From Thermoanaerobacterium xylanolyticum LX-11 (GTDB taxonomy: Bacteria; Bacillota; Thermoanaerobacteria; Thermoanaerobacterales; Thermoanaerobacteraceae), in the NCBI RefSeq assembly GCF_000189775.2, contig NC_015555.1, positions 693,001-757,000 of the forward strand: DNA of 64,000 nt, given 5' to 3'. Shown here one piece after another: positions 1 through 64,000 of the stretch (the first letter of the stretch is position 1; each line of letters begins with the position of its first letter). The notes under the pieces were generated by a model, which was given only the letters and a program-made list of their open reading frames with translations, was not told the origin of the DNA and searched no databases. The translations under genes were made by a program, and so were the position numbers.

Positions 1-59
1 ATAAAAAAACATTAACAAGTCAGGCTATAAAATCATTACTATTGAGAAATGCCATTTAA
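1..59 (+). CDS. ISLre2 family transposase, C-terminal fragment at window edge
   Basis: The last 19 codons of a transposase identical to the C-terminus of the protein encoded at 14862-16271, ending at the same stop codon. Position 1 is the second base of a codon. The gene is cut by the window edge, so whether this copy is intact cannot be judged. Confidence 0.8.
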   Translation, partial: KKTLTSQAIKSLLLRNAI

Positions 60-377
60 AAGTATGCATATATATTGAAGATTGTAGTTTTAGTTATTAT
101 TATGGGGAGCTTATTTGGGTTACCTATCACATGTAAAATTCATGAATAAATAGCATTGATATACATGATGGCTTCTTTGAAGAGCGTGAGAATCTGAGAA
201 TGAGTGAGATATTAAAAGAAAATCAAAGATTATAGAGTGAGTGGCGATTTTATGCTATCAAGAAGTTAAGAGACTTCAACACTAAAAACTTTTCTTAAAA
301 TCCAGCTATCAATACTCATCCTTAGAGTGATAGTGAGGTCTTTTTTTCAAAAAAACCTAAAAATACTTGACACGATC
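1..377 (+). mobile_element. ISLre2-type insertion sequence, right end only
   Basis: These 377 bases match, base for base as far as I can read, the right end of the complete element at 14747-16589 (position 1 corresponds to 16213). They contain the last codons of the transposase, about 300 bases of non-coding tail and the right terminal repeat. The match stops sharply at 377. The rest of this copy lies outside the window. Its right end carries an outward TTGACA (367-372). Confidence 0.9.
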
Positions 378-394
378 ATGAGTTAAAAAATATA

Positions 395-423
395 TTGCAA
401 TATTATGCATGTGATAGTATAAT
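395..423 (+). promoter_or_regulatory. Sigma-A-type promoter for the amino acid ABC transporter
   Basis: TTGCAA (395-400), 17-bp spacer, TATAAT (418-423), placed 38 bases before the TTG start at 461. A second, hybrid promoter is possible: the TTGACA at the IS end (367-372) lies 18 bp from TATATT (391-396). Confidence 0.7.
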
Positions 424-460
424 TATTTAGTAAATTATCTGTTGTCGGGAGGAGAAAAAA

Positions 461-1237
461 TTGAAAAAAAGGTTGATAATATCTCTAATTCTTGTCACTA
501 TTATGTCAATCGCGCTAAGCGGTTGTTCGAAACAGTCTACGTTAAGCAGAGTGAAAAAATCAGGAGTTATCGTCATGGGTACCAGTGCTGATTTTCCACC
601 GTTTGAATTTCACAAAGTTGTCAATGGTAAAGATACTATAATGGGCTTTGATGTAGATTTAGCCAATGCAATTGCCAAAAAGTTAGGTGTAAAACTGGAG
701 ATAAAAGATATGGACTTTACAGGGCTTATTCCAGCTCTTCAAAGTGGCCAGATTGACATGGCTATCGCAGGTATGAATGCCACACCAGAGAGGAAGAAAA
801 ATGTTGACTTTTCTGATGAGTATTATAATTCTGAGCAGGTTTTAGTCGTGAAAAATTCCAGCAATATAAATAATTTAAATGACTTGAAAGGCAAGACGGT
901 AGCTGTACAGCTTGGCACTACGTCTGATGATGCAGCTAAGAAGATAAAGGGAATAGACATAAAAGAGCTAAATAGATTAGGTGATGCATTTTTGTCATTG
1001 GAAAATGGCAGAGTAGACGCTATATTGATGGAAAGCACAATTGCGGATGCATACTTAAAAGAGTATAAAGACATGAAGATGCTTCACATTAAAGAGATAA
1101 ATGAAGCAGTGCCAGGATACTCAGTCGCAGTCGCAAAAGGAAATCAAGATCTTGTAAACCAGATAAACAGTGTAATAAAAGACCTTAAAGACAGTGGTGA
1201 ATACGAAAAAATGTTAAACAAATGGATGGGAAAATAA
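461..1237 (+). CDS. Polar amino acid ABC transporter substrate-binding lipoprotein
   Basis: Extracytoplasmic receptor that captures a polar amino acid and hands it to the permease and ATPase encoded next door. The 258-residue product begins with a lipoprotein signal: charged MKKR, a hydrophobic run and the lipobox LSGC with Cys22 as the lipidation site. The rest is a type 3 periplasmic-binding fold (SBP_bac_3), with the usual 'GVIVMGTSADFPPFEF' entry and 'GFDVDLANAIAKKLG' segment. The start is TTG with GGGAGGAG just upstream. Genes for permease and ATPase follow closely, forming a complete three-gene importer. The exact substrate (glutamine, arginine, cystine or other) cannot be read from the sequence. 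Confidence 0.93.
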   Translation: MKKRLIISLILVTIMSIALSGCSKQSTLSRVKKSGVIVMGTSADFPPFEFHKVVNGKDTIMGFDVDLANAIAKKLGVKLEIKDMDFTGLIPALQSGQIDMAIAGMNATPERKKNVDFSDEYYNSEQVLVVKNSSNINNLNDLKGKTVAVQLGTTSDDAAKKIKGIDIKELNRLGDAFLSLENGRVDAILMESTIADAYLKEYKDMKMLHIKEINEAVPGYSVAVAKGNQDLVNQINSVIKDLKDSGEYEKMLNKWMGK

Positions 1238-1264
1238 AGCCTCTTGAAAGGAGAAAAAAGGTTA

Positions 1265-1927
1265 ATGAATCTTGATTTTTCAAGTATGCCACAATACACA
1301 CAGCTTTTTATAAATGGACTCATAATGACAATAGAGCTTACTATTATATCTGTGGCAATAGGTGCAGTATTGGGTTTGATTGTTGCTTTGATGAAAATGT
1401 CCAGCGTGAAGATATTAAGCTTTATTGGCTCAGCATACGTGGAGATAATAAGAGGCACACCGCTTTTGGTGCAGATACTCATCATATACAACGGTTTGCC
1501 TCAATTTGGTATAAAGTTTCCGGGATTTGTAGTAGGTATAATAGCCCTTTCTATGAACAGTGCCGGTTATGTGGCGGAGATAATACGCTCTGGCATTCAA
1601 GCGGTAGATCCGGGTCAGATGGAAGCTTCTCGCTCTTTAGGTATGTCTCACAGCATGGCGATGAGGTACGTCATAATTCCCCAGGCAATAAAGAATATCT
1701 TGCCAGCTTTAGGAAACGAATTTGTCGTAATGCTTAAAGAGTCGTCTATAGTATCTGTAATAGGCTTTGCAGATCTTACAAGGCAAGCAGAGATAGTATC
1801 AAGTGTGACATATAGGGCATTTGAGCCGCTTATAATAATAGCAGCCATTTACTTTGTGATGACACTGGTATTCTCAAGGCTTTTAAGCAAGTTTGAAAGG
1901 AGGTTAAGGACTGGTGATACGCGTTGA
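1265..1927 (+). CDS. Polar amino acid ABC transporter permease (HisM/GlnP type)
   Basis: Membrane-spanning subunit of the importer. I chose ATG 1265, 11 bases after AAAGGAG (1247-1253), instead of an in-frame TTG at 1244 that would overlap that ribosome binding site. The 220-residue product is all hydrophobic helices with a BPD_transp_1 domain. The coupling loop that docks on the ATPase is visible as '[20 protein letters not shown]' followed by IPQA. Length fits the His/Glu/Gln/Arg permease family (about 215-230 residues). It overlaps the ATPase gene by 14 bases, so the three genes are co-expressed. Confidence 0.93.
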
Positions 1928-2636
1928 TAACCTCCATAAAAGATTTGGCAATTTAGAAGTCTTAAAAGGTGTAAGCTTAGAAGTAAAAAAAGGCGAAGTT
2001 TTGGTAATAATCGGTCCAAGTGGTTCTGGGAAAAGCACCATATTAAGGTGCATAAACCTTCTTGAAGAGCCGACAAAAGGAGACATATACATTGAAGGAG
2101 AAAAAATTAACGATAAAAAGGCTGATATAAATAAGATACGCCAAAAAGTCGGCATGGTTTTTCAGCACTTTAATTTATTTCCGAATATGACGGCTATTGA
2201 CAATATAACCCTGGCTCCTATTAAAGTGAAGAAGATGGACAAAAAGACTGCAGAGGATATTGCAATGAGACTGTTAAAGAAAGTTGGTCTGGAGGACAAA
2301 AGAGATGCATATCCTGTGAAGCTGTCTGGAGGCCAGAAGCAAAGGCTTGCTATTGCCAGAGCGCTGGCTATGCAGCCGGATGTGATGCTTTTCGATGAGC
2401 CTACATCTGCACTGGACCCGGAGATGGTTAAGGAAGTCTTAAATGTCATGAAAGAGCTGGCCAATGAAGGCATGACGATGATAGTAGTGACTCATGAGAT
2501 GGGATTCGCAAGAGAGGTTGCAGATAGAGTTATTTTTGTAGATGACGGAGTGATAGTCGAAGAAGCTTCACCAGAAGAATTATTTAGCAATCCTAAAAGC
2601 CCAAGGACAAAAGAATTTTTCAGCAAAATACTGTAA
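1914..2636 (+). CDS. Polar amino acid ABC transporter ATP-binding protein (GlnQ type)
   Basis: Cytoplasmic ATPase that powers the importer. The 240-residue product has Walker [10 protein letters not shown] (34-42), Q-loop VFQHFNLFP, signature LSGGQKQR, Walker B VMLFDEP, D-loop SALDPE and switch His in VVTHEM. The 'FQHFNLFP' and 'ALDPEMV' segments are typical of the polar amino acid (PAAT) subfamily. Start is GTG 1914 inside the end of the permease gene, with AAAGGAGG at 1896-1903. A terminator hairpin follows the stop codon and ends the operon. Confidence 0.95.
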
Positions 2637-2644
2637 GTTTTACT

Positions 2645-2670
2645 GGGTGCAGATGCACCCGTTTTTATTT
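2645..2670 (+). terminator. Rho-independent terminator after the amino acid ABC operon
   Basis: GGGTGC / GCACCC stem with a 4-base loop, then GTTTTTATTT. Starts 8 bases after the ATPase stop codon. Confidence 0.85.
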
Positions 2671-2784
2671 CATCTATCATTATATTTTTCAAAATTCGCA
2701 AAATATTAATGGGAATTCATGCAGGAATATTAGATTTCATGTAGAATTATAATAATATAGACATAAAGAAAGGAGTTGTATTGT

Positions 2785-3324
2785 ATGAGGATTACAGTAA
2801 GCGGTAGAAATGGTATGGCTGTAACAGAGGGACTTAGAAATGCAGCCATAAAGAGTTTAAGTAAGATAGAGAAGTTTTTTGCGGATGACACAGAAGCACG
2901 TGTTGTTATGAGTGTTCAGAAGAATAACCAGATTGCAGAGGTTACGATACCTTTTAGAGGGATGATATTTAGAGCTGAAGAGGTAAGCGACGATATGTAC
3001 GCTTCGATAGATAATGTTGTTGATAAGCTTGAAAAACAAATACTCAAGTACAAGACGAAACTGAAAAACAATTTTACACCAGAATCAATCAGATTTGATG
3101 TTCAACAGGATTACATAAAAAATGATATACAAGATGAATTGGAGTTTGAAGTTGTAAAGACTAAGAGATTTGCTGTGAAGCCTATGTCTGTACAGGAAGC
3201 TATACTTCAAATGAACCTTTTAGGACATAATTTCTTTGTATTTACGAATTCGGAGACAGACGATTTTACAGTTGTGTATAAGAGAAAAGACGGTAAATAT
3301 GGATTGATAGAGCCGACAATGTGA
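2785..3324 (+). CDS. hpf: Ribosome hibernation promoting factor, long form
   Basis: Binds the 30S decoding region and pairs 70S ribosomes into inactive 100S dimers in stationary phase. The 179-residue length is that of long HPF. The N-terminal RaiA/S30AE domain (about residues 1-100) begins 'MRITVSGRNGMAVTEGLR'. The C-terminal dimerisation domain is seen as VKTKRFAVKPMSVQEA...QMNLLGHNFFVF...DFTVVYKRKDGKYGLIEP. ATG 2785 sits 9 bases after AAAGGAG (2769-2775); an in-frame TTG at 2776 directly abuts that site and is unlikely. A TATAAT at 2748-2753 may be the -10 box. A strong terminator follows, so the gene is monocistronic. secA downstream is a common neighbourhood for hpf in Firmicutes, although here other genes lie between. 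Confidence 0.95.
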   Translation: MRITVSGRNGMAVTEGLRNAAIKSLSKIEKFFADDTEARVVMSVQKNNQIAEVTIPFRGMIFRAEEVSDDMYASIDNVVDKLEKQILKYKTKLKNNFTPESIRFDVQQDYIKNDIQDELEFEVVKTKRFAVKPMSVQEAILQMNLLGHNFFVFTNSETDDFTVVYKRKDGKYGLIEPTM

Positions 3325-3329
3325 AGAAA

Positions 3330-3363
3330 AATTGAGGGTTATAAAAAAACCCTCAATTTTTTT
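3330..3363 (+). terminator. Rho-independent terminator of hpf
   Basis: AATTGAGGGTT / AACCCTCAATT perfect stem with an A-rich loop, followed by a T run. Starts 6 bases after the hpf stop. Confidence 0.93.
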
Positions 3364-3450
3364 ATGCGATAAAGAAGGAAAATAGAATTTTTTGTAGAAT
3401 ATTATTCCTGTATGTGTAAAAGTTGATTGAAAAAATGGAGTGTGAGCACG

Positions 3451-4092
3451 TTGGTTGAATTTACAAAAGAAGTTATCAATTCTATGGAAGAATTGATAAA
3501 TAGGGTACAAAGCGTAATATCAAGTAGGGTTATAGCTGAAAACGGTCAGATTGCGGAGATTCATGTTTTAGCTGATACATCAAGAAATGCGAAGCAGATT
3601 GCAAGAGATGTACAATCGGTTTTAATGGCTGAGTTTAAAGTAGACGTAAACTACAAGATAATTAGCGTTGCACAGGTGGAGACAAGTGGCAGATACTATA
3701 ACGATGAGAGGATTGCTTTTGCAAATTTAACGTTTGCCAACAATGGAGTGAACTTAGAAGCAACCGTTGTCCTTACAAAGGGTTCTGAAATGTATGAAGG
3801 TGTATATAAAGGTGTAAATACAGAGAGGAATAAAAACAGGATAATCGTAAATGCTACACTTGAGTGTGTATCCAAAATACTTCCAGATGATCACAATCTC
3901 ATTTTAGAAGATGTTGATATATATTCTTTTGCCAAAAAGCGTATAGCCATAGTCGCAGTGACACACGCGACGCCTCAAGGCGAGGAGCTTCTTGTAGGCT
4001 CCAGCATTGTAAAAAAAGATGAAGGTGAAGCACTTGTTAAAGCAACATTAGACGCTTTAAACAGGCGTGTCATTTCGACAGTCGATAATTAA
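3451..4092 (+). CDS. Conserved protein of unknown function
   Basis: I do not recognise a named function. The 213-residue product is soluble, without signal peptide or membrane segment. It appears to have two alpha/beta halves. The first includes 'AEIHVLADTSRNAKQIARDV', then MAEF.VDVNYKIISVAQVE, which recalls uncharacterised regions seen in clostridial and Chloroflexi proteins. The second begins 'IAFANLTFANNGVNLEATVV' and contains RKRIAIVAVTH-like strands. TTG 3451 is preferred because TGGAGTG (3436-3442) lies 8 bases upstream; an in-frame TTG at 3427 would add 8 residues without a good ribosome binding site. It lies alone between hpf and a signalling gene. Confidence 0.7.
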   Translation: MVEFTKEVINSMEELINRVQSVISSRVIAENGQIAEIHVLADTSRNAKQIARDVQSVLMAEFKVDVNYKIISVAQVETSGRYYNDERIAFANLTFANNGVNLEATVVLTKGSEMYEGVYKGVNTERNKNRIIVNATLECVSKILPDDHNLILEDVDIYSFAKKRIAIVAVTHATPQGEELLVGSSIVKKDEGEALVKATLDALNRRVISTVDN

Positions 4093-4105
4093 ATAGCTTA
4101 TTTTT

Positions 4106-4280
4106 TACCCAAACCTTTATTAAGCGTAGCGTTTCGCCTGAAGCTTGAGAAGCTTGAGAGCATCTTTGGTAAAGGAGGGTTTCAGGATGAAAAAAGCAAC
4201 AATCATAAAAGTACTTCTTGCTTTATTGGCATTAGCACTTGCTGGTGGTGCAAACTTATCTTGGCAATGAGGTTTGGGTA
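4106..4280. repeat. 11-bp inverted repeat bracketing a tiny peptide gene
   Basis: TACCCAAACCT at 4106-4116 and its exact complement AGGTTTGGGTA at 4270-4280. Between them lie a tandem GAAGCTTGA repeat (about 4139-4157), the ribosome binding site AAAGGAGGG (4171-4179) and a 27-codon ORF whose stop codon overlaps the right arm. AAACCTTTA in and next to the left arm could also pair partly with the ribosome binding site, so two alternative folds are conceivable. Confidence 0.6.
4187..4270 (+). CDS. Small hydrophobic peptide, 27 residues
   Basis: A 27-codon ORF starting ATG 4187, 7 bases after a near-ideal AAAGGAGGG. The product starts MKKATIIKVLLALLALALAG and ends GANLSWQ. The N-terminus looks like an export signal or a single short membrane helix, with a 7-residue polar tail. 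I cannot name a family. It lies 32 bases upstream of the HD-GYP membrane protein gene, so it may be a secreted signal peptide, a membrane regulator of that protein or a leader peptide. No Cys is present, so a thiolactone autoinducer is unlikely. Confidence 0.6.
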   Translation: MKKATIIKVLLALLALALAGGANLSWQ

Positions 4281-4302
4281 GATGTTTTTATAGGAGGTTA
4301 TC

Positions 4303-5577
4303 ATGTTAAATAGAAAAGTAAAAACTTTTATGTCAATTGTAATAACATTAGGCTTATTAGTGATAGTGTATTCTATTTTAAATATAAACTACAATAAAAT
4401 ATTTGAAACGGTAGTTTTGGGTATACTAGCCGCTGCAACAGAGTCACTTCCTGTGTATATAAATAAGGATATTGCAGTTTCTGTTGGATATGCTATAGAC
4501 TTAATGGCTGTAATTATACTTGGTTTTCCAAATGCTATTATAGTAGCAATATTGGGTATGATTTTACAGATAGCAGTTGATGAGAATAAGAATATAAGGA
4601 CAATTTTAAACAGACCGTATTATAAGACTTTATTTAACATTTCTCAAATATCAATTAGTGTTTTTGTTGCCAGTTTAGTTTATAAATATTTAGGTGGAGT
4701 AAGTGGTGTTTTTATCTATCCGAAATACATTTTTCAAGCTATTGTTGCAGCCATTGTATATTATTTTCTGAATAATATATTGGTGACGATTTTAGTTTCA
4801 ATGTTAGTGAATAAACCTTTTTTGAAGACTTGGACTAAAGATTTTAGCTGGATGATGACCAATTTCTTATTTTTAGCATTTATAGGTATATTGATGGCGT
4901 CTTCTTTTATTGCATATGGTTATATAGCGCTTTTAATCTTTTTTGTGCCACTCATCATGGTAAGGTATATGTTTAAATTAAATATGGAGTTAAAACAGTC
5001 TTATTATGACACTATAAATGCCCTTACGAAGGCGTTAGAGGCCAAAGACAGATACACTTTGGGACATTCTAAAAGCGTTGAAAAATTAGCCGTTTATCTT
5101 TGCAGGGAAGCTGGATTCAGTGAGGCACATACTGAAATGGTGCGGATAGCTGCGCTTTTGCATGATGTAGGCAAGATAGGCATCGTTGAAAATATTTTAA
5201 ATAAGCCTGGAAAACTATCAAAAGAGGAATATGACCATATCAAACAGCACCCTGTAAGCGGTTATGAGATATTGAAAGATGTGCCTTTCTTAAAAAACGT
5301 AAGGTATTGGGTTAGGTATCACCATGAATGGTACAATGGAAATGGCTATCCCGATGGTATAAGCGGAAGGCAGATACCTCTGGAGGCAGAGATACTGGCT
5401 ATTGCAGACGTGTTTGATGCGCTTGTATCAGATAGACCTTACAGAAACGCCTATACGAGAGAAGAAGCGTACAAGATAATAGTTGATAATGAAGGTACGC
5501 AGTTTAGCCCGAGAATAATAAAACTTTTCAAAAAAGCATACGAGAAGAATAAGGAGGATTTCAAACATGATTTTTGA
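4303..5577 (+). CDS. Membrane-anchored HD-GYP domain protein (putative c-di-GMP phosphodiesterase)
   Basis: Probable signalling phosphodiesterase. The first ~220 residues of 424 are hydrophobic helices forming an N-terminal sensor-like membrane domain (MASE-type in position, not assigned). The C-terminal 200 residues are an HD-GYP domain: HSKSVEKL..., 'AALLHDVGKIGIVENILNKP', GKLSKEEYDHIKQHP, then 'VRYHHEWYNGNGYPDGI' and FDALVSDRPYR. The HD metal pair and the HHExxxGxGYP hallmark are both present. RBS AGGAGG precedes ATG 4303. The downstream gene overlaps by 11 bases, and the 27-residue peptide ORF lies just upstream. HD-GYP proteins typically hydrolyse c-di-GMP; activity here is inferred. Confidence 0.88.
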   Translation: MLNRKVKTFMSIVITLGLLVIVYSILNINYNKIFETVVLGILAAATESLPVYINKDIAVSVGYAIDLMAVIILGFPNAIIVAILGMILQIAVDENKNIRTILNRPYYKTLFNISQISISVFVASLVYKYLGGVSGVFIYPKYIFQAIVAAIVYYFLNNILVTILVSMLVNKPFLKTWTKDFSWMMTNFLFLAFIGILMASSFIAYGYIALLIFFVPLIMVRYMFKLNMELKQSYYDTINALTKALEAKDRYTLGHSKSVEKLAVYLCREAGFSEAHTEMVRIAALLHDVGKIGIVENILNKPGKLSKEEYDHIKQHPVSGYEILKDVPFLKNVRYWVRYHHEWYNGNGYPDGISGRQIPLEAEILAIADVFDALVSDRPYRNAYTREEAYKIIVDNEGTQFSPRIIKLFKKAYEKNKEDFKHDF

Positions 5578-6130
5578 TTCTCTTGGTGCTTCATTTATAT
5601 ACGGCTTTTTATTAAGGAGAGGAAAATTAAGCGGCATTGCCGACATAGATATAAAGATGCCTATTTTTTTTATACTTGGCTTTGGACTTGAGTTCGGAGT
5701 GCTTAATCTAACGGATAAATATCCAATCATAATGACGTATAGAGCATACATACATTTTTTGGATTATTTGATGCTTTTTATAGGATTGTGGTACAATCGA
5801 CATAACAAATACATGAAAATAATATCTATAGGCATTATTTTAAATTTCATAGTCATTTTCGCAAATGGTGGAAGGATGCCAGTATCGATTAATTCTCTTA
5901 AAGCGGCAGGTATCGGCTATTTAGTGCCTGAGCTTACAAAAAACATCATTCCAACCCATCAAGCTATGACTTCATCTACGAAGCTTAAATTTCTGTGTGA
6001 CATTCTTTACCTGCCAAAGCCGTATCCTCTTCCAAAGACTTTCAGCGTAGGTGACTTATTTATAGCAACTGGGATTTTTCTAATGGTTTCAAATGCCATG
6101 ATAAATGCCTCTAAGAGAGTTAAAATATAA
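5567..6130 (+). CDS. DUF5317 family membrane protein
   Basis: Integral membrane protein of unknown function, 187 residues with about five hydrophobic helices. The segment 'FANGGRMPVS' is the hallmark I associate with DUF5317. Translation starts at ATG 5567 within the end of the HD-GYP gene (11-base overlap), with AAGGAGG just upstream. The two are therefore translationally coupled and may act in the same signalling pathway; this is inference from arrangement only. Confidence 0.75.
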   Translation: MIFDSLGASFIYGFLLRRGKLSGIADIDIKMPIFFILGFGLEFGVLNLTDKYPIIMTYRAYIHFLDYLMLFIGLWYNRHNKYMKIISIGIILNFIVIFANGGRMPVSINSLKAAGIGYLVPELTKNIIPTHQAMTSSTKLKFLCDILYLPKPYPLPKTFSVGDLFIATGIFLMVSNAMINASKRVKI

Positions 6131-6144
6131 ATGTGCATTTATAT
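6125..6144. promoter_or_regulatory. Perfect palindrome upstream of niaR, candidate operator
   Basis: ATATAAATG-TG-CATTTATAT, 9-bp arms, overlapping the DUF5317 stop codon and ending 19 bases before the niaR start. A site here could let NiaR repress its own gene; no match to a known NiaR box is claimed. Confidence 0.4.
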
Positions 6145-6163
6145 CTTCAAGAGGTGTTGATAA

Positions 6164-6676
6164 ATGAATTCGGCAGAGAGAAGAGATAAGATATTAGAGA
6201 TTTTAAAAACAGAGGAAGAACCTGTTAAAGGCAATAGACTGGCGGATATTTTAGGTGTTACGAGGCAGATAATTGTACAAGACATAGCCATATTAAGAGC
6301 AGAAGGAATAAAGATATTGTCTACTCCGCAAGGCTATATATTAAGCTCAAGCGATAAAGGCAAATATACAAAAGTAATTGCAAGCAAACATTATTTTGAT
6401 AGGACTGAGGAAGAACTGAATACTATTGTGGATAACGGTGGAAAGGTCTTAGACGTGATTGTTGAACATCCCATTTATGGTGAAATAAGAGGACTATTGA
6501 TGATTTCATCTCGGTATGATGTTGAAAGATTTATGGAAAGTGTGAAAAATGCCAAAGCAACTCTTTTGTCATCATTGACAGAAGGCGTTCATTTGCATAC
6601 GGTAGAAGCTGATTCAAAAGAAGTTTTAGATAGAATCGAGAAAAAACTTAAAGAAAAAGGATTTTTTGTCGAATAA
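6164..6676 (+). CDS. niaR: NiaR-type transcription repressor (HTH + 3H domain)
   Basis: Niacin-responsive repressor of NAD biosynthesis and niacin uptake genes. The 170-residue product has an N-terminal winged helix (about 1-60): RRDKILEIL..., 'LADILGVTRQIIVQDIAILR'. A C-terminal 3H domain follows, named for three histidines, here visible as H in ASKHYF, VEHPIYGE and GVHLHTVE. Length and order match NiaR/YrxA. No NAD genes are in the window, so targets must lie elsewhere. A 20-bp palindrome sits just upstream and may be an autoregulatory site. Confidence 0.85.
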   Translation: MNSAERRDKILEILKTEEEPVKGNRLADILGVTRQIIVQDIAILRAEGIKILSTPQGYILSSSDKGKYTKVIASKHYFDRTEEELNTIVDNGGKVLDVIVEHPIYGEIRGLLMISSRYDVERFMESVKNAKATLLSSLTEGVHLHTVEADSKEVLDRIEKKLKEKGFFVE

Positions 6677-6727
6677 ATATATACTATAATTATTATGTAA
6701 CAAGAATTTTCGAGAGGAGGAGTTGAA

Positions 6728-7135
6728 GTGATAAAGTGGCAACAGTCATTGTCTGTCGGCATAGACATGATAGACGAGGAGCACAAAGAACTTTTCAATA
6801 GGGTTAACGATGTTTTTGACGCATGTATGAAGCAGCAAGGTCAAGACAAAGTCTATGAGATACTGGAATTTTTAAGAGAATACACAGTGAAGCATTTTGG
6901 CGATGAAGAAAAACTTTTAGAAAAGTATAAATACCCAGAATTGCCTCAGCATAAAAAGCTTCACGAGAAATTTATAAGCGACATACAAGAAATAGAAAAT
7001 GATGTTAAAAAGAATGGCGTCAGCGTATCAATAGTAACCACTTTAAACCGCAAGTTAGTCGATTGGCTTATAAACCATATAAGCAAAGTAGACAAAAAAT
7101 ACGGTGAATACATAAAAGCACATCCGCTGAATTGA
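6728..7135 (+). CDS. Bacteriohemerythrin
   Basis: Small di-iron oxygen-binding protein, probably an O2 scavenger or sensor in this anaerobe. The 135-residue product starts 'MIKWQQSLSVGIDMIDEEHK' (the W...GI..ID.EHK signature). It carries the iron ligands in HFGDEEKLL, QHKKLHEKF and WLINHI, giving the H...HxxxE...HxxxH...HxxxxD pattern of the family. Start is GTG 6728 after GAGAGGAGG. A strong terminator follows, so it is a single-gene unit. Confidence 0.93.
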   Translation: MIKWQQSLSVGIDMIDEEHKELFNRVNDVFDACMKQQGQDKVYEILEFLREYTVKHFGDEEKLLEKYKYPELPQHKKLHEKFISDIQEIENDVKKNGVSVSIVTTLNRKLVDWLINHISKVDKKYGEYIKAHPLN

Positions 7136-7144
7136 AACATTAAT

Positions 7145-7184
7145 GATCCATGTTTTGTAGTAAGGATAACATGGATCTTTTTAT
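7145..7184 (+). terminator. Rho-independent terminator of the hemerythrin gene
   Basis: GATCCATGTT / AACATGGATC stem with a 13-base loop, then TTTTTATATTT. Starts 9 bases after the stop codon. Confidence 0.9.
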
Positions 7185-7209
7185 ATTTAAGGACAATGCC
7201 TTCATTTCC

Positions 7210-7238
7210 TTGATATGGTCACGATATAATGATATAAT
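7210..7238 (+). promoter_or_regulatory. Sigma-A-type promoter of secA
   Basis: TTGATA (7210-7215), 17-bp spacer, TATAAT (7233-7238), 38 bases before the secA start. A second TATAAT lies at 7225-7230. Confidence 0.75.
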
Positions 7239-7276
7239 ATATACTTGAATGATAATAACCTTGAGAAGGTGAGTTA

Positions 7277-9961
7277 ATGTTAGGAGTTTTAGAAAAGATA
7301 TTTGGCAGTTACAGCGAGAGGGAAGTAAAGAGAATTGAACCTATAGCAGATGAGGTTTTGTCATACGAGGAAGAGATGTCAAAGCTTTCAGATGATGAGC
7401 TAAGAGGCAAGACTCAAGAATTTAAGGACAGACTGAAAAATGGAGAAACACTTGACGATATATTGCCGGAAGCTTTTGCAGTCGTTAGAGAGGCTGCATG
7501 GCGTACGCTTAAGATGAAGCATTTCAGAGTGCAGATAATAGGTGGCATTGTCCTTCATCAAGGCAGAATAGCTGAGATGAAGACTGGTGAAGGAAAGACG
7601 CTTGTTGCAGCATTACCTGCCTATTTGAATGCCTTGGAAGGGAAAGGAGTTCACATCGTCACAGTCAACGACTATCTTGCTAAAAGGGATCGTGACTGGA
7701 TGGGTAAAATATACGAATTTCTGGGTTTGAGTGTTGGCGTTATCCTTCACGACATGGACTCAGAGGAGAGAAAGAAAGCTTACGCTGCTGATATAACTTA
7801 CGGTACAAACAATGAGTTTGGTTTTGACTACTTAAGAGACAATATGGTCATATATAAAGAGGAAATGGTACAAAGACATCTAAATTATGCAATCGTGGAC
7901 GAAGTCGACAGCATATTGATAGATGAAGCCAGAACACCCCTTATTATTTCTGGTGTTGGCGAAAAATCCACAGATTTATATAAAAGAGCCGATGCCTTTG
8001 TAAGAACTTTAAAAAATGAAGAAGATTATACTATAGATGAAAAAGCGAGAGCAGTAAGTTTGACTGAAAAAGGTGTTGAAAAAGCGGAGAAGTTTTTTAA
8101 TTTGGATAATCTTGCAGATCTTGAAAATATAGAGATTTCCCACGGTATAAATCAGGCCTTAAAAGCACATGCCATAATGAAAAGGGATAAGGACTACGTC
8201 GTAAAAGACGGAGAAGTCATAATAGTAGATGAGTTTACTGGAAGGCTTATGTTTGGCAGAAGGTACAGCGAAGGTCTGCATCAGGCAATAGAAGCCAAAG
8301 AGGGCGTAAAAGTCGAGAGAGAAAGTAAGACTCTTGCTACAATTACTTTCCAAAATTACTTCAGGATGTACGATAAACTGGCAGGTATGACAGGTACTGC
8401 TCTTACAGAAGAGCAGGAGTTTAGAGCTATATATGGTCTTGATGTCGTGGTAATACCTACCAATAAAGAGATGATAAGGATAGATCATCCAGATGTCATA
8501 TACAAGACGGAAGAAGCTAAATTTAAGGCTGTCGTTGAGGATATAGTTGAACATCATAAAAAGGGACAGCCTGTACTTGTTGGCACTATTACCATTGAAA
8601 AGTCTGAGAAATTAAGCAATATGCTTAAGAAATTGGGCATAAAGCATCAGGTATTAAATGCGAAATACCACGAAAAAGAAGCAGAGATAATAGCACAAGC
8701 AGGACGAAAAGGCGCTGTTACAATAGCTACAAACATGGCTGGACGTGGTACTGATATCATTTTAGGCGGTAATCCTGAATTTTTGGCGAAGAAAAAGATG
8801 ATTGAAGAGGGCTATTCTCCAGATGTCATAAATGAAGCATCTGGGTATGGGCCATTGCACAGCGAAGAGCTTATAAAGGCCAGAGAGAGATATCAGGAGC
8901 TTTTAAATGAGATAAAGAAGGAAACTGAAAAAGAGCATGAAGAAGTTGTTAAGCTGGGTGGACTATATATAATCGGTACGGAAAGGCACGAGTCCAGAAG
9001 AATAGACAATCAGTTAAGAGGACGTTCTGGACGTCAAGGCGATCCTGGAGAGTCTCGATTCTACATTTCTCTCGAAGATGAGCTTATGAGGCTTTTTGGC
9101 TCTGAGAGAATAAAAAATATGATGAACACATTGGGCATAGAAGATGATCAGCCTATCGAGCATAAGATATTGACAAAACAGATAGAACAAGCACAGAAGA
9201 AAGTGGAAGGCATAAACTTCGATGTAAGGAAAAGTGTCCTTGAGTACGATGATGTGATGAATAAGCAGAGGGAAATAATATACAAAGAGAGAAGAAAGGT
9301 ATTAGAAGGAGAAGACTTAAGGCAGTACATCCTTGATATGGTAAAAGATATCATACGAAGGAATGTTGAAATCTACACTGCAGGCAGCAAATACCCTGAA
9401 GAGTGGGATATAGAGGGATTATTGAATCATCTTTACGATCTATTTTTGGAAAAAGACAGCGTAGTAATAGATGTGGATTTTGGTAGGCTCGATAAGGAAA
9501 TGCTTACAGATATAATATATGAAGAAGCTGTAAGGCAGTATGAGAAAAAAGAGCAGCAGATAGGTCCACAGATGAGAGAGATAGAGAGGATAGTCCTCTT
9601 AAAAGTTGTGGATACGAGGTGGATGGATCACATCGATGAGATGGATCAGCTTCGTCAAGGCATAGGATTGAGAGCTTACGGACAAGTAGATCCTGTCATA
9701 GAGTACAAGAAAATAGGATATGAAATGTTTGAAGATCTTGTAAACTCTATTCAGGAGGATACTGTGAGATTCCTGTACCATATAGAGATAAGAAATGACA
9801 ATATGCCACATAGAGAGCAGGTGGCTAAGCCTATTGCTACAAATCAAGGTGGGGATGAACCGAAAAAGCCTGTAGTCAAGAAGAAAAAAGTTGGAAGAAA
9901 CGATCCATGCCCATGTGGCAGTGGCAAGAAGTACAAGAAATGCTGTGGAGCAAATCAATAA
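7277..9961 (+). CDS. secA: Preprotein translocase ATPase SecA
   Basis: Motor that drives unfolded preproteins through SecYEG. The 894-residue product has all SecA parts in order: N-terminal DEAD motor with Walker A MKTGEGKT, '[20 protein letters not shown]', [19 protein letters not shown], the preprotein cross-linking domain, NBD2 with '[19 protein letters not shown]', '[20 protein letters not shown]' and [10 protein letters not shown], and the helical scaffold. It ends with the zinc motif [13 protein letters not shown] that binds SecB and ribosomes. Length is normal for Firmicute SecA. ATG 7277 follows GAAGGTGAG. prfB follows after 23 bases, an order common in Firmicutes. Confidence 0.98.
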
Positions 9962-9984
9962 AGATTTTTGAAGGAGATGATTAG

Positions 9985-11083
9985 GTGTTAGCAGATTACA
10001 AGACAGAAGTTTTGAACATGATAGATACCATAAAAGAAATGGGGGCTTCTCTTTGACATCGAAGGATTGAAAAGAGAGGTAGCAGAGATTGACAAAAAGA
10101 TGTCGGAACCTGATTTTTGGAATGATTTAGAGAAATTTCAAGAGCTTTCTAAAAAGCAGAAAGATTTAAAAGAGATTATTTCAGAATACGAGGCATTAGA
10201 AAAGCAGTGGGAGGATCTTCATACTCTTATCGAATTGGGATTGGAGGAAGGGGATGAATCCCTTTCACAAGAAGTCCACGAGGAGTACAAAGCTCTTTCC
10301 AAAAAGATAAACGACATGAAGATAAAGACACTGTTAAGTGGGCCTTACGATAAAAACAATGCTATCCTTTCTATACACGCAGGTGCAGGCGGTACAGAAG
10401 CGCAAGATTGGACCGAGATGCTTTTGCGGATGTATATGAGGTGGGCATCATCTAAAAATTACGATGTAGAGACGGTAGACTATTTGCCTGGTGATGATGC
10501 CGGTGTAAAAAGCGTGACGATTATGGTAAAAGGTCCTTTCGCGTATGGATATCTTAAAAGCGAAGCAGGTGTTCATAGGTTAGTCAGGATTTCCCCGTTT
10601 GACGCGGCTGGAAGAAGACACACTTCATTTGCGCTTGTTGAAGTTTTGCCGGAGATAGATGATGACATTAAGGTGGATATAAGGCCTGAGGATTTGAAGA
10701 TAGATACCTACAGGTCATCTGGTGCAGGCGGTCAGCACGTCAATAAGACAGAATCGGCCATTAGGATAACTCATATACCTACGGGTATTATCGTGCAATG
10801 CCAGACAGAAAGGTCACAAATGCAAAACAGAGAGACTGCAATGAAGATGCTTAAGGCAAAACTGATGGATATGATGATAAAAGAGCAGAAGGAAAAGATA
10901 GAGGACTTAAAAGGAGAGCACAAGGAAGCAGGTTGGGGAAATCAGATAAGGTCGTACGTATTTCAGCCTTATACGCTGGTAAAAGACCATAGGACAAATT
11001 TTGAGGTTGGCAATGTAAATGCTGTTATGGATGGGGAGATAGACGACTTTATCAACGCATATTTAAAGCAGAAGGTGTCATAA
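9985..11083 (+). CDS. prfB: Peptide chain release factor 2, with programmed +1 frameshift
   Basis: RF2 releases the finished peptide at UGA and UAA. The gene is read in two frames. GTG 9985 (after AAGGAG, 9971-9976) opens a 23-codon leader that ends at CTT TGA C (10051-10057). A +1 slip there skips T10054 and continues GAC ATC GAA GGA into the long second frame, giving 365 residues. GGGGG at 10041-10045 supplies the internal Shine-Dalgarno-like stimulator, slightly farther from the slip site than in E. coli. The catalytic GGQ loop 'SSGAGGQHVNKTESAIRITH' is intact. Low RF2 slows reading of the UGA and favours the slip, so the factor regulates its own synthesis (established for this family). 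Confidence 0.96.
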
Positions 11084-11115
11084 AGGGATATCGGCGGGAT
11101 ATCCCTTATTTTAAA
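11083..11115 (+). terminator. Rho-independent terminator of secA-prfB
   Basis: AAGGGATAT / ATATCCCTT stem around a GC-rich loop, followed by ATTTTAAATTTT. Overlaps the prfB stop codon. Confidence 0.8.
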
Positions 11116-11139
11116 TTTTAAAAATGAAGGGAAGGTTTT

Positions 11140-13278
11140 ATGGATAAGATTGCATTAGCACTTAAGCAGGAATTTGGATTGAAAGATTTTCAGGTACTGA
11201 ATACCATCAAACTCATTGACGATGGGAATACTATACCATTTATCGCAAGGTACAGGAAAGAAGCGACAGGAAGCCTGTCAGATGAAGTTTTGAGAAATTT
11301 TTACGACAGGCTTTTGTACCTAAGGAATTTAGAGGAGAAAAAAGCCGATACGATTCGCTTGATTGATGAACAGGGGAAGCTTACGGATGAAATAAAAGAG
11401 AAGATAGAAAACAGCAAGACACTGCAGGAAATAGATGATATTTACAGGCCTTATAGACCGAAAAGAAGGACAAGGGCAACTGTAGCGAAGGAAAAAGGGC
11501 TTGAAGATCTGTCTAAGTTGATATCTGAAGGCAATATCAAAGAAGGAAATCCAGATGATTATGCCTCGAAGTTTTTAAATGACAATGTGGCAACTTTGGA
11601 AGAAGCTTATCAAGGCGCTATGGACATAGTGGCAGAGGACATATCTGATGATGCAGATACGAGAAAGTACATAAGAGATACCATTTGGGAAGATGGCAGT
11701 ATTGTTACAGAAAAGCTTAAAGATGAAAAATCTCCTTATGAGATGTACTACAGCTACAGAGAGTCAATTAGAAAGATACCTCCTCACAGGATTTTAGCTA
11801 TTAACAGAGCTGAGAGAGAAGGGTATATTTCTGTCAAGATAGACGTAGACGATGAAAAGATAGTGAATAGATTAATTACAGAAAATGTAAATAATCAATC
11901 GACTTTTAAAGAGTATCATGTAAGTGCAATAGTTGATTCATACAAAAGGCTTATTAGGCCATCTATAGAGAGGGAAATAAGAAATAAACTTACTGAATTT
12001 GCGGAAGATAAAGCTATAAAAGTGTTTAAGATGAACTTAAAAAGCCTACTTTTAGAGCCGCCTGTTAAAGGATATGTTGTGATGGGTTTTGACCCAGCAT
12101 ACAGGACAGGGTGCAAGATTGCCGTTGTAGACGAAACAGGAAAACTTTTAGATACTGCCACTGTCTACCCTACGCCACCTCAAAATGATGTAGATGGAGC
12201 AAAAGTGGTTTTGAAAGACTTGATAGAGAAGTACAATGTTGGTCTTATTTCATTGGGAAATGGAACTGCATCAAGAGAGAGTGAACTTTTTATAGCAGAT
12301 CTAATCAAAGAGATGGGCAGAGATTTGAAGTACGTCATAGTAAATGAAGCTGGTGCATCGGTGTACTCGGCGTCAGAGATAGGGACAGAGGAATTTCCTG
12401 ACGTAAATGTAAGCTTAAGAGGTGCTATATCGATGGCGCGAAGGCTTCAGGATCCTTTAGCTGAGCTTGTAAAGATCGATCCTAAGTCTATTGGAGTAGG
12501 GCAGTACCAACACGATGTAAACCAGAAGATGCTGGGTGAAGCTTTAAATGGTGTTGTTGAAGATTGTGTAAATAGCGTAGGAGTTGACTTAAACACTGCA
12601 TCTGTATCGCTTTTAAAGTACGTAGCAGGTATAAATGGGACCATAGCGAAAAACATAGTTGAGTATCGAAATACGGTTGGCAAGTTTAGAAACAGAAATG
12701 AGCTGAAAAAAGTTAAAAGGTTAGGTGAAGGGACTTTTACGCAATGTGCAGGCTTTTTAAGGATATTGAATGGTGACGACATATTCGACTCTACAGGTGT
12801 ACATCCAGAGCGTTATGAGGTATTGGAAAAACTTCTTTTGAAGTTTGGATATGTTAAGGATAAGTTAGACGCGAAAAGCTTGAGGGATTTTGCTTACAAA
12901 CTTGAGGAGTATGGACTTTTGAAGTTATCACAAGAATACGACATAGGACTTCCTACACTTAATGACATTGTAAATGAACTAAAAAAGCCTGGCAGAGATC
13001 CTCGAGAAGACCTTCCGAAGCCAATTCTAAGGTCGGATGTAATGACCATCGAGGAGCTTAAAGTAGGGATGGAATTGATGGGAACTGTAAGAAATGTCGT
13101 TGACTTTGGGTGCTTTGTAGATATAGGTGTTCATACAGATGGGCTCGTTCACATATCCGAGATGTCTCAAAAGTACATAAATCATCCTTTGGATGTGGTG
13201 TCTGTAGGTGATGTAGTGAAGGTAAGAGTAATTGATGTTGACGTAGAAAGAAATAGAATATCACTTTCAATGAAATAA
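11140..13278 (+). CDS. tex: Tex family RNA-binding transcription accessory protein
   Basis: Nucleic-acid-binding protein (Tex/YhgF, RNA-associated). The 712-residue product has the family order: helical Tex_N domain with 'TIPFIARYRKEATGSLSDEV', the central YqgF/RNase H-like fold 'GFDPAYRTGCKIAVVDETGK', a helix-hairpin-helix region 'SVGVDLNTASVSLLKYVAGI', and a C-terminal S1 domain of about 70 residues ('DFGCFVDIGVHTDGLVHISE'). Length is typical. GAAGGGAAGG precedes ATG 11140. prpE follows after 34 bases with no terminator between, so the two may share a transcript. Confidence 0.95.
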   Translation: MDKIALALKQEFGLKDFQVLNTIKLIDDGNTIPFIARYRKEATGSLSDEVLRNFYDRLLYLRNLEEKKADTIRLIDEQGKLTDEIKEKIENSKTLQEIDDIYRPYRPKRRTRATVAKEKGLEDLSKLISEGNIKEGNPDDYASKFLNDNVATLEEAYQGAMDIVAEDISDDADTRKYIRDTIWEDGSIVTEKLKDEKSPYEMYYSYRESIRKIPPHRILAINRAEREGYISVKIDVDDEKIVNRLITENVNNQSTFKEYHVSAIVDSYKRLIRPSIEREIRNKLTEFAEDKAIKVFKMNLKSLLLEPPVKGYVVMGFDPAYRTGCKIAVVDETGKLLDTATVYPTPPQNDVDGAKVVLKDLIEKYNVGLISLGNGTASRESELFIADLIKEMGRDLKYVIVNEAGASVYSASEIGTEEFPDVNVSLRGAISMARRLQDPLAELVKIDPKSIGVGQYQHDVNQKMLGEALNGVVEDCVNSVGVDLNTASVSLLKYVAGINGTIAKNIVEYRNTVGKFRNRNELKKVKRLGEGTFTQCAGFLRILNGDDIFDSTGVHPERYEVLEKLLLKFGYVKDKLDAKSLRDFAYKLEEYGLLKLSQEYDIGLPTLNDIVNELKKPGRDPREDLPKPILRSDVMTIEELKVGMELMGTVRNVVDFGCFVDIGVHTDGLVHISEMSQKYINHPLDVVSVGDVVKVRVIDVDVERNRISLSMK

Positions 13279-13312
13279 TATATGTATGATATGAATAAGT
13301 GGAGGTTTTATA

Positions 13313-14050
13313 TTGACAGCTTATGATGTTATCGGCGATGTTCACGGCTGCTATAAAGAGCTTACAGAATTAATAGATTTATTGGGCTATACATTAAAAG
13401 ACGGTGTATGCTTCCATAAAGATGATCGAAAACTCGTGTTTTTAGGCGATATTACAGATAGAGGGCCTAATTCTGTAGATGTCATTGAGCTTGTATACAG
13501 GAATGTTAAAGCTAAAAAAGCCCTTTACACCCCTGGTAACCACTGCAACAAGCTTTACCGCTATCTTTTAGGACACAATGTGAAAATCATACACGGATTA
13601 GAGACGACTGTAGCGGAGCTAAATGGCTTAAGCGAGAAGCAAAAGAGAATTGTCGCTTCGCATTTTAAAGAGCTTTATGAAACGGCTCCAATGTACCTTG
13701 TTTTAGATGATGGCAAGCTTGTTGTAGCACATGCAGGAATTAAGGAAAAATACATAGGCTTTTACGGAAAATACGTAAGGCAATTTGTCTTATATGGAGA
13801 TATAACAGGTGAAAAAAATCCAGATGGCACGCCAGTAAGGCTTGACTGGGCAAAGGACTATAAAGGCAAACCGATTGTCGTGTACGGCCATACGCCTGTG
13901 AAAGAGCCGAGGTTTTTAAATAATACGGTTAACATAGATACAGGGTGTGTATTCGGAGGGAAGCTTTCTGCTTTAAGGTATCCTGAAATGAAGGTATACA
14001 GCGTAAAATCTTCGATGTCTTACGATGAAAGCAGGTTTAGAGATCTTTAG
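13313..14050 (+). CDS. prpE: Bis(5'-nucleosyl)-tetraphosphatase PrpE (metallophosphatase)
   Basis: Calcineurin-like phosphoesterase of the PrpE type, expected to cleave diadenosine tetraphosphate; the B. subtilis homologue affects spore germination. The 245-residue product has GDVHG (8-12), [22 protein letters not shown], '[13 protein letters not shown]' and VYGHTPV. The third motif reads GNHC where most relatives have GNHD or GNHE; to my knowledge Bacillus PrpE also has GNHCNKL, so this is a family trait. TTG 13313 lies 7 bases after GGAGG. The closing '[20 protein letters not shown]' also fits PrpE. Confidence 0.88.
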
Positions 14051-14061
14051 GAGGAAAATAG

Positions 14062-14739
14062 ATGAGGCAAAACAAAAATAAACTTTTTATAAATAGTTTA
14101 TTAATAGGTGCTTTTGTATTTTTGTTTTTTTGGGTACTATTTCGGTATGGTGATTACCTTACATACCTTTTAAAAGACCCTGCAAAGTTCGAGAATTGGA
14201 TTTTGGGCTTCGGTGCAAAAGGCGTGTTGGTGTTTATACTTATACAGGTGCTGCAGGTTGTAATATTTATAATACCCGGCGAAGTGGTGCAGGTAGCTGG
14301 TGGATACCTTTATGGTGCTGTTTTAGGTTCTCTTTACTCTTTGATTGGCATAACCATTGGCTCTGTTTTGTGCTTTGCCATAGCAAGGCTTTTGGGATAT
14401 GAGTTTGTGAGGGGTATGATATCAGAGGATAAGCTAAAAAAATTTGACTACATCATAAACAACAAAAAAGGAGAATTGGGACTTTTCATTGTGTTTTTGA
14501 TGCCTGGCCTTCCAAAAGATGCTTTGTCTTATGTGGCAGGATTAACACCAGTTAAATTTGTAAACTATTTTCTCATAACGGCTTTAGCTCGGCTTCCTGG
14601 AATAGTTATTTCCTCATATATTGGTTCGAACATTGAGCATAAAAACTACGTGGTTTCTGCTGTTGTTTCAGCGATAGCGGTTCTTTTGTTTGTCATCGGA
14701 TTTTTAAATAAAGACAAGATAATCAAAAAGATAAATTAA
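14062..14739 (+). CDS. TVP38/TMEM64 family membrane protein (SNARE-associated, DedA-like)
   Basis: Integral membrane protein of the DedA superfamily, whose members include lipid scramblases or flippases; the role here is not known. The 225-residue product has several hydrophobic helices and a SNARE_assoc core: 'IFIIPGEVVQVAGGYLYGAV', then 'SLIGITIGSVLCFAIARLLG', then FLMPGLPKDALSYVAGLTP, with the glycine/proline-rich re-entrant loops of the family. GGAGG precedes ATG 14062, 11 bases after prpE. The IS element begins 8 bases after its stop codon and has probably separated this gene from whatever originally followed it. Confidence 0.88.
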   Translation: MRQNKNKLFINSLLIGAFVFLFFWVLFRYGDYLTYLLKDPAKFENWILGFGAKGVLVFILIQVLQVVIFIIPGEVVQVAGGYLYGAVLGSLYSLIGITIGSVLCFAIARLLGYEFVRGMISEDKLKKFDYIINNKKGELGLFIVFLMPGLPKDALSYVAGLTPVKFVNYFLITALARLPGIVISSYIGSNIEHKNYVVSAVVSAIAVLLFVIGFLNKDKIIKKIN

Positions 14740-14802
14740 ACTTCCTTAGTGTAAAATTTTTTTAGGTGAAAAAGCAGGAAAATAGCGATGAAATGTAGAA
14801 AT

Positions 14803-14861
14803 AAGACCTCACCATCCTCCCAAGAGGATGAGTTAGAAAATAAATAGGAAGGTGAGGTCTT
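14803..14861 (+). promoter_or_regulatory. Hairpin hiding the transposase ribosome binding site
   Basis: AAGACCTCACC (14803-14813) is the exact complement of GGTGAGGTCTT (14851-14861), which ends at the base before the transposase ATG and contains its Shine-Dalgarno. An inner hairpin CATCCTC...GAGGATG (14814-14830) nests inside. An RNA starting outside the element would fold and block translation; this is known for other IS families and inferred here. Confidence 0.6.
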
Positions 14862-16271
14862 ATGAAAATAATTCAACATACACTTCAAAAATTCCTGCTT
14901 GTTGTAGAAAAAATTATTGGATTACTTGATGGAAAATATACCTATTTGGAATTTGAAGAAGAACTTAAAAAAATTCTAAATGAATTAGGAAAAGAGATTT
15001 GTGCAGATGTACTTCATGAACTTGATCAAAGCATATATAAAGATAAATACAAAAGGAAAAACTGGGTGGTAGTCCAAAAAGATTGTGAAAGGACAATAAC
15101 AACTGCATTTGGAGATATCACATACAAAAGACGGTACTATAAAAACAAAGAAACAGGAGAGAAGGCATATCTCGTAGATAAAGCTGCTGGCATCCAAAAA
15201 TATGAAAGAATAGATGCTGAGCTTAAAGCTGATATAACGGATCTTTCTACAATACTCTCATATCAAAAAACCACTCAGGAACTTAAAAGAAATGGAGCTA
15301 ACTGCAATGTAAGCCGGCAAACAGTAATGAACACATTAAGAAAAATAGACAACCTTCAAACATATGAAAAGCCAAAGACTAAAAAAGAAATAGAAACTTT
15401 ATACATAGAAGCTGATGAAGATCATATACATCTTCAAAACGGCAAACCAGACATTGTAAAATTAATATACGTACATGAAGGAAAACAAACAATAACAAAA
15501 GGCAGAAATGAACTAAAAAATGCCGTATACTTTTCCGGTGTATACGAAGGAGATAAAGTAGAAGAGTTATGGAAAGAAGTATGGGAGTACATTGCAAGCA
15601 CATATAACGAAGACAAAATAAAACGCATATACGTATCTGGAGATGGAGCGGAATGGATAAAATTCGGAGTAAAATATCTGCCTAACGCCGTATACGTATT
15701 AGACCTATTTCATCTACAAAAATACATAACAGCTGCAATAAAAGAAGATAAAAAAACAAAGAGAGAATTATGGAAAGCCATATTTAAAGCAGATAAACAA
15801 AAAGTCAATGAGCTTTTAACACAAAAATACAAAGAACTAGAATTAAACGGAACAGAAAATCCCGTAACGAAGTGCCAAACATATATAAATAACAATTGGG
15901 ATGGAATAAATTCATACAGCCTTTACAAAAAAGAAATAACAGGATGCAGTGCAGAAAGTCATGTAAGTCATGTACTTTCAGAGAGACTATCAAGCAGACC
16001 AATTTCATGGAGCAAGGTTGGAGCTCACAAAATGGCAAAATTAAGAGCAATAAAAGCAAGCGGCATATCGCTGAAAGGTGTCGTATTAAAACAGCAATAT
16101 GAAAGCTTAAAGCCAATAGAAATACCAAAGCAAACAGTGTATAAAGCGAAACAACAACTAAAGAAAATAAAATCAACTTATGAAAACATAATAAGCTTGC
16201 CAATATTGCAAAATAAAAAAACATTAACAAGTCAGGCTATAAAATCATTACTATTGAGAAATGCCATTTAA
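14862..16271 (+). CDS. ISLre2 family transposase (UPF0236)
   Basis: Transposase of the ISLre2 family. The 469-residue product is full length for the family, without frameshift. It has an N-terminal helical part, the 'TTAFGDITYKRRYYKNKETG' segment, and the catalytic region with 'LYIEADEDHIHLQNGK' and VYVSGDGAEWIKFGVKYLPNAVYVLDLFHLQKY-like text (IYVSGDGAEWIK then VLDLFHLQKY). The acidic residues in EADEDH, SGDGAEW and LDLFH are likely the DDE triad; this assignment is by pattern. A C-terminal 'SHVLSERLSSRPISWSKVGA' follows. The RBS GGAAGGTGAGG lies in the 3' arm of a hairpin. Confidence 0.93.
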   Translation: MKIIQHTLQKFLLVVEKIIGLLDGKYTYLEFEEELKKILNELGKEICADVLHELDQSIYKDKYKRKNWVVVQKDCERTITTAFGDITYKRRYYKNKETGEKAYLVDKAAGIQKYERIDAELKADITDLSTILSYQKTTQELKRNGANCNVSRQTVMNTLRKIDNLQTYEKPKTKKEIETLYIEADEDHIHLQNGKPDIVKLIYVHEGKQTITKGRNELKNAVYFSGVYEGDKVEELWKEVWEYIASTYNEDKIKRIYVSGDGAEWIKFGVKYLPNAVYVLDLFHLQKYITAAIKEDKKTKRELWKAIFKADKQKVNELLTQKYKELELNGTENPVTKCQTYINNNWDGINSYSLYKKEITGCSAESHVSHVLSERLSSRPISWSKVGAHKMAKLRAIKASGISLKGVVLKQQYESLKPIEIPKQTVYKAKQQLKKIKSTYENIISLPILQNKKTLTSQAIKSLLLRNAI

Positions 16272-16589
16272 AAGTATGCATATATATTGAAGATTGTAGT
16301 TTTAGTTATTATTATGGGGAGCTTATTTGGGTTACCTATCACATGTAAAATTCATGAATAAATAGCATTGATATACATGATGGCTTCTTTGAAGAGCGTG
16401 AGAATCTGAGAATGAGTGAGATATTAAAAGAAAATCAAAGATTATAGAGTGAGTGGCGATTTTATGCTATCAAGAAGTTAAGAGACTTCAACACTAAAAA
16501 CTTTTCTTAAAATCCAGCTATCAATACTCATCCTTAGAGTGATAGTGAGGTCTTTTTTTCAAAAAAACCTAAAAATACTTGACACGATC
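16272..16589 (+). other. Non-coding tail of the IS, with a possible gene relic
   Basis: No intact gene is present between the transposase stop and the right terminal repeat. One frame reads IHDGFFEERENLRMSEILKE, then NQRL, a stop, and SEWRFYAIKKLRDFNTKNFS before a second stop. It looks like the remnant of a helical protein picked up by the element. Both copies carry it unchanged. Confidence 0.4.
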
Positions 16590-16606
16590 TTAAACTTCCT
16601 ACTCTG

Positions 16607-16634
16607 TTTACAAATTTTATCAGTGTAGTATAAT
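16607..16634 (+). promoter_or_regulatory. Sigma-A-type promoter of the amidohydrolase gene
   Basis: TTTACA (16607-16612), 16-bp spacer, TATAAT (16629-16634), 50 bases before the GTG start. It lies just outside the IS, which inserted upstream without destroying it. Confidence 0.7.
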
Positions 16635-16684
16635 ATCTTTTAGGTTCTTTTCATTTGAAAAAATTTTAGACGGGGGGTTTTACG

Positions 16685-17842
16685 GTGTATCTTTTAAAAG
16701 GCGGCAAAGTATTGACTATGGCAGGGAAAAATTATGAAAAGGCTGATGTACTTATAGGCGATGGAAAGATATTAGATGTAGGTGAGGAAATAATAGCACC
16801 GCTTGATGCGGAAATCATAGATGTATCTGGTTTAACAGTTATGCCAGGCATGATAGATGCTCATTGTCACTTAGGCATGTGGGAGAATGCCGTAGGATTT
16901 GAAGGGGCAGATGGAAATGAGGAGACAGATCCTATTACACCACAGTTGAGGGCTATTGACGGCATAAACCCTATGGATAAGTATTTTCAAGAAGCGTACG
17001 AGGCAGGCGTGACTACGGCTGTTACAGGCCCTGGCAGTGCTAATGTCATAGGTGGACAATTTGTAGCCATCAAGACTTATGGTAGACGCATCGACGACAT
17101 GATAGTAAAAGAACCTGTTGCAGTTAAAGTGGCTTTTGGAGAGAATCCGAAATCTGTTTACAATGAACAGCACAAGATGCCTATGACCAGAATGGGCATT
17201 GCTGCACTGCTTAGACAGGAGCTTATAAAGGCTCAAGAGTACATGGAGGACATGGAAAAAGATCCTTCTGATGATGAGAAAAAGCCGGCAAGAGATCTGG
17301 GCCTTGAGGCATTAGTTAAAGTATTAAAAAGAGAGATACCTTTGAAGGCGCATGCACATAGGGCAGATGACATCTTTACTGCTTTAAGGATAGCGAAGGA
17401 ATTTAACGTTGATATAACACTTGATCACTGCACTGAAGGCCATCTTATAGCTGATTACCTTGTTGAGGAAAATGCAAAAGTCATCGTTGGTCCTTCACTT
17501 TCTGAAAGATCAAAAGTGGAGCTTTCGAATCTTACCTTTAAGACGCCAGGGATTTTATCAAAAGCAGGGTTGGATGTAGCCATCATGACAGACCATCCCG
17601 TCATTCCGCTTAATTACCTTCCGATTTGTGCAGGGCTTGCAGTAAGAGAAGGTATGGATGAGATGGAGGCATTAAAAGCTATTACTATAAATCCAGCTAA
17701 GATTGTCGGCATAGATGACAGGGTTGGCAGCATTGAAAAAGGGAAAGATGCAGATATAGCTGTATTTGATGGAAGTCCAATTGAGATAAAGACCAAAACA
17801 AAATATGTGTTCGTAAACGGACAATTGGTATTTCAATCATAA
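16685..17842 (+). CDS. Amidohydrolase family protein (imidazolonepropionase-like)
   Basis: Metal-dependent hydrolase of cyclic amides or related bonds; the substrate is not known. The 385-residue product has a small N-terminal beta domain, then 'GLTVMPGMIDAHCHLGMW' with the HxH metal motif, later KAHAHRADD, LDHCTEGH and MTDHPV, which supply further metal ligands and the catalytic Asp of the TIM barrel. The C-terminus 'RVGSIEKGKDADIAVFDGSP' returns to the beta domain. GTG 16685 follows GGGGGG. It is 27 bases upstream of an ornithine carbamoyltransferase and then a carbamate kinase, which suggests a nitrogen-catabolic unit releasing carbamoyl groups; this is inference. Confidence 0.87.
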   Translation: MYLLKGGKVLTMAGKNYEKADVLIGDGKILDVGEEIIAPLDAEIIDVSGLTVMPGMIDAHCHLGMWENAVGFEGADGNEETDPITPQLRAIDGINPMDKYFQEAYEAGVTTAVTGPGSANVIGGQFVAIKTYGRRIDDMIVKEPVAVKVAFGENPKSVYNEQHKMPMTRMGIAALLRQELIKAQEYMEDMEKDPSDDEKKPARDLGLEALVKVLKREIPLKAHAHRADDIFTALRIAKEFNVDITLDHCTEGHLIADYLVEENAKVIVGPSLSERSKVELSNLTFKTPGILSKAGLDVAIMTDHPVIPLNYLPICAGLAVREGMDEMEALKAITINPAKIVGIDDRVGSIEKGKDADIAVFDGSPIEIKTKTKYVFVNGQLVFQS

Positions 17843-17869
17843 ATACAATTTGTGATAGGAGGAAAGTAA

Positions 17870-18811
17870 ATGGGATTTAATTTAAAAGGCAGGAGTTTAT
17901 TATCTTTAAAAGATTATACACCACAGGAGATAAGGTATCTTCTAGACATTTCAAAGCAGGTTAAAGCAGAAAGAAAGGCAGGAATAGTCTATCAAAGGTT
18001 TTTGGGAAAGACAATTGCACTGATATTTGAAAAGCGCTCAACAAGGACGAGATGTGCATTTGAGACAGCATTTGGCGAAGAAGGAGGACACCCTGTCTTC
18101 TTGTCGACAGATGATATTCAGCTTGGGGCGAAAGAATCTATAGAAGACACTGCAAGGGTTCTCGGCAGGATGTTTGATGCCATTGAATTTAGAGGATACA
18201 GCCAAAGCACTGTGGAAGCACTTGTAAAGTATTCTGGCGTCCCTGTATACAATGGACTTACAGACGAATACCATCCTACACAGGTTTTAGCTGATTTAAT
18301 GACGATAGAAGAGGAGTTTGGACACTTAAAAGGCACAAAATTGGTGTTTGTCGGCGATGGAAGGAACAACATGGCAAACACGTTGGCTATTGGCTGTGCC
18401 AAAATGGGTATGGACTATGTGATTAATTCACCAAAAGAGCTTTGGCCTCAAGAGGACTACATAAATGAGATTAGAGAAATGGCTGCTGAAAATGGAGGGA
18501 CATTTACTCTGACGGATGTGCCTGGTGAAGGCTTAGAAGGTGCACATGCAATTTACACAGATGTATGGGCATCTATGGGAGAAGAATCAAAACAAAAAGA
18601 GAGAGAAATGCTTTTAAGGCCATTCCAAGTGAACGATGAGCTTATGAAAAAGACAAAGAGGTCTGACACGATATTTTTGCACTGTTTGCCTGCTGTAAAA
18701 GGTCAGGAAGTTACATACGAAGTAATTGAAGGAAAGCAGTCGAGGGTGTGGGACGAGGCCGAAAACAGAAAGCATACAATTAAGGCTGTCATGATAGCGA
18801 CGATTCTTTAA
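17870..18811 (+). CDS. argF: Ornithine carbamoyltransferase
   Basis: Interconverts carbamoyl phosphate + ornithine and citrulline + phosphate. The 313-residue product has STRTR (57-61) for carbamoyl phosphate, HPTQ (135-138), the ornithine-specific DVWASMG with SMG at 235-237, and HCLP at 271-274. These distinguish it from aspartate and putrescine carbamoyltransferases. Context favours a catabolic role (arcB): carbamate kinase follows after a terminator and 102 bases. No arginine deiminase gene is in the window and no other arg biosynthetic gene is adjacent, so anabolic argF remains possible. AGGAGG precedes ATG 17870. Confidence 0.93.
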   Translation: MGFNLKGRSLLSLKDYTPQEIRYLLDISKQVKAERKAGIVYQRFLGKTIALIFEKRSTRTRCAFETAFGEEGGHPVFLSTDDIQLGAKESIEDTARVLGRMFDAIEFRGYSQSTVEALVKYSGVPVYNGLTDEYHPTQVLADLMTIEEEFGHLKGTKLVFVGDGRNNMANTLAIGCAKMGMDYVINSPKELWPQEDYINEIREMAAENGGTFTLTDVPGEGLEGAHAIYTDVWASMGEESKQKEREMLLRPFQVNDELMKKTKRSDTIFLHCLPAVKGQEVTYEVIEGKQSRVWDEAENRKHTIKAVMIATIL

Positions 18812-18814
18812 AAA

Positions 18815-18842
18815 AGTCAAGGCAAATTGCCTTGGCTTTTTC
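18815..18842 (+). terminator. Rho-independent terminator after ornithine carbamoyltransferase
   Basis: AAGTCAAGGCA / TGCCTTGGCTT stem (one wobble), AAT loop, then TTTTTC. Starts 4 bases after the stop codon. Confidence 0.9.
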
Positions 18843-18913
18843 ACATACTATTCAAATCGCTAATAAAATGATATAATGTAGAATGTCATTATTTGCGTAA
18901 GTAGGAGGATACG

Positions 18914-19858
18914 ATGAAAGGGAAAGTAGTAATTGCGCTTGGGGGAAATGCACTGCAAGACAAGGACATGGTGCCAACAGCCGAATCACAATTGAATACA
19001 GTTAGAAAGACGGCGTCGTATATTGCAGACATCATAAAAGAAGGCTATTCTGTCATTGTGACACATGGAAATGGGCCACAAGTAGGAAACATCGTAATAC
19101 AGAATGAGACAGCGTCTAACATAATACCAGCCATGCCTTTTGATGTGTGCGGCGCGGAAAGTCAGGGAATGATAGGCTATATGATTCAGCAATGTTTAGG
19201 TGAGGTTTTCAAAGAGAAAAACATACAAAAGGATGTTGCAACAATCGTTACACAGGTTGTTGTAGATAAAGATGATGCTGCATTTTCACATCCTACAAAG
19301 CCAATAGGGCCGTTTTACTCTAAGGAAGATGCGGAGCTATTGGAAAAGGAAAAAGGGTATCAGATGGTAGAGGACAGCGGAAGAGGATATAGGAGAGTCG
19401 TAGCATCACCAGAGCCTAAAGAGATAGTTGAATTAAACACAATAAAGCTTTTGGAGAGAAACGGTGTCGTTGTAATAACGGCAGGTGGTGGAGGAATACC
19501 TGTAGTAAGGGAAAATGGCAGCTTAAAAGGTGTGGCGGCAGTGATAGATAAAGATTTGGCATCTGAAAAATTGGCAGAAGATTTAGATGCAGATATTTTA
19601 TTGATTTTGACCGCTGTAGAAAAAGCGTACATCAACTACAAAAAGCCTGATGAAAAGCCTCTCGATGTAATTTCAAGCTATGATATAGAGAAATATTTAA
19701 ACGAAGGTCATTTTGCAGAAGGTTCAATGATGCCGAAAGTCAAGGCTGCAATAAGGTTTGCCAGGTCAAGAAAGGGAAGGCGAGCCATAATTACGTCTTT
19801 AGAAAAAGCACATGATGCTTTATCAGGGAATACAGGCACTGTTGTGGTTGACGATTAA
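18914..19858 (+). CDS. arcC: Carbamate kinase
   Basis: Transfers phosphate from carbamoyl phosphate to ADP, yielding ATP, ammonia and CO2. The 314-residue length is standard. It begins 'KGKVVIALGGNALQDKDM', then 'GYSVIVTHGNGPQVGNIVIQ', and has 'GVVVITAGGGGIPVVRENGS' for nucleotide binding and SMMPKVKAAI near the end, all typical of ArcC in the amino acid kinase fold. GTAGGAGG precedes ATG 18914. It has its own leader with a TATAAT at 18872-18877. It pairs functionally with the carbamoyltransferase upstream to gain ATP from citrulline or a related ureido compound. Confidence 0.95.
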   Translation: MKGKVVIALGGNALQDKDMVPTAESQLNTVRKTASYIADIIKEGYSVIVTHGNGPQVGNIVIQNETASNIIPAMPFDVCGAESQGMIGYMIQQCLGEVFKEKNIQKDVATIVTQVVVDKDDAAFSHPTKPIGPFYSKEDAELLEKEKGYQMVEDSGRGYRRVVASPEPKEIVELNTIKLLERNGVVVITAGGGGIPVVRENGSLKGVAAVIDKDLASEKLAEDLDADILLILTAVEKAYINYKKPDEKPLDVISSYDIEKYLNEGHFAEGSMMPKVKAAIRFARSRKGRRAIITSLEKAHDALSGNTGTVVVDD

Positions 19859-19865
19859 AAAATAC

Positions 19866-19897
19866 TTGACAAATTGATATATTTGTGACACTATAGT
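19866..19897 (+). promoter_or_regulatory. Promoter of ribU
   Basis: TTGACA (19866-19871) with TATAGT at 19892-19897. The spacing of 20 bp is longer than ideal; CACTAT at 19889-19894 gives 17 bp. It lies just before the FMN riboswitch. Confidence 0.55.
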
Positions 19898-19924
19898 ATT
19901 TAGAATTGAATAAACCAGTGGAGA

Positions 19925-20046
19925 ATATCTTCAGGGCAGGGTGAAATTCCCGACCGGCGGTAAGCGTAAGCGAGCCCGCGACCCGCAGATGCGGTGGACT
20001 TGGTGAGATTCCAAGGCCGACAGTACAGTCTGGATGGAAGAAGATT
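19925..20046 (+). promoter_or_regulatory. FMN riboswitch (RFN element)
   Basis: Matches the highly conserved RFN core: 'TCAGGGCAGGGTGAAATTCC', CGACCGGCGGTA, 'AGCCCGCGACCCGCAGATGC', GGTGGACTTGGTGAGATTCC, then AAGGCCGACAGTACAGTCTGGATG. The closing P1 stem pairs ATATCTTC at the 5' side with GAAGAAGAT at the 3' side. It senses FMN and shuts off the riboflavin transporter downstream through the terminator at 20064. Confidence 0.97.
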
Positions 20047-20063
20047 TATTTTTGTTGCTTTTA

Positions 20064-20090
20064 TCCTGAAGATGTTTCTTCGGGATTTTT
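20064..20090 (+). terminator. Riboswitch-controlled terminator of ribU
   Basis: TCCTGAAG / CTTCGGGA stem (one G-T pair), loop ATGTTT, then TTTTTAAATTT. It is 17 bases after the aptamer and before the ribU ribosome binding site, so FMN-bound aptamer would favour it. Confidence 0.85.
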
Positions 20091-20109
20091 AAATTTGGAG
20101 GTGTCATTT

Positions 20110-20694
20110 ATGGAACACAGCAAGACAAAAGTGATTGTGACTGTAGGGTTGCTTTCCGCAATAGCATTTGTACTGATGTACTTAGAATTTCAATTGCCAC
20201 TATTTCCAGGCTTTTTAAAATTTGATTTTAGCGATATACCACCTCTTTTAGCAGCATTTGCGTTAGGGCCTGTATACGGCATATTTGTGGAGATAGTAAA
20301 GAATGTGATACATCTTCCAGTTAGTCAATCTGCAGGTATAGGAGAAGTGGCAAATTTCGTTGTAGGCTCTATTTACGTATTTACGGTTGGTATAATCTAT
20401 ATGAGAAACAAATCTAAAAAGTCGGCATTATTTGCCATGATTTTAGGAACTATTGTCATGGCTGTTGCGGGATCAGTATTAAACTACTATGTATTTTTGC
20501 CACTATACCAAAAGATAATGGGTTGGCCATTAAGTGCCATTGTTGGAATGGGAAAGGCGGTAAATAGCCATATAGTTGATTTGAAGACATTGATAGCGTA
20601 CGGTATTTTCCCATTCAACATCTTGAAAGGCTTTGTAATATCACTAATTACATTCCTCATTTACAAGAAATTATCTCCAATGTTGAAGATGTAG
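20110..20694 (+). CDS. ribU: Riboflavin ECF transporter substrate-binding subunit RibU
   Basis: Membrane S-component that captures riboflavin and works with the shared ECF energising module (EcfA, EcfA', EcfT), which is not in this window. The 194-residue product has about six hydrophobic helices and the family landmarks 'LPLFPGFLKFDFSDIPPLLA' and AFALGPVYGIFVEIVKN. The FMN riboswitch upstream strongly supports the substrate. ATG 20110 is chosen because GGAGGTG lies 8 bases upstream; an in-frame TTG at 20095 overlaps that site. Confidence 0.95.
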   Translation: MEHSKTKVIVTVGLLSAIAFVLMYLEFQLPLFPGFLKFDFSDIPPLLAAFALGPVYGIFVEIVKNVIHLPVSQSAGIGEVANFVVGSIYVFTVGIIYMRNKSKKSALFAMILGTIVMAVAGSVLNYYVFLPLYQKIMGWPLSAIVGMGKAVNSHIVDLKTLIAYGIFPFNILKGFVISLITFLIYKKLSPMLKM

Positions 20695-20703
20695 TTATTT
20701 AAA

Positions 20704-20731
20704 ATAACGGACAGTGTTCCGTTATTTTTTT
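20704..20731 (+). terminator. Rho-independent terminator of ribU
   Basis: ATAACGGA / TCCGTTAT stem with a 6-base loop followed by TTTTTT. Confidence 0.92.
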
Positions 20732-20760
20732 GTGTGCTTTTTTATTCAGCCATTAAGCGT

Positions 20761-20788
20761 TTGTTTTATGGTATACTTGGTATATAAT
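20761..20788 (+). promoter_or_regulatory. Promoter of the tsaE-tsaB-rimI-tsaD operon
   Basis: TTGTTT (20761-20766), 16-bp spacer, TATAAT (20783-20788), 30 bases before the tsaE start. Confidence 0.6.
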
Positions 20789-20818
20789 ATTTGTATAAAT
20801 TTCACGGTGGTGTTGCGT

Positions 20819-21277
20819 ATGAAAGTATCTTTTAGGACAAAAAGCTCTGATGAAACAGAAAAGATAGGGTTTAAGTTAGGTGGTTTACTAACAAGAGGAA
20901 GTATCGTACTTATATCTGGAGATTTAGGTGTAGGCAAGACAGTTTTGACAAAAGGCATTGCTAAAGGTATGGGTATATACGACTATGTCACAAGCCCTAC
21001 ATTTATGATTGTAAATGAGCATATGGGTGAAATTCCCCTTTACCATTTTGACGTGTACAGGATTGACGACTACATGGAATTGTACGATATAGGATATGAG
21101 GAGTATTTTTACAGCGACGGTGTTTGTGTCATCGAGTGGCCTGAAAAGATAATGCCTCTTATCCCGGAGGAAAATATATTTATACATATTTCCATGGGTG
21201 ATTCTTTTGATGAGAGGATAATAGAGATAGAATCACATGGTGCAAAATACGATGAAGTGATTAAGGAGATGAAGTGA
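20819..21277 (+). CDS. tsaE: tRNA t6A37 threonylcarbamoyladenosine biosynthesis ATPase TsaE
   Basis: ATPase that resets the TsaB-TsaD complex during synthesis of the t6A modification on ANN-decoding tRNAs. The 152-residue product has Walker A GDLGVGKT (34-41), then SPTFMIVNEH, 'LYHFDVYRIDDYMELYDIGY' and VCVIEWPEK, all typical. ATG 20819 is preferred; the reading frame stays open upstream but runs through the promoter and the previous terminator. Its stop TGA overlaps the tsaB start (TGATG). Confidence 0.95.
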   Translation: MKVSFRTKSSDETEKIGFKLGGLLTRGSIVLISGDLGVGKTVLTKGIAKGMGIYDYVTSPTFMIVNEHMGEIPLYHFDVYRIDDYMELYDIGYEEYFYSDGVCVIEWPEKIMPLIPEENIFIHISMGDSFDERIIEIESHGAKYDEVIKEMK

Positions 21278-21957
21278 TGAAAGTACTTGCAATAGATTCA
21301 TCGTCAAAGACAGCTACTGTTGCTTTAGTTGATGAAAGTGGCTTAATAGGTGAATTTTCCATAAATCATTTGAGACATTCTGTCATATTGATGCCGATGA
21401 TTGATGAACTTTTAAAAATGGCAGAGACAAAAAAAGAGGAGATAACTCATATAGCTGTATGTGAAGGACCGGGATCTTTTACAGGATTAAGGATAGGTGC
21501 TGCTACTGCTAAGGGGTTGGCTCAATCTCTTGATGTGCCAATTGTTGGTGTATCATCCTTAGATGCCCTTGCCTATAACATAGGAGAATTTAAAGGAATT
21601 ATCTGCCCTATAATTGACGCGTTAAGAGGAAACGTCTATACAGCTTTTTATAAAGGTGGTAGTGAGATAAGTAGGCTAAAAGATGTGTCGCTGGAAGAAT
21701 TAGGTGTAGTTATAGACATAGTAAAGGGATACAGTGAGGAAGTTTTATTCGTCGGAGATGGTATTTTGCCATATAAAGACACATTAAAGAGTGCATTGCC
21801 TGATGCTATATTTGCATCACCGATTAACAACATATCAAGGGCGTCATCGGTTGGTATGATGGCACTTAAAAAAATATCAAATGGAGAGATATGCACATAT
21901 CTTGATTTTAAACCGTATTATGTTAGAAAGCCTGCACCGTTGGAAAATTCTAAATGA
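21277..21957 (+). CDS. tsaB: tRNA t6A37 biosynthesis protein TsaB
   Basis: Scaffold partner of TsaD in t6A synthesis (ASKHA fold, no activity of its own). The 226-residue product starts MKVLAIDSSSKTATVAL and contains 'VCEGPGSFTGLRIGAATAKG' and VPIVGVSSLDALA, the signatures of TsaB. ATG 21277 shares its A with the tsaE stop codon; AAGGAGATG upstream fits. A GTG at 21274 is a less likely start. Confidence 0.95.
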   Translation: MKVLAIDSSSKTATVALVDESGLIGEFSINHLRHSVILMPMIDELLKMAETKKEEITHIAVCEGPGSFTGLRIGAATAKGLAQSLDVPIVGVSSLDALAYNIGEFKGIICPIIDALRGNVYTAFYKGGSEISRLKDVSLEELGVVIDIVKGYSEEVLFVGDGILPYKDTLKSALPDAIFASPINNISRASSVGMMALKKISNGEICTYLDFKPYYVRKPAPLENSK

Positions 21958-21973
21958 TCTTTTGGAGGGTTTT

Positions 21974-22420
21974 ATGGATATAAAGATTCGCCCTATGGTA
22001 AAAAGCGATATAGATAAAGTCATGGAAATTGAGTATTTAAGCTTTTCTGTGCCATGGTCTTTTGAATCATTTGTGATGGAAGTTACGAAAAATAGTTGTG
22101 CACATTATATTGTTGCTGAGGTAGACGGCCAGATAGCTGGATATGGTGGTTTTTGGGTGGTTGTTGATGAAGGACACATAACCAACATTGCAGTTCATCC
22201 GGACTTTCGAGGGCAAGGTGTAGGTTCTGCCATCGTTGAAGGTTTGATTGAACTTGCTAAAAATAAAGGCATAACGTCTATGACGCTGGAAGTGAGAGAA
22301 TCTAACCTTGTAGCACAATCGCTTTATAAAAAATACGGGTTTAAACCTGTTGGCAAAAGAAGAGGGTACTATCAGGACAACAATGAAGATGCAGTGATAA
22401 TGTGGAAATACGATATGTAA
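21974..22420 (+). CDS. rimI: Ribosomal protein S18 N-acetyltransferase RimI
   Basis: GNAT-fold acetyltransferase, classically acetylating the N-terminus of ribosomal protein S18. The 148-residue product has '[15 protein letters not shown]', the acetyl-CoA loop RGQGVG (79-84), LEVRESN and '[20 protein letters not shown]' with [10 protein letters not shown], all standard for RimI. ATG 21974 follows TTGGAGGG; the longer open frame upstream overlaps tsaB by 77 bases and is unlikely. The tsaB-rimI-tsaD order is conserved in many bacteria. Confidence 0.93.
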
Positions 22421-22431
22421 GGAGAGATTGT

Positions 22432-23445
22432 ATGAGGGAAAACACGATTGTATTAGGAATTGAAACATCCTGCGACGAGACATCGGCAAGTGTTGTAAAA
22501 GACGGTAAAATTGTGATGTCTAATGTCATATATTCGCAGATAAATATACATAAGGAATTTGGTGGTGTTGTCCCTGAGATAGCATCCAGAAACCACATTG
22601 AAGCTATAGGAAATGTGGTGAAAGAGGCTCTTTTTAAAGCTGATGTGACGCTTGATGACATTGATGTTGTCGCTGCTACATACGGTCCGGGACTTGTAGG
22701 TGCGTTGCTGGTAGGACTTTCGTACGGAAAGGCGTTGGCGTACGGGAAAGCCGTACCATTTGTTGGCGTAAACCATATTGAAGGGCATATATCTGCAAAT
22801 TACCTTGACAGCGATTTTGAACCGCCATTTATTTGTCTTATAGCATCAGGTGGACATAGCCACATCGTCTTTGTAAAAGACTATGGACAGTATGAGGTTC
22901 TCGGTAGAACGATGGATGATGCTGCAGGAGAAGCATTTGACAAGGTGGCAAGAGCATTAGGTCTTGGCTATCCTGGTGGTCCTAAAATAGATGAGATCTC
23001 AAAAAGCGGTGATCCATATCGGTATAACTTTCCAAAGTCTTTTATGGAAAAGGACAATTTTGATTTTAGCTTTAGCGGATTGAAGACAGCAGTCATAAAT
23101 CAACTGCATAAAGAAAGGCAAAATGGCATTGAGATAAATGTGGCAGACTATGCTGCCAGCTTTCAGATGAATGTAGTCGATGTTTTGTCAACAAAGCTTA
23201 TTGAGGCTGCTAAGTTTAAAAATATAAAAAAAATATCCATAGCAGGTGGTGTGGCCTCTAACAGCCTTCTTCGAGAAAGATTAAAAAAACTGGCTGATGA
23301 AGAAGGGTTTGTGATTCATTTTCCAAAACAAGTGTACTGCACAGATAATGGTGCTATGATAGCAAGTGCGGGGTATTTTGACTTTATTCGCGGAAAAGTT
23401 TCAGGATTAGACTTAAACGCTGTCCCGTACTTAAAACTTTTTTGA
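22432..23445 (+). CDS. tsaD: tRNA N6-adenosine threonylcarbamoyltransferase TsaD
   Basis: Catalytic subunit that transfers threonylcarbamoyl to A37 of tRNA. The 337-residue product starts [19 protein letters not shown] and has '[17 protein letters not shown]', the iron ligands H115 and H119 in NHIEGH, '[17 protein letters not shown]', '[20 protein letters not shown]' and CTDNGAMIA with the last metal Asp. ATG 22432 follows AAGGAGAG, 11 bases after rimI. It is the last gene of the operon. The reading ends in a region rich in DnaA-box-like repeats. Confidence 0.97.
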
Positions 23446-23461
23446 TTGTTGGCGAAAAATC

Positions 23462-23544
23462 TGTGTATATTGTGGAAAATTGTCTTTAAATCTGCTTTAA
23501 TGCTGTAATATGTCTGTGGATAACTTTGTGGATACTGTGATTAA
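23462..23544. repeat. Cluster of DnaA-box-like 9-mers
   Basis: On the + strand: TGTGTATAT (23462), TGTGGAAAA (23471), TGTGGATAA (23515, exact complement of the TTATCCACA DnaA box), TGTGGATAC (23527) and TGTGATTAA (23536). Spacings are 9, 44, 12 and 9. No gene is present here. Confidence 0.6.
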
Positions 23545-23601
23545 CTTTAATAGTTTGGATATTATGTAATCAAATGGAAAAAAGAATTTGAAGAAGCAAT
23601 A

Positions 23602-23634
23602 TTAAAGCGGGCATAATCTACCCGCTTAAAATTT
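23602..23634. terminator. Bidirectional terminator between tsaD and the ABC-F gene
   Basis: AAGCGGG / CCCGCTT stem with a 9-base loop, flanked by A-rich sequence on the left and TTAAAATTT on the right. The ABC-F stop codon lies in the loop. The T runs are short on both strands, so its strength is uncertain. Confidence 0.6.
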
Positions 23635-25510
23635 CCCATTCTTCATACAGTTTTTCTAATTTTTCTTTTAGCATATTGTATTTTGACTGTGTATCGACGA
23701 TTTCTCCAGTTTTGTATATATCGGGATTACACATTTTTTCTTCCAGTTCTTTTATGGCCTCTTCAGTTTCTATTATCTCGTTTTCTATACGTACCATGTA
23801 TTCCCTTTGCTTTTTGGCTTCTTTCTGCTTTAGCTTTTCTCGCATTTTTTCGTTCTTAAGCTGTGTCTTTGTCTTTTTTTCCTCTTCATCTTCTTTTGTA
23901 TTATTTTCATTTCTTTTTTCTACGTAGTACGAATAATTCCCATAGTATTCGTTGATAGAATCGCTGGACATTTCCAATACTTTTGTGGCTATTTTGTCTA
24001 TAAAGTACCTGTCATGTGACACGAATAGAAGTGTGCCACCAAAATCTAACAATGCCTTTTCCAGCACTTCCTTTGACTTCAGGTCGAGGTGGTTTGTAGG
24101 CTCGTCTAAAAGTAGAAAGTTGGCTTTTGAAAGGATAAGCTTTAAAAGGGAAACTCTTGCTTTTTCCCCGCCACTTAACTTGCCTATTTGTTTAAACACA
24201 TCATCGCCGCTGAACAAAAAAGAGCCCAGCATTGTCCTTACTTCTGTTTGAGTCAGATAAGGATTTTCATCCCATATTTCGTCGATTATTGTTTTCTCAT
24301 CGTTTAGATTTGAAAACTCCTGTTGATAATAGCCTATCGATACATTTGTGCCTAAGCTTATGCTTCCTTCGTAATTTGCAATCTCGCCTACTATGGTTTT
24401 AAGGAGAGAAGTTTTTCCTACGCCATTAGGTCCTAAGATAGCTATTCTATCTCCTTTGTAGACTTCAAAGCTTATATTGTGAAATACAGGTTTATCGAAA
24501 GACAATGAGAGGTCAGACACCTTTAAAACATCATTTCCGCTTTTTTCTATAAAATCAAATGAAAGCTTAATTGTTTCATTGTTTATAGAAGGCTTATCTA
24601 TTTTTTCCATCTTGTCCAGAAGTTTTTGTTTGCTTTCAGCCATTTTCACTGATTTTTCGCGGCGGCGATTTTTCTGTATCATTATCATTTCTTGTATTCT
24701 CTTGATTTCCTTTTGCTGCTCTTCATAAGCCTTCATTATTATGCTTATTTCTTCATTCTTTTTCTTTACGTACTCTGTGTAATTTCCATCGTAGGATTTC
24801 AATGTCTTATTTTCTATTTCAAATATTCGAGTTGCGATTCTGTCGAGAAAAAATCTGTCATGTGATATGACCATTACAGTTCCTCTAAAAAATCTCAAAT
24901 ACTGCTCAAGCCACTCTATGGAAGGTATATCAAGATGATTTGTAGGCTCGTCTAAAAGAAGAAGGTCAGGATCTTTTAAAAGCGCCTTTGCCAGCATAAG
25001 CCTTGTCTTTTGACCACCGCTTAAGGTAGAAACAGGTTTATCAAATTCTTCTTGGCTAAAGCCTAATCCTATAAGCACGCCTCGAACTTTGCTGTCGACT
25101 GAATAACCTTCTTTTTTATTGTACTCATCTGTCAACTTTGAATATTCGTCAAGAAGCTTGTTTAGTTTCGGTTCATCTTTTGTATCTGCTATCAATTTTT
25201 CCAGCTTCTTTATTTCATTTTCAAGATTTTCAATGTCTTGAAAAACTGTCTTGACTTCATCGTAAATAGACTTGTTGCTTATTATATAGGCGTTTTGCTC
25301 AAGATATCCTACGCTTATTAGTGGCATTGATATGTTTCCGATGTCAGGCTGAAGATCTTTTACTATAAGTTTAAATAAAGTTGATTTTCCAGCTCCATTA
25401 TCTCCTACAACACCGATTTTATCGCCTTCATTTACAATGAAAGAGATATTTTCTAATATGCTATTTATTCCGTATGATAAATTTACGTTATTTGCTGAAA
25501 TTATAGCCAT
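23618..25510 (-). CDS. ABC-F family ATPase (YdiF/Uup-like)
   Basis: Cytoplasmic twin-ATPase protein without membrane domain; the family works on ribosomes. The 630-residue product has two ABC domains. The first has GDNGAGKST, signature LSGGQKTR and Walker B LLLLDEPTNHLD. A charged linker follows. The second has GPNGVGKTS, 'IGKLSGGEKARVSLLKLILS' and NFLLLDEPTNHLD. A C-terminal coiled coil rich in Lys and Glu ends it (about 540-630), as in Uup/YdiF. Whether it is a housekeeping factor or an antibiotic-protection protein cannot be told; the lack of resistance context favours housekeeping. Its start faces motA across 126 bases. Confidence 0.9.
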   Translation of the reverse strand: MAIISANNVNLSYGINSILENISFIVNEGDKIGVVGDNGAGKSTLFKLIVKDLQPDIGNISMPLISVGYLEQNAYIISNKSIYDEVKTVFQDIENLENEIKKLEKLIADTKDEPKLNKLLDEYSKLTDEYNKKEGYSVDSKVRGVLIGLGFSQEEFDKPVSTLSGGQKTRLMLAKALLKDPDLLLLDEPTNHLDIPSIEWLEQYLRFFRGTVMVISHDRFFLDRIATRIFEIENKTLKSYDGNYTEYVKKKNEEISIIMKAYEEQQKEIKRIQEMIMIQKNRRREKSVKMAESKQKLLDKMEKIDKPSINNETIKLSFDFIEKSGNDVLKVSDLSLSFDKPVFHNISFEVYKGDRIAILGPNGVGKTSLLKTIVGEIANYEGSISLGTNVSIGYYQQEFSNLNDEKTIIDEIWDENPYLTQTEVRTMLGSFLFSGDDVFKQIGKLSGGEKARVSLLKLILSKANFLLLDEPTNHLDLKSKEVLEKALLDFGGTLLFVSHDRYFIDKIATKVLEMSSDSINEYYGNYSYYVEKRNENNTKEDEEEKKTKTQLKNEKMREKLKQKEAKKQREYMVRIENEIIETEEAIKELEEKMCNPDIYKTGEIVDTQSKYNMLKEKLEKLYEEWEILSG

Positions 25511-25577
25511 TTAATACTCCTCCTGTTATAATATAATATATCAAAGATTATGTCCTATTTAAAGTGAAATTGATATT

Positions 25578-25604
25578 TAATTTTTATGGTTTTGTTGCCG
25601 ATAT
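25578..25604 (+). promoter_or_regulatory. Sigma-D (motility) type promoter of motAB
   Basis: TAAT (25578-25581), 15-bp spacer, GCCGATAT (25597-25604). The Bacillus sigma-D consensus is TAAA-N15-GCCGATAT, so only one base differs. It is 33 bases before the motA start. Confidence 0.75.
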
Positions 25605-25636
25605 TATATATGTCAAAATTAACGAGGTGAATGTGT

Positions 25637-26455
25637 ATGGATTTTTCGACGTTATTGGGGATTTTGTTAGGGTTTGGCTCTCTCATCTTAGCATTTGTCA
25701 TGGAGGGTGGAAGTGTTGCATCTTTAATAGGTGTATCGGCAGCACTTATAGTTTTAGGTGGAACGATAGGTGCTACTATGACCTCTTTTTCGATGAAAGA
25801 TATGTTGAAGCTTCCGAAATTGATTGGGAAGGCTTTTAAAGAAGAAGGTAACAAATACGGTGACATAATCAAGTATTTTGTATATCTCGCTCAAAAAGCC
25901 AGAAGCGAAGGGCTTTTAAGCCTTGAACAGGAGTTGCAGTCAGATGAAATTAAAAACTACGATCCTATTTTAAAAGACTGTATTGAGCTTGTCATAGATG
26001 GTGCGGATATTGAGCTTATAAGGACTACTATGGAAAATAGGATATACATAGAAGATAAAGAGCTGAAAAGAGAAGCCAGCATCTTTGAGGCTGCTGGAGG
26101 ATACTCTCCAACAATGGGTATCATAGGTACGGTTATGGGACTTGTTCACGTCTTGGGAAATCTCAGTGAACCAGACAAGTTGGGGCCTTCAATAGCTGTT
26201 GCTTTTATAGCTACACTTTATGGTGTAAGTATGGCCAACCTTGTATGGCTGCCTATAGGCAATAAGCTTAAAAATAAAGCGCAGATCAAAAAGACGGAAA
26301 AGGAGATAATCTTAGAAGGCAGCCTTTCACTGCAAGCTGGTGAGAATCCTAAGATCGTGGAGAAGAAATTGCTGACATTTGTAGTTGAAAGGGAATCAGT
26401 TGCTAAAGCAAAAGAACAAAGTGTGAAAGGTGAAATTGCTGATGATAAGGCATGA
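25637..26455 (+). CDS. motA: Flagellar motor stator protein MotA
   Basis: Ion-channel stator subunit that turns ion flow into flagellar torque. The 272-residue product has four hydrophobic helices: two near the N-terminus ('LLGILLGFGSLILAFVMEGG' and 'VSAALIVLGGTIGATMTSFS') and two after the cytoplasmic loop ('GIIGTVMGLVHVLGNL' with the conserved Pro in YSPTMG, and 'SIAVAFIATLYGVSMANLVW'). RREASI-like text in the loop (KREASIFEAAGGYSP) is typical. ATG 25637 lies 7 bases after GAGGTG. motB overlaps by 14 bases. No other flagellar gene is in the window. Confidence 0.95.
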   Translation: MDFSTLLGILLGFGSLILAFVMEGGSVASLIGVSAALIVLGGTIGATMTSFSMKDMLKLPKLIGKAFKEEGNKYGDIIKYFVYLAQKARSEGLLSLEQELQSDEIKNYDPILKDCIELVIDGADIELIRTTMENRIYIEDKELKREASIFEAAGGYSPTMGIIGTVMGLVHVLGNLSEPDKLGPSIAVAFIATLYGVSMANLVWLPIGNKLKNKAQIKKTEKEIILEGSLSLQAGENPKIVEKKLLTFVVERESVAKAKEQSVKGEIADDKA

Positions 26456-27167
26456 GGAAGATGAAGGGAAAAAGGAAAACAGCGAAAGATGGTTGCTTAC
26501 TTATTCTGACATGATAACGCTGCTTATGATATTTTTTATAGTGCTTTATACAATAAGCACTGTTAATTCGCAGAAATTCCAGCAGATTGCTGCATCACTT
26601 GGTAAAACTTTTGATGGGACAAATTATGTCATAGGGCAACAAAGCGGAAACAGCATACTTGACAGCATTAAGACTACAGGTACAAATGGCACTAACGACA
26701 ATTCGATTGCATCACAGCTTGACAAGCTTATAAAGCAGTACAACCTTCAAAACATGGTGACTTACAAGGTGGACGAGAGAGGGTTTGTCATAAGTCTAAA
26801 TGACACATTGCTATTTGATACTGGTTCAGCAGATGTCAAACCTGACCAGAAAGAGACATTGATAAAAATAGGAAACATTTTAAAATCGATGCCCAATTAC
26901 ATCCGCGTTGAGGGGTATACAGATAATGTGCCCATAAACAATAATCAATTTCATTCAAACTGGGAGCTTTCTGTCATAAGAGCCACAAATGTGGTTGAAA
27001 TTTTGGTGAATGATGTAAAGATGGATCCGGCAAAAATTTCGGCTGTAGGGTATGGCGAGTATCGGCCAATAGTGCCAAACGATAGCGATAAAAATAGGCA
27101 GCTTAACAGGAGAGTTGACATAGTGATAATGAACATCGATTATAACAAATGGGAACCTGCTAAGTAA
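26442..27167 (+). CDS. motB: Flagellar motor stator protein MotB
   Basis: Stator partner of MotA that anchors to peptidoglycan. The 241-residue product has one N-terminal helix, 'ERWLLTYSDMITLLMIFFIV', in which the Asp of YSDM is the ion-binding residue. The OmpA-like domain (about 115-238) has 'VISLNDTLLFDTGSADVKPD', 'RVEGYTDNVPINNNQFHSNW' and ELSVIRATNVVEIL, then GYGEYRPIVPN. ATG 26442 inside the motA end is chosen; GTG 26430 is an in-frame alternative. Motor ion type (H+ or Na+) cannot be fixed by eye. Confidence 0.95.
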   Translation: MIRHEEDEGKKENSERWLLTYSDMITLLMIFFIVLYTISTVNSQKFQQIAASLGKTFDGTNYVIGQQSGNSILDSIKTTGTNGTNDNSIASQLDKLIKQYNLQNMVTYKVDERGFVISLNDTLLFDTGSADVKPDQKETLIKIGNILKSMPNYIRVEGYTDNVPINNNQFHSNWELSVIRATNVVEILVNDVKMDPAKISAVGYGEYRPIVPNDSDKNRQLNRRVDIVIMNIDYNKWEPAK

Positions 27168-27185
27168 AAAATAGATATTTCCAGG

Positions 27186-27214
27186 TTGACATATTATTTA
27201 CAATGTAATATAAT
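27186..27214 (+). promoter_or_regulatory. Consensus sigma-A promoter of rex
   Basis: TTGACA (27186-27191), exactly 17 bp, TATAAT (27209-27214): both hexamers perfect. It is 33 bases before the rex start. Confidence 0.9.
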
Positions 27215-27247
27215 TTCTTTATTAAGGATTTTGTCTGGGGTGATTTT

Positions 27248-27907
27248 ATGACTAAAAAAACAATAGTGCCGATGCCTGTGATAAGGAGATTGCCGAGATA
27301 CCATAGATATTTAGAAGAATTGTTGAAGAACGATGTAAAAAGGATTTCATCCAGAGAGTTAAGCGAAAGGATGGGCGTGACTGCCTCGCAGATAAGGCAG
27401 GATCTCAATAATTACGGTGGATTTGGACAGCAAGGGTATGGTTACAACGTAGAAGAGCTTTACAATACTCTGACAAAGATTTTAGGCTTAGATAAGACAT
27501 ACAGCACTATTATCATTGGTGCAGGTAATCTTGGACAGGCTATAGCTAACTACACAAATTTTGAGAGAACTGGGTTTAGCTTAAAAGGGATTTTTGATGT
27601 TAATCCAAGATTGTTTGGGCTTAAAATAAGAGATATAGAGATAATGGATGTTGAAACATTAGAGGACTTTTTGTCTAAAAATAAGATAGACATTGCTATA
27701 CTTTGCATACCAAAAGATAATTCTCAGATTATGGCTGATAGATTGGTGAAAGCAGGTATAAAAGCCATATGGAACTTTTCTCCTATAGATTTAAAGGTTC
27801 CCGATGACGTAATACTGGAAAATGTACATTTGAGTGATAGCTTATTGACATTATCGTATAGAATAAATGAAGAAAATCTGCTTAAAGCTAAAGTTGAGGA
27901 AAAATAA
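27248..27907 (+). CDS. rex: Redox-sensing transcriptional repressor Rex
   Basis: NADH/NAD+-responsive repressor of fermentation and energy genes. The 219-residue product has the N-terminal winged helix: 'VIRRLPRYHRYLEELLKNDV' then 'SSRELSERMGVTASQIRQDL' and NNYGGFGQQGYGYNV. A Rossmann domain follows with GAGNLGQ (91-97) and a domain-swapped C-terminal helix. Every landmark of the family is intact. No Rex operator is evident at its own promoter. Its stop codon is within the stem of the following terminator. In this organism group Rex controls alcohol and hydrogen metabolism (family knowledge). Confidence 0.97.
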   Translation: MTKKTIVPMPVIRRLPRYHRYLEELLKNDVKRISSRELSERMGVTASQIRQDLNNYGGFGQQGYGYNVEELYNTLTKILGLDKTYSTIIIGAGNLGQAIANYTNFERTGFSLKGIFDVNPRLFGLKIRDIEIMDVETLEDFLSKNKIDIAILCIPKDNSQIMADRLVKAGIKAIWNFSPIDLKVPDDVILENVHLSDSLLTLSYRINEENLLKAKVEEK

Positions 27908-27931
27908 ATGGTACAATCCATTTATTTTTTT
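27902..27931 (+). terminator. Terminator between rex and mntH
   Basis: AAATAAATGG / CCATTTATTT stem, TACAAT-type loop, then TTTTTTG. The rex stop codon is in the 5' arm. Only about 9 bases separate it from the mntH ribosome binding site, so no promoter fits between. Confidence 0.75.
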
Positions 27932-27950
27932 GTATTGCTTGGAGGCAAAC

Positions 27951-29219
27951 ATGAAAAGATTTATAAAAACCATTGGGGATTTTCTTAAGGAAGATAGAAG
28001 TGTCGTACCGTTCGTCAATTTTCTGAAATACGTCGGACCGGGGATATTGGTTACGGTAGGCTTTATAGATCCGGGAAACTGGGCTACAAATGTATCTGCA
28101 GGTTCAATATATGGGTATAAGCTGCTGTGGGTTATAACACTATCAACAATAATGCTCATCATATTGCAGCACAACGCGGCACATCTTGGAATTGTCACGG
28201 GTTACTGTTTGTCTGAAGCTACATCTATATTTATAGACAGCAGGCTTTCGAAGCTTATACTGCTGTCGGCTGTTGCTGCATCAGTATCTACATCTACAGC
28301 AGAACTATTAGGTACAGCTATAGCTCTAAAGATGCTTTTCAATATACCCGTAAAAATCGGGGCGGTTTTAGCGCTATTAGTCATATATTTGGTGCTTTAT
28401 ACAAATTCTTACAAGAGTTTAGAAAAGATCATAATCGGGTTTGTGTCACTTATAGGACTTTCATTTTTGTTTGAAGTATACATGGTGAAGATAGATTGGA
28501 AAGCAGCAGCTATAAGTTGGATAAACCCATCAATACCTCACAATTCCATGGTTGTAATCATGAGCGTTTTAGGTGCTGTCGTAATGCCACACAATCTGTT
28601 CCTCCATTCGGAAATCATTCAAAGCCGCCAATGGAACTTGCAGGATGAATCGGTTGTCAAAAAGCAGCTTAAATTTGAATTTCTTGATACATTGTTTTCG
28701 ATGATTATAGGTTGGGCCATAAATAGTGCTATGATACTTCTTTCGGCTGCGGCATTTTACACTAAAGGCATTGCTGTGGACATGTTAGAGCAAGCAGGAG
28801 AGCTTTTGAAGCCAATCGTTGGAGGGAAGGCATCTTTGGTATTTGCAATAGCACTTTTGTTCTCAGGTTTTTCGTCAACGGTAACATCTGGAATTGCAGG
28901 TGGTTCCATATACGCTGGAATATTTAAAGAACCTTACAACATAAAAGACAAACACACGCTTACAGGAATATTTATCTCGCTTTTTGCAGCGATTATTGTA
29001 ATATTTTTATTTAAAGACTCATTACAGTTTTTGATATTTTCTCAGATGATACTAAGCATACAATTGCCGATTACAGTGTTTACTCAAATTTATCTTACAT
29101 CATCGAAGAAGGTCATGGGCGATTATGCAAATAGCAAAGCCAGTAAAGCTGTTTTAATTATTTTAGCTATGATTATAACTGCCTTAAACGTAAAACTTTT
29201 AATCGACACATTGATTTGA
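27951..29219 (+). CDS. mntH: Nramp family divalent metal (Mn2+) transporter
   Basis: Proton-coupled uptake of manganese and related metals. The 422-residue product has 11 or so membrane helices. The metal site is intact: DPGN at 40-43 in helix 1 ('TVGFIDPGNWATNVSAGS') and MPH at 212-214 in helix 6 ('LGAVVMPHNLFLHSEIIQSR'). The methionine of the MPH motif favours Mn2+/Fe2+ over Ca2+ or Mg2+. GGAGG lies 7 bases before ATG 27951. It sits directly after the rex terminator with no visible promoter, so readthrough from rex may supply its mRNA. Confidence 0.92.
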   Translation: MKRFIKTIGDFLKEDRSVVPFVNFLKYVGPGILVTVGFIDPGNWATNVSAGSIYGYKLLWVITLSTIMLIILQHNAAHLGIVTGYCLSEATSIFIDSRLSKLILLSAVAASVSTSTAELLGTAIALKMLFNIPVKIGAVLALLVIYLVLYTNSYKSLEKIIIGFVSLIGLSFLFEVYMVKIDWKAAAISWINPSIPHNSMVVIMSVLGAVVMPHNLFLHSEIIQSRQWNLQDESVVKKQLKFEFLDTLFSMIIGWAINSAMILLSAAAFYTKGIAVDMLEQAGELLKPIVGGKASLVFAIALLFSGFSSTVTSGIAGGSIYAGIFKEPYNIKDKHTLTGIFISLFAAIIVIFLFKDSLQFLIFSQMILSIQLPITVFTQIYLTSSKKVMGDYANSKASKAVLIILAMIITALNVKLLIDTLI

Positions 29220-29278
29220 TGGTATCTTGCATTAGACATTGGTAAAACTAAGCATAAAAAAGAAAAATTAAATTTTTA

Positions 29279-29306
29279 TTGCAAAATACGATGGATGCCG
29301 TATAAT
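29279..29306 (+). promoter_or_regulatory. Promoter of the P-loop/Asp23 fusion gene
   Basis: TTGCAA (29279-29284), 16-bp spacer, TATAAT (29301-29306), 40 bases before the TTG start. Confidence 0.65.
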
Positions 29307-29346
29307 ATAACCTATAGTCATCATTTTTAATCATGGAGGGTATCAA

Positions 29347-30195
29347 TTGAAGGTATATTCTTTTGTTGGAGCCAGTGGAAGCGGCAAAAGTCATCATGCG
29401 TCGTTTGTTGCAGGGAAATACGGTATAAAGTACATCATAGATGACGGACTTTTAATATGTGAAAACAGGATCATATCAGGGGTTTCTGCCAAAAGAGAAA
29501 AGACAAAATTGTCAGCTATAAGAAGAGCCATTTTTACAGATGATGAGCACGCCAGAGAGGTTAAAAAATCAATTGAAGAAATAAATCCAGATAAAATATT
29601 GATAATAGGAACGTCTGACAAAATGGTGGATAAAATCGCTGAAAGGCTTAATCTACCGCCTGTTGCTGAGCGAATATATATAGAAGACATCTTATCCTCT
29701 GAGGAGATAGAGCTTGCAAGAAAGAAAAGGTATGAGGAAGGGATGCATGTAATACCTGTACCGACATTTGAAGTTAAAAAGCATTTTTCAGGATATTTTA
29801 TAGATCCATTGAGGATATTTAGACGAAAAGAGATAGACTTTGAGAAGACGGTAGTGAGGCCATACTACAGCTATCTTGGCAAATACACAATCTCTGAAAA
29901 TGTAATAAATTCTATTGTATTGAATGAGGCGAAGAAATTTGAAGGCATCTATAAAATAAATAAAGTCATAACAGAGAACTACACAGAAGGAATAATAATA
30001 AAAATAGACATTGTAATGGTGCATGGTACGCCTATAAATAGCGTTTTAAGAGGAGCTATAAAAAAGATAAAAAGTGTTGTAGAGTACATGACATCTTTAA
30101 ATGTGCTTGACATAAAGATTCACGTTAAATCACTTTATATAAAAGGAAATGACAAGATACTTAAAACCCGAGAAATACTTGATAAAGGCAAATAA
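29347..30195 (+). CDS. P-loop NTPase fused to an Asp23/Gls24-like domain
   Basis: Function unknown. The 282-residue product joins two parts. The N-terminus is a P-loop nucleotide-binding domain with GASGSGKS at 8-15 and a following DDGLLI, resembling small-molecule or nucleoside kinases. The C-terminal ~110 residues look like an Asp23/Gls24 (DUF322) domain: GKYTISENVINSIVLNEAKK-like opening, then IKIDIVMVHGTPINSVLRG and 'VVEYMTSLNVLDIKIHVKSL'. Asp23 proteins are linked to envelope stress and membrane anchoring in Firmicutes. TTG 29347 follows TGGAGGG. It is transcribed alone, with its own promoter and terminator. Confidence 0.7.
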   Translation: MKVYSFVGASGSGKSHHASFVAGKYGIKYIIDDGLLICENRIISGVSAKREKTKLSAIRRAIFTDDEHAREVKKSIEEINPDKILIIGTSDKMVDKIAERLNLPPVAERIYIEDILSSEEIELARKKRYEEGMHVIPVPTFEVKKHFSGYFIDPLRIFRRKEIDFEKTVVRPYYSYLGKYTISENVINSIVLNEAKKFEGIYKINKVITENYTEGIIIKIDIVMVHGTPINSVLRGAIKKIKSVVEYMTSLNVLDIKIHVKSLYIKGNDKILKTREILDKGK

Positions 30196-30208
30196 GCCTT
30201 TTTTTTAT
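30184..30208 (+). terminator. Rho-independent terminator of the P-loop/Asp23 gene
   Basis: AAAGGC / GCCTTT stem with a 6-base loop and a run of eight T. Overlaps the stop codon. Confidence 0.8.
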
Positions 30209-30276
30209 CCTCAAAAAATTATATAATAATTGTAGAGGTTAGTAAATATTATGTAGTAAGGCAGTGAAAAACCTAT

Positions 30277-31191
30277 ATGTGGGTGATGAGGAGAATGAGA
30301 TATTTAGTTGAGCAGTCCGGTTCTAAGGTTATAGTGCATGGAATTAAGGATTTTAACCTTAAAGAGACATTAGAATGTGGACAATGTTTCAGATGGAATG
30401 AAGAAGATGATGGAAGTTATACGGGGGTCGCATTTGACAGAGTAATAAATGTAAAATTAGATGGAGATATATTGACGATTGATAATACCACTTTGGCAGA
30501 TTTTAATGATATATGGTATGATTACTTTGACTTGGGCAGAGACTACGGCAAGATAAAAGAGACACTTTCGCAAGACGAGATTTTAAAAGCAGCCATAAAG
30601 TACGGCGAAGGCATAAGGATTTTGCGGCAAGACACGTGGGAGACGCTTATATCATTTATCATATCTCAGAACAATCGGATTCCACAGATAAAAAAAGTCA
30701 TAGAGAATTTAAGCAGGTTATTGGGACACCCTATCGTTTATAAGGATAAGACGTATTACACTTTTCCGAAAGTTCAGGATTTCATAATGGCAGATATAGA
30801 AGTATTAGAGAAAAGCAAATGTGGATTCAGATCGAAGTATATAATCGATGCAGCGTTAAAAGTATTTAATGACGAAGTAAATCTTTTTGAGTTGCAGCTT
30901 TACGATACTTACGATGTACGTAATATACTTATGAGCATAAGAGGTGTAGGGCCGAAGGTTGCAGACTGTGTCATGCTTTATTCTATCGGAAGATATGAGG
31001 CATTTCCGACAGATGTTTGGATAAAGCGAGTTGTAGAATTTTTATACCTAAAAAGGAAGACAAATAATTCTGATGTGCAGAATTTTGCAAAAGAGAAGTT
31101 TGGCGATTTATCTGGATTTGCGCAGCAGTACCTTTTTAACTATGCAAAAGATCATGTATCAAAAGACGTGTTTAAAGAAAGGAAAAATTAG
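30277..31191 (+). CDS. 8-oxoguanine DNA glycosylase (Ogg1-like, HhH-GPD)
   Basis: Base-excision repair enzyme that removes 8-oxoguanine and nicks the strand. The 304-residue product has the Ogg N-domain 'NLKETLECGQCFRWNEEDDG', then 'WETLISFIISQNNRIPQIKK', the helix-hairpin-helix 'SIRGVGPKVADCVMLYS' with catalytic Lys227, and FPTDVW with Asp246. The layout is that of eukaryote-type OGG1, which occurs in many clostridia. The start is uncertain: ATG 30277, 30286 and 30295 are all in frame and none has a clear ribosome binding site at ideal distance. Its stop codon directly abuts the next ATG. Confidence 0.9.
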   Translation: MWVMRRMRYLVEQSGSKVIVHGIKDFNLKETLECGQCFRWNEEDDGSYTGVAFDRVINVKLDGDILTIDNTTLADFNDIWYDYFDLGRDYGKIKETLSQDEILKAAIKYGEGIRILRQDTWETLISFIISQNNRIPQIKKVIENLSRLLGHPIVYKDKTYYTFPKVQDFIMADIEVLEKSKCGFRSKYIIDAALKVFNDEVNLFELQLYDTYDVRNILMSIRGVGPKVADCVMLYSIGRYEAFPTDVWIKRVVEFLYLKRKTNNSDVQNFAKEKFGDLSGFAQQYLFNYAKDHVSKDVFKERKN

Positions 31192-31878
31192 ATGATCGGG
31201 ACTTTTGTCAATGCAGCATCTATTGTCGTGGGTAGTTTTGTTGGCACTTTATTTAAAATTGGAATTCCGGATAGAATAAAGTCAACAGTTATGCAAGCCA
31301 TATCTTTAAGCGTTTTGATAATAGGATTTGACAGTGCATTGAAGTACAAAAATTTGTTACTGGTGATAATAAGTTTGACGATAGGCGGCATTGTAGGTGA
31401 ACTACTGGAAATAGAGAAAAAGCTTAACCAATTTGGCGACTTTTTAGAGAGAAAATTATCGAGAAACGGTGAAAATAAGATAAGCGATGGCTTTGTGACA
31501 GCAAGTCTTATATACTGTATTGGAGCGATGGCGATTGTAGGTGCATTAAAAGACGGTCTACAAGGTGATCACAGTATACTGTTTGCAAAATCCATGTTAG
31601 ATGGTATATCATCTATAATATTTGCATCTACATTAGGCATAGGCGTAATGATATCATCCATAAGTGTCCTTTTATATCAAGGTTCTATAACTTTGTGTGC
31701 ATCGCTTCTTAAAGATTTGTTGACAACTAACGTTATTGCGGACATGTCTGCCATTGGTGGTGTTTTGATAATAGGTATATCATTAAATATGCTGAATTTG
31801 ACGAAGATAAAGATTGGGAACTTGCTTCCGTCAATATTTATACCTATTGTATACGAAATAATACTAAAAGCATTTTAA
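31192..31878 (+). CDS. DUF554 family membrane protein
   Basis: Integral membrane protein of unknown role; 228 residues with about six or seven hydrophobic helices. The opening 'MIGTFVNAASIVVGSFVGTL', the middle 'IYCIGAMAIVGALKDGLQGD' and the 'KSMLDGISSIIFASTLGIGV' segment are the family signatures of DUF554 (YqgA/YdfK). Some members have been suggested to be transporters, but nothing here shows a substrate. It starts on the base after the glycosylase stop, so the two are co-translated. Confidence 0.88.
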   Translation: MIGTFVNAASIVVGSFVGTLFKIGIPDRIKSTVMQAISLSVLIIGFDSALKYKNLLLVIISLTIGGIVGELLEIEKKLNQFGDFLERKLSRNGENKISDGFVTASLIYCIGAMAIVGALKDGLQGDHSILFAKSMLDGISSIIFASTLGIGVMISSISVLLYQGSITLCASLLKDLLTTNVIADMSAIGGVLIIGISLNMLNLTKIKIGNLLPSIFIPIVYEIILKAF

Positions 31879-31916
31879 ATGATGAAGGAGGTGCTCTTTA
31901 AAGAGGGCTATTGAGT

Positions 31917-32333
31917 ATGAAAGAAATAAGAAGCATAGATGTTGCAAGAGTAGCCATAAGGATGGCGATGTCAAGGAGAGAGGATGAAGCTGCATTAAAG
32001 GGAAAGTATGGGAAAGAGGGTATCAAGGTAGCGGCTGTAGATTATGGCGGCGAATACATTAATTCAATTTCAAAGATAATAGAAAGGGCAGTTGTAGCGG
32101 CAAAAAGAGAAGGTGTGGTGGAGGACAACCATGTAGGTGAAGGTGCTGTTGCAGGTGCAACGCATGAGGCAATAATGCAGCTAAAAGATAAAGCTATGGG
32201 ACTTAATATAGGTGGCAAGATCGGAATTGCATTTTACGGCGAACACCTTTGTGTCTGTGCGTTTTTCGCTGTTGGAATGTTAAACTTAAATGAAGTTGCC
32301 ATTGGATTAGGGCATAGGTCTCTTAAGTATTGA
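31917..32333 (+). CDS. HutP-like RNA-binding antiterminator family protein
   Basis: HutP in Bacillus binds RNA with L-histidine and Mg2+ to allow read-through of the hut operon. The 138-residue product fits the HutP fold in length and in 'DVARVAIRMAMSRREDEAAL' and 'GKIGIAFYGEHLCVCAFFAV', ending GLGHRSL. No histidine-degradation genes are near, so the target is unknown; many clostridia carry such orphan HutP proteins. ATG 31917 is used with GAGGG about 9 bases upstream; an in-frame stop at 31899 excludes a longer start. A stronger AAGGAGGTG (31885) lies too far upstream and may belong to an 11-codon mini-ORF (31879-31914). Confidence 0.8.
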   Translation: MKEIRSIDVARVAIRMAMSRREDEAALKGKYGKEGIKVAAVDYGGEYINSISKIIERAVVAAKREGVVEDNHVGEGAVAGATHEAIMQLKDKAMGLNIGGKIGIAFYGEHLCVCAFFAVGMLNLNEVAIGLGHRSLKY

Positions 32334-32360
32334 AAATTGTAAATATCCATGTTTGTGATA

Positions 32361-32406
32361 TGCTCCCCTTAAAATAGACAGTTTTAATTTAAGGGGGCAT
32401 TTTTTA
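32361..32406 (+). terminator. Rho-independent terminator after the HutP-like gene
   Basis: TGCTCCCCTTAAA / TTTAAGGGGGCA stem (one mismatch) followed by TTTTTTT. A strong boundary separating the housekeeping block from the accessory locus. Confidence 0.92.
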
Positions 32407-32499
32407 TACTTATAAATGGCATGAAGCTGCTACATTTGTCTGCACAATTTTGATCTAAAGTTTATCAATTTTATAATGCAATAAATATAAAAAAATATA

Positions 32500-32537
32500 T
32501 TGCATTTAATTTTTGATATTGATATAATAAAATCAAT
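32500..32537 (+). promoter_or_regulatory. Promoter of the peptide/radical-SAM locus with overlapping palindrome
   Basis: TTGCAT (32500-32505), 17-bp spacer, TATAAT (32523-32528). An inverted repeat ATTGAT-N8-ATCAAT (32518-32537) covers the -10 box, a position suited to a repressor or to the HTH-TPR regulator of this locus. Confidence 0.65.
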
Positions 32538-32572
32538 AATATAAAAAATTTGGTTTAAGGGGGAAAATTTAA

Positions 32573-32707
32573 ATGAATAAAAAAATAAAGATACTAATTT
32601 TATTTACATTAATGTTTGCGGTTTTGACGCTTGTAATTAACGTAATTCCACTTGAAGACCCACCTGCTTTAACTTTGAATAGTTCGAGTGTTTGTAATGT
32701 CGTTTAA
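32573..32707 (+). CDS. Small exported peptide, 44 residues; candidate RiPP precursor or signal propeptide
   Basis: ATG 32573 lies 8 bases after TAAGGGGGA. The product begins MNKKIKILILFTLMFAVLTL, a charged start and a hydrophobic core like an export signal or membrane anchor, and ends IPLEDPPALTLNSSSVCNVV. The 19-residue tail after the core is rich in Pro, Ser and small residues and has a single Cys four from the end. I do not recognise a family. It is first in the locus with a clear promoter, upstream of a radical SAM gene, an RRE protein, an exporter and an HTH-TPR regulator; a precursor or pheromone role is inferred from that. Confidence 0.6.
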   Translation: MNKKIKILILFTLMFAVLTLVINVIPLEDPPALTLNSSSVCNVV

Positions 32708-32841
32708 TATGATAATGGTTTAACAATTTGGCAATACTATTATAGTTGCAGTACTAACATAGTTCATTTGATTTTCGGGTTATATTCTAAATTTAATTAA
32801 TTTTTGAAATAATATTTACCATTAATGGTATATTTATATAA

Positions 32842-32853
32842 AATCGCGCGATT
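32842..32853. repeat. 12-bp palindrome before the second peptide ORF
   Basis: AATCGCGCGATT, a perfect palindrome that is unusually GC-rich for this region. It lies 26 bases before the ATG at 32879. A second palindrome, TACCATTAATGGTA, is at 32817-32830. Either may be an operator. Confidence 0.4.
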
Positions 32854-32878
32854 AAACCCAATGGAAGGAGGAAATTTT

Positions 32879-32935
32879 ATGAAAAAATCACTTATTATTA
32901 GGCAAATGGTTGTTGGCTGTGACAATGTCCATTAA
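32879..32935 (+). CDS. Very short peptide ORF, 18 residues
   Basis: ATG 32879 is 7 bases after the near-perfect GGAAGGAGG. The product is MKKSLIIRQMVVGCDNVH. The strong ribosome binding site is the main reason to believe it. Its tail (C-D-N-V) resembles the C-N-V-V tail of the 44-residue peptide upstream, so the two may be related signals or precursors; the match is short and may be chance. It could also be the start of a longer peptide truncated by the hairpin inserted right after its stop codon. Confidence 0.5.
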   Translation: MKKSLIIRQMVVGCDNVH

Positions 32936-33005
32936 AATTTTTTATATATATAACAAGCCTCAAACAATATCTGTAATTGAGGCTTGTTATATATATAAAA
33001 AATTT
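32935..33005. repeat. Perfect 29-bp inverted repeat
   Basis: The arms 32935-32963 and 32977-33005 are exact complements around a 13-base loop. The core is AACAAGCCTCAA / TTGAGGCTTGTT, extended by AT-rich arms. It starts at the last base of the 18-codon ORF and ends 44 bases before the radical SAM gene. It lacks the T run of a standard terminator after the GC-rich core, so an RNA processing site, a weak terminator or a small mobile remnant are all possible. Confidence 0.8.
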
Positions 33006-33049
33006 AAACAGTTTAACAGATTATAATTATTTTAGATAGAGCTGTTTTA

Positions 33050-34103
33050 ATGAATAGAATTTTAAAAGCTCCTGAAATGGTAACTTGGGAAATAACAAGT
33101 AAATGCAACTTAAAATGTAAACATTGTTCTAATTCTTTAGGAACTGATAACATTTCTGATTTAACTTTAGAAGAATGCAAATCAATTATTGATAAATTAT
33201 TTGAAGCTGGTGTGTTTAAAATTAGTATCAAAGGTGGTGAACCTTTTGTCAGAAATGATATTTTTCAAATTTTATCATATTTAGATAAAAAAAGGTTATA
33301 TTCCTCGCATAACAACAAATGCTACGTTGATTACTGATAATATTGCCAAAGAGTTGTCCAAATATAATATTGGATTAATGCAAATTAGTTTAGATGGACC
33401 AAATAAAATAGTTTATTAAGGAATAAGAAGATCAAGAGAAGCTTTTACAAGGGCTTTAAATGGGATTAATAACTTAAAAAAGTATAATATTAAAATATCG
33501 ATTGCTATGGTGTTAATGAGAGAGAATATTGATTATATTTTAGATTTGTTAAACTTAGCAAAATCACTAAATGTTGATGCAGTAAGGTTTATTGATTTTA
33601 TACCTGTTGGTAGTGGTAATAGATCTTTTTGCCCTACTTCACAACAGCTAAAAAAAGCTTACGAACTTATATTAGATTACGAAAGTAAAAATGGTAATTT
33701 AATGATTATAAAACCACAAAAGCTACTTTCAGTTTTATTAAAAAATGATAAAGAAAACAATAAAATTAGCTTATTACAATATATTAACCATGAAAATAAA
33801 GTAATATGTGAAGCTGGAAACGTGATTGCTCATATAAAATCTAATGGCGATGTTACCCCTTGTGTTTATTTTAGAGAGAAAAGCTTTATATGCGGGAATA
33901 TTCTATGCCAAGATTTTTCAGATATTTGGATAAACTCAAATACGATGAACCAATTTAGGAAATTGGAATCCATTCAAGGTAAATGTAACAAATGTAAAAT
34001 TTTTAATATGTGTATGGGTGGATGCAGAGCATATGCATATTATACTACAGGCTTTTTAAATGGATTTGATAATAGGTGTTGGAATATTGAGGAGGAGAAT
34101 TAA
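33050..34103 (+). pseudogene. Radical SAM/SPASM peptide maturase, disrupted
   Basis: Would modify a peptide using S-adenosylmethionine and iron-sulfur clusters. The start of the protein is clear: 'APEMVTWEITSKCNLKCKHC' with the CxxxCxxC cluster motif at residues 19-26, then GGEPFVRNDIF. After ATAAAAAAAGG (seven A, 33287-33293) the frame is lost; removing one A restores GYIPRITTNATLITDN. A second lesion is an in-frame TAA at 33417-33419, within SLDGPNKIVY-stop-GIRRSREAF. From there the frame is open to 34103 and has the SPASM cysteines (KVICEAG, TPCVYF, FICGN, KCNKCKIFNMCMGGCRAY, NRCW). About 350 residues if repaired, a normal length. Confidence 0.85.
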
Positions 34104-34379
34104 TTGAGGTATAAAAAGAATAATTACGTTTTTATTAGAAAAGAAAATGATGAAGAGTATTTATTATATAATTCAAAAAAAAATGAGACGTTGTTAATGA
34201 ATGATATTGGATATATTATTTTCGAGTTTGCAATAAAATATGAAAATTTAGATGACATTATCTACAATGTTTGTAAATTCACAGGAGACGATATAGATTC
34301 TGCAAAATATACAATTAAAAATTTTATTGATGAACTTATTGATAAAGAAATAATTATAAAGGTGGAAAAATATGAGTAG
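34104..34379 (+). CDS. PqqD-like peptide-recognition (RRE) protein
   Basis: Small peptide chaperone that presents a RiPP precursor to its radical SAM enzyme (role known for PqqD; inferred here). The 91-residue product has the winged-helix pattern: strands around YVFIRKENDEEYLLYN, 'KKNETLLMNDIGYIIFEFAI', then helices LDDIIYNVCKFTGDD and 'TIKNFIDELIDKEIIIKVEK'. TTG 34104 directly follows the maturase stop codon, with GAGGAGGAG upstream. Its end overlaps the MFS gene by 8 bases. Unlike the maturase it is intact. Confidence 0.75.
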   Translation: MRYKKNNYVFIRKENDEEYLLYNSKKNETLLMNDIGYIIFEFAIKYENLDDIIYNVCKFTGDDIDSAKYTIKNFIDELIDKEIIIKVEKYE

Positions 34380-35541
34380 AAATATTTTTCTTTTCATATC
34401 ATCACAGGTAATTTCTGATATAGGGGATTGGATAGATAGAATTGCTGTTTTAACCTTAGTGTACAACATTAATAACTCATCTGTAGATATGTCGTTTTTG
34501 TCTATTATGATGCTATTGCCCTCATTAATATTTGGAGTATTTGCCGGGAAAATAGTTGATATTTATAATAAGAAGAAAATTTTAATTTTAGGAGATTTTT
34601 TAAGAGCTATTTTAGTTTTTTTAATACCTTTTTTTAAAGAATATGTTTTTATTATAATTTTTATTGTATCTACTATTTCTATATTCTATGATACAGCTAA
34701 AAATAGCATATTGCCGGAACTAGTTAAAAAAGATAGATTAAGACAAGTCAATAGTTTAAGCAGTTCATATAGTTCATTAATGATGGTATTAGGACCCTCA
34801 ATTAGTGGCTTTATTATTTCAAAATTTGATATTAAATATTGTTTTTATATTGATTCCTTGACATTTCTATTATCCATGATAATGATTTTTTTGATAAAAT
34901 TATATAAATATGGGTCCAAAAAGGATGTAGAATTGTATCAAACAGATAAAATTTCATTTATCGAAGGATTAAAGTATATAAAGGGTAATTGTATAATTTT
35001 CAATACATTATCAATAAATACGATAGTTGGATTAGCCGCTGGCATGTTAAATGGATTACTAATCATGTATGTTTATAAATTTTTAAAAACAGATTCGCAG
35101 GGATATGGTGTAATTCTTACTTTCAAAGGGCTAGCAATGATACTGACTTCGCTTGTTTTATATAAATATCTAAAAAACGTGCTAGTTGATGTTATTTTTA
35201 AGTTAGGATTAATAGGGTTAGGAATTTCTACTGCTGTATTTCCATTAAATACATTCTTCGTTTTAGCAATTTTGATACAATTTTTTAATGGAATATTTAA
35301 TGCATTATATTCCATTTCAAGGACTACGATTATACAAGAAAATTGTGATAATCAATACCTTGGGAGGACATTTAGCATGAATACAATGTTAACAAATATA
35401 ACATCGATTATTTCATTAGCATTTGGGGGTATTGCAGCAGAATTTTTTGGCGTGAGGGCAGTACTGTTAATAGGCGGTTTTATAGTATTAATTAGCGGAT
35501 TTGTTGCACGAAATAAAATACATTTAGAATTAACATCTTAA
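34372..35541 (+). CDS. MFS transporter, probable peptide or drug exporter
   Basis: Twelve-helix major facilitator, 389 residues, of the MefA/EntS-like efflux group: it opens 'IFLFISSQVISDIGDWIDRI', has the motif A-like GVFAGKIVDIYNKKKI and 'DTAKNSILPELVKKDRLRQV', and ends in SLAFGGIAAEFFGVRAVLL. The frame is intact. It overlaps the PqqD-like gene by 8 bases and so belongs to the same operon; the natural inference is export of the modified peptide or self-protection. Its AT-rich codon use matches the rest of the locus. Confidence 0.85.
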   Translation: MSRNIFLFISSQVISDIGDWIDRIAVLTLVYNINNSSVDMSFLSIMMLLPSLIFGVFAGKIVDIYNKKKILILGDFLRAILVFLIPFFKEYVFIIIFIVSTISIFYDTAKNSILPELVKKDRLRQVNSLSSSYSSLMMVLGPSISGFIISKFDIKYCFYIDSLTFLLSMIMIFLIKLYKYGSKKDVELYQTDKISFIEGLKYIKGNCIIFNTLSINTIVGLAAGMLNGLLIMYVYKFLKTDSQGYGVILTFKGLAMILTSLVLYKYLKNVLVDVIFKLGLIGLGISTAVFPLNTFFVLAILIQFFNGIFNALYSISRTTIIQENCDNQYLGRTFSMNTMLTNITSIISLAFGGIAAEFFGVRAVLLIGGFIVLISGFVARNKIHLELTS

Positions 35542-35548
35542 AAAAGCA

Positions 35549-35626
35549 AAAGACTATCTATATGATCTAATGAAATAAAAAACATAAGTTCATTAAATGT
35601 TTTATTTTTTTATACCAATAGTCTTT
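35549..35626 (+). terminator. Terminator after the first MFS gene
   Basis: An outer stem AAAGACTAT / ATAGTCTTT (35549-35557, 35618-35626) encloses an inner hairpin ATAAAAAACAT...ATGTTTTAT followed by TTTTTTAT. The inner hairpin is the likely terminator. Confidence 0.6.
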
Positions 35627-35702
35627 AGAAGTCATTTATTGTATAATAGATATTAATTTAAGACTTAAGACAGTATATAAAGAAGGAAAGTGGGAAATTT
35701 AT

Positions 35703-36998
35703 ATGGAATTTTCAACTCAAGGTGAAAGACTAAAGAAAATCAGGAAAATGCTTAAGATGAAACAGAAAGAACTACAGGATAAAAACATTACCAGAGGTTT
35801 TATAAGCATGATTGAAAGCGGTAGAAGCACTATGAGCAAAGAAACAGCTTCTGCCATTGCAAAGAAACTTAATAAAAGAGCCAAAGAAATTGGCATAAAT
35901 CTAAACATAGATGGTGAATACCTTTTAATGACACCTGCTGAAGAAGCCGAATACTATTGTATCCAAAAATTAAAAGAGATTAACAATGAAGAGGATTTAA
36001 GCAAAGTAAATGAATTACTTGAAATTGCAGAAAAATACGGAAGAAAGCGAGTAAACGCACTGATAAGCATTAAAATTGGCGACATAATGTATAATGCAAA
36101 TAAATATATAGATGCAATACTAAATTACAACAAAGCCCTTGAACTATTGATGATGTATGGATTCAAGGAACAGATACCATACGTTTATAACATGTTGGGC
36201 GTTTGCAAGATGAATATAACTGATTATGCAGAAGCAATATTTTACTTTGATAAAGCCATGAGTTTTGCTGAGGAGACAAACGATAAAAGTATAAGAAATA
36301 AAGCGATTTATAACATTTCATTATGCTATAAACATATTGGCAAATATGATGTTGCAATAGAATATGTTGAGAAATTTCTTAAAGATTGTAATAAATCCGA
36401 TGAACTTATTAACTATATTTATGCAAGTTCTATAAAAGCCAATTGCTTCAGGGAAATGGGTTTTCTTGAAAAATCTTTAGACGTATATAAAAAATTACTA
36501 AATAATGTTAATGATGAAGATTCAATAGCAGGATTGATTTACAACAATATTGGCGAAATTTATGCAGATCTAAATGATTATGAAAAGTCTTTGGAGTATT
36601 TTGATAAAGCAGAGAAAATAAGGCGTAACAAAGATGAAAAGTTATTGTCCCACACGCTTATTGAAAAAGCCAATGTTTTATTAAAAATGGGGAACATCAA
36701 AGAATCTATAAATCTCATGGAAGAAGGCATTTCGATAGCTAATAAAAACAATGACATAGAATACATCATAATGGGAAATTATAGATTGGCTGATATTTAT
36801 AAGCAATTAAATGATAGAGAAAAAGTGATACACATATACAATAAAATATTGGAAGTCGCCAAAAATATAAACAGCATAAAAGAATTGCTAAAAGTCCATA
36901 TAAAGCTATCCATATTGTATTTAGAAGATGGTAATGCAGACAAGTGTAATAATCATTTGAGTAAGGCTGATAAAATTGTAGAATCAATAAGACAGTAA
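35703..36998 (+). CDS. HTH-TPR transcription regulator (RRNPP-like)
   Basis: Likely cytoplasmic receptor-regulator that binds an imported peptide signal. The 431-residue product has an N-terminal Xre-type helix-turn-helix (about 4-70): 'GERLKKIRKMLKMKQKELQD', RGFISMIESGRSTMSKETAS. About seven TPR repeats follow, e.g. 'IDAILNYNKALELLMMYGFK', 'ADLNDYEKSLEYFDKAEKIR' and 'KQLNDREKVIHIYNKILEVA'. This architecture is that of PlcR/NprR/Rgg-like regulators. The frame is intact. Its place between two transporter genes, near short peptide ORFs, suggests it controls the locus in response to one of them. Confidence 0.8.
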   Translation: MEFSTQGERLKKIRKMLKMKQKELQDKNITRGFISMIESGRSTMSKETASAIAKKLNKRAKEIGINLNIDGEYLLMTPAEEAEYYCIQKLKEINNEEDLSKVNELLEIAEKYGRKRVNALISIKIGDIMYNANKYIDAILNYNKALELLMMYGFKEQIPYVYNMLGVCKMNITDYAEAIFYFDKAMSFAEETNDKSIRNKAIYNISLCYKHIGKYDVAIEYVEKFLKDCNKSDELINYIYASSIKANCFREMGFLEKSLDVYKKLLNNVNDEDSIAGLIYNNIGEIYADLNDYEKSLEYFDKAEKIRRNKDEKLLSHTLIEKANVLLKMGNIKESINLMEEGISIANKNNDIEYIIMGNYRLADIYKQLNDREKVIHIYNKILEVAKNINSIKELLKVHIKLSILYLEDGNADKCNNHLSKADKIVESIRQ

Positions 36999-37027
36999 TA
37001 TATACAAACATTTCGGGAGGATAAAAT

Positions 37028-37105
37028 TTGAATATGTTCAGAATATATAAGGCAACAAAAGTTGCCGAAAATATTCTAAATATTAAAGGAAAAAGCAATG
37101 AATAA
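37028..37105 (+). CDS. Small ORF, 25 residues, between the regulator and the second MFS gene
   Basis: TTG 37028 lies 7 bases after CGGGAGG; ATG 37034 is an in-frame alternative. The product is MNMFRIYKATKVAENILNIK then GKSNE, basic and not signal-like. It ends 8 bases inside the MFS gene (ATGAATAA), a coupling arrangement. The mRNA contains a nested hairpin: GGCAAC-AAAA-GTTGCC inside AGAATAT...ATATTCT (37040-37077). It may be a leader peptide for the MFS gene rather than a protein with its own role. Confidence 0.45.
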   Translation: MNMFRIYKATKVAENILNIKGKSNE

Positions 37106-38315
37106 AAATATCAGGTTATTACTTTTTGCAAAATGGATTTCTAATTTTGGGACACAGCTTCATAGCCTTGCTTTTCCAATAATTGTATACAATCAGACCC
37201 ATTCGTCTACTATATTGTCACTGGCCTTCATTGCTGAAACATTGCCGTGGCTTTTTATAGGACCAATTATTCCTCATACTTTAAGTAAAAAGATGTCTGA
37301 TAAATTTATTTTAGTCTTATGTGATTTAATGAGATTTTTGATTGTTGTTGGAATATTAAATTTTATTAAAATACCATATATCGTTTTATGTTTGATATTT
37401 TTCTTAGGCTGTTTTAATTCAATATACTGTTCATTTAGAACAAGCATAATTAAATCAAATACAGATGATTTAACTTTGACTAAAACAATTGGGATTTCTT
37501 TAGGAGTAGATGATCTAATTAATATGCTAGCACCGGCTTTTGGTGCATTGTTGATTTCAATAGGCATTTTACCTACTATTTTTTTAATGGCAGATTCAGT
37601 TAGCTATTTATTGAGTGCATTTTTAATTTTAAAAATTCAGAGTCATGAGGACAAACATTTATCAGAAAGCGAAAGCAATCTGAATTTTTATCATCAGGCA
37701 ACTGAAGGCTTTCATACTATCTTTCATACTATATGGAATAATATAGAGTTAAAATGGCTTGTTATACTTGAAGGTATTCGCTCACTTGTTGAAGGTATTT
37801 CCATACCTCTTTTGATACTTTATGTTACGCAAATTCTTTTAAAATCGGAAACTACTTTTGCCTGGTCAAGAGCGATTTCGTCTATTTTCTCTATTTTAGC
37901 ATCATTGATGTACATCAAGTTTGAAGCGAAATTGGCGAAAGGAAAATTTGTTAATATTGGAACTGCTTTTCTAACAACTTCTTTATTATCAATGGCATTT
38001 TTTAATGAGATATACGTGTTTTATTTAGCATCTGCTTTTTTAGGAATAGGTATGGGAATACGCCAATTGGTTTCAGAAAATTTATTGATCAAACTAACCG
38101 ATAATTGCAAATTGCCTCAAGTGACATCTGCCTTTAATGCATTTATATCAAGTCTTTATCTTTTAGGCTATGGAATTTCAATTTTCTAACGAGAAGGAAT
38201 TTCGGTGGTATATTTTTTTGCTATAAGTGGATTTTTGTTGTTATTAGGATATTTCTACAAAGCACCGTCAATTTTAAGATATCCTTTGTTGCTGCAAAGG
38301 AAATTGGGAAATTGA
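37098..38315 (+). pseudogene. MFS transporter with a premature stop near the C-terminus
   Basis: Major facilitator of the same efflux group as the gene at 34372. It opens 'LLLFAKWISNFGTQLHSLAF'. The frame is open for 363 codons to TAA at 38187-38189 (after SSLYLLGYGISIF). The same frame then continues REGISVVYFFAISGFLLLLG, YFYKAPSIL and more to 38315, which is plainly the missing last helix. A single change such as TTA to TAA explains it. The shortened protein lacks helix 12 and is probably poorly functional. AAAGGA precedes ATG 37098. Confidence 0.78.
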
Positions 38316-38364
38316 TTTTGAGGGGAAACTTTTATCAGATATAGATAATAAATTGCCGTTAAAA

Positions 38365-38391
38365 ATAGGGTTCATTGCGAACCCTCTTTTA
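38365..38391. terminator. Bidirectional terminator between the accessory locus and the liv operon
   Basis: AGGGTTC / GAACCCT stem (38367-38373, 38379-38385) with a 5-base loop. On the + strand CTTTTAA follows; on the - strand ATTTTTAAC follows. Confidence 0.85.
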
Positions 38392-39090
38392 ACCTCCTAA
38401 GTATGACTTTTTAACCCTTTCATCGTCTTTTAAGACAGATGCAGCACCTTCAAGGGAGATATTGCCTGTTTCAAGGACGTATGCTCTGTCTGCAATAGAT
38501 AGAGCCATTTTAGCGTTTTGCTCTACTAAAAGGATGGTTGTACCATCTTCATTTATGCCTTTTATGGTCTTGAATATGTCTTGTACTACGATGGGTGCAA
38601 GCCCCATTGATGGTTCGTCTAACAAAAGTACCTTTGGCTTTGACATCAATGCTCGCCCTATTGCCAGCATCTGCTGCTCACCACCGCTTAAAGTGCCGGC
38701 AATCTGTTTATGCCTTTCTTTTAGACGTGGAAATAGGTGAAACACTTTTTCCATGTCGCTTTTTACCATTTTGTCTTTCCTGAGATATGCTCCCATCTCA
38801 AGGTTTTCAATTACAGTCATGTTGGCAAATATTCTTCTTCCTTCTGGCACTTGGCAGATGCCCATATCAACTATATTTTGAGCGGGTTTTTTCGTTATGT
38901 CTACATCGTTGAATTTGATGTAGCCTTTTTTTGGCTTCAATATGCCTGATATCGTCATTAGAGTAGTGCTTTTGCCTGCGCCATTTGCACCTATTATAGT
39001 CACGATCTCACCGTCATTTACTTTAAGATCTATGCCTTTTAAGGCGTTTACCATTCCGTAAGAGACGTTGAGATCTTTTATTTCTAACAT
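38389..39090 (-). CDS. livF: Branched-chain amino acid ABC transporter ATPase LivF
   Basis: One of two ATPases of the leucine/isoleucine/valine importer. The 233-residue product has Walker A GANGAGKST, 'DMGICQVPEGRRIFANMTVI' (a LivF hallmark), signature LSGGEQQM and Walker B VLLLDEPSMGLAP, with SLEGAAS near the end. Last gene of the minus-strand operon livK-livH-livM-livG-livF; it starts 3 bases after livG. A bidirectional terminator follows. Confidence 0.95.
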   Translation of the reverse strand: MLEIKDLNVSYGMVNALKGIDLKVNDGEIVTIIGANGAGKSTTLMTISGILKPKKGYIKFNDVDITKKPAQNIVDMGICQVPEGRRIFANMTVIENLEMGAYLRKDKMVKSDMEKVFHLFPRLKERHKQIAGTLSGGEQQMLAIGRALMSKPKVLLLDEPSMGLAPIVVQDIFKTIKGINEDGTTILLVEQNAKMALSIADRAYVLETGNISLEGAASVLKDDERVKKSYLGG

Positions 39091-39093
39091 GAT

Positions 39094-39894
39094 TTAAGCA
39101 CCTCCTTCAATTGATAAAATTTCTTTTTCATCAATGTCTTCTTCTCCAAGATACGCTGCTATTACTTCTGGATTTTTCTTGATTTCATCTGGTGTGCCAT
39201 GGGCGATTATTTTCCCGTAGTTCATGACGTATATGTCTTCACAGAGATCCATCACCAGCGACATGTCGTGTTCAATCAAGAGTATCGTTATGTCAAATTT
39301 GTCTCTTATGAATCTGATTGTATCTGTAAGCTCTTTTGTCTCTTGTGGATTCATTCCTGCTGCAGGTTCATCTAAGAGCAAAAGCTTTGGCTTTGTTGCC
39401 AGTGCTCTTGCAATTTCAAGTCTTCTCTGTTCGCCGTATGGCAGATTTTTGGCAAGGTTTAAAGCGTGCTTATCAAGATTGAATATTTTAAGGAGATCCA
39501 TCGCTTGTTTGTCTTGTGTTTTTTCTCCATCTAAGTATTTCTTGTGCTGAATAAAGGAGCTTAAAAGTCCGTATTGCACGTGAATGTGCTCAGCTATTTT
39601 GACATTGTCAAGGACAGTTAGGTTTTTAAATAGACGTATGTTTTGAAATGTCCTTGCTATGCCAAGCTTTGTGTTGTTGTAGGGCTTTTGAGATATAGCT
39701 TTTCCGTCAAATGTCACTTTTCCTGATGTAGGCTTGTATATGCCGGTTATTATGTTGAATACTGTTGATTTTCCAGCACCATTTGGTCCTATAAGTCCTG
39801 TTAAAGAGCCTTTTTCCAGTTCTATGTTGACGTCTATCAAGGCTTTTATGCCGCCAAAGTCTATAGATACGTCTTTAATTGACAGTAAACTCAC
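39094..39894 (-). CDS. livG: Branched-chain amino acid ABC transporter ATPase LivG
   Basis: Second ATPase of the importer, 266 residues. It has Walker A GPNGAGKST, 'GIARTFQNIRLFKNLTVLDN', a YGEQRRLEIARAL signature and LLLLDEPAAGMNPQET, then LLIEHDMSLVM, all typical of LivG. The first signature position is YGEQ rather than SGGQ, as usual in this subfamily. Start is GTG with GGGGAG upstream; it overlaps the end of livM by 20 bases. Confidence 0.95.
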   Translation of the reverse strand: MSLLSIKDVSIDFGGIKALIDVNIELEKGSLTGLIGPNGAGKSTVFNIITGIYKPTSGKVTFDGKAISQKPYNNTKLGIARTFQNIRLFKNLTVLDNVKIAEHIHVQYGLLSSFIQHKKYLDGEKTQDKQAMDLLKIFNLDKHALNLAKNLPYGEQRRLEIARALATKPKLLLLDEPAAGMNPQETKELTDTIRFIRDKFDITILLIEHDMSLVMDLCEDIYVMNYGKIIAHGTPDEIKKNPEVIAAYLGEEDIDEKEILSIEGGA

Positions 39895-40840
39895 TGCTTT
39901 TCTCCCCTTTCTTGAATAGTTTTTTGAGAGAAAATTCTCTTGTACCCATCAATCCTTCTGGTCTAAATAGCATTACGATGATCAAAAGGAGAGCGTATAT
40001 GACCATTCTTAGTGCAGCATAGTCCTGCAAAAGTGCGTATACAAAAGTTAAGAAGATGGCTGATAAAATAGATCCTGTTATGCTTCCAAGTCCTCCTAAT
40101 ACAACCATTGTTAAGATATCGAATGATTTCATGAAGTTGAATGTTTCTGGCTGTATGATGTAGAAGTTGTGAGCGTAAAGGGCACCGCCTATTCCTGCGA
40201 AAAATGCACCTATCGTGAATGCCAATGTCTTGTAGAAAGTTGTGTTTATACCCATCGATTCGGCAGCTGTCTCGTCTTCTCTGATTGCTACACAGCATCT
40301 GCCGTAGCTGGAGTTTATGAAGTTTCTGATTAATACGACAGTTATGACTGCTATCCAGAATACCCACGTCCAGTTTGTGTACTTCGGTATTCCAGATAGG
40401 CCGCTTGCTCCACCGACGTATTCAGTGTTTAAAAAGATTACCCTTATTATTTCTCCGAATCCAAGTGTCGTTATGGCAAGATAGTCGCCTTTTAATCTCA
40501 GTGATGGTATTCCTATCAAGATTCCTGCTATTCCTGCTGCTATGCCTCCTACTAATAGTGCCAGTGGAAATGGAAGTCCTAACTTGTATGTTATTATGGC
40601 TGATGTGTATGCACCGATTGACATGAATCCTGCATGACCTAATGAAAATTGTCCAGTAAAGCCATTAATCAGGTTGAGGCTTACAGCAAGTATTACATTT
40701 ATGCCCATGAGAACTATGTTTATTTCGTAATAATCGTTCAATATATTTGTTGACAGTAAGATTTGTATTATACCGTAAAAAGCCAACAGCCCTAAGAAAA
40801 TCAACAACCTGTTTTTCAATATCTGCTTCAACTTTATCAC
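39875..40840 (-). CDS. livM: Branched-chain amino acid ABC transporter permease LivM
   Basis: Membrane subunit, 321 residues with about 8-9 helices. Family landmarks: 'NLINGFTGQFSLGHAGFMSI', 'LRLKGDYLAITTLGFGEIIR' and 'AIREDETAAESMGINTTFYK' (the coupling segment), then VVLGGLGSITG. GTG 40840 begins directly at the livH stop codon (TAG GTG), so translation is coupled. The C-terminal tail overlaps livG. Confidence 0.94.
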   Translation of the reverse strand: MIKLKQILKNRLLIFLGLLAFYGIIQILLSTNILNDYYEINIVLMGINVILAVSLNLINGFTGQFSLGHAGFMSIGAYTSAIITYKLGLPFPLALLVGGIAAGIAGILIGIPSLRLKGDYLAITTLGFGEIIRVIFLNTEYVGGASGLSGIPKYTNWTWVFWIAVITVVLIRNFINSSYGRCCVAIREDETAAESMGINTTFYKTLAFTIGAFFAGIGGALYAHNFYIIQPETFNFMKSFDILTMVVLGGLGSITGSILSAIFLTFVYALLQDYAALRMVIYALLLIIVMLFRPEGLMGTREFSLKKLFKKGEKSSEFTVN

Positions 40841-41725
40841 CTACACTTTCTCTCTTACGTTTTTGCCAAATAGTCCTGTGGGCTTGATTAAAAGTATTAT
40901 GATGAGTATTGCAAATGAAACGCCGTCTCTGTATAAAGAGCTGCCGTAGCCTGAAACAAGTGCTTCTATGACGCCCATCAAAAGGCCTCCTACCATAGCA
41001 CCTGGTATTATTCCTATTCCGCCTAATACTGCTGCTATAAATGCTTTTAAGCCTGGCATGATACCCATCAGTGGGTCAATGGAATTGTAGTATATGCCAA
41101 CTAAGACGCCTGCAACAGCAGCAAGGGCAGAGCCTATGGCAAATGTGAAAGAAACGGTCCTATCTACATTTACGCCCATAAGCCTTGCAGCATCAGGATC
41201 TGTTGAGACAGCTCTCATAGCTTTTCCCATCTTTGTCTTGTATATAATAAGCTGAAGTCCCACCATCATGATTATGGATACGACAAATATGACGATTTGC
41301 TGGTTTGATATGGTGATTATTCCATTGAAAAATGAGTACATGTGCTGCTTGAAAATCTGAGGATATGTCCTGACCTGTGGTGATAAGAGGATTATACCTC
41401 CGTTTTCCAGCAAAAGTGAGACACCGATGGCTGTAATCAATATTGAGATTTTTGACTTATCCCTTAAAGGTCTATATGCAACTCGCTCAATTGTCACACC
41501 TAGTATAAGGCTTACTAACATTGCCAATAGAAGAGATGGTATAAAGCCAAGGTGAAAGTATGTTGATGCGAAGAAGCCTGTAAATGCACCTACCATATAT
41601 ATATCGCCATGAGCGAAATTTATAAGCTTCATTATGCCGTAAACCATAGTATATCCGAGGGCAATGAGTGCGTATATGCTGCCTAAAGATAAACCATTTA
41701 TCAACTGTTCAATAAATGTCTTCAT
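40841..41725 (-). CDS. livH: Branched-chain amino acid ABC transporter permease LivH
   Basis: Membrane subunit paired with LivM. The 294-residue product has 'GLSLGSIYALIALGYTMVYG', IMKLINFAHGDIYMVGAF, 'MRAVSTDPDAARLMGVNVDR' and 'AVLGGIGIIPGAMVGGLLMG', the standard LivH motifs. ATG at 41725 is used, 6 bases after GAGGTG; a GTG three codons upstream overlaps that site. A hairpin lies between livK and this gene. Confidence 0.94.
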   Translation of the reverse strand: MKTFIEQLINGLSLGSIYALIALGYTMVYGIMKLINFAHGDIYMVGAFTGFFASTYFHLGFIPSLLLAMLVSLILGVTIERVAYRPLRDKSKISILITAIGVSLLLENGGIILLSPQVRTYPQIFKQHMYSFFNGIITISNQQIVIFVVSIIMMVGLQLIIYKTKMGKAMRAVSTDPDAARLMGVNVDRTVSFTFAIGSALAAVAGVLVGIYYNSIDPLMGIMPGLKAFIAAVLGGIGIIPGAMVGGLLMGVIEALVSGYGSSLYRDGVSFAILIIILLIKPTGLFGKNVREKV

Positions 41726-41761
41726 AAATATCACCTCAAGTTAAAATATATTAAAATATAT

Positions 41762-41786
41762 GCGGCCACAAGGTGACCGCATTGCC
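41762..41786 (-). terminator. Hairpin between livK and livH, partial terminator
   Basis: On the minus strand ATGCGG / CCGCAT with an 11-base loop, then ATATATTTTAATAT. The T run is weak, so it probably attenuates rather than stops transcription, giving more binding protein than permease. Confidence 0.6.
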
Positions 41787-41815
41787 GTATTTCTTTAAAG
41801 TTATCTTATGATTAT

Positions 41816-42997
41816 TTATTCAGCACTTACTTTTTTCTTAAGTGTCTGCTTACCGTCCTTCAATTCGATAATGACTGTCTGTTTTATAGGATTGTGTTGT
41901 GCATCTATCGAAATATTGCCTGTAACACCTTTGAAGTTTTTCAGATTTGCCAAAGCTTCTGTTATTTTTGCCGGGTCAGTTGAGTTTGCATCTTTTATCG
42001 CTTGTACCAACATACCTGCTGAGTCGTATGCCAAAGCGGCAAAAGCATCTGGTTCTGTACCGTAAGCGTCTTTGTACTTCTTTATGAAGTCTTGAACAGT
42101 CGGATCTGGATCTGTTGATATAAAGTGGTTGCTGTAATAGACGTTGTTTAATGCAGATGCACCTGCTATCTTTAATAGATCAGGTGAGTCCCAACCGTCC
42201 CCACCAAGTAGAGGTGTATCTATGCCCATTTCTCTTGCTTGTTTTGTTATCTTTGCTGTATCTTGATAATATCCGGGTATGAATATGACGTCAGCATTTA
42301 ATCCTTTTATCTTAGTAAGTGTCGACTTAAAATCTTGATCACCTGCCACATAAGCTTCCTGATCTATTACCTTGCCGCCAAGTTTTTCAAACTGTTCTTT
42401 GAAGCTTTGGGCAAGGCCTTTGCTGTAGTCGCTTTTGTCGTCAATGTATATGACAGCAGTTTTTGCATTTAGATCTTTTGCGGCAAATTCGCCCATTACT
42501 TTGCCTTGATATGGGTCTGTGTAACATGCCCTGAATATTTCGCTTTTTACTTTGTTCGTGTTTGGATCAACAGTTACATCAAAAGATGTACCAGATGGAG
42601 TTATAAGAGGTATGTTTTTGCTTAATGCAATTGAAGAAGCTGCTTTTGTGTTGCCTGTTGTGGCAGGTCCTAATATTGCCACTACATTGTCTTCAACGAT
42701 AAGCTTTGTTGCCTGATTTATTGATTCATCTGTCGCAGATTTGTTGTCGGCTTTAATAAGATTAATCTGCTTGCCAAGAACACCGCCGTTCTTGTTGACA
42801 TCATCTATATACAGTTTTACTGCATTATACTCAGAAGTTCCGTATGACGCTACTTGTCCTGTCAATTCAAAAAGGGCTCCCACGTTTATTTTGTTGCTGC
42901 TTGTAGCGCTGGTATTTTTGCTGCAGCCAGAAAACAGAAGTGAAGCTGTCATTATGCCTACTAAAAGCATTGAAGCTTTTTTTAACGAATTTCTCAT
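41816..42997 (-). CDS. livK: Branched-chain amino acid ABC transporter binding lipoprotein LivK
   Basis: Extracytoplasmic receptor of the importer. The 393-residue product begins with a lipoprotein signal ending in FSGC, Cys25 being the lipidated residue, then a Ser/Thr-rich linker. The type 1 periplasmic-binding fold (Peripla_BP_6) follows: 'INVGALFELTGQVASYGTSE', 'VVAILGPATTGNTKAASSIA', NIPLITPSGTS and 'AFAALAYDSAGMLVQAIKDA'. First gene of the operon. Confidence 0.95.
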   Translation of the reverse strand: MRNSLKKASMLLVGIMTASLLFSGCSKNTSATSSNKINVGALFELTGQVASYGTSEYNAVKLYIDDVNKNGGVLGKQINLIKADNKSATDESINQATKLIVEDNVVAILGPATTGNTKAASSIALSKNIPLITPSGTSFDVTVDPNTNKVKSEIFRACYTDPYQGKVMGEFAAKDLNAKTAVIYIDDKSDYSKGLAQSFKEQFEKLGGKVIDQEAYVAGDQDFKSTLTKIKGLNADVIFIPGYYQDTAKITKQAREMGIDTPLLGGDGWDSPDLLKIAGASALNNVYYSNHFISTDPDPTVQDFIKKYKDAYGTEPDAFAALAYDSAGMLVQAIKDANSTDPAKITEALANLKNFKGVTGNISIDAQHNPIKQTVIIELKDGKQTLKKKVSAE

Positions 42998-43305
42998 AGA
43001 TATGTCCTCCCATTTTTTAAAATTTAATAAAATTAAAATTTTTCTCTACCGGTAGAAAAATTAAAGAAAACAGACGATAAATTTACTATAATTATACTTT
43101 ATTGATGATATTTACATCAAGATTAATTATTTTAAGGCATATTCAAATTTTCTAATAAATATTACAAAAAACTTTTATTGACTAATAAATGTTTTTATCT
43201 TACTATTTTATTAATTAATGAAAATTTTATCAAAAGTGTCATTTGAAATTTAGCATGGTAGCACGGTAGGATTTTTGTTGTTGCCATGCAAGGGGAGGAG
43301 TTTTT
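42998..43305. promoter_or_regulatory. Divergent control region between livK and the TrpX-type operon
   Basis: No gene is seen here. Minus-strand promoter for livK: -35 TTGATG (complement at 43115-43120), 18-bp spacer, -10 TATAAT (complement at 43091-43096). Downstream of it is a perfect palindrome TCTACCGGTAGA (43045-43056), a candidate operator. Plus-strand promoter: TTGACT (43178-43183), 17-bp spacer, TACTAT (43201-43206). I looked for a T-box and found none. Confidence 0.65.
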
Positions 43306-44295
43306 ATGAAAAGGTCTATCTTTGTTTTGGCAGCTTTTTTTATAATATCTTTTGCTATATCTGGATGCCAAAGCAAGACAACATCCACTGGTAGCACGGG
43401 AAAAATGATAACAATCGGTATCACACAGATAGTTGAACATCCAGCGCTTGATAGCGCAAGAGAAGGGTTTATAAAAGCTTTGAAAGACAATGGCTATGAA
43501 GAAGGGAAGAATGTCACCTATATCAAGGAAAACGCTCAAGGTGATATGTCGACGGCTGAAACAATAGCCAAAAAGTTCGTTGATAAAAATGTCGATTTAA
43601 TTTTTTCCATAGCAACGCCTACTACACAGGCAGTTAAAAAAGCCACTTCTACTATTCCAATCGTGTTTACTGCTGTTACAGATCCTGTCGCTGCTGGGCT
43701 TGTAAAATCGTTGGATAATCCTGGCGGAAATGTGACAGGTACTTCCGATATGGAGCCTATAAATGATCAGTTAAAGTTGATAAAGGACTTGGTTCCAAAT
43801 GCTAAAAGAATAGGGATAATATACAATGCAGGTGAAGTCAATTCTACAGTTCAGGTGAAGATTGCGAAAGACGATGCAGCAAAATTAGGCTTTAGCGTAA
43901 AAGAAGCTACTGTATCAAATAGCAGCGAAGTCAGCCAAGCGGCACAATCTTTAGTAGGGAAAGTTGATGCCATATGGCTTCCGACAGACAATACTGTTGC
44001 TTCTTCTGTTGCGGCTATAATAAAGGTCACCAATTCAGCGAAGATACCTGTAATAGCTGCAGAGAAAGGAATGGTTGAAGGCGGTTCATTGGCTACACTT
44101 GGCATAAGCTACAGCGATTTAGGCTATCAGGCAGGTTTGATGGCTATTAAGATTTTAAAAGGTGAAAAGCCTGCCAATATAAAAGTGGAAACTGCTAAGA
44201 ATCTGCAGCTTATACTAAACCAAAAAGAAGCAGATGCAATTGGTTTTAAAATACCAGATTCTATCATGAAGAAAGCACAAGAGGTCATCAAATAA
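43306..44295 (+). CDS. TrpX-type ABC transporter substrate-binding lipoprotein
   Basis: Receptor of a three-gene importer. The 329-residue product has a lipoprotein signal ending ISGC (Cys21) and the ABC_sub_bind (DUF534) fold: 'ITIGITQIVEHPALDSAREG', 'LIFSIATPTTQAVKKATSTI', 'PIVFTAVTDPVAAGLVKSLD' and PGGNVTGTSD. In Firmicutes this family includes TrpX, part of a presumed tryptophan (or other aromatic/purine-like) transporter. No T-box is seen upstream, so tryptophan specificity is unsupported here. GGGGAGGAG precedes ATG 43306. Confidence 0.87.
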   Translation: MKRSIFVLAAFFIISFAISGCQSKTTSTGSTGKMITIGITQIVEHPALDSAREGFIKALKDNGYEEGKNVTYIKENAQGDMSTAETIAKKFVDKNVDLIFSIATPTTQAVKKATSTIPIVFTAVTDPVAAGLVKSLDNPGGNVTGTSDMEPINDQLKLIKDLVPNAKRIGIIYNAGEVNSTVQVKIAKDDAAKLGFSVKEATVSNSSEVSQAAQSLVGKVDAIWLPTDNTVASSVAAIIKVTNSAKIPVIAAEKGMVEGGSLATLGISYSDLGYQAGLMAIKILKGEKPANIKVETAKNLQLILNQKEADAIGFKIPDSIMKKAQEVIK

Positions 44296-44320
44296 ATAGA
44301 TATAATTGGGGGTCTATACA

Positions 44321-45181
44321 ATGTCTTTTGCCATTTCTACATTAGAGCAGGGGCTTGTCTACGGCATAATGGCACTTGGTGTCTATATATCTTTTAAGAT
44401 AATAAATTTTGCTGATTTGACTGTAGAGGGCAGCTTCACTTTAGGGGCTGCCGTCACAGCAAAACTCATAACAAGTGGTGCAAACCCTGTTTTTTCTATT
44501 TTTATTTCCATCATTGCTGGGGGATTAGCCGGCTTAATCACTGGATTTTTGAATACGAAGCTAAAAATCACGGAGTTATTAGCAGGTATACTTACGATGA
44601 CTGCTCTTTACTCTATAAACTTGCGCATAATGGGAAAGTCAAACATACCTATGCTTAGCAATAGATCTATATTTGACTACTTTGATTTTGCAGGAAGCTA
44701 TAAAAACATACTATTTTTTGGACTTATTGTCGTTTTTATGTTGCTTTTGACAAATTATTTTTTGCAGACGCGGACGGGATTTGCGCTGAGAGCCACAGGA
44801 AACAACCAGCAAATGGTTCGCAGCATGGGAATAAACACAAATGCTACGATTACGTTGGGACTTGTAATATCAAATGCTTATATTGCTTTGGCAGGATCGT
44901 TAGTGTCGCAGTATCAAGGCTTTGCCGATGCTGGCATGGGCATTGGAACACTTGTTGCAGGACTTGCTTCTGTCATTATCGGTGAAGTGTTGATAAGAGA
45001 GAGAAATATATTGTGGGCAGTGATTTCTGCCGTCGTAGGATCGATAGTCTACAGAAGTGCAATAGCAATAGCTCTTACAATAGGATTTAATCCGACGGAT
45101 CTAAAACTTTTGACTGCTATCTTAGTAGTTGTGGCATTGTCGTTGCCTGGATTAAAGAAAATTGTTTTAAGCTCTAACTGA
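44321..45181 (+). CDS. ABC transporter permease (TrpY type, BPD_transp_2)
   Basis: Membrane subunit of the TrpX-type importer. The 286-residue product has about 8 helices of the branched-chain-permease-like fold: 'GLVYGIMALGVYISFKIINF' then ADLTVEGSFTLGAAV, 'FALRATGNNQQMVRSMGINT' (coupling segment) and 'GTLVAGLASVIIGEVLIRER'. ATG 44321 lies 7 bases after GGGGGT; a longer open frame from 44306 lacks a ribosome binding site. It is 25 bases after the binding-protein gene. Confidence 0.88.
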   Translation: MSFAISTLEQGLVYGIMALGVYISFKIINFADLTVEGSFTLGAAVTAKLITSGANPVFSIFISIIAGGLAGLITGFLNTKLKITELLAGILTMTALYSINLRIMGKSNIPMLSNRSIFDYFDFAGSYKNILFFGLIVVFMLLLTNYFLQTRTGFALRATGNNQQMVRSMGINTNATITLGLVISNAYIALAGSLVSQYQGFADAGMGIGTLVAGLASVIIGEVLIRERNILWAVISAVVGSIVYRSAIAIALTIGFNPTDLKLLTAILVVVALSLPGLKKIVLSSN

Positions 45182-45196
45182 AAAGGGGGATTTACT

Positions 45197-45988
45197 ATGT
45201 TAAAGCTTATAGATGTGGATAAATATTTCTATAAAAATACCCCTAATGAGATTCAGGTATTCAATAAATTGAATCTCGAAGTAGATGACGGTGATTTTAT
45301 AACGATTGTGGGCAGCAATGGCGCAGGCAAATCTACGCTTCTCAATCTGATAGCTGGAGCGTATCCTGTTGACAGTGGTTCTGTCGTCATCGATGATTTG
45401 GATGTGACATCGTATCCTGAATATAAAAGGTCCAGATATATAGGCAGGGTATTTCAAAACCCTCTTTTAGGAACAGCTCCATCTATGACGATTGATGAAA
45501 ATTTATCAATTGCTTATTCAAAAGGTACTGGACTAAACCTTAAAAAGGGTCTTAACAAGAAAAATAGAGAATTTTTTAAGGAAAAGCTGGCGGAATTAGG
45601 ATTAGGACTTGAAAACAGATTGAAGACAAAAGTTGGGCTTTTATCTGGAGGACAGAGGCAAGCATTGACGCTTCTTATGGCTACATTTGCAAAGCCTAAA
45701 CTGCTTTTGTTGGATGAGCATACTGCTGCGTTAGATCCAAGGACTGCCAATATAATAAATGAAATTACAAATAAGATCATTTACGAGAACAGGTTGACTA
45801 CGCTTATGGTCACTCACAATCTGGAGCATGCTTTAGAATTTGGAAATAGGATAATAATGATGCATCAAGGACGTATCGTGCTTGATTTGAAGGAAGAAAA
45901 GAAAAATCTTACTGTAGATAAGCTTTTAAAGATGTTTAATGAGGTCAATGGTGCAGAATTTGTGGACGATAGGGTGATGTTGGCATAG
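45197..45988 (+). CDS. ABC transporter ATP-binding protein (TrpZ type)
   Basis: ATPase of the same importer, 263 residues. Walker A GSNGAGKST, Q-loop VFQNPLLGTAPSMTIDEN (a mark of this subfamily), signature LSGGQRQALTLLMA, Walker B LLLLDEHTAALDP and switch THNLEHA. The Walker B reads DEHTAALD rather than DEPTSALD, which is the rule in this subfamily. AGGGGGA precedes ATG 45197, 15 bases after the permease. I see no terminator after it. Confidence 0.92.
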   Translation: MLKLIDVDKYFYKNTPNEIQVFNKLNLEVDDGDFITIVGSNGAGKSTLLNLIAGAYPVDSGSVVIDDLDVTSYPEYKRSRYIGRVFQNPLLGTAPSMTIDENLSIAYSKGTGLNLKKGLNKKNREFFKEKLAELGLGLENRLKTKVGLLSGGQRQALTLLMATFAKPKLLLLDEHTAALDPRTANIINEITNKIIYENRLTTLMVTHNLEHALEFGNRIIMMHQGRIVLDLKEEKKNLTVDKLLKMFNEVNGAEFVDDRVMLA

Positions 45989-46061
45989 GATTTACTCACA
46001 CCCGTTTCTTGTTTTGAATATAATGAGATTAAAAGGATTCAACGAGAAATGAGGTGTTTTA

Positions 46062-46580
46062 ATGCAAAATGAAGATATTAAAAGTTTTAATGCGATGGAT
46101 GAAGAAAAATTGGAAAAATTGATGGATGCGATATCGCCGATTTTAGAGGAGATGGAGACAGATACACAGCCTATTTATATAGCAAAGTTCATACTTTTTG
46201 TTTTTTTACTTATCTTGATTAACGATACAAAATTTTCTGCCATTGCACTGAATGCACTTTTGGCTGCTTCGGATATTATTTCATTTTTCCCAGCCATATA
46301 CAATATCTATGCTGCCGAACCAATTTCACTCGAAGCACCAAATGAAAACAGCAAACTGCCTAAGCTTGTATTTCCTCCACCAACAGGCATAACTAAAGAT
46401 ACATTTTTTGGCTTTACACTGCTTTCTATTTTTACGCTATTAGGTTTTTCCAATCTTCAGTATCTGTATGCGATTTATGCGGCACTGACGTATACATTCA
46501 TACCGGGTGCTACGGCTAACCTGATAATAGGCTTGCCGACGCCGATTCCAGCTAATGAAAATGACGTAAAAAAAGATTAA
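46062..46580 (+). CDS. Unknown membrane protein
   Basis: I do not recognise this 172-residue product. It has an acidic N-terminus (about 1-38, rich in Glu/Asp), a hydrophobic segment 'YIAKFILFVFLLILINDTKF', a second stretch 'AIALNALLAASDIISFFPAI', a Pro-rich loop with VFPPPTGIT, and a third pair around 'FFGFTLLSIFTLLGFSNLQY' and 'YAALTYTFIPGATANLIIGL'. GAGGTG precedes ATG 46062. It stands alone, converging on the subtilisin gene. Confidence 0.7.
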   Translation: MQNEDIKSFNAMDEEKLEKLMDAISPILEEMETDTQPIYIAKFILFVFLLILINDTKFSAIALNALLAASDIISFFPAIYNIYAAEPISLEAPNENSKLPKLVFPPPTGITKDTFFGFTLLSIFTLLGFSNLQYLYAIYAALTYTFIPGATANLIIGLPTPIPANENDVKKD

Positions 46581-46610
46581 AGTATGAGGCAATACCTCAT
46601 ACTTTTTTTA
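46581..46610. terminator. Bidirectional terminator between the unknown membrane gene and the subtilisin gene
   Basis: AGTATGAGG / CCTCATACT perfect stem, CAATA loop, followed by TTTTTTTA on the + strand and TTTAATCTTTTTTT on the - strand. The subtilisin stop codon is in the stem. Confidence 0.92.
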
Positions 46611-47838
46611 ATGCCATTTCTATATTTATCATTCCATATCCTTGTGAATAATACCTGTAGTGGTCAACATTTGTTGTAGTCGACTTTAAAATATTTTTTA
46701 CTTGGTAATTTGTCAATGATGGGTTTTTCTCCAAAAGAAGTGCGGCAGCACCTGCTACAATTGGTGTTGCCATTGATGTGCCAGACGCTGTTCTGTACGA
46801 TTTGTTGAGAAGGATGTTGTCGTCAGTCCCTAAAGGCACATTCCCTGATGCAGTTGATACGATCTTTACACCGGGTGCTACTACGTCAGGTTTCGGCAAG
46901 AATGCAGATCCTCTTCCTGAAAAATTAGCAATTTCATCGTCTGAAGTGTCAACGGTTCTTTTGTCATCAACTGCACCAACTGTTATAACATTCATGCTGT
47001 TTCCTGGCGATGTGACGGAATTTATAGATGGTCCTGAATTACCGGCTGCTACTACAACAACTAAGCCACTTCTCCAGAGTTTATCCACTCCTTTGACAAG
47101 TGGGTCTAAAAAAGGCGGCAATGATGGCGTTTCACCGATGGAAAGCGATACGATTCTTATATTGTATTTATCTCTGTTGTCAAGTATCCACTGCATACCT
47201 GTCAATATATCTGATGTTGAGCCGCTGCCTCTGGAATCCAAAACTTTTATTGATACTATATTTGCTTCAGGCGCTACACCTTTGTACTTTCCATCTGATA
47301 AATAACCACTGGATGCGGCATCACCTGCTACATGTGTGCCATGGCCGTTGTCATCGTATGGACTTTTTTTCCCGTTTACAATGTCGTGGAATGCAATTAT
47401 CCTGTTTTTTGGCTTGGTAAAGTCTGGGTGAGGGTAAATTCCCGTGTCTAAAAAAGCGATTGTGACGCCTTTACCAGTGTATCCATGATCATTTGCCTCT
47501 CTTGATTTGATTTCTTGTGTGGCAATGTTAAGCTGTGTTTTTACAGTTGAATCTTCGGCTATAAATTTGATACCTTTATTTTTTGCGATACTGTTTAGCT
47601 TGTTGCAAGGTATGTTTACAGCCCAACCGTTAATAATAGGCAGTTCGTACTTTATCGTTCCTCCAATTGATTCTATCTTCTTTTTAAGCGCATCGTACGG
47701 CAAGTTGGAATACACAATAGCGCTAACACACTCACTTCTATATGTGGAAGCTTTTCGTAGTAGCCTTGAGTCTATTTTGCTTTTGGGATAAAGGCTTTGA
47801 ATAACACTTGACAAAATTAGAGCAGAAATTATATCCAT
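46597..47838 (-). CDS. S8 family subtilisin-like serine protease (AprX-like)
   Basis: Serine protease, 413 residues, apparently without a cleavable signal peptide, so probably intracellular like AprX/IspA. The first ~100 residues resemble an inhibitor-type propeptide (RSECVSAIVYSNLPYDALKKK). The catalytic triad is intact: Asp131 in FLDTGIYPHPDF, His166 in NGHGTHVAG, Ser355 in SGTSMATP, with the oxyanion Asn in VVVAAGNSGP. GGGGG precedes the ATG. It shares a 149-bp intergenic region with the small hydrophobic protein genes, which may hint at a sporulation role. Confidence 0.92.
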   Translation of the reverse strand: MDIISALILSSVIQSLYPKSKIDSRLLRKASTYRSECVSAIVYSNLPYDALKKKIESIGGTIKYELPIINGWAVNIPCNKLNSIAKNKGIKFIAEDSTVKTQLNIATQEIKSREANDHGYTGKGVTIAFLDTGIYPHPDFTKPKNRIIAFHDIVNGKKSPYDDNGHGTHVAGDAASSGYLSDGKYKGVAPEANIVSIKVLDSRGSGSTSDILTGMQWILDNRDKYNIRIVSLSIGETPSLPPFLDPLVKGVDKLWRSGLVVVVAAGNSGPSINSVTSPGNSMNVITVGAVDDKRTVDTSDDEIANFSGRGSAFLPKPDVVAPGVKIVSTASGNVPLGTDDNILLNKSYRTASGTSMATPIVAGAAALLLEKNPSLTNYQVKNILKSTTTNVDHYRYYSQGYGMINIEMALKKV

Positions 47839-47941
47839 AAATTGAATCCCCCTTTCTTATATCAGAATATGTTTAAGGCAAATTTTTGTTAGTTTTAAAA
47901 ATAGAAGTGTCACAAATATTGGCGATGTCATATTATGTATT

Positions 47942-47956
47942 AGGTCAAAAAGACCT
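47942..47956 (+). repeat. Short hairpin in a promoter-like motif shared by two small genes
   Basis: AGGTC-AAAAA-GACCT. It is preceded by TATTATGTATT; the same ATGTATTAGGTC block appears at 48643-48654 before the fourth small gene (there as TATAATGTATTAGGTCC). The shared block suggests common control. Confidence 0.45.
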
Positions 47957-47987
47957 GACATAAATCTTGCGAAAGGGGGATATTTAT

Positions 47988-48104
47988 ATGCCCACAGAGA
48001 AAGGTGCATCATGGATAGGCGGTGGATGGTTCTGGATTATAATTATAATACTTCTTATCTTCTTGTTTGTACCCGGCTTCATAGTTGAAGAGCCTAAAGC
48101 TTGA
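47988..48104 (+). CDS. Small hydrophobic protein, 38 residues
   Basis: Starts ATG 47988 after AAAGGGGGA. The product begins MPTEKGASWIGGGWFWIIII and continues as a single hydrophobic helix to FLFVPGFIVEEPKA. It is a clear paralogue of the genes at 48688 and 48814, sharing EGKGA/EKGA, the W-GGGW-W block, the Ile-rich helix and F-FVPG. I do not recognise a named family; the shape resembles YjcZ-type small sporulation proteins. Confidence 0.75.
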   Translation: MPTEKGASWIGGGWFWIIIIILLIFLFVPGFIVEEPKA

Positions 48105-48136
48105 TTAAATTTTAAATTTTTAAAAGGAGGATTATT

Positions 48137-48322
48137 ATGGCAGGAACAAGTTCAGTATTTGGCGAAAGCAATTTGCTGTTCTTCTTCTTAATTCTCGTTG
48201 TCCTTATGGGCGGCGGATGGTTTGGCGGAGCATGGTCAATGGAAACATTGCTGTTCTTCTTCGTACTATTAGTCATAATCATGGACGGTGGAATGGGATT
48301 ATTCTTGAATCAAGTCAAATAA
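48137..48322 (+). CDS. Small hydrophobic protein with duplicated LLFFF helix, 61 residues
   Basis: AAAGGAGG precedes ATG 48137. The product has two near-repeats: NLLFFFLILVVLMGGGWFGG and TLLFFFVLLVIIMDGGMGLF. This internal duplication suggests a two-helix membrane protein. Such LLFFF small proteins are common in clostridial genomes near sporulation genes, but I know no function. It is followed by a terminator. Confidence 0.75.
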   Translation: MAGTSSVFGESNLLFFFLILVVLMGGGWFGGAWSMETLLFFFVLLVIIMDGGMGLFLNQVK

Positions 48323-48326
48323 AGTA

Positions 48327-48360
48327 AATGGTCCTATCTTGCGGTAGGACCATTTGTTTT
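48327..48360 (+). terminator. Rho-independent terminator in the small-protein cluster
   Basis: AATGGTCCTA / TAGGACCATT stem with a 7-base loop, then TGTTTTA. Confidence 0.8.
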
Positions 48361-48438
48361 ACATAAAAGACGAAATCAATATCAATAATTAAAAATAAGA
48401 ATATAATGAATTAAAGTAAATTAAATGGAGCTGATCTT

Positions 48439-48630
48439 ATGAATATATCTGGAAATACGCTTCTATTCTTTTTTGTCATATTGACTGTTGTAATGGATGT
48501 AAAGTTTGAATTCGAAGATTTGCTGTTTTTCTTTCTTCTGTTAGTTGTCTTGCAGCAAGACAAACCGCGGAAAAAGGCAAGGCGCTTTTTGTGGTCATTG
48601 GCCACCATGAATTTCAGTAACAATATTTAA
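48439..48630 (+). CDS. Small hydrophobic protein with duplicated LLFFF helix, 63 residues
   Basis: GGAGC precedes ATG 48439. The product has NTLLFFFVILTVVMDVKF and then EDLLFFFLLLVVLQQ followed by a basic tail, DKPRKKARRFLWSLATMNFS. It is a paralogue of the 61-residue protein upstream but with a charged C-terminus in place of the Gly-rich end. Function unknown. Confidence 0.7.
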   Translation: MNISGNTLLFFFVILTVVMDVKFEFEDLLFFFLLLVVLQQDKPRKKARRFLWSLATMNFSNNI

Positions 48631-48687
48631 CACATCACGTATAATGTATTAGGTCCTTGAGGCCAAAAAATAAAGGAGGTTTTTAGT

Positions 48688-48795
48688 ATGCCTGAAGGAA
48701 AAGGAGCAGCATGGGGCGGCGGATGGATCTGGATCATAATCATAATACTAATAATTTTCCTCTTTGTACCTGGAATATTTGTGGTCGATAAATAA
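48688..48795 (+). CDS. Small hydrophobic protein, 35 residues
   Basis: AAAGGAGG lies 9 bases before ATG 48688. The product begins MPEGKGAAWGGGWIWIIIII and ends IFLFVPGIFVVDK. It is nearly identical to the next gene, which begins 18 bases after it, and similar to the gene at 47988. A single Ile-rich helix with aromatic Trp residues at the N-terminal face. Confidence 0.75.
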   Translation: MPEGKGAAWGGGWIWIIIIILIIFLFVPGIFVVDK

Positions 48796-48813
48796 TGTAA
48801 AGGGGGTTTTCAT

Positions 48814-48924
48814 ATGCCTGAAGGAAAAGGAGCAGCATGGGACGGTGGATGGATTTGGATCATAATAGTGATTCTTATAATCTTCTTGTTTGTCCCAGGT
48901 ATTTTTGTGGTGGATAAGAAATAA
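48814..48924 (+). CDS. Small hydrophobic protein, 36 residues
   Basis: AAAGGGGG precedes ATG 48814. The product begins MPEGKGAAWDGGWIWIIIVI and ends IFLFVPGIFVVDKK; it differs from its neighbour at three positions (G to D, I to V, an added K). DNA similarity is high at the start of the two genes and lower within the helix, so the duplication is not very recent. A hairpin GGGCAGGT / ACCTGCCC (48932-48955) follows, without a clear T run. Confidence 0.75.
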   Translation: MPEGKGAAWDGGWIWIIIVILIIFLFVPGIFVVDKK

Positions 48925-49002
48925 AAGCATGGGGCAGGTGATAATAAACCTGCCCTATACATATATTATTTAAGAAGTATTTATGGAAATGGGGGATTTG
49001 CC

Positions 49003-50007
49003 GTGGATAAAGAAAAATTACTAAAGGTATTGATAATTGAACTTTTTATAATATTTTTTATAAGGTTTCAAATTTTTGATGGCTTAAGCATTGAAGGAGA
49101 AAGGCAGCTTTTAAAGAAAAAAGAAGGCGAGGAAATTGTGGAGCATGATAAAGATGATAAAACAGAAAGTAAAAAGAACGACGAGAAGAAAAGCGATTTG
49201 GATATATTTGAGATAATAGAGAAAAGCAAAAACTTTATGGGGAGCGTAAAACCGTATCTACACAGGAAAGAACAGTACTACATAGATATATTCACAAAAA
49301 TTGCCGAGATACTTGAATGCCACAAACAGTTGATGGAATTTAATCAAGAAGCTGAAATGCAAGAAGATGACTTTGATCAGATTGGGATGTTAAAAGCGGT
49401 AAAACCGTACATGAAAGAAGATAAGCAGATGATCATAGACAAATTTATAAAGCTTCATGAAGGGATACAAAACCTAAACGAAAAAATGAAAAAATACGAA
49501 GTGGAAGGAGATAAAAATAACATCATAGATAAAATTCTGGATATTTTTGAAGCGATAAAACCTGTTATTCCAGATGATAAAAAGGATATGGCAGAAAAAA
49601 TCATAAAAAACATAAAGCTTGTAGAAGCTTTGAACAATGCTGAAAGCATTATGAATTCAAAAAATAGTGAATCAAGGCACGAGAAGGTAGAAGAAAGCGA
49701 TAGAAGCGATGTGAAGAATAATTTGTTTGACAGATCTGAAGAAAATAAAAAGACAGAAGAAGTTAAAGATGCAGAAGACGCTGTAAATGATGAAATGGTG
49801 GAAGGTGTAAAAAGCAATGATGTGGAAAGGGAAATAAAGAAGGACGATGTACCGAAAAATCTTGGACTTACAGATCAGCAGTCGGAAGTGGTAAACGGTC
49901 TTAAATCAATGCTTACGAAAGAACAGCAGCAGTTTATGTACAACATGATAAATTATTTAAAACAACAAAGTTCAAATGGCAATGTAAATAATGTTGCAGG
50001 TGACTAA
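49003..50007 (+). CDS. Charged repeat protein with N-terminal membrane anchor
   Basis: I do not recognise this 334-residue product. Residues 1-25 are hydrophobic (LLKVLIIELFIIFFIRFQIF) and could anchor it. The rest is rich in Lys, Glu and Asp. Three related units stand out: SVKPYLHRKEQYYIDIFTKI, AVKPYMKEDKQMIIDKFIKL and AIKPVIPDDKKDMAEKIIKN, each followed by a helix. A long acidic/basic linker (about 225-285) precedes a C-terminal segment 'LTDQQSEVVNGLKSMLTKEQ' ending in Asn-rich text. GTG 49003 follows GGGGGAT. Position after the small hydrophobic genes suggests a spore or envelope role; that is inference. Confidence 0.65.
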   Translation: MDKEKLLKVLIIELFIIFFIRFQIFDGLSIEGERQLLKKKEGEEIVEHDKDDKTESKKNDEKKSDLDIFEIIEKSKNFMGSVKPYLHRKEQYYIDIFTKIAEILECHKQLMEFNQEAEMQEDDFDQIGMLKAVKPYMKEDKQMIIDKFIKLHEGIQNLNEKMKKYEVEGDKNNIIDKILDIFEAIKPVIPDDKKDMAEKIIKNIKLVEALNNAESIMNSKNSESRHEKVEESDRSDVKNNLFDRSEENKKTEEVKDAEDAVNDEMVEGVKSNDVEREIKKDDVPKNLGLTDQQSEVVNGLKSMLTKEQQQFMYNMINYLKQQSSNGNVNNVAGD

Positions 50008-50158
50008 AGCCTGCATTTTTTTGCGTAAATTTAATATTAATCGTATAATTAGAAGATAAATGGGAAAAATCTATAATAATCGTCTAAAACGGCAAAAATT
50101 AGAGAAATTTGGAGTTTGCCATGAACTTGTAATTAAACTAATATAAAAAGTGTGATGA

Positions 50159-50185
50159 TTAGCACTCGCCATGAATGAGTGCTAA
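50159..50185 (+). promoter_or_regulatory. CIRCE operator of groESL
   Basis: TTAGCACTC-N9-GAGTGCTAA, an exact CIRCE inverted repeat, 21 bases before the groES start. It is the binding site of the heat-shock repressor HrcA. Confidence 0.97.
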
Positions 50186-50206
50186 CAAAATTCGAGGAGG
50201 GATATT

Positions 50207-52130
<1,924 letters not shown>

Positions 52131-52134
52131 GAAA

Positions 52135-52164
52135 AATAACCGGGGATGCCCGGTTATTTTTTTT
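52135..52164 (+). terminator. Rho-independent terminator of groESL
   Basis: AATAACCGGG / CCCGGTTATT stem, GATG loop, followed by a run of T. Confidence 0.95.
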
Positions 52165-52170
52165 GTACTG

Positions 52171-52199
52171 TTGACATGGACATCTAAATTTGTTATATT
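52171..52199 (+). promoter_or_regulatory. Promoter of guaB
   Basis: TTGACA (52171-52176), 17-bp spacer, TATATT (52194-52199), just upstream of a purine riboswitch. Confidence 0.85.
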
Positions 52200-52224
52200 G
52201 TTTAGTAATTTAATAATAAAATCT

Positions 52225-52295
52225 TATCCGCATATAATCTGGTGAATAGGCACTGGAGTATCTACAAAGAGCCGTAACTCTTTACTATGGGGAGT
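52225..52295 (+). promoter_or_regulatory. Purine riboswitch, guanine type
   Basis: Fits the xpt-like guanine aptamer: CATATAATCT, loop L2 GAATAGGC, 'GGAGTATCTAC', P3 AAGAG / CTCTT around CCGTAA, then ACTATGG. Helices P1 (TCCGCA/TGGGGA, one mismatch), P2 (CTGGTG/CACTGG, two wobbles) and P3 can be drawn. The C in the closing ACTATGG marks guanine/hypoxanthine rather than adenine specificity. The P2/L2 sequence is somewhat divergent, so the ligand needs testing. Confidence 0.88.
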
Positions 52296-52314
52296 TATTG
52301 TTGTACTCTTTTTT

Positions 52315-52346
52315 GCCTGAACGAAATTCTCTGTTCGGGCATTTTT
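52315..52346 (+). terminator. Riboswitch-controlled terminator of guaB
   Basis: GCCTGAAC / GTTCGGGC stem (one G-T), 10-base loop, then ATTTTTATTATT. It lies between the aptamer and the guaB start. Confidence 0.85.
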
Positions 52347-52376
52347 ATTATTAAACTCAGGCATAATAAATTTTAA

Positions 52377-53846
<1,470 letters not shown>

Positions 53847-53858
53847 AGGAGGATTTTG

Positions 53859-55397
53859 ATGGGTATTAATAGAGAAGTTATATTGATACTTGATTTTGGC
53901 GGCCAATACACGCAGCTTATTGCAAGGAGAATAAGGGAAGCAAATGTGTTTTGCGAAATTGTTCCGTACAATATAAAGCCAGAAGAAATTGAGAAAAGAC
54001 AGCCTAAGGGTTTGGTCTTATCAGGAGGACCTGCCAGCGTTTATACAGAAAATGCACCAATGTGCGATGAAGGCATATTTAAGCTTAACTATCCTATTCT
54101 TGGCATTTGTTACGGTGCACAGCTTATGACGATGATCCAAGGTGGTAAAGTTGCGGAAGCACCTGTAAGAGAGTATGGCAAAACAGACGTTGTGATAAAC
54201 AACAATATTCCTCTGTTTAAAGGAATTGAAAAAGATACAAGCTGTTGGATGAGCCATACGGATCAAATAGAACTTCCACCTAAAAATTTTAAAGTCGTTG
54301 CATCGACAGCAAATTGCCCTATTGCAGCAATCGCCAACGTAGAAGGAAAGCAGTATGCCGTACAATTCCATCCAGAGGTAATACACACTCCAAGAGGTAC
54401 TGAGATAATCAGGAATTTCTTGTTTGAAATATGCGATTGCTCTGCAGATTGGACAATGGATTCACTCATTGAGCAGACTGTAAAAGAAATAAGGCAAAAG
54501 GTCGGAAATGACAAGGTTGTCTGTGCTCTAAGTGGTGGTGTTGATTCATCTGTTGCTGCAGTTTTGGTAAATAGAGCAATACACGACCAGCTAATATGTA
54601 TTTTTGTAGATAATGGTCTTCTAAGGAAAAACGAAGCTGAAAAAGTAGTCGACACTTTTAAAAACAATTTTGATATGGAGATAATAAAAGTAGATGCAAA
54701 GGACAGATTTTTAGAGAGGTTAAAAGGAGTTAAGGATCCTGAAGAAAAGAGAAAGATAATAGGAAATGAGTTTATAGAGGTATTTAAAGAAGAAGCAAAA
54801 AAAATCGGCGATGTGAAATATTTAGTGCAAGGCACTCTTTATCCTGATGTCATCGAAAGCGGAAGCCCTGTCGCGTCAACGATAAAAAGCCACCACAATG
54901 TAGGTGGATTACCTCAAGATGTAGGATTTGAGCTTATTGAACCATTGAGGATGCTTTTTAAAGATGAGGTAAGACAGGTTGGCAGAGAATTGGGTATGCC
55001 TGATGAGATTTTAAATAGGCAGCCTTTCCCGGGGCCAGGTCTGGCAGTCAGGATACTTGGGGAAGTAACAGAAGAAAAATTAAACATATTGAGAGAAGCT
55101 GACAGCATCGTGCTAAGAGAGATGAAAAAATACGGCTGGTACAACAATGTATGGCAGTCATTTGCTGTGTTGCCAGACATAAAAAGCGTCGGAATCATGG
55201 GAGATGACAGGACGTATGCATACCCAATAATCTTAAGGATTGTAGAAAGCAACGATGGAATGACGGCAGACTGGGTGAAGATGCCATACGATATTCTGGA
55301 GGACATATCTACAAGCATTGTAAATGAAGTTTATGGTGTAAATAGAGTCTTGTATGACATCACATCGAAACCACCGGCTACAATCGAGTGGGAGTAA
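53859..55397 (+). CDS. guaA: GMP synthase (glutamine-hydrolysing)
   Basis: Converts XMP to GMP using glutamine nitrogen and ATP. The 512-residue product has a class I amidotransferase domain with Cys84 in GICYGAQL and the His-Glu pair in VQFHPEV, then the ATP pyrophosphatase domain with [11 protein letters not shown], and the dimerisation domain ending [12 protein letters not shown] 53859 follows AAAGGAGG; a TTG one codon upstream is less likely. Co-transcribed with guaB. Confidence 0.98.
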
Positions 55398-55441
55398 CAC
55401 GAACATTTTTTAAAAATATCAAAAAAATATTCGTAAAATTA

Positions 55442-55473
55442 TTGACTTGAATTGAAAAACTTGATATTATAAT
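55442..55473 (+). promoter_or_regulatory. Promoter of the riboswitch-controlled permease/pur unit
   Basis: TTGACT (55442-55447), 17-bp spacer, TATTAT (55465-55470); a TATAAT overlaps at 55468-55473 with a 20-bp spacer. Confidence 0.7.
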
Positions 55474-55497
55474 TGTGTCAGGACAAGTAAATAATAG

Positions 55498-55564
55498 CTC
55501 ATATAATTCTGAGAATACGGCTCAGAAGTCTCTACCAGACAACCGTAAATTGTCTGACTATGAG
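55498..55564 (+). promoter_or_regulatory. Guanine riboswitch aptamer (first of a tandem)
   Basis: A clean purine aptamer: P1 CTCATA / TATGAG, J1-2 TAATT, P2 CTGAG / CTCAG with loop AATACGG, junction AAGTCTCTACC, P3 AGACAA / TTGTCT with loop CCGTAAA, then GACTATGAG with the guanine-specific C. No terminator lies between it and the next aptamer, whose P1 starts within its last two bases. Confidence 0.93.
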
Positions 55565-55694
55565 TGAAAGTGTACCTGAGGGTTCCAGTCTTATTTGTTC
55601 ATGCTTTTGAAAGCTTAAAGGCGTTCGGACCGAGCGGTACAGGCATTGTATTGCCACACCTGTGGGATAAAAGCCCGGGAGGATAGGTTTCACT
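55563..55694 (+). promoter_or_regulatory. PRPP riboswitch (ykkC subtype 2b), second of the tandem
   Basis: Carries the ykkC core: GTACCTGAGGGTTCCAGTC, 'CGGACCGAGCGGTACAGGC', CACACCTGTGGGATAAAAGC and CCGGGAGGATAGGT. P1 closes AGTGAAA (55563-55569) with TTTCACT (55688-55694). Tandem guanine-PRPP arrays of this kind are established in Thermoanaerobacter relatives, where PRPP turns genes on and guanine turns them off. The 2b assignment rests on the tandem context; ppGpp (2a) is the alternative. Confidence 0.87.
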
Positions 55695-55733
55695 CTATGT
55701 GTTGGAATCTATCCTTTCGGGCTTATTTATTTT
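55671..55733 (+). terminator. Shared terminator of the tandem riboswitch
   Basis: Left arm 55671-55686 (AAGCCCGGGAGGATAG) lies inside the PRPP aptamer; right arm 55709-55724 (CTATCCTTTCGGGCTT) is complementary except for two bases. ATTTATTTTT follows. Aptamer folding and terminator formation are therefore mutually exclusive. Confidence 0.9.
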
Positions 55734-55771
55734 TAAAATTCGTTTTTATTTCAATCATAAGGAGGATTATA

Positions 55772-57220
55772 ATGGTAAAAAACAACGAAAAGAGAGGCTT
55801 TCTTGACAATTTCTTCAAGCTAAAAGAAAATGGTACTTCGGTAAAGACAGAGGTCATTGCTGGTATTACAACTTTCATCACGATGGCTTACATCATCTTT
55901 GTAAATCCATCGATACTTATGCAGGCTGGCATGAATGCGAAAGGTCTTTTAGGCACTCAAGCAGTAAAAGCAGGTTTATCTATAGCAAATGACCCTGTAA
56001 TAGGCGCGGTTTTTGTCGCTACTATATTATCGTCTGTAGCTGCTACTTTAGTCATGGGGTTGTTTGCAAATGTTCCATTTGCTCTATCAGCGGGAATGGG
56101 TATGAATGCCTTTTTTACATTTTATGTCGTATTGACATTGCACTATTCTTGGCAAGCTGCACTATCACTTGCACTTATAAGCGGTATAATAAACATCGTT
56201 ATTACTGCTACTAAATTAAGGATACTTATAATAAAGGCTATACCGCAGTCATTGAGAAGTGCTATTGGTGCTGGTATTGGACTTTTCATTGCAATCATAG
56301 GTATGGAAAACGGCGGTATTGTAACGAAAAGCAGCGATACTCTTATAACTTTAGGAAATTTCAAGGATCCAGGTGTAATACTTACTGTAATCGGCATTGT
56401 AATAATTGCCATACTTATGAGCAGAGGCGTTAAAGGCGCTATACTGATAGGCATAATTGCCACGACGATTATAGGTATACCGATGGGAATAACGAACATT
56501 TCTAATCTTAAGACGATTGTACAGATGCCTCCAAGTTTGGCACCAACATTTATGAAGTTGGATTTTGCTGGACTATTAAAGCCTGGCACTGATGGAAATA
56601 TCATTTCGATACTTACAGGCCTTATAACTGTCATACTGGCGTTTAGCTTAGCTGATATGTTTGATGCAATAGGCACATTGATTGGCACAGGTACAAAGAC
56701 AGGGATTTTTAAAGAAGATGATTTTGAAAAATCAAATGGCGGTTTCAAGACGAAATTTGAAAGAGCTTTATTTGCAGATGCTATAGGCACAACATTAGGT
56801 TCTTTCTTGGGTACAAGCACTATAACTACTTATGTTGAAAGTGCGTCAGGCATAAGTGAGGGTGGTAAGACTGGTTTGACATCTACAGTCGTTGCAATTC
56901 TTTTCTTGGTGTCATTATTCTTTGCGCCAATAATAGGAATAGTGCCATCTCAAGCCACGGCACCTGCCCTCATCATCGTTGGGGCATTGATGATAGGCTC
57001 TGTGACAAAGGTGAACTTTGAAGATTTTAGTGAAGCATTTCCTGCCTTTATGACAATTGCTATCATGCCATTTACTTACAGCATATCGAACGGCATAGCT
57101 GCAGGATTTATATTCTATCCAATCACAAAGATAGTTGTTGGCAAGGCTAAAGAAGTTCATCCATTAATGTATATAATTGGATTTTTGTTCTTGTTAAGAT
57201 TTGCATTCTTTATGGGATAA
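55772..57220 (+). CDS. NCS2 family purine permease (AzgA/PbuG-like)
   Basis: Proton symporter for hypoxanthine, guanine or adenine. The 482-residue product has about 12-14 helices with 'VIAGITTFITMAYIIFVNPS', 'LFANVPFALSAGMGMNAFFT', AIPQSLRSAIGAGIGLFIAI and 'TLGSFLGTSTITTYVESASG', the motifs of the AzgA/PbuG branch. The guanine-PRPP riboswitch ahead of it supports a purine base substrate. AAGGAGG precedes ATG 55772. The longer upstream open frame runs through the riboswitch and is rejected. Confidence 0.93.
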   Translation: MVKNNEKRGFLDNFFKLKENGTSVKTEVIAGITTFITMAYIIFVNPSILMQAGMNAKGLLGTQAVKAGLSIANDPVIGAVFVATILSSVAATLVMGLFANVPFALSAGMGMNAFFTFYVVLTLHYSWQAALSLALISGIINIVITATKLRILIIKAIPQSLRSAIGAGIGLFIAIIGMENGGIVTKSSDTLITLGNFKDPGVILTVIGIVIIAILMSRGVKGAILIGIIATTIIGIPMGITNISNLKTIVQMPPSLAPTFMKLDFAGLLKPGTDGNIISILTGLITVILAFSLADMFDAIGTLIGTGTKTGIFKEDDFEKSNGGFKTKFERALFADAIGTTLGSFLGTSTITTYVESASGISEGGKTGLTSTVVAILFLVSLFFAPIIGIVPSQATAPALIIVGALMIGSVTKVNFEDFSEAFPAFMTIAIMPFTYSISNGIAAGFIFYPITKIVVGKAKEVHPLMYIIGFLFLLRFAFFMG

Positions 57221-57229
57221 AGCAGATAA

Positions 57230-57264
57230 AATGCAGAAAGGAAGAAATTCCTTTCTGCATTTTG
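57230..57264 (+). terminator. Weak terminator or attenuator before purE
   Basis: AATGCAGAAAGGA / TCCTTTCTGCATT perfect stem with a 6-base loop but only TT-G after it. It may let part of the permease transcript pass into the pur genes. Confidence 0.65.
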
Positions 57265-57299
57265 TAAATAAAACAAATATAGAGGAGGAGTCTAACGTT

Positions 57300-57791
57300 A
57301 TGGCGAAAGTTGCAGTCGTCATGGGAAGCGATTCAGACTTTCCATTGATGAAGAAAGCATTAGATGTTTTTAAGCAGTTTGGAATTGACTATGATGTAAG
57401 GGTTATTTCAGCACATAGGACACCAGATGTGGCACATGACTTTGCAAAAAATGCAGCTTATAGAGGATACGAAGTCATAATAGCGGCAGCAGGAAAAGCA
57501 GCTCATTTAGCTGGTGTTATGGCATCTATGACGCCGCTTCCTGTCATTGGAGTTCCTGTAAAATCATCTACATTAGATGGCTTGGATTCGCTTTTATCTA
57601 CTGTTCAAATGCCTCAGGGGATACCAGTTGCCACTGTTGCTATAGACGGAGCATACAATGCGGCATTGTTGGCAGTAGAGATACTTGGAGTAAAGTATCC
57701 TGAGATTATGGGAAAAGTCGTTGAGTACAAAAAGAATTTAGCAGAGGAAGTTATTGAGAAAGATAAAAAATTACAGGGGGAGATTTTATAA
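57300..57791 (+). CDS. purE: N5-carboxyaminoimidazole ribonucleotide mutase
   Basis: Rearranges N5-CAIR to CAIR in IMP synthesis (class I PurE). The 163-residue product has [12 protein letters not shown], '[20 protein letters not shown]', [20 protein letters not shown] and '[20 protein letters not shown]'. ATG 57300 follows GAGGAGGAG. No purK is adjacent; a class I enzyme normally needs N5-CAIR from PurK, which may be elsewhere. No promoter is apparent between the hairpin at 57230 and this start. Confidence 0.97.
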
Positions 57792-58498
57792 TGGAAAAGC
57801 TAAACATGTTGTACGAAGGAAAAGCAAAAAAGGTCTATAAGACCACAGATGAAGATTATTACATTATTGAGTACAAAGATGATGCTACAGCATTTAACGG
57901 CATAAAAAAAGGTACTATTCAAAATAAAGGCGTGTTAAACAATGAAATATCTGCGATTTTGTTTGAGCTACTTGAAAAAGAAGGTATTCCAACACATTAT
58001 GTAAAAAAACTTAATGACAGAGAAATGCTTGTTAAAAGCGCAAAAATCTATCCTATTGAAGTTTTAATAAGGAATTATGCGGCGGGAAGCATATCAAAGA
58101 GATTAGGAATAGAAGAAGGAACAAAACTTAAAAGGACGGTTTTAGAATTCTGCTACAAGAACGATGAACTTGGAGATCCTTTCATAAATGAATACCACAT
58201 AGAAGCGATGGAATTAGCTACAAAGGAAGAAGTGGAAACTATAAAAGAATATTCTTTTAAGATCAATGATATACTTTCGAAATTTTTCACATCAAAAAAC
58301 ATCATTTTAGTAGATTTTAAATTGGAATTTGGCAAATCTAAAGATGGCATAGTTTTGGCTGATGAGATTTCACCGGATACGTGCAGATTTTGGGACAGTG
58401 TAACGAAGGAAAAACTGGATAAAGACAGGTTTAGAAGAGATCTCGGAAATGTAGAAGGAGCTTATGTGGAAGTATTGAATCGACTTGAAAAACAGTGA
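57791..58498 (+). CDS. purC: SAICAR synthetase
   Basis: ATP-dependent coupling of CAIR with aspartate. The 235-residue product starts '[20 protein letters not shown]', then '[20 protein letters not shown]', [17 protein letters not shown] and [13 protein letters not shown], all typical. It starts on the last base of the purE stop codon, so translation is coupled. Confidence 0.98.
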
Positions 58499-58507
58499 GG
58501 TAAAATT

Positions 58508-59905
58508 ATGATTGAAACTGTAAAGTTAAAAGAAGAATGTGGAGTATTTGGAGCATTTAGCTTAAATAGCCCAATACATCACCATATATACTATGGACTT
58601 CAAGCACTGCAACATCGTGGTCAGGAGAGCGCAGGTATTGCTGTGCTAAAAGGCTCATATGTAAACTGCATAAAAGGCATGGGGCTTTTATTAGAGGTAT
58701 TTTCTAAAGAAAACATAGATGACCTTGAAGGAAATGTTGGGATAGGTCATGTAAGATATTCGACTACTGGAAACAGCGATGCCTGCAATGCACAGCCATT
58801 TGTTGCGAATTTTAGCAGCGGATATATGGCTTTGGCCCATAACGGCAATTTGATAAACGCATTAGAGCTTAGAAAAGAGCTGGAAGAGGAAGGTAGGATT
58901 CTTCAGACTACATCTGACAGTGAGATAATACTTCATTTGATTGCTAAGTATTATCGCAACGGGCTTGTAGAATCTATTGTAAAAACGATAGAAAAGATTA
59001 AAGGCTCGTACGCATTGGTCATATTGATGGAAGACAAGCTAATTGGAATAAGAGATAAAAATGGCATTAGACCACTTTGCATAGGCGTAAAGGATGGCAA
59101 TTACTATCTATCATCTGAATCATGTGCACTGGATGTGATTGGAGCAGAGCTTATCAGAGATGTAGAGCCTGGAGAGATAGTGATAATAGATAAAAGTGGT
59201 TTAAACTCTGTGAAAGTCGACACCTTTGAAAAAAAGATGCCATGTGTTTTTGAGTATATATACTTTTCAAGGCCTGACAGCGTCTTAGAAGGAGTCAGTG
59301 TTTATAAGGCAAGGTATGAGATGGGAAAGAGATTAGCCATTGAAAGCAGTGTAGATGCTGATTTGGTGGTACCTGTCCCTGATTCTGGAGTACCGGCTTC
59401 ACGAGGATACTCTTTTCAATCAGGTATTCCAATAGGAGAGGGTCTTATCAAAAACAAGTATATAGGGCGAACCTTTATCTGTCCAAAACAGAAAGACAGA
59501 GAAATCGGTGTACGAGTCAAATTAAATGTCTTAAAAGAGCTGGTAAGGGATAAGAGAATCATATTGATTGACGATTCTATTGTACGAGGCACTACTATGA
59601 AAAGGCTTGTTTCCCTTTTAAAAAAAGGTGGTGCAAAAGAAGTGCACGTAAGGATAAGTTCTCCACCTGTTAAGTATTCATGTTATTTTGGAATAGATAC
59701 TCCTACTAAGAAGGAACTGGTAGGTTCATACATGGAAGTGGAAGATATCAGGGATTACATTGGAGCAGATAGCTTAAGCTTTTTAAGCTTAGAAGGTCTA
59801 AGAGAAAGTGTGGCTTTAGAAAGCATCTGCGCAGCATGTTTTGATGGAAAGTATCCTATGGAAGTCCCAAAAGAAGGCAGCAAATACCTTTTCGAAAAAA
59901 AGTAA
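58508..59905 (+). CDS. purF: Amidophosphoribosyltransferase
   Basis: First committed step of purine synthesis: PRPP + glutamine to phosphoribosylamine. The 465-residue product has a short propeptide before the nucleophile Cys11 (KEECGVFGAF), so it is made as a precursor like the Bacillus enzyme. The PRPP loop is LIDDSIVRGTTMKRLV. Cysteines in MPCVFEY, YSCYFGID and ESICAACF match the [4Fe-4S] ligands of the Bacillus-type enzyme, which make it oxygen-sensitive. Confidence 0.97.
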   Translation: MIETVKLKEECGVFGAFSLNSPIHHHIYYGLQALQHRGQESAGIAVLKGSYVNCIKGMGLLLEVFSKENIDDLEGNVGIGHVRYSTTGNSDACNAQPFVANFSSGYMALAHNGNLINALELRKELEEEGRILQTTSDSEIILHLIAKYYRNGLVESIVKTIEKIKGSYALVILMEDKLIGIRDKNGIRPLCIGVKDGNYYLSSESCALDVIGAELIRDVEPGEIVIIDKSGLNSVKVDTFEKKMPCVFEYIYFSRPDSVLEGVSVYKARYEMGKRLAIESSVDADLVVPVPDSGVPASRGYSFQSGIPIGEGLIKNKYIGRTFICPKQKDREIGVRVKLNVLKELVRDKRIILIDDSIVRGTTMKRLVSLLKKGGAKEVHVRISSPPVKYSCYFGIDTPTKKELVGSYMEVEDIRDYIGADSLSFLSLEGLRESVALESICAACFDGKYPMEVPKEGSKYLFEKK

Positions 59906-59921
59906 ATTCAAGGAGGATGCC

Positions 59922-60932
59922 ATGGACTACAAAGATGCTGGTGTAAATATTGATGAGGGAAACAAATTTGTAGAAATGATAAAACCTATTGCAAAAGCTA
60001 CTATGAAAAGCGGCGTTTTAAATGGAATAGGCGGTTTTGGAGCTCTTTACCAATTGACAGATTATAAAAATCCTGTTTTGGTTTCAGGCACAGATGGCGT
60101 CGGGACAAAACTAAAGATTGCTTTTATGATGAAAAAGTACGATACTATAGGTATAGACTTAGTTGCCATGTGTGTAAATGATGTAATCGTCAGTGGTGCA
60201 AAACCTTTATTTTTCCTCGATTACTTTGCTACTGGGAAGTTACAAAGCGATGTAGGCATTGAAGTGATAAGAGGCATTGCAGCGGGATGCAGTGAAGCGG
60301 AATGTGCATTGATAGGAGGGGAAACGGCAGAGCTTCCAGGTATGTACAATGAAGGCGAATTTGACCTTGCTGGTTTTGCTGTAGGTGCTGTTGAGAAGGA
60401 TGAGATAATTGATGGCAGAAATATTGAAGTTGGTGATGCAATAATAGGGCTTGCATCATCAGGGATACACTCAAATGGATATTCATTGGTGAGAAAAGTC
60501 TTGTTTGATTTAGGTAAAATGAGCACTGATGATTATGTAGAAGAATACGGGTTATCGTTAGGGGAGGTCATTTTAAAGCCTACCAGAATATATGTGAAGG
60601 CTTTTAAATCCTTAAAAGGCATAAGCATTAAAGGAATGGCTCACATAACAGGTGGAGGGTTTATAGACAATATACCGAGGACGCTTAAGGATGGTGTTTC
60701 TGCTAAATTAGACAAAAATTCATGGGATGTTCCGCATATATTCAAATTGATAAAAGACATCGGAAAAATTGACGACATGGAAATGTACAGGACGTTTAAC
60801 ATGGGGATTGGAATGATTATTATTGTCCCAAGTCATCAGTGCGATGATGCAATAAATCGCCTAAAAGCTGCAGGTGAGAAACCATTTATAATAGGAGAAA
60901 TTGTAAATGGTAAAAAAGAGGTATTGCTATGA
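59922..60932 (+). CDS. purM: Phosphoribosylformylglycinamidine cyclo-ligase (AIR synthetase)
   Basis: Closes the imidazole ring to form AIR using ATP. The 336-residue product has 'DYKDAGVNIDEGNKFVEMIK', 'LVSGTDGVGTKLKIAFMMKK', MCVNDVIVSGAKPLFFLDYF and 'HITGGGFIDNIPRTLKDGVS'. ATG 59922 follows AAGGAGG; upstream in-frame starts lie within purF and lack a ribosome binding site. It overlaps purN by 4 bases. purL, purQ and purS are not in the window. Confidence 0.97.
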   Translation: MDYKDAGVNIDEGNKFVEMIKPIAKATMKSGVLNGIGGFGALYQLTDYKNPVLVSGTDGVGTKLKIAFMMKKYDTIGIDLVAMCVNDVIVSGAKPLFFLDYFATGKLQSDVGIEVIRGIAAGCSEAECALIGGETAELPGMYNEGEFDLAGFAVGAVEKDEIIDGRNIEVGDAIIGLASSGIHSNGYSLVRKVLFDLGKMSTDDYVEEYGLSLGEVILKPTRIYVKAFKSLKGISIKGMAHITGGGFIDNIPRTLKDGVSAKLDKNSWDVPHIFKLIKDIGKIDDMEMYRTFNMGIGMIIIVPSHQCDDAINRLKAAGEKPFIIGEIVNGKKEVLL

Positions 60933-61546
60933 GATTATTAGTTATGGCGTCAGGAAATGGTACTGACTTTCAGTCTATCATAGATGGCATTAAAAGCGGA
61001 TATATCAACGCTGAAATTGTAGCACTTATTAGCGACAAAGAAGGAGCATATGCTTTAAAAAGAGCAGAAATGAATAATATACCTGCTTACTGCATTCCAA
61101 AGAAGAAGCTAAAGGACAAATTTTATAAAGAGCTTGCCAATGTTGTCAATGAGATAAATCCAGATGGGATAATCTTGGCAGGTTTTATAACGATATTGAA
61201 TGAGGAAATCGTAAATAAATATCACAATAGGATAATAAACATACATCCATCTTTAATACCATCGTTCTGCGGCAAAGGGTACTATGGAATAAATGTCCAC
61301 AAGGCTGTCGTTGATTACGGTGTGAAATACACTGGCTGCACAGTGCATTTTGTTGATTCAGGAGCAGATACGGGGCCTATCATAATGCAAGATGTGGTAA
61401 AGGTTGAAGATGATGATACACCTGAGACAGTAGCATCTAAAGTTTTAAAGCTGGAGCACAAATTGTTGCCTTATGCTGTAAAGCTGTTTACTGAAGGAAG
61501 GCTTAAAGTTGAAGGAAGAAAGGTTTATATAAAAGAGGAGGTATGA
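60929..61546 (+). CDS. purN: Phosphoribosylglycinamide formyltransferase
   Basis: Transfers formyl from 10-formyl-THF to GAR. The 205-residue product starts [20 protein letters not shown] (the usual SGxGSN reads SGNGTD here), and has '[20 protein letters not shown]', [16 protein letters not shown] and '[20 protein letters not shown]' with the catalytic N-H-D set. It overlaps purM and purH by a few bases. Confidence 0.96.
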
Positions 61547-61548
61547 TG

Positions 61549-63075
61549 ATGTCAAAGAGAGCATTGATAAGTGTATCTAAAAAAGATGGAATTGTAGACT
61601 TTGCAAAAAAGTTAGATGAAATGGGATATGAGATATTATCGACTGGCGGCACTTACAAGCTGTTAAAGGATATGGGCATAAACGCTTTAAAAGTCTCAGA
61701 TGTTACAGGGTTTCCTGAGATCTTAGACGGCAGAGTCAAGACACTGCATCCTAAGATACATGGTGGACTTTTAGCTATAAGAGATGATGAAAACCACAGA
61801 AAACAGTTGGAGGAAAATGGGATAAAACCTATCGACATAGTAGCAGTAAATTTGTATCCTTTTAAGGAGACGATACTGAAAAATGATGTTACGCTGGAAG
61901 ATGCAATAGAGAATATAGACATCGGCGGACCGTCCATGATTAGAGCTGCAGCGAAAAACTACAAATACGTGACAGTCTTAGTTGACCCTTATGACTACGA
62001 CAAAGTCGTTGAAGAAATAAAAGAATACGGGAATACGAAGGAAGAAACAAGGTTCTATCTTGCTATGAAAGCATTTGGACATACTGCCTCATACGATTCA
62101 CTTATATACAATTATCTTTTGGATAAAAATAGTGTAGAGTTTCCTGACACAATAACTTTTTCTTTTGAGAAATCGCAGGACATGAGATATGGCGAGAATC
62201 CGCATCAAAAAGCTGCATTTTACAAAAACTCATTAAAATCTTTTGGAATATCTGAATGCGTAAAGCTGCACGGAAAAGAGCTTTCTTTCAACAATATAAA
62301 CGACGCAAATGCTGCGATTGAACTGTTAAAAGAATTTGATGAACCTGCTGCAGTGGCAGTAAAGCATACAAATCCATGTGGCGTTGCAGTTGCAGACAAC
62401 ATATATGATGCGTATAAAAAAGCCTATGAATGCGATCCGGTTTCAATATTTGGCGGTATTGTGGCGTTTAACCGCACATTAGATGCAAATACGGCTTTAG
62501 AGCTTTCAAAGATATTTTTAGAGATAATAATAGCTCCTGACTTTGAGGAAGAAGCGTTGGCAATTCTTGAGAAAAAGAAAAATGTCAGAATTCTCAAGCT
62601 TTTAGGTGGATACGTAAAAGAGTACGATTTGAAGAAGGTAGAAGGCGGAATATTAGTTCAGGAAAAAGATGAAGTTGACTTGTACGATGATAAACTGACT
62701 GTTGTCACAAAAAATGCTCCCACTGAAGGTGAGCTTAAGGATTTAAGGTTTGCTTGGAAAGTTGTAAAGCATGTGAAATCAAATGCCATCGTTTTGGCTA
62801 AAGACGGGATGACGGTTGGAATTGGAGCTGGACAGGTGAACCGCATTTGGCCGACAGAGCAGTCTATAAAACAAGCAGGTGAAAAGGCAAAGGGAAGTGT
62901 GCTGGCTTCAGATGCGTTTTTCCCATTCCCTGATGTTGTGGAAGAAGCAGCGAAAGCGGGTATTACATCTATTATCCAGCCTGGCGGATCTATAAATGAT
63001 AATGCATCGATTGATGCGGCAGATAAAGCCGGGATTTCAATGATATTTACAGGCATAAGGCACTTTAAGCATTAA
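61549..63075 (+). CDS. purH: Bifunctional AICAR transformylase / IMP cyclohydrolase
   Basis: Last two steps to IMP. The 508-residue product has the MGS-like cyclohydrolase domain (about 1-190): '[20 protein letters not shown]', '[20 protein letters not shown]', '[20 protein letters not shown]'. The transformylase domain has [27 protein letters not shown] and '[20 protein letters not shown]'. Three ATGs lie in a row (61543, 61546, 61549); 61549 is 7 bases after GAGGAGG and is preferred. It overlaps or abuts purN. Confidence 0.97.
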
Positions 63076-63106
63076 ATAGAAGCCCCAATTGTTTGGAGGA
63101 GAGAAT

Positions 63107-64000
63107 ATGAATGTTCTTGTTATAGGTGGCGGTGGCAGAGAGCATGCCATAGTTAAAAAGATCAGCGAAAGCAAAAGGGTAGATAAGATTTATTGTGCTC
63201 CTGGGAATGGTGGTATTTCGGATATAGCGGAATGCATCGATATAAATGTATCTGATGTGGAGAAGCTTAAGAAATTCGCTATTGACAATAATGTTGACTT
63301 GACTATTGTAGGGCCTGAAGTCCCACTGATGAAAGGCATAGTGGATGAATTCGAAAACAGCGGACTTAGAATTTTCGGACCAAGAAGGGACGCTGCTGCT
63401 ATCGAAGGCAGCAAATACTTTACAAAACTACTGCTTCATAAGTACAACATTCCTACAGCCAGATTTAAGGCTTTTGACAGATACGATGCGGCATTAAACT
63501 TTTTGAAGGATGTATGGTATCCTGTGGTCATAAAGGCGGACGGATTGGCGCAAGGTAAAGGGGTGTTTTTAGTATACAGCTATAAAGGTGCAAAAGAAGC
63601 TTTAGACATACTTATGAAGGAAAAACGGTTTGGAACATCTGGTGACACTGTGATAATAGAAGAGATGCTTTTCGGCAGAGAAGTCTCTGTGTTGGCATTT
63701 ACTGATGGAAAGACGATAGTCCCGATGGTATCTGCTATGGATTACAAGAGAATTTACGATGGGGATAAAGGACCAAACACAGGAGGCATGGGCAATATAG
63801 CTCCAAATCCTTATTTCGATGATAAATTGCTTAGTGTTGTGGTGGATACAATATTAAAACCAGTCATAACTTCGCTGAAAAAAGAAGGAATAGTCTATAA
63901 AGGAGTTCTTTATGCTGGGTTAATACTCACAGAAGATGGACCGAAGGTTTTAGAATTCAATGCAAGATTTGGAGATCCTGAAACACAAGTTGTCCTTCCG
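63107..64000 (+). CDS. purD: Phosphoribosylamine-glycine ligase, cut by window edge
   Basis: ATP-grasp enzyme joining glycine to phosphoribosylamine. The first 298 residues are present: MNVLVIGGGGREHAIVKKIS, 'VGPEVPLMKGIVDEFENSGL', 'GPRRDAAAIEGSKYFTKLLL', VIKADGLAQGKGVFL, 'NTGGMGNIAPNPYFDDKL' and LEFNARFGDPETQV. GGAGGAG precedes ATG 63107. The open frame continues past the right edge (family length about 420). Confidence 0.97.
   Translation, partial: MNVLVIGGGGREHAIVKKISESKRVDKIYCAPGNGGISDIAECIDINVSDVEKLKKFAIDNNVDLTIVGPEVPLMKGIVDEFENSGLRIFGPRRDAAAIEGSKYFTKLLLHKYNIPTARFKAFDRYDAALNFLKDVWYPVVIKADGLAQGKGVFLVYSYKGAKEALDILMKEKRFGTSGDTVIIEEMLFGREVSVLAFTDGKTIVPMVSAMDYKRIYDGDKGPNTGGMGNIAPNPYFDDKLLSVVVDTILKPVITSLKKEGIVYKGVLYAGLILTEDGPKVLEFNARFGDPETQVVLP

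Follow-up and report, generated by a model that had tools for sequence, protein, structure and literature searches.

A conserved micropeptide gene with a structured leader RNA upstream of MASE9-HD-GYP genes: a candidate signal for a membrane c-di-GMP enzyme

Short hydrophobic peptide precursors with a signal-peptide-like N-terminus, encoded beside the gene of a presumed receptor, are known from the SHP/Rgg, Phr and NprX pheromone systems, in which the receptors are cytosolic RRNPP/Rgg regulators. The micropeptide gene described here shares this arrangement, but its neighbour encodes a membrane c-di-GMP phosphodiesterase, its tail is mostly just 4-5 residues long, and no family model matches it above cut-off. 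To our knowledge, few of the signals read by membrane c-di-GMP enzymes have been identified, and we know of no ligand for the HD-GYP sensors with an S-component-like domain; a conserved micropeptide beside such an enzyme is a concrete and synthesizable candidate signal. A second precedent is AcrZ which, in the available portion of the literature on it, is a tiny hydrophobic protein that modulates its large neighbour AcrB, and compared with which the micropeptide has a shorter hydrophobic run, a fixed operon position and a structured leader RNA. Leaders that sequester the Shine-Dalgarno (SD) sequence, both riboswitches and protein-binding leaders, combine covarying stems with bases conserved in the loops and pairing over the SD, as does the leader found here, but this one has no Rfam 15 match, has a micropeptide gene behind it and is closed by an outer helix that encloses the whole ORF.

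On the sensor side the comparison is with the 5TMR/LytS-type receptors. In its available portion, the article of Partipilo and Slotboom (PMC11109136) describes the S-component fold in 5TMR sensor kinases, where an extra helix 0 is present, and also in GGDEF/EAL fusions. The predicted model of the protein studied here likewise has a helix 0, a six-helix S-component-like domain and a cytosolic output, but the output is HD-GYP, a term absent from the text of PMC11109136, and the same portion of that article describes no partner micropeptide.

The micropeptide gene and its neighbours

The locus lies in a window of 64,000 nucleotides from Thermoanaerobacterium xylanolyticum LX-11 (contig NC_015555.1), and its features are collected in Table 1. 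A preliminary description had proposed a 27-codon hydrophobic peptide with a near-ideal ribosome binding site, bracketed by an inverted repeat and followed 32 bases on by a membrane HD-GYP gene. This proved exact to the base: the frame runs from the ATG at 4187 to a TGA ending at 4270 behind the SD GGAGG at 4174-4178, the repeat has TACCCAAACCT as its left arm (4106-4116) and AGGTTTGGGTA as its right arm (4270-4280), and the ATG of the HD-GYP gene at 4303 lies 32 bases past the peptide stop.

Table 1. Features of the micropeptide locus, in window positions
Feature	Position	Strand	Basis or remark
raiA-type gene	2776-3324		upstream of UPG
UPG, conserved gene of unknown function	3427-4092	+	sequence searches, predicted model
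P1 outer helix, 5' arm	4104-4117	+	centroid fold, comparison of loci
Leader motif AGCGNAGCG, here AGCGTAGCG	4123-4131	+	conserved among leaders
SD/start-region helix, 5' strand	4137-4146	+	competes with small hairpin 4141-4155
Shine-Dalgarno GGAGG	4174-4178	+	read from sequence
SD/start-region helix, 3' strand	4177-4186	+	centroid fold
Micropeptide gene, MKKATIIKVLLALLALALAGGANLSWQ	4187-4270	+	dN/dS, profile, geometry
P1 outer helix, 3' arm	4269-4282	+	short T run after, 4285-4289
MASE9-HD-GYP protein, 424 aa	4303-5577	+	membrane domain like an S-component, preceded by helix 0; then HD-GYP domain
DUF5317 protein (third module gene)	5567-6130	+	

The 27-codon ORF is a real gene. A codon comparison of 19 distinct peptide sequences from family f1, to which the window's peptide belongs, gave a dN/dS of 0.29, and clear matches to the peptide occur in 65 of the 299 genomes of the phylum; a chance ORF is ruled out by these two results, and conservation of the peptide in relatives, proposed earlier as a check, is borne out by them. 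Within the same 19 sequences the core (0.246) and the tail (0.255) have equal dN/dS, both kinds of change being more frequent in the tail, which gives no sign of diversifying selection there. Profile A1, of which the window peptide is itself a row, has a single match in its own genome (E 3e-13). The peptide profile (21 rows) matched 77 of the 299 genomes at E<=0.05, of which we kept the 65 that combine an E-value of about 1e-3 or better with a short open frame, each genome having one clear copy; the weaker matches fall mostly within long frames, but four of them (G088, G202, G246 and G267) lie where the peptide would be expected, G088 being placed from its coordinates alone. Among the first ten relative loci the peptide lies 5' of the HD-GYP gene in nine (L002-L005 and L007-L011), the tenth, L006, beginning inside the gene, and the close relatives of families f1, f2 and f3 all have it wherever the upstream DNA is covered (L067 begins inside the gene).

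The surroundings of the peptide were examined in 60 of the 65 genomes, G000, G003, G007, G010 and G020 being left out as their loci were already covered. UPG lies 5' of the peptide in 59 of the 60 loci, and in 55 a frame matching HD-GYP starts no more than 170 bases past the stop codon of the peptide; in the other five the contig ends at the peptide (L155, L157, L159 and L168) or the MASE9 frame is short (L166). DUF5317 follows in 50 of the 60, and RaiA is found upstream in 45. The frame is thus kept where the HD-GYP/DUF5317 pair is kept, as the preliminary description had supposed, with HD-GYP after 55 of the 60 peptides and four of the exceptions at contig ends.

The same association is seen from the side of UPG, which is present in 116 of the 299 genomes, 51 of them without a kept peptide match. 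We read the DNA 3' of UPG in 40 of these 51 and left out the other 11. Wherever MASE9-HD-GYP comes next (11 of 11 loci) a diverged micropeptide missed by the profile is present, and at the UPG loci with covered DNA but no HD-GYP next the profile finds no peptide (0 of 27); of the remaining two, L189 has the peptide and its contig ends just after, and L208 is too short to judge. Six of these 12 diverged peptides (L172, L179, L183, L189, L190 and L198) were called by eye, with profile scores that are not significant. A fixed ORF rule, which asked for an SD, 18-32 codons, an early K/R, no D/E and 8 hydrophobic residues in a row, was run blind on the two sets and returned candidates in 9 of the 12 loci compared with 0 of the 27, recovering three of the six peptides called by eye.

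A few loci depart from the usual layout. In L009 (4001-5270) the HD-GYP gene seems to be split into two frames with the peptide intact, and the peptide is likewise intact in L166 despite the short MASE9 frame. At least two tandem ORFs matching HD-GYP follow the peptide in L119, L124, L130, L140, L144, L160, L161, L163, L167 and L170.

Peptide layout and the predicted receptor-like domain

We compared 100 distinct peptides of 19-31 residues, many of which are closely related, so that the counts that follow cover related rather than independent peptides. A small-residue motif is present in 86. In 71 of these 86 the last K/R lies exactly 12 residues ahead of the GG, with a hydrophobic run of 11 residues between them. 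The tail after the motif has 4-5 residues, again in 71 of the 86. The tail contains Trp in 68 of the 86 (18 tails have none) and K/R/H in 60, and an acidic residue occurs in only 5 of the 100 peptides. This layout would correspond to the n-h-c regions of a signal peptide whose mature part is minute.

Searches of Pfam, NCBIfam and PDB sequences returned nothing significant for the peptide, and three members had no match in PHROGs. All 42 members of set A8 scored under the cut-offs of the known pheromone models of NCBIfam and Pfam; below threshold, two members weakly resembled NCBIfam NprX (best E 0.039) and one weakly resembled Phr (E 0.14). Our search of the open literature, which covers few subscription papers and no bioRxiv preprints, showed nothing among the top matches listed on this peptide, on the combination of MASE9 with HD-GYP or on DUF5317. 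The micropeptide family is widespread and, by these family and literature searches, apparently undescribed; with it come a peptide family that Pfam and NCBIfam do not match and a structured RNA unmatched in Rfam, both of a size that is easily overlooked.

In the window's HD-GYP protein, MASE9 (PF20972) is matched at 51.1 bits against a cut-off of 24.3 and HD_5 at 138.7 bits against 27.2. Its predicted model (pLDDT 81.5, from nine sequences) has HD-GYP structures as its top fold matches, and residues 28-208 resemble the S-components of ECF transporters: TmRibU at Z 14.5 (rmsd 2.9, 159 of 170 residues aligned), followed by BioY at 13.4, FolT at 13.2 and ThiT at 11.4-11.6. The Foldseek E-value for the TmRibU match is weak (0.05), and since Z-scores of 13 can be reached by chance for helical bundles, the call rests on the many S-components that rank together. 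A further helix, helix 0, is predicted ahead of the fold at residues 4-26. The modelled MASE9 domain resembles the six-helix S-component fold, a ligand-binding receptor fold, and the predicted resemblance by itself shows no function.

The UPG family has no match among Pfam models. The model of the UPG protein (pLDDT 84.6) has an N domain similar to the C-terminal domain of CDF proteins (MamM, Z 9.6) and a C domain similar to the regulatory domain of citramalate synthase/LeuA (Z 10.1), both Z values being moderate. Because of this LeuA-like regulatory domain in the model, UPG may bind a small molecule.

The leader RNA and the outer helix

Between UPG and the peptide, many loci share GAGCGNAGCGG, a hairpin with the loop UAGCGGA, the sequence ACCGU and a G-rich SD. 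A first covariance model, built from six sequences, matched 26 of 69 loci; a second, built from those 26, matched 51 of 87 at E<=0.1. The 51 leaders (49 distinct) have a covariation of 0.515 compared with 0.210 in shuffles, a value reached in 0 of 500, and 148 double-change cells compared with 49.5 (SD 5.3), with slid controls at or below 0.123; the alignment was fitted to the structure, so these counts lean towards it. The P4 hairpin is 98% paired and has double changes in 6 of its 6 pairs, the least regular helices being the one that covers the SD (71% paired) and part of P2 (70%). Two MAFFT alignments, A2 (24 leaders, P4 misaligned) and A3, were excluded from the counts. We rejected a single pseudoknot model of P2 against the SD helix, as the 5' strand of the latter, judged by eye, is nested outside P2 or lies between P2 and P4 depending on the lineage; the covariance model represents the nested form only and covers part of the family poorly.

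Searched against the 299 genomes, the leader model matched 41, once each, and a peptide lies beside the match in all 41. In 35 of these, by coordinates, the leader match ends 1-20 bases before the match to the peptide profile; the other six are loci with diverged peptides. The model misses the element of the window itself and the other f1 loci given to it. The window leader is a diverged form in which AGCGUAGCG is still present and CCUGAAGCUU forms a helix with GGGUUUCAGG at the SD and the start codon; in the centroid fold CCTGAAGCTT (4137-4146) is paired with GGGTTTCAGG (4177-4186). The preliminary description had suggested that part of the left repeat arm could pair with the ribosome binding site. 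That pairing can form in the window, but the centroid fold uses 4137-4146 instead, and by eye the pairing is lost in L069, L073 and L074.

The raiA RNA and other Rfam families were rejected as identities for the leader: Rfam 15 gave nothing at E<=5 for window positions 3900-4500, and at gathering thresholds the window and 12 relatives gave only riboswitches and tRNAs elsewhere, none at this site. The matches elsewhere in the window include an FMN riboswitch (19923-20049) and two purine riboswitches (52210-52307 and 55479-55580). The leader RNA is structured and conserved, pairs over the SD and is apparently undescribed. In the L120 and L127 leaders and in L145, additional motifs of the AGCGGAGCGG type occur upstream of the core, resembling a multi-site protein-binding element.

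The outer helix P1, formed by the repeat arms, is part of the centroid fold of the window (Table 1). The extra stability of the whole segment relative to shuffles is only modest and not significant (z = -1.53, with 17 of 200 shuffles folding as well), and because of this the case for the arms rests on comparison between loci. There, 57 of 65 loci have a long-range helix between leader and post-stop DNA that ranks above the 95th percentile of their shuffles. In 55 of 78 loci P1 outdoes every one of 40 shuffles, compared with 2 of 78 when an interval 80-138 bases downstream serves as the control (four contig-edge loci are left out of this count). The expectation that both arms would be conserved in relatives holds for their pairing but not for their sequence, which varies by lineage (ACCCAAACC/GGTTTGGGT, GGCCGACA/TGTCGGCC, GAAGCCGGT/ACCGGCTTC and GGTTACTGTGGCCGG/CCGGTCACAGTAACC). 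In L172, L179 and L183 the strand bias is flipped, with the G-run before and the C-run after the peptide; in these loci at least one shuffle does as well, and they stay outside the count.

The 3' arm of P1 mostly begins within 35 bases of the peptide stop, and in 31 of the 78 loci the 8 bases after it include 5 or more T. Because of this T run, P1 may terminate transcription in some species, and in others it may serve to shield or insulate this stretch. The scan of the window for compact terminators found none.

The micropeptide as a candidate signal, and rival explanations

The peptide also occurs in loci that lack UPG or the leader. Among 19 further MASE9 loci, eight have HD-GYP. The peptide is present and UPG absent in three of these (L211, L215 and L217), L226 has UPG and a peptide called by eye, L218 and L219 offer a TTG-start ORF that is doubtful as a peptide, and in L213 and L220 we looked for a peptide and saw none. 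The other 11, in which no HD-GYP domain was detected in the MASE9 frame, have no convincing peptide, and because of this it appears that MASE9 in general does not need one. In the Aerophobetes, the phylum of locus L011, the peptide was found in 9 of 17 genomes searched, with HD-GYP beside it in eight and the ninth at a contig edge. UPG was not found in the covered DNA of L070, L071, L011, L211, L215, L217 or the Aerophobetes-type loci, and the leader model had no match in the 17 loci searched that have the peptide but not UPG. On this comparison UPG and the leader are dispensable for the link between peptide and HD-GYP. Tandem copies of the peptide gene, spaced by 122-183 bases, occur in G330 and G334 (two each) and in G338 (three); they are identical within G330 and within G338, and one copy in G334 runs on without an early stop. 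Such copies suggest that the dosage of the peptide product matters.

Taken together, the loci free of UPG and leader and the tandem copies argue that the peptide is the product and HD-GYP its partner. We give a probability of roughly 0.5 to the reading in which this product acts on the MASE9 sensor, as an exported signal or a bound ligand; it draws on the coding evidence, the conservation, the linkage, the two RNA elements seen by covariation and the predicted MASE9 fold. The micropeptide would belong to a membrane signalling module with MASE9-HD-GYP and DUF5317 and, as its functional product, would probably be inserted into the membrane or exported. Its short tail, usually with a Trp, would be tethered or cut to about 4-8 residues and could bind the S-component-like MASE9 domain as a ligand or act as its partner, a contact that might set c-di-GMP breakdown by the HD-GYP domain. 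Behind UPG, the SD-pairing leader would hold translation of the peptide down, with the long helix closing the entire leader-plus-ORF segment, and the leader RNA may sense a ligand or a protein.

The preliminary description had offered two options for the peptide, a secreted signal read by the membrane domain and a leader peptide with switchable RNA structure. The peptide geometry, the receptor-like MASE9 fold and the tandem copies favour the first, in which export, processing and binding are putative steps; even by the standard of pheromones the tail is short, which counts against an exported signal. The main reading also has against it the 18 of 86 tails that contain no Trp, the equal dN/dS of tail and core, which gives no sign of diversification, and the two MASE9-HD-GYP loci in which no peptide was seen (L213 and L220). 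More tentative, and well below even odds, is the full scheme in which an exported micropeptide under an SD-pairing RNA is read by an S-component-fold domain that switches HD-GYP, in a system old enough to extend from clostridia-like Bacillota to Aerophobetes, with the UPG protein or a metabolite as a possible input to the RNA.

The strongest rival, although we consider it unlikely, would make the peptide a small and permanent subunit in the membrane which folds, stabilises or assembles MASE9-HD-GYP or DUF5317, instead of an exported signal. The constant linkage to HD-GYP, usually with DUF5317 as well (50 of 60 loci), would suit such a subunit, as would a hydrophobic peptide with K/R/H in its tail (60 of 86), but a hydrophobic run of 11 residues (71 of 86) is short for a spanning helix, and the identical tandem copies of G330 and G338 would be unusual for a 1:1 subunit.

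The leader-peptide option, in which translation of the ORF under RNA control switches transcription or translation of HD-GYP with P1 or a local hairpin as the terminator, seems to us improbable. A structured leader does pair over the SD by prediction, and the 3' arm of P1 usually begins within 35 bases of the stop with a T run in 31 of 78 loci, but 47 of the 78 have no such run. In L070 a terminator-like hairpin lies in the gap between the peptide and HD-GYP, and in the loci without UPG and leader match a simpler attenuation of another kind is conceivable. L070 also has two boxes that to the eye are perfect extended -10 elements (TGATATAAT), one 5' of the peptide and the other before HD-GYP, which would perhaps make HD-GYP independent of the peptide transcript; the -35 regions match at only 3 of 6 positions, and the promoter scan there found no site at its threshold. 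Conservation at the amino-acid level, tandem duplication and the want of a run of any single control codon also speak against a leader peptide, and attenuation through Trp control codons is excluded by the 18 of 86 tails that have no Trp. Because the peptide and HD-GYP persist together without a leader match or UPG, the peptide is more than a part of the leader; this weakens a purely leader-peptide reading, of which the structured leader is the part that stands.

A dual-function small RNA, in which the RNA enclosed by P1 would be the main product and the peptide secondary, is very unlikely: its strong covariation and closed-end architecture would fit this, but 17 loci keep the peptide without UPG and without a match to the RNA model, and every genome matched by that model has an adjoining peptide (41 of 41). 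A type I toxin-like peptide silenced by 5'-3' fold-back of its mRNA, for which hok, ldr and ibs are the comparison among short hydrophobic peptides, is hardly credible, since the hydrophobicity and shortness of the peptide, its paired SD, the long-range 5'-3' helix and the tandem copies are set against a fixed position beside the same enzyme in many families, a single clear copy per genome in the 65 genomes, only two weak promoter-like sites on the minus strand of 3300-4500 (both within UPG) and three members with no PHROGs match.

As a minor observation on c-di-GMP in these genomes, a c-di-GMP-I riboswitch lies near the module in L136 (5130-5216), on the opposite strand.
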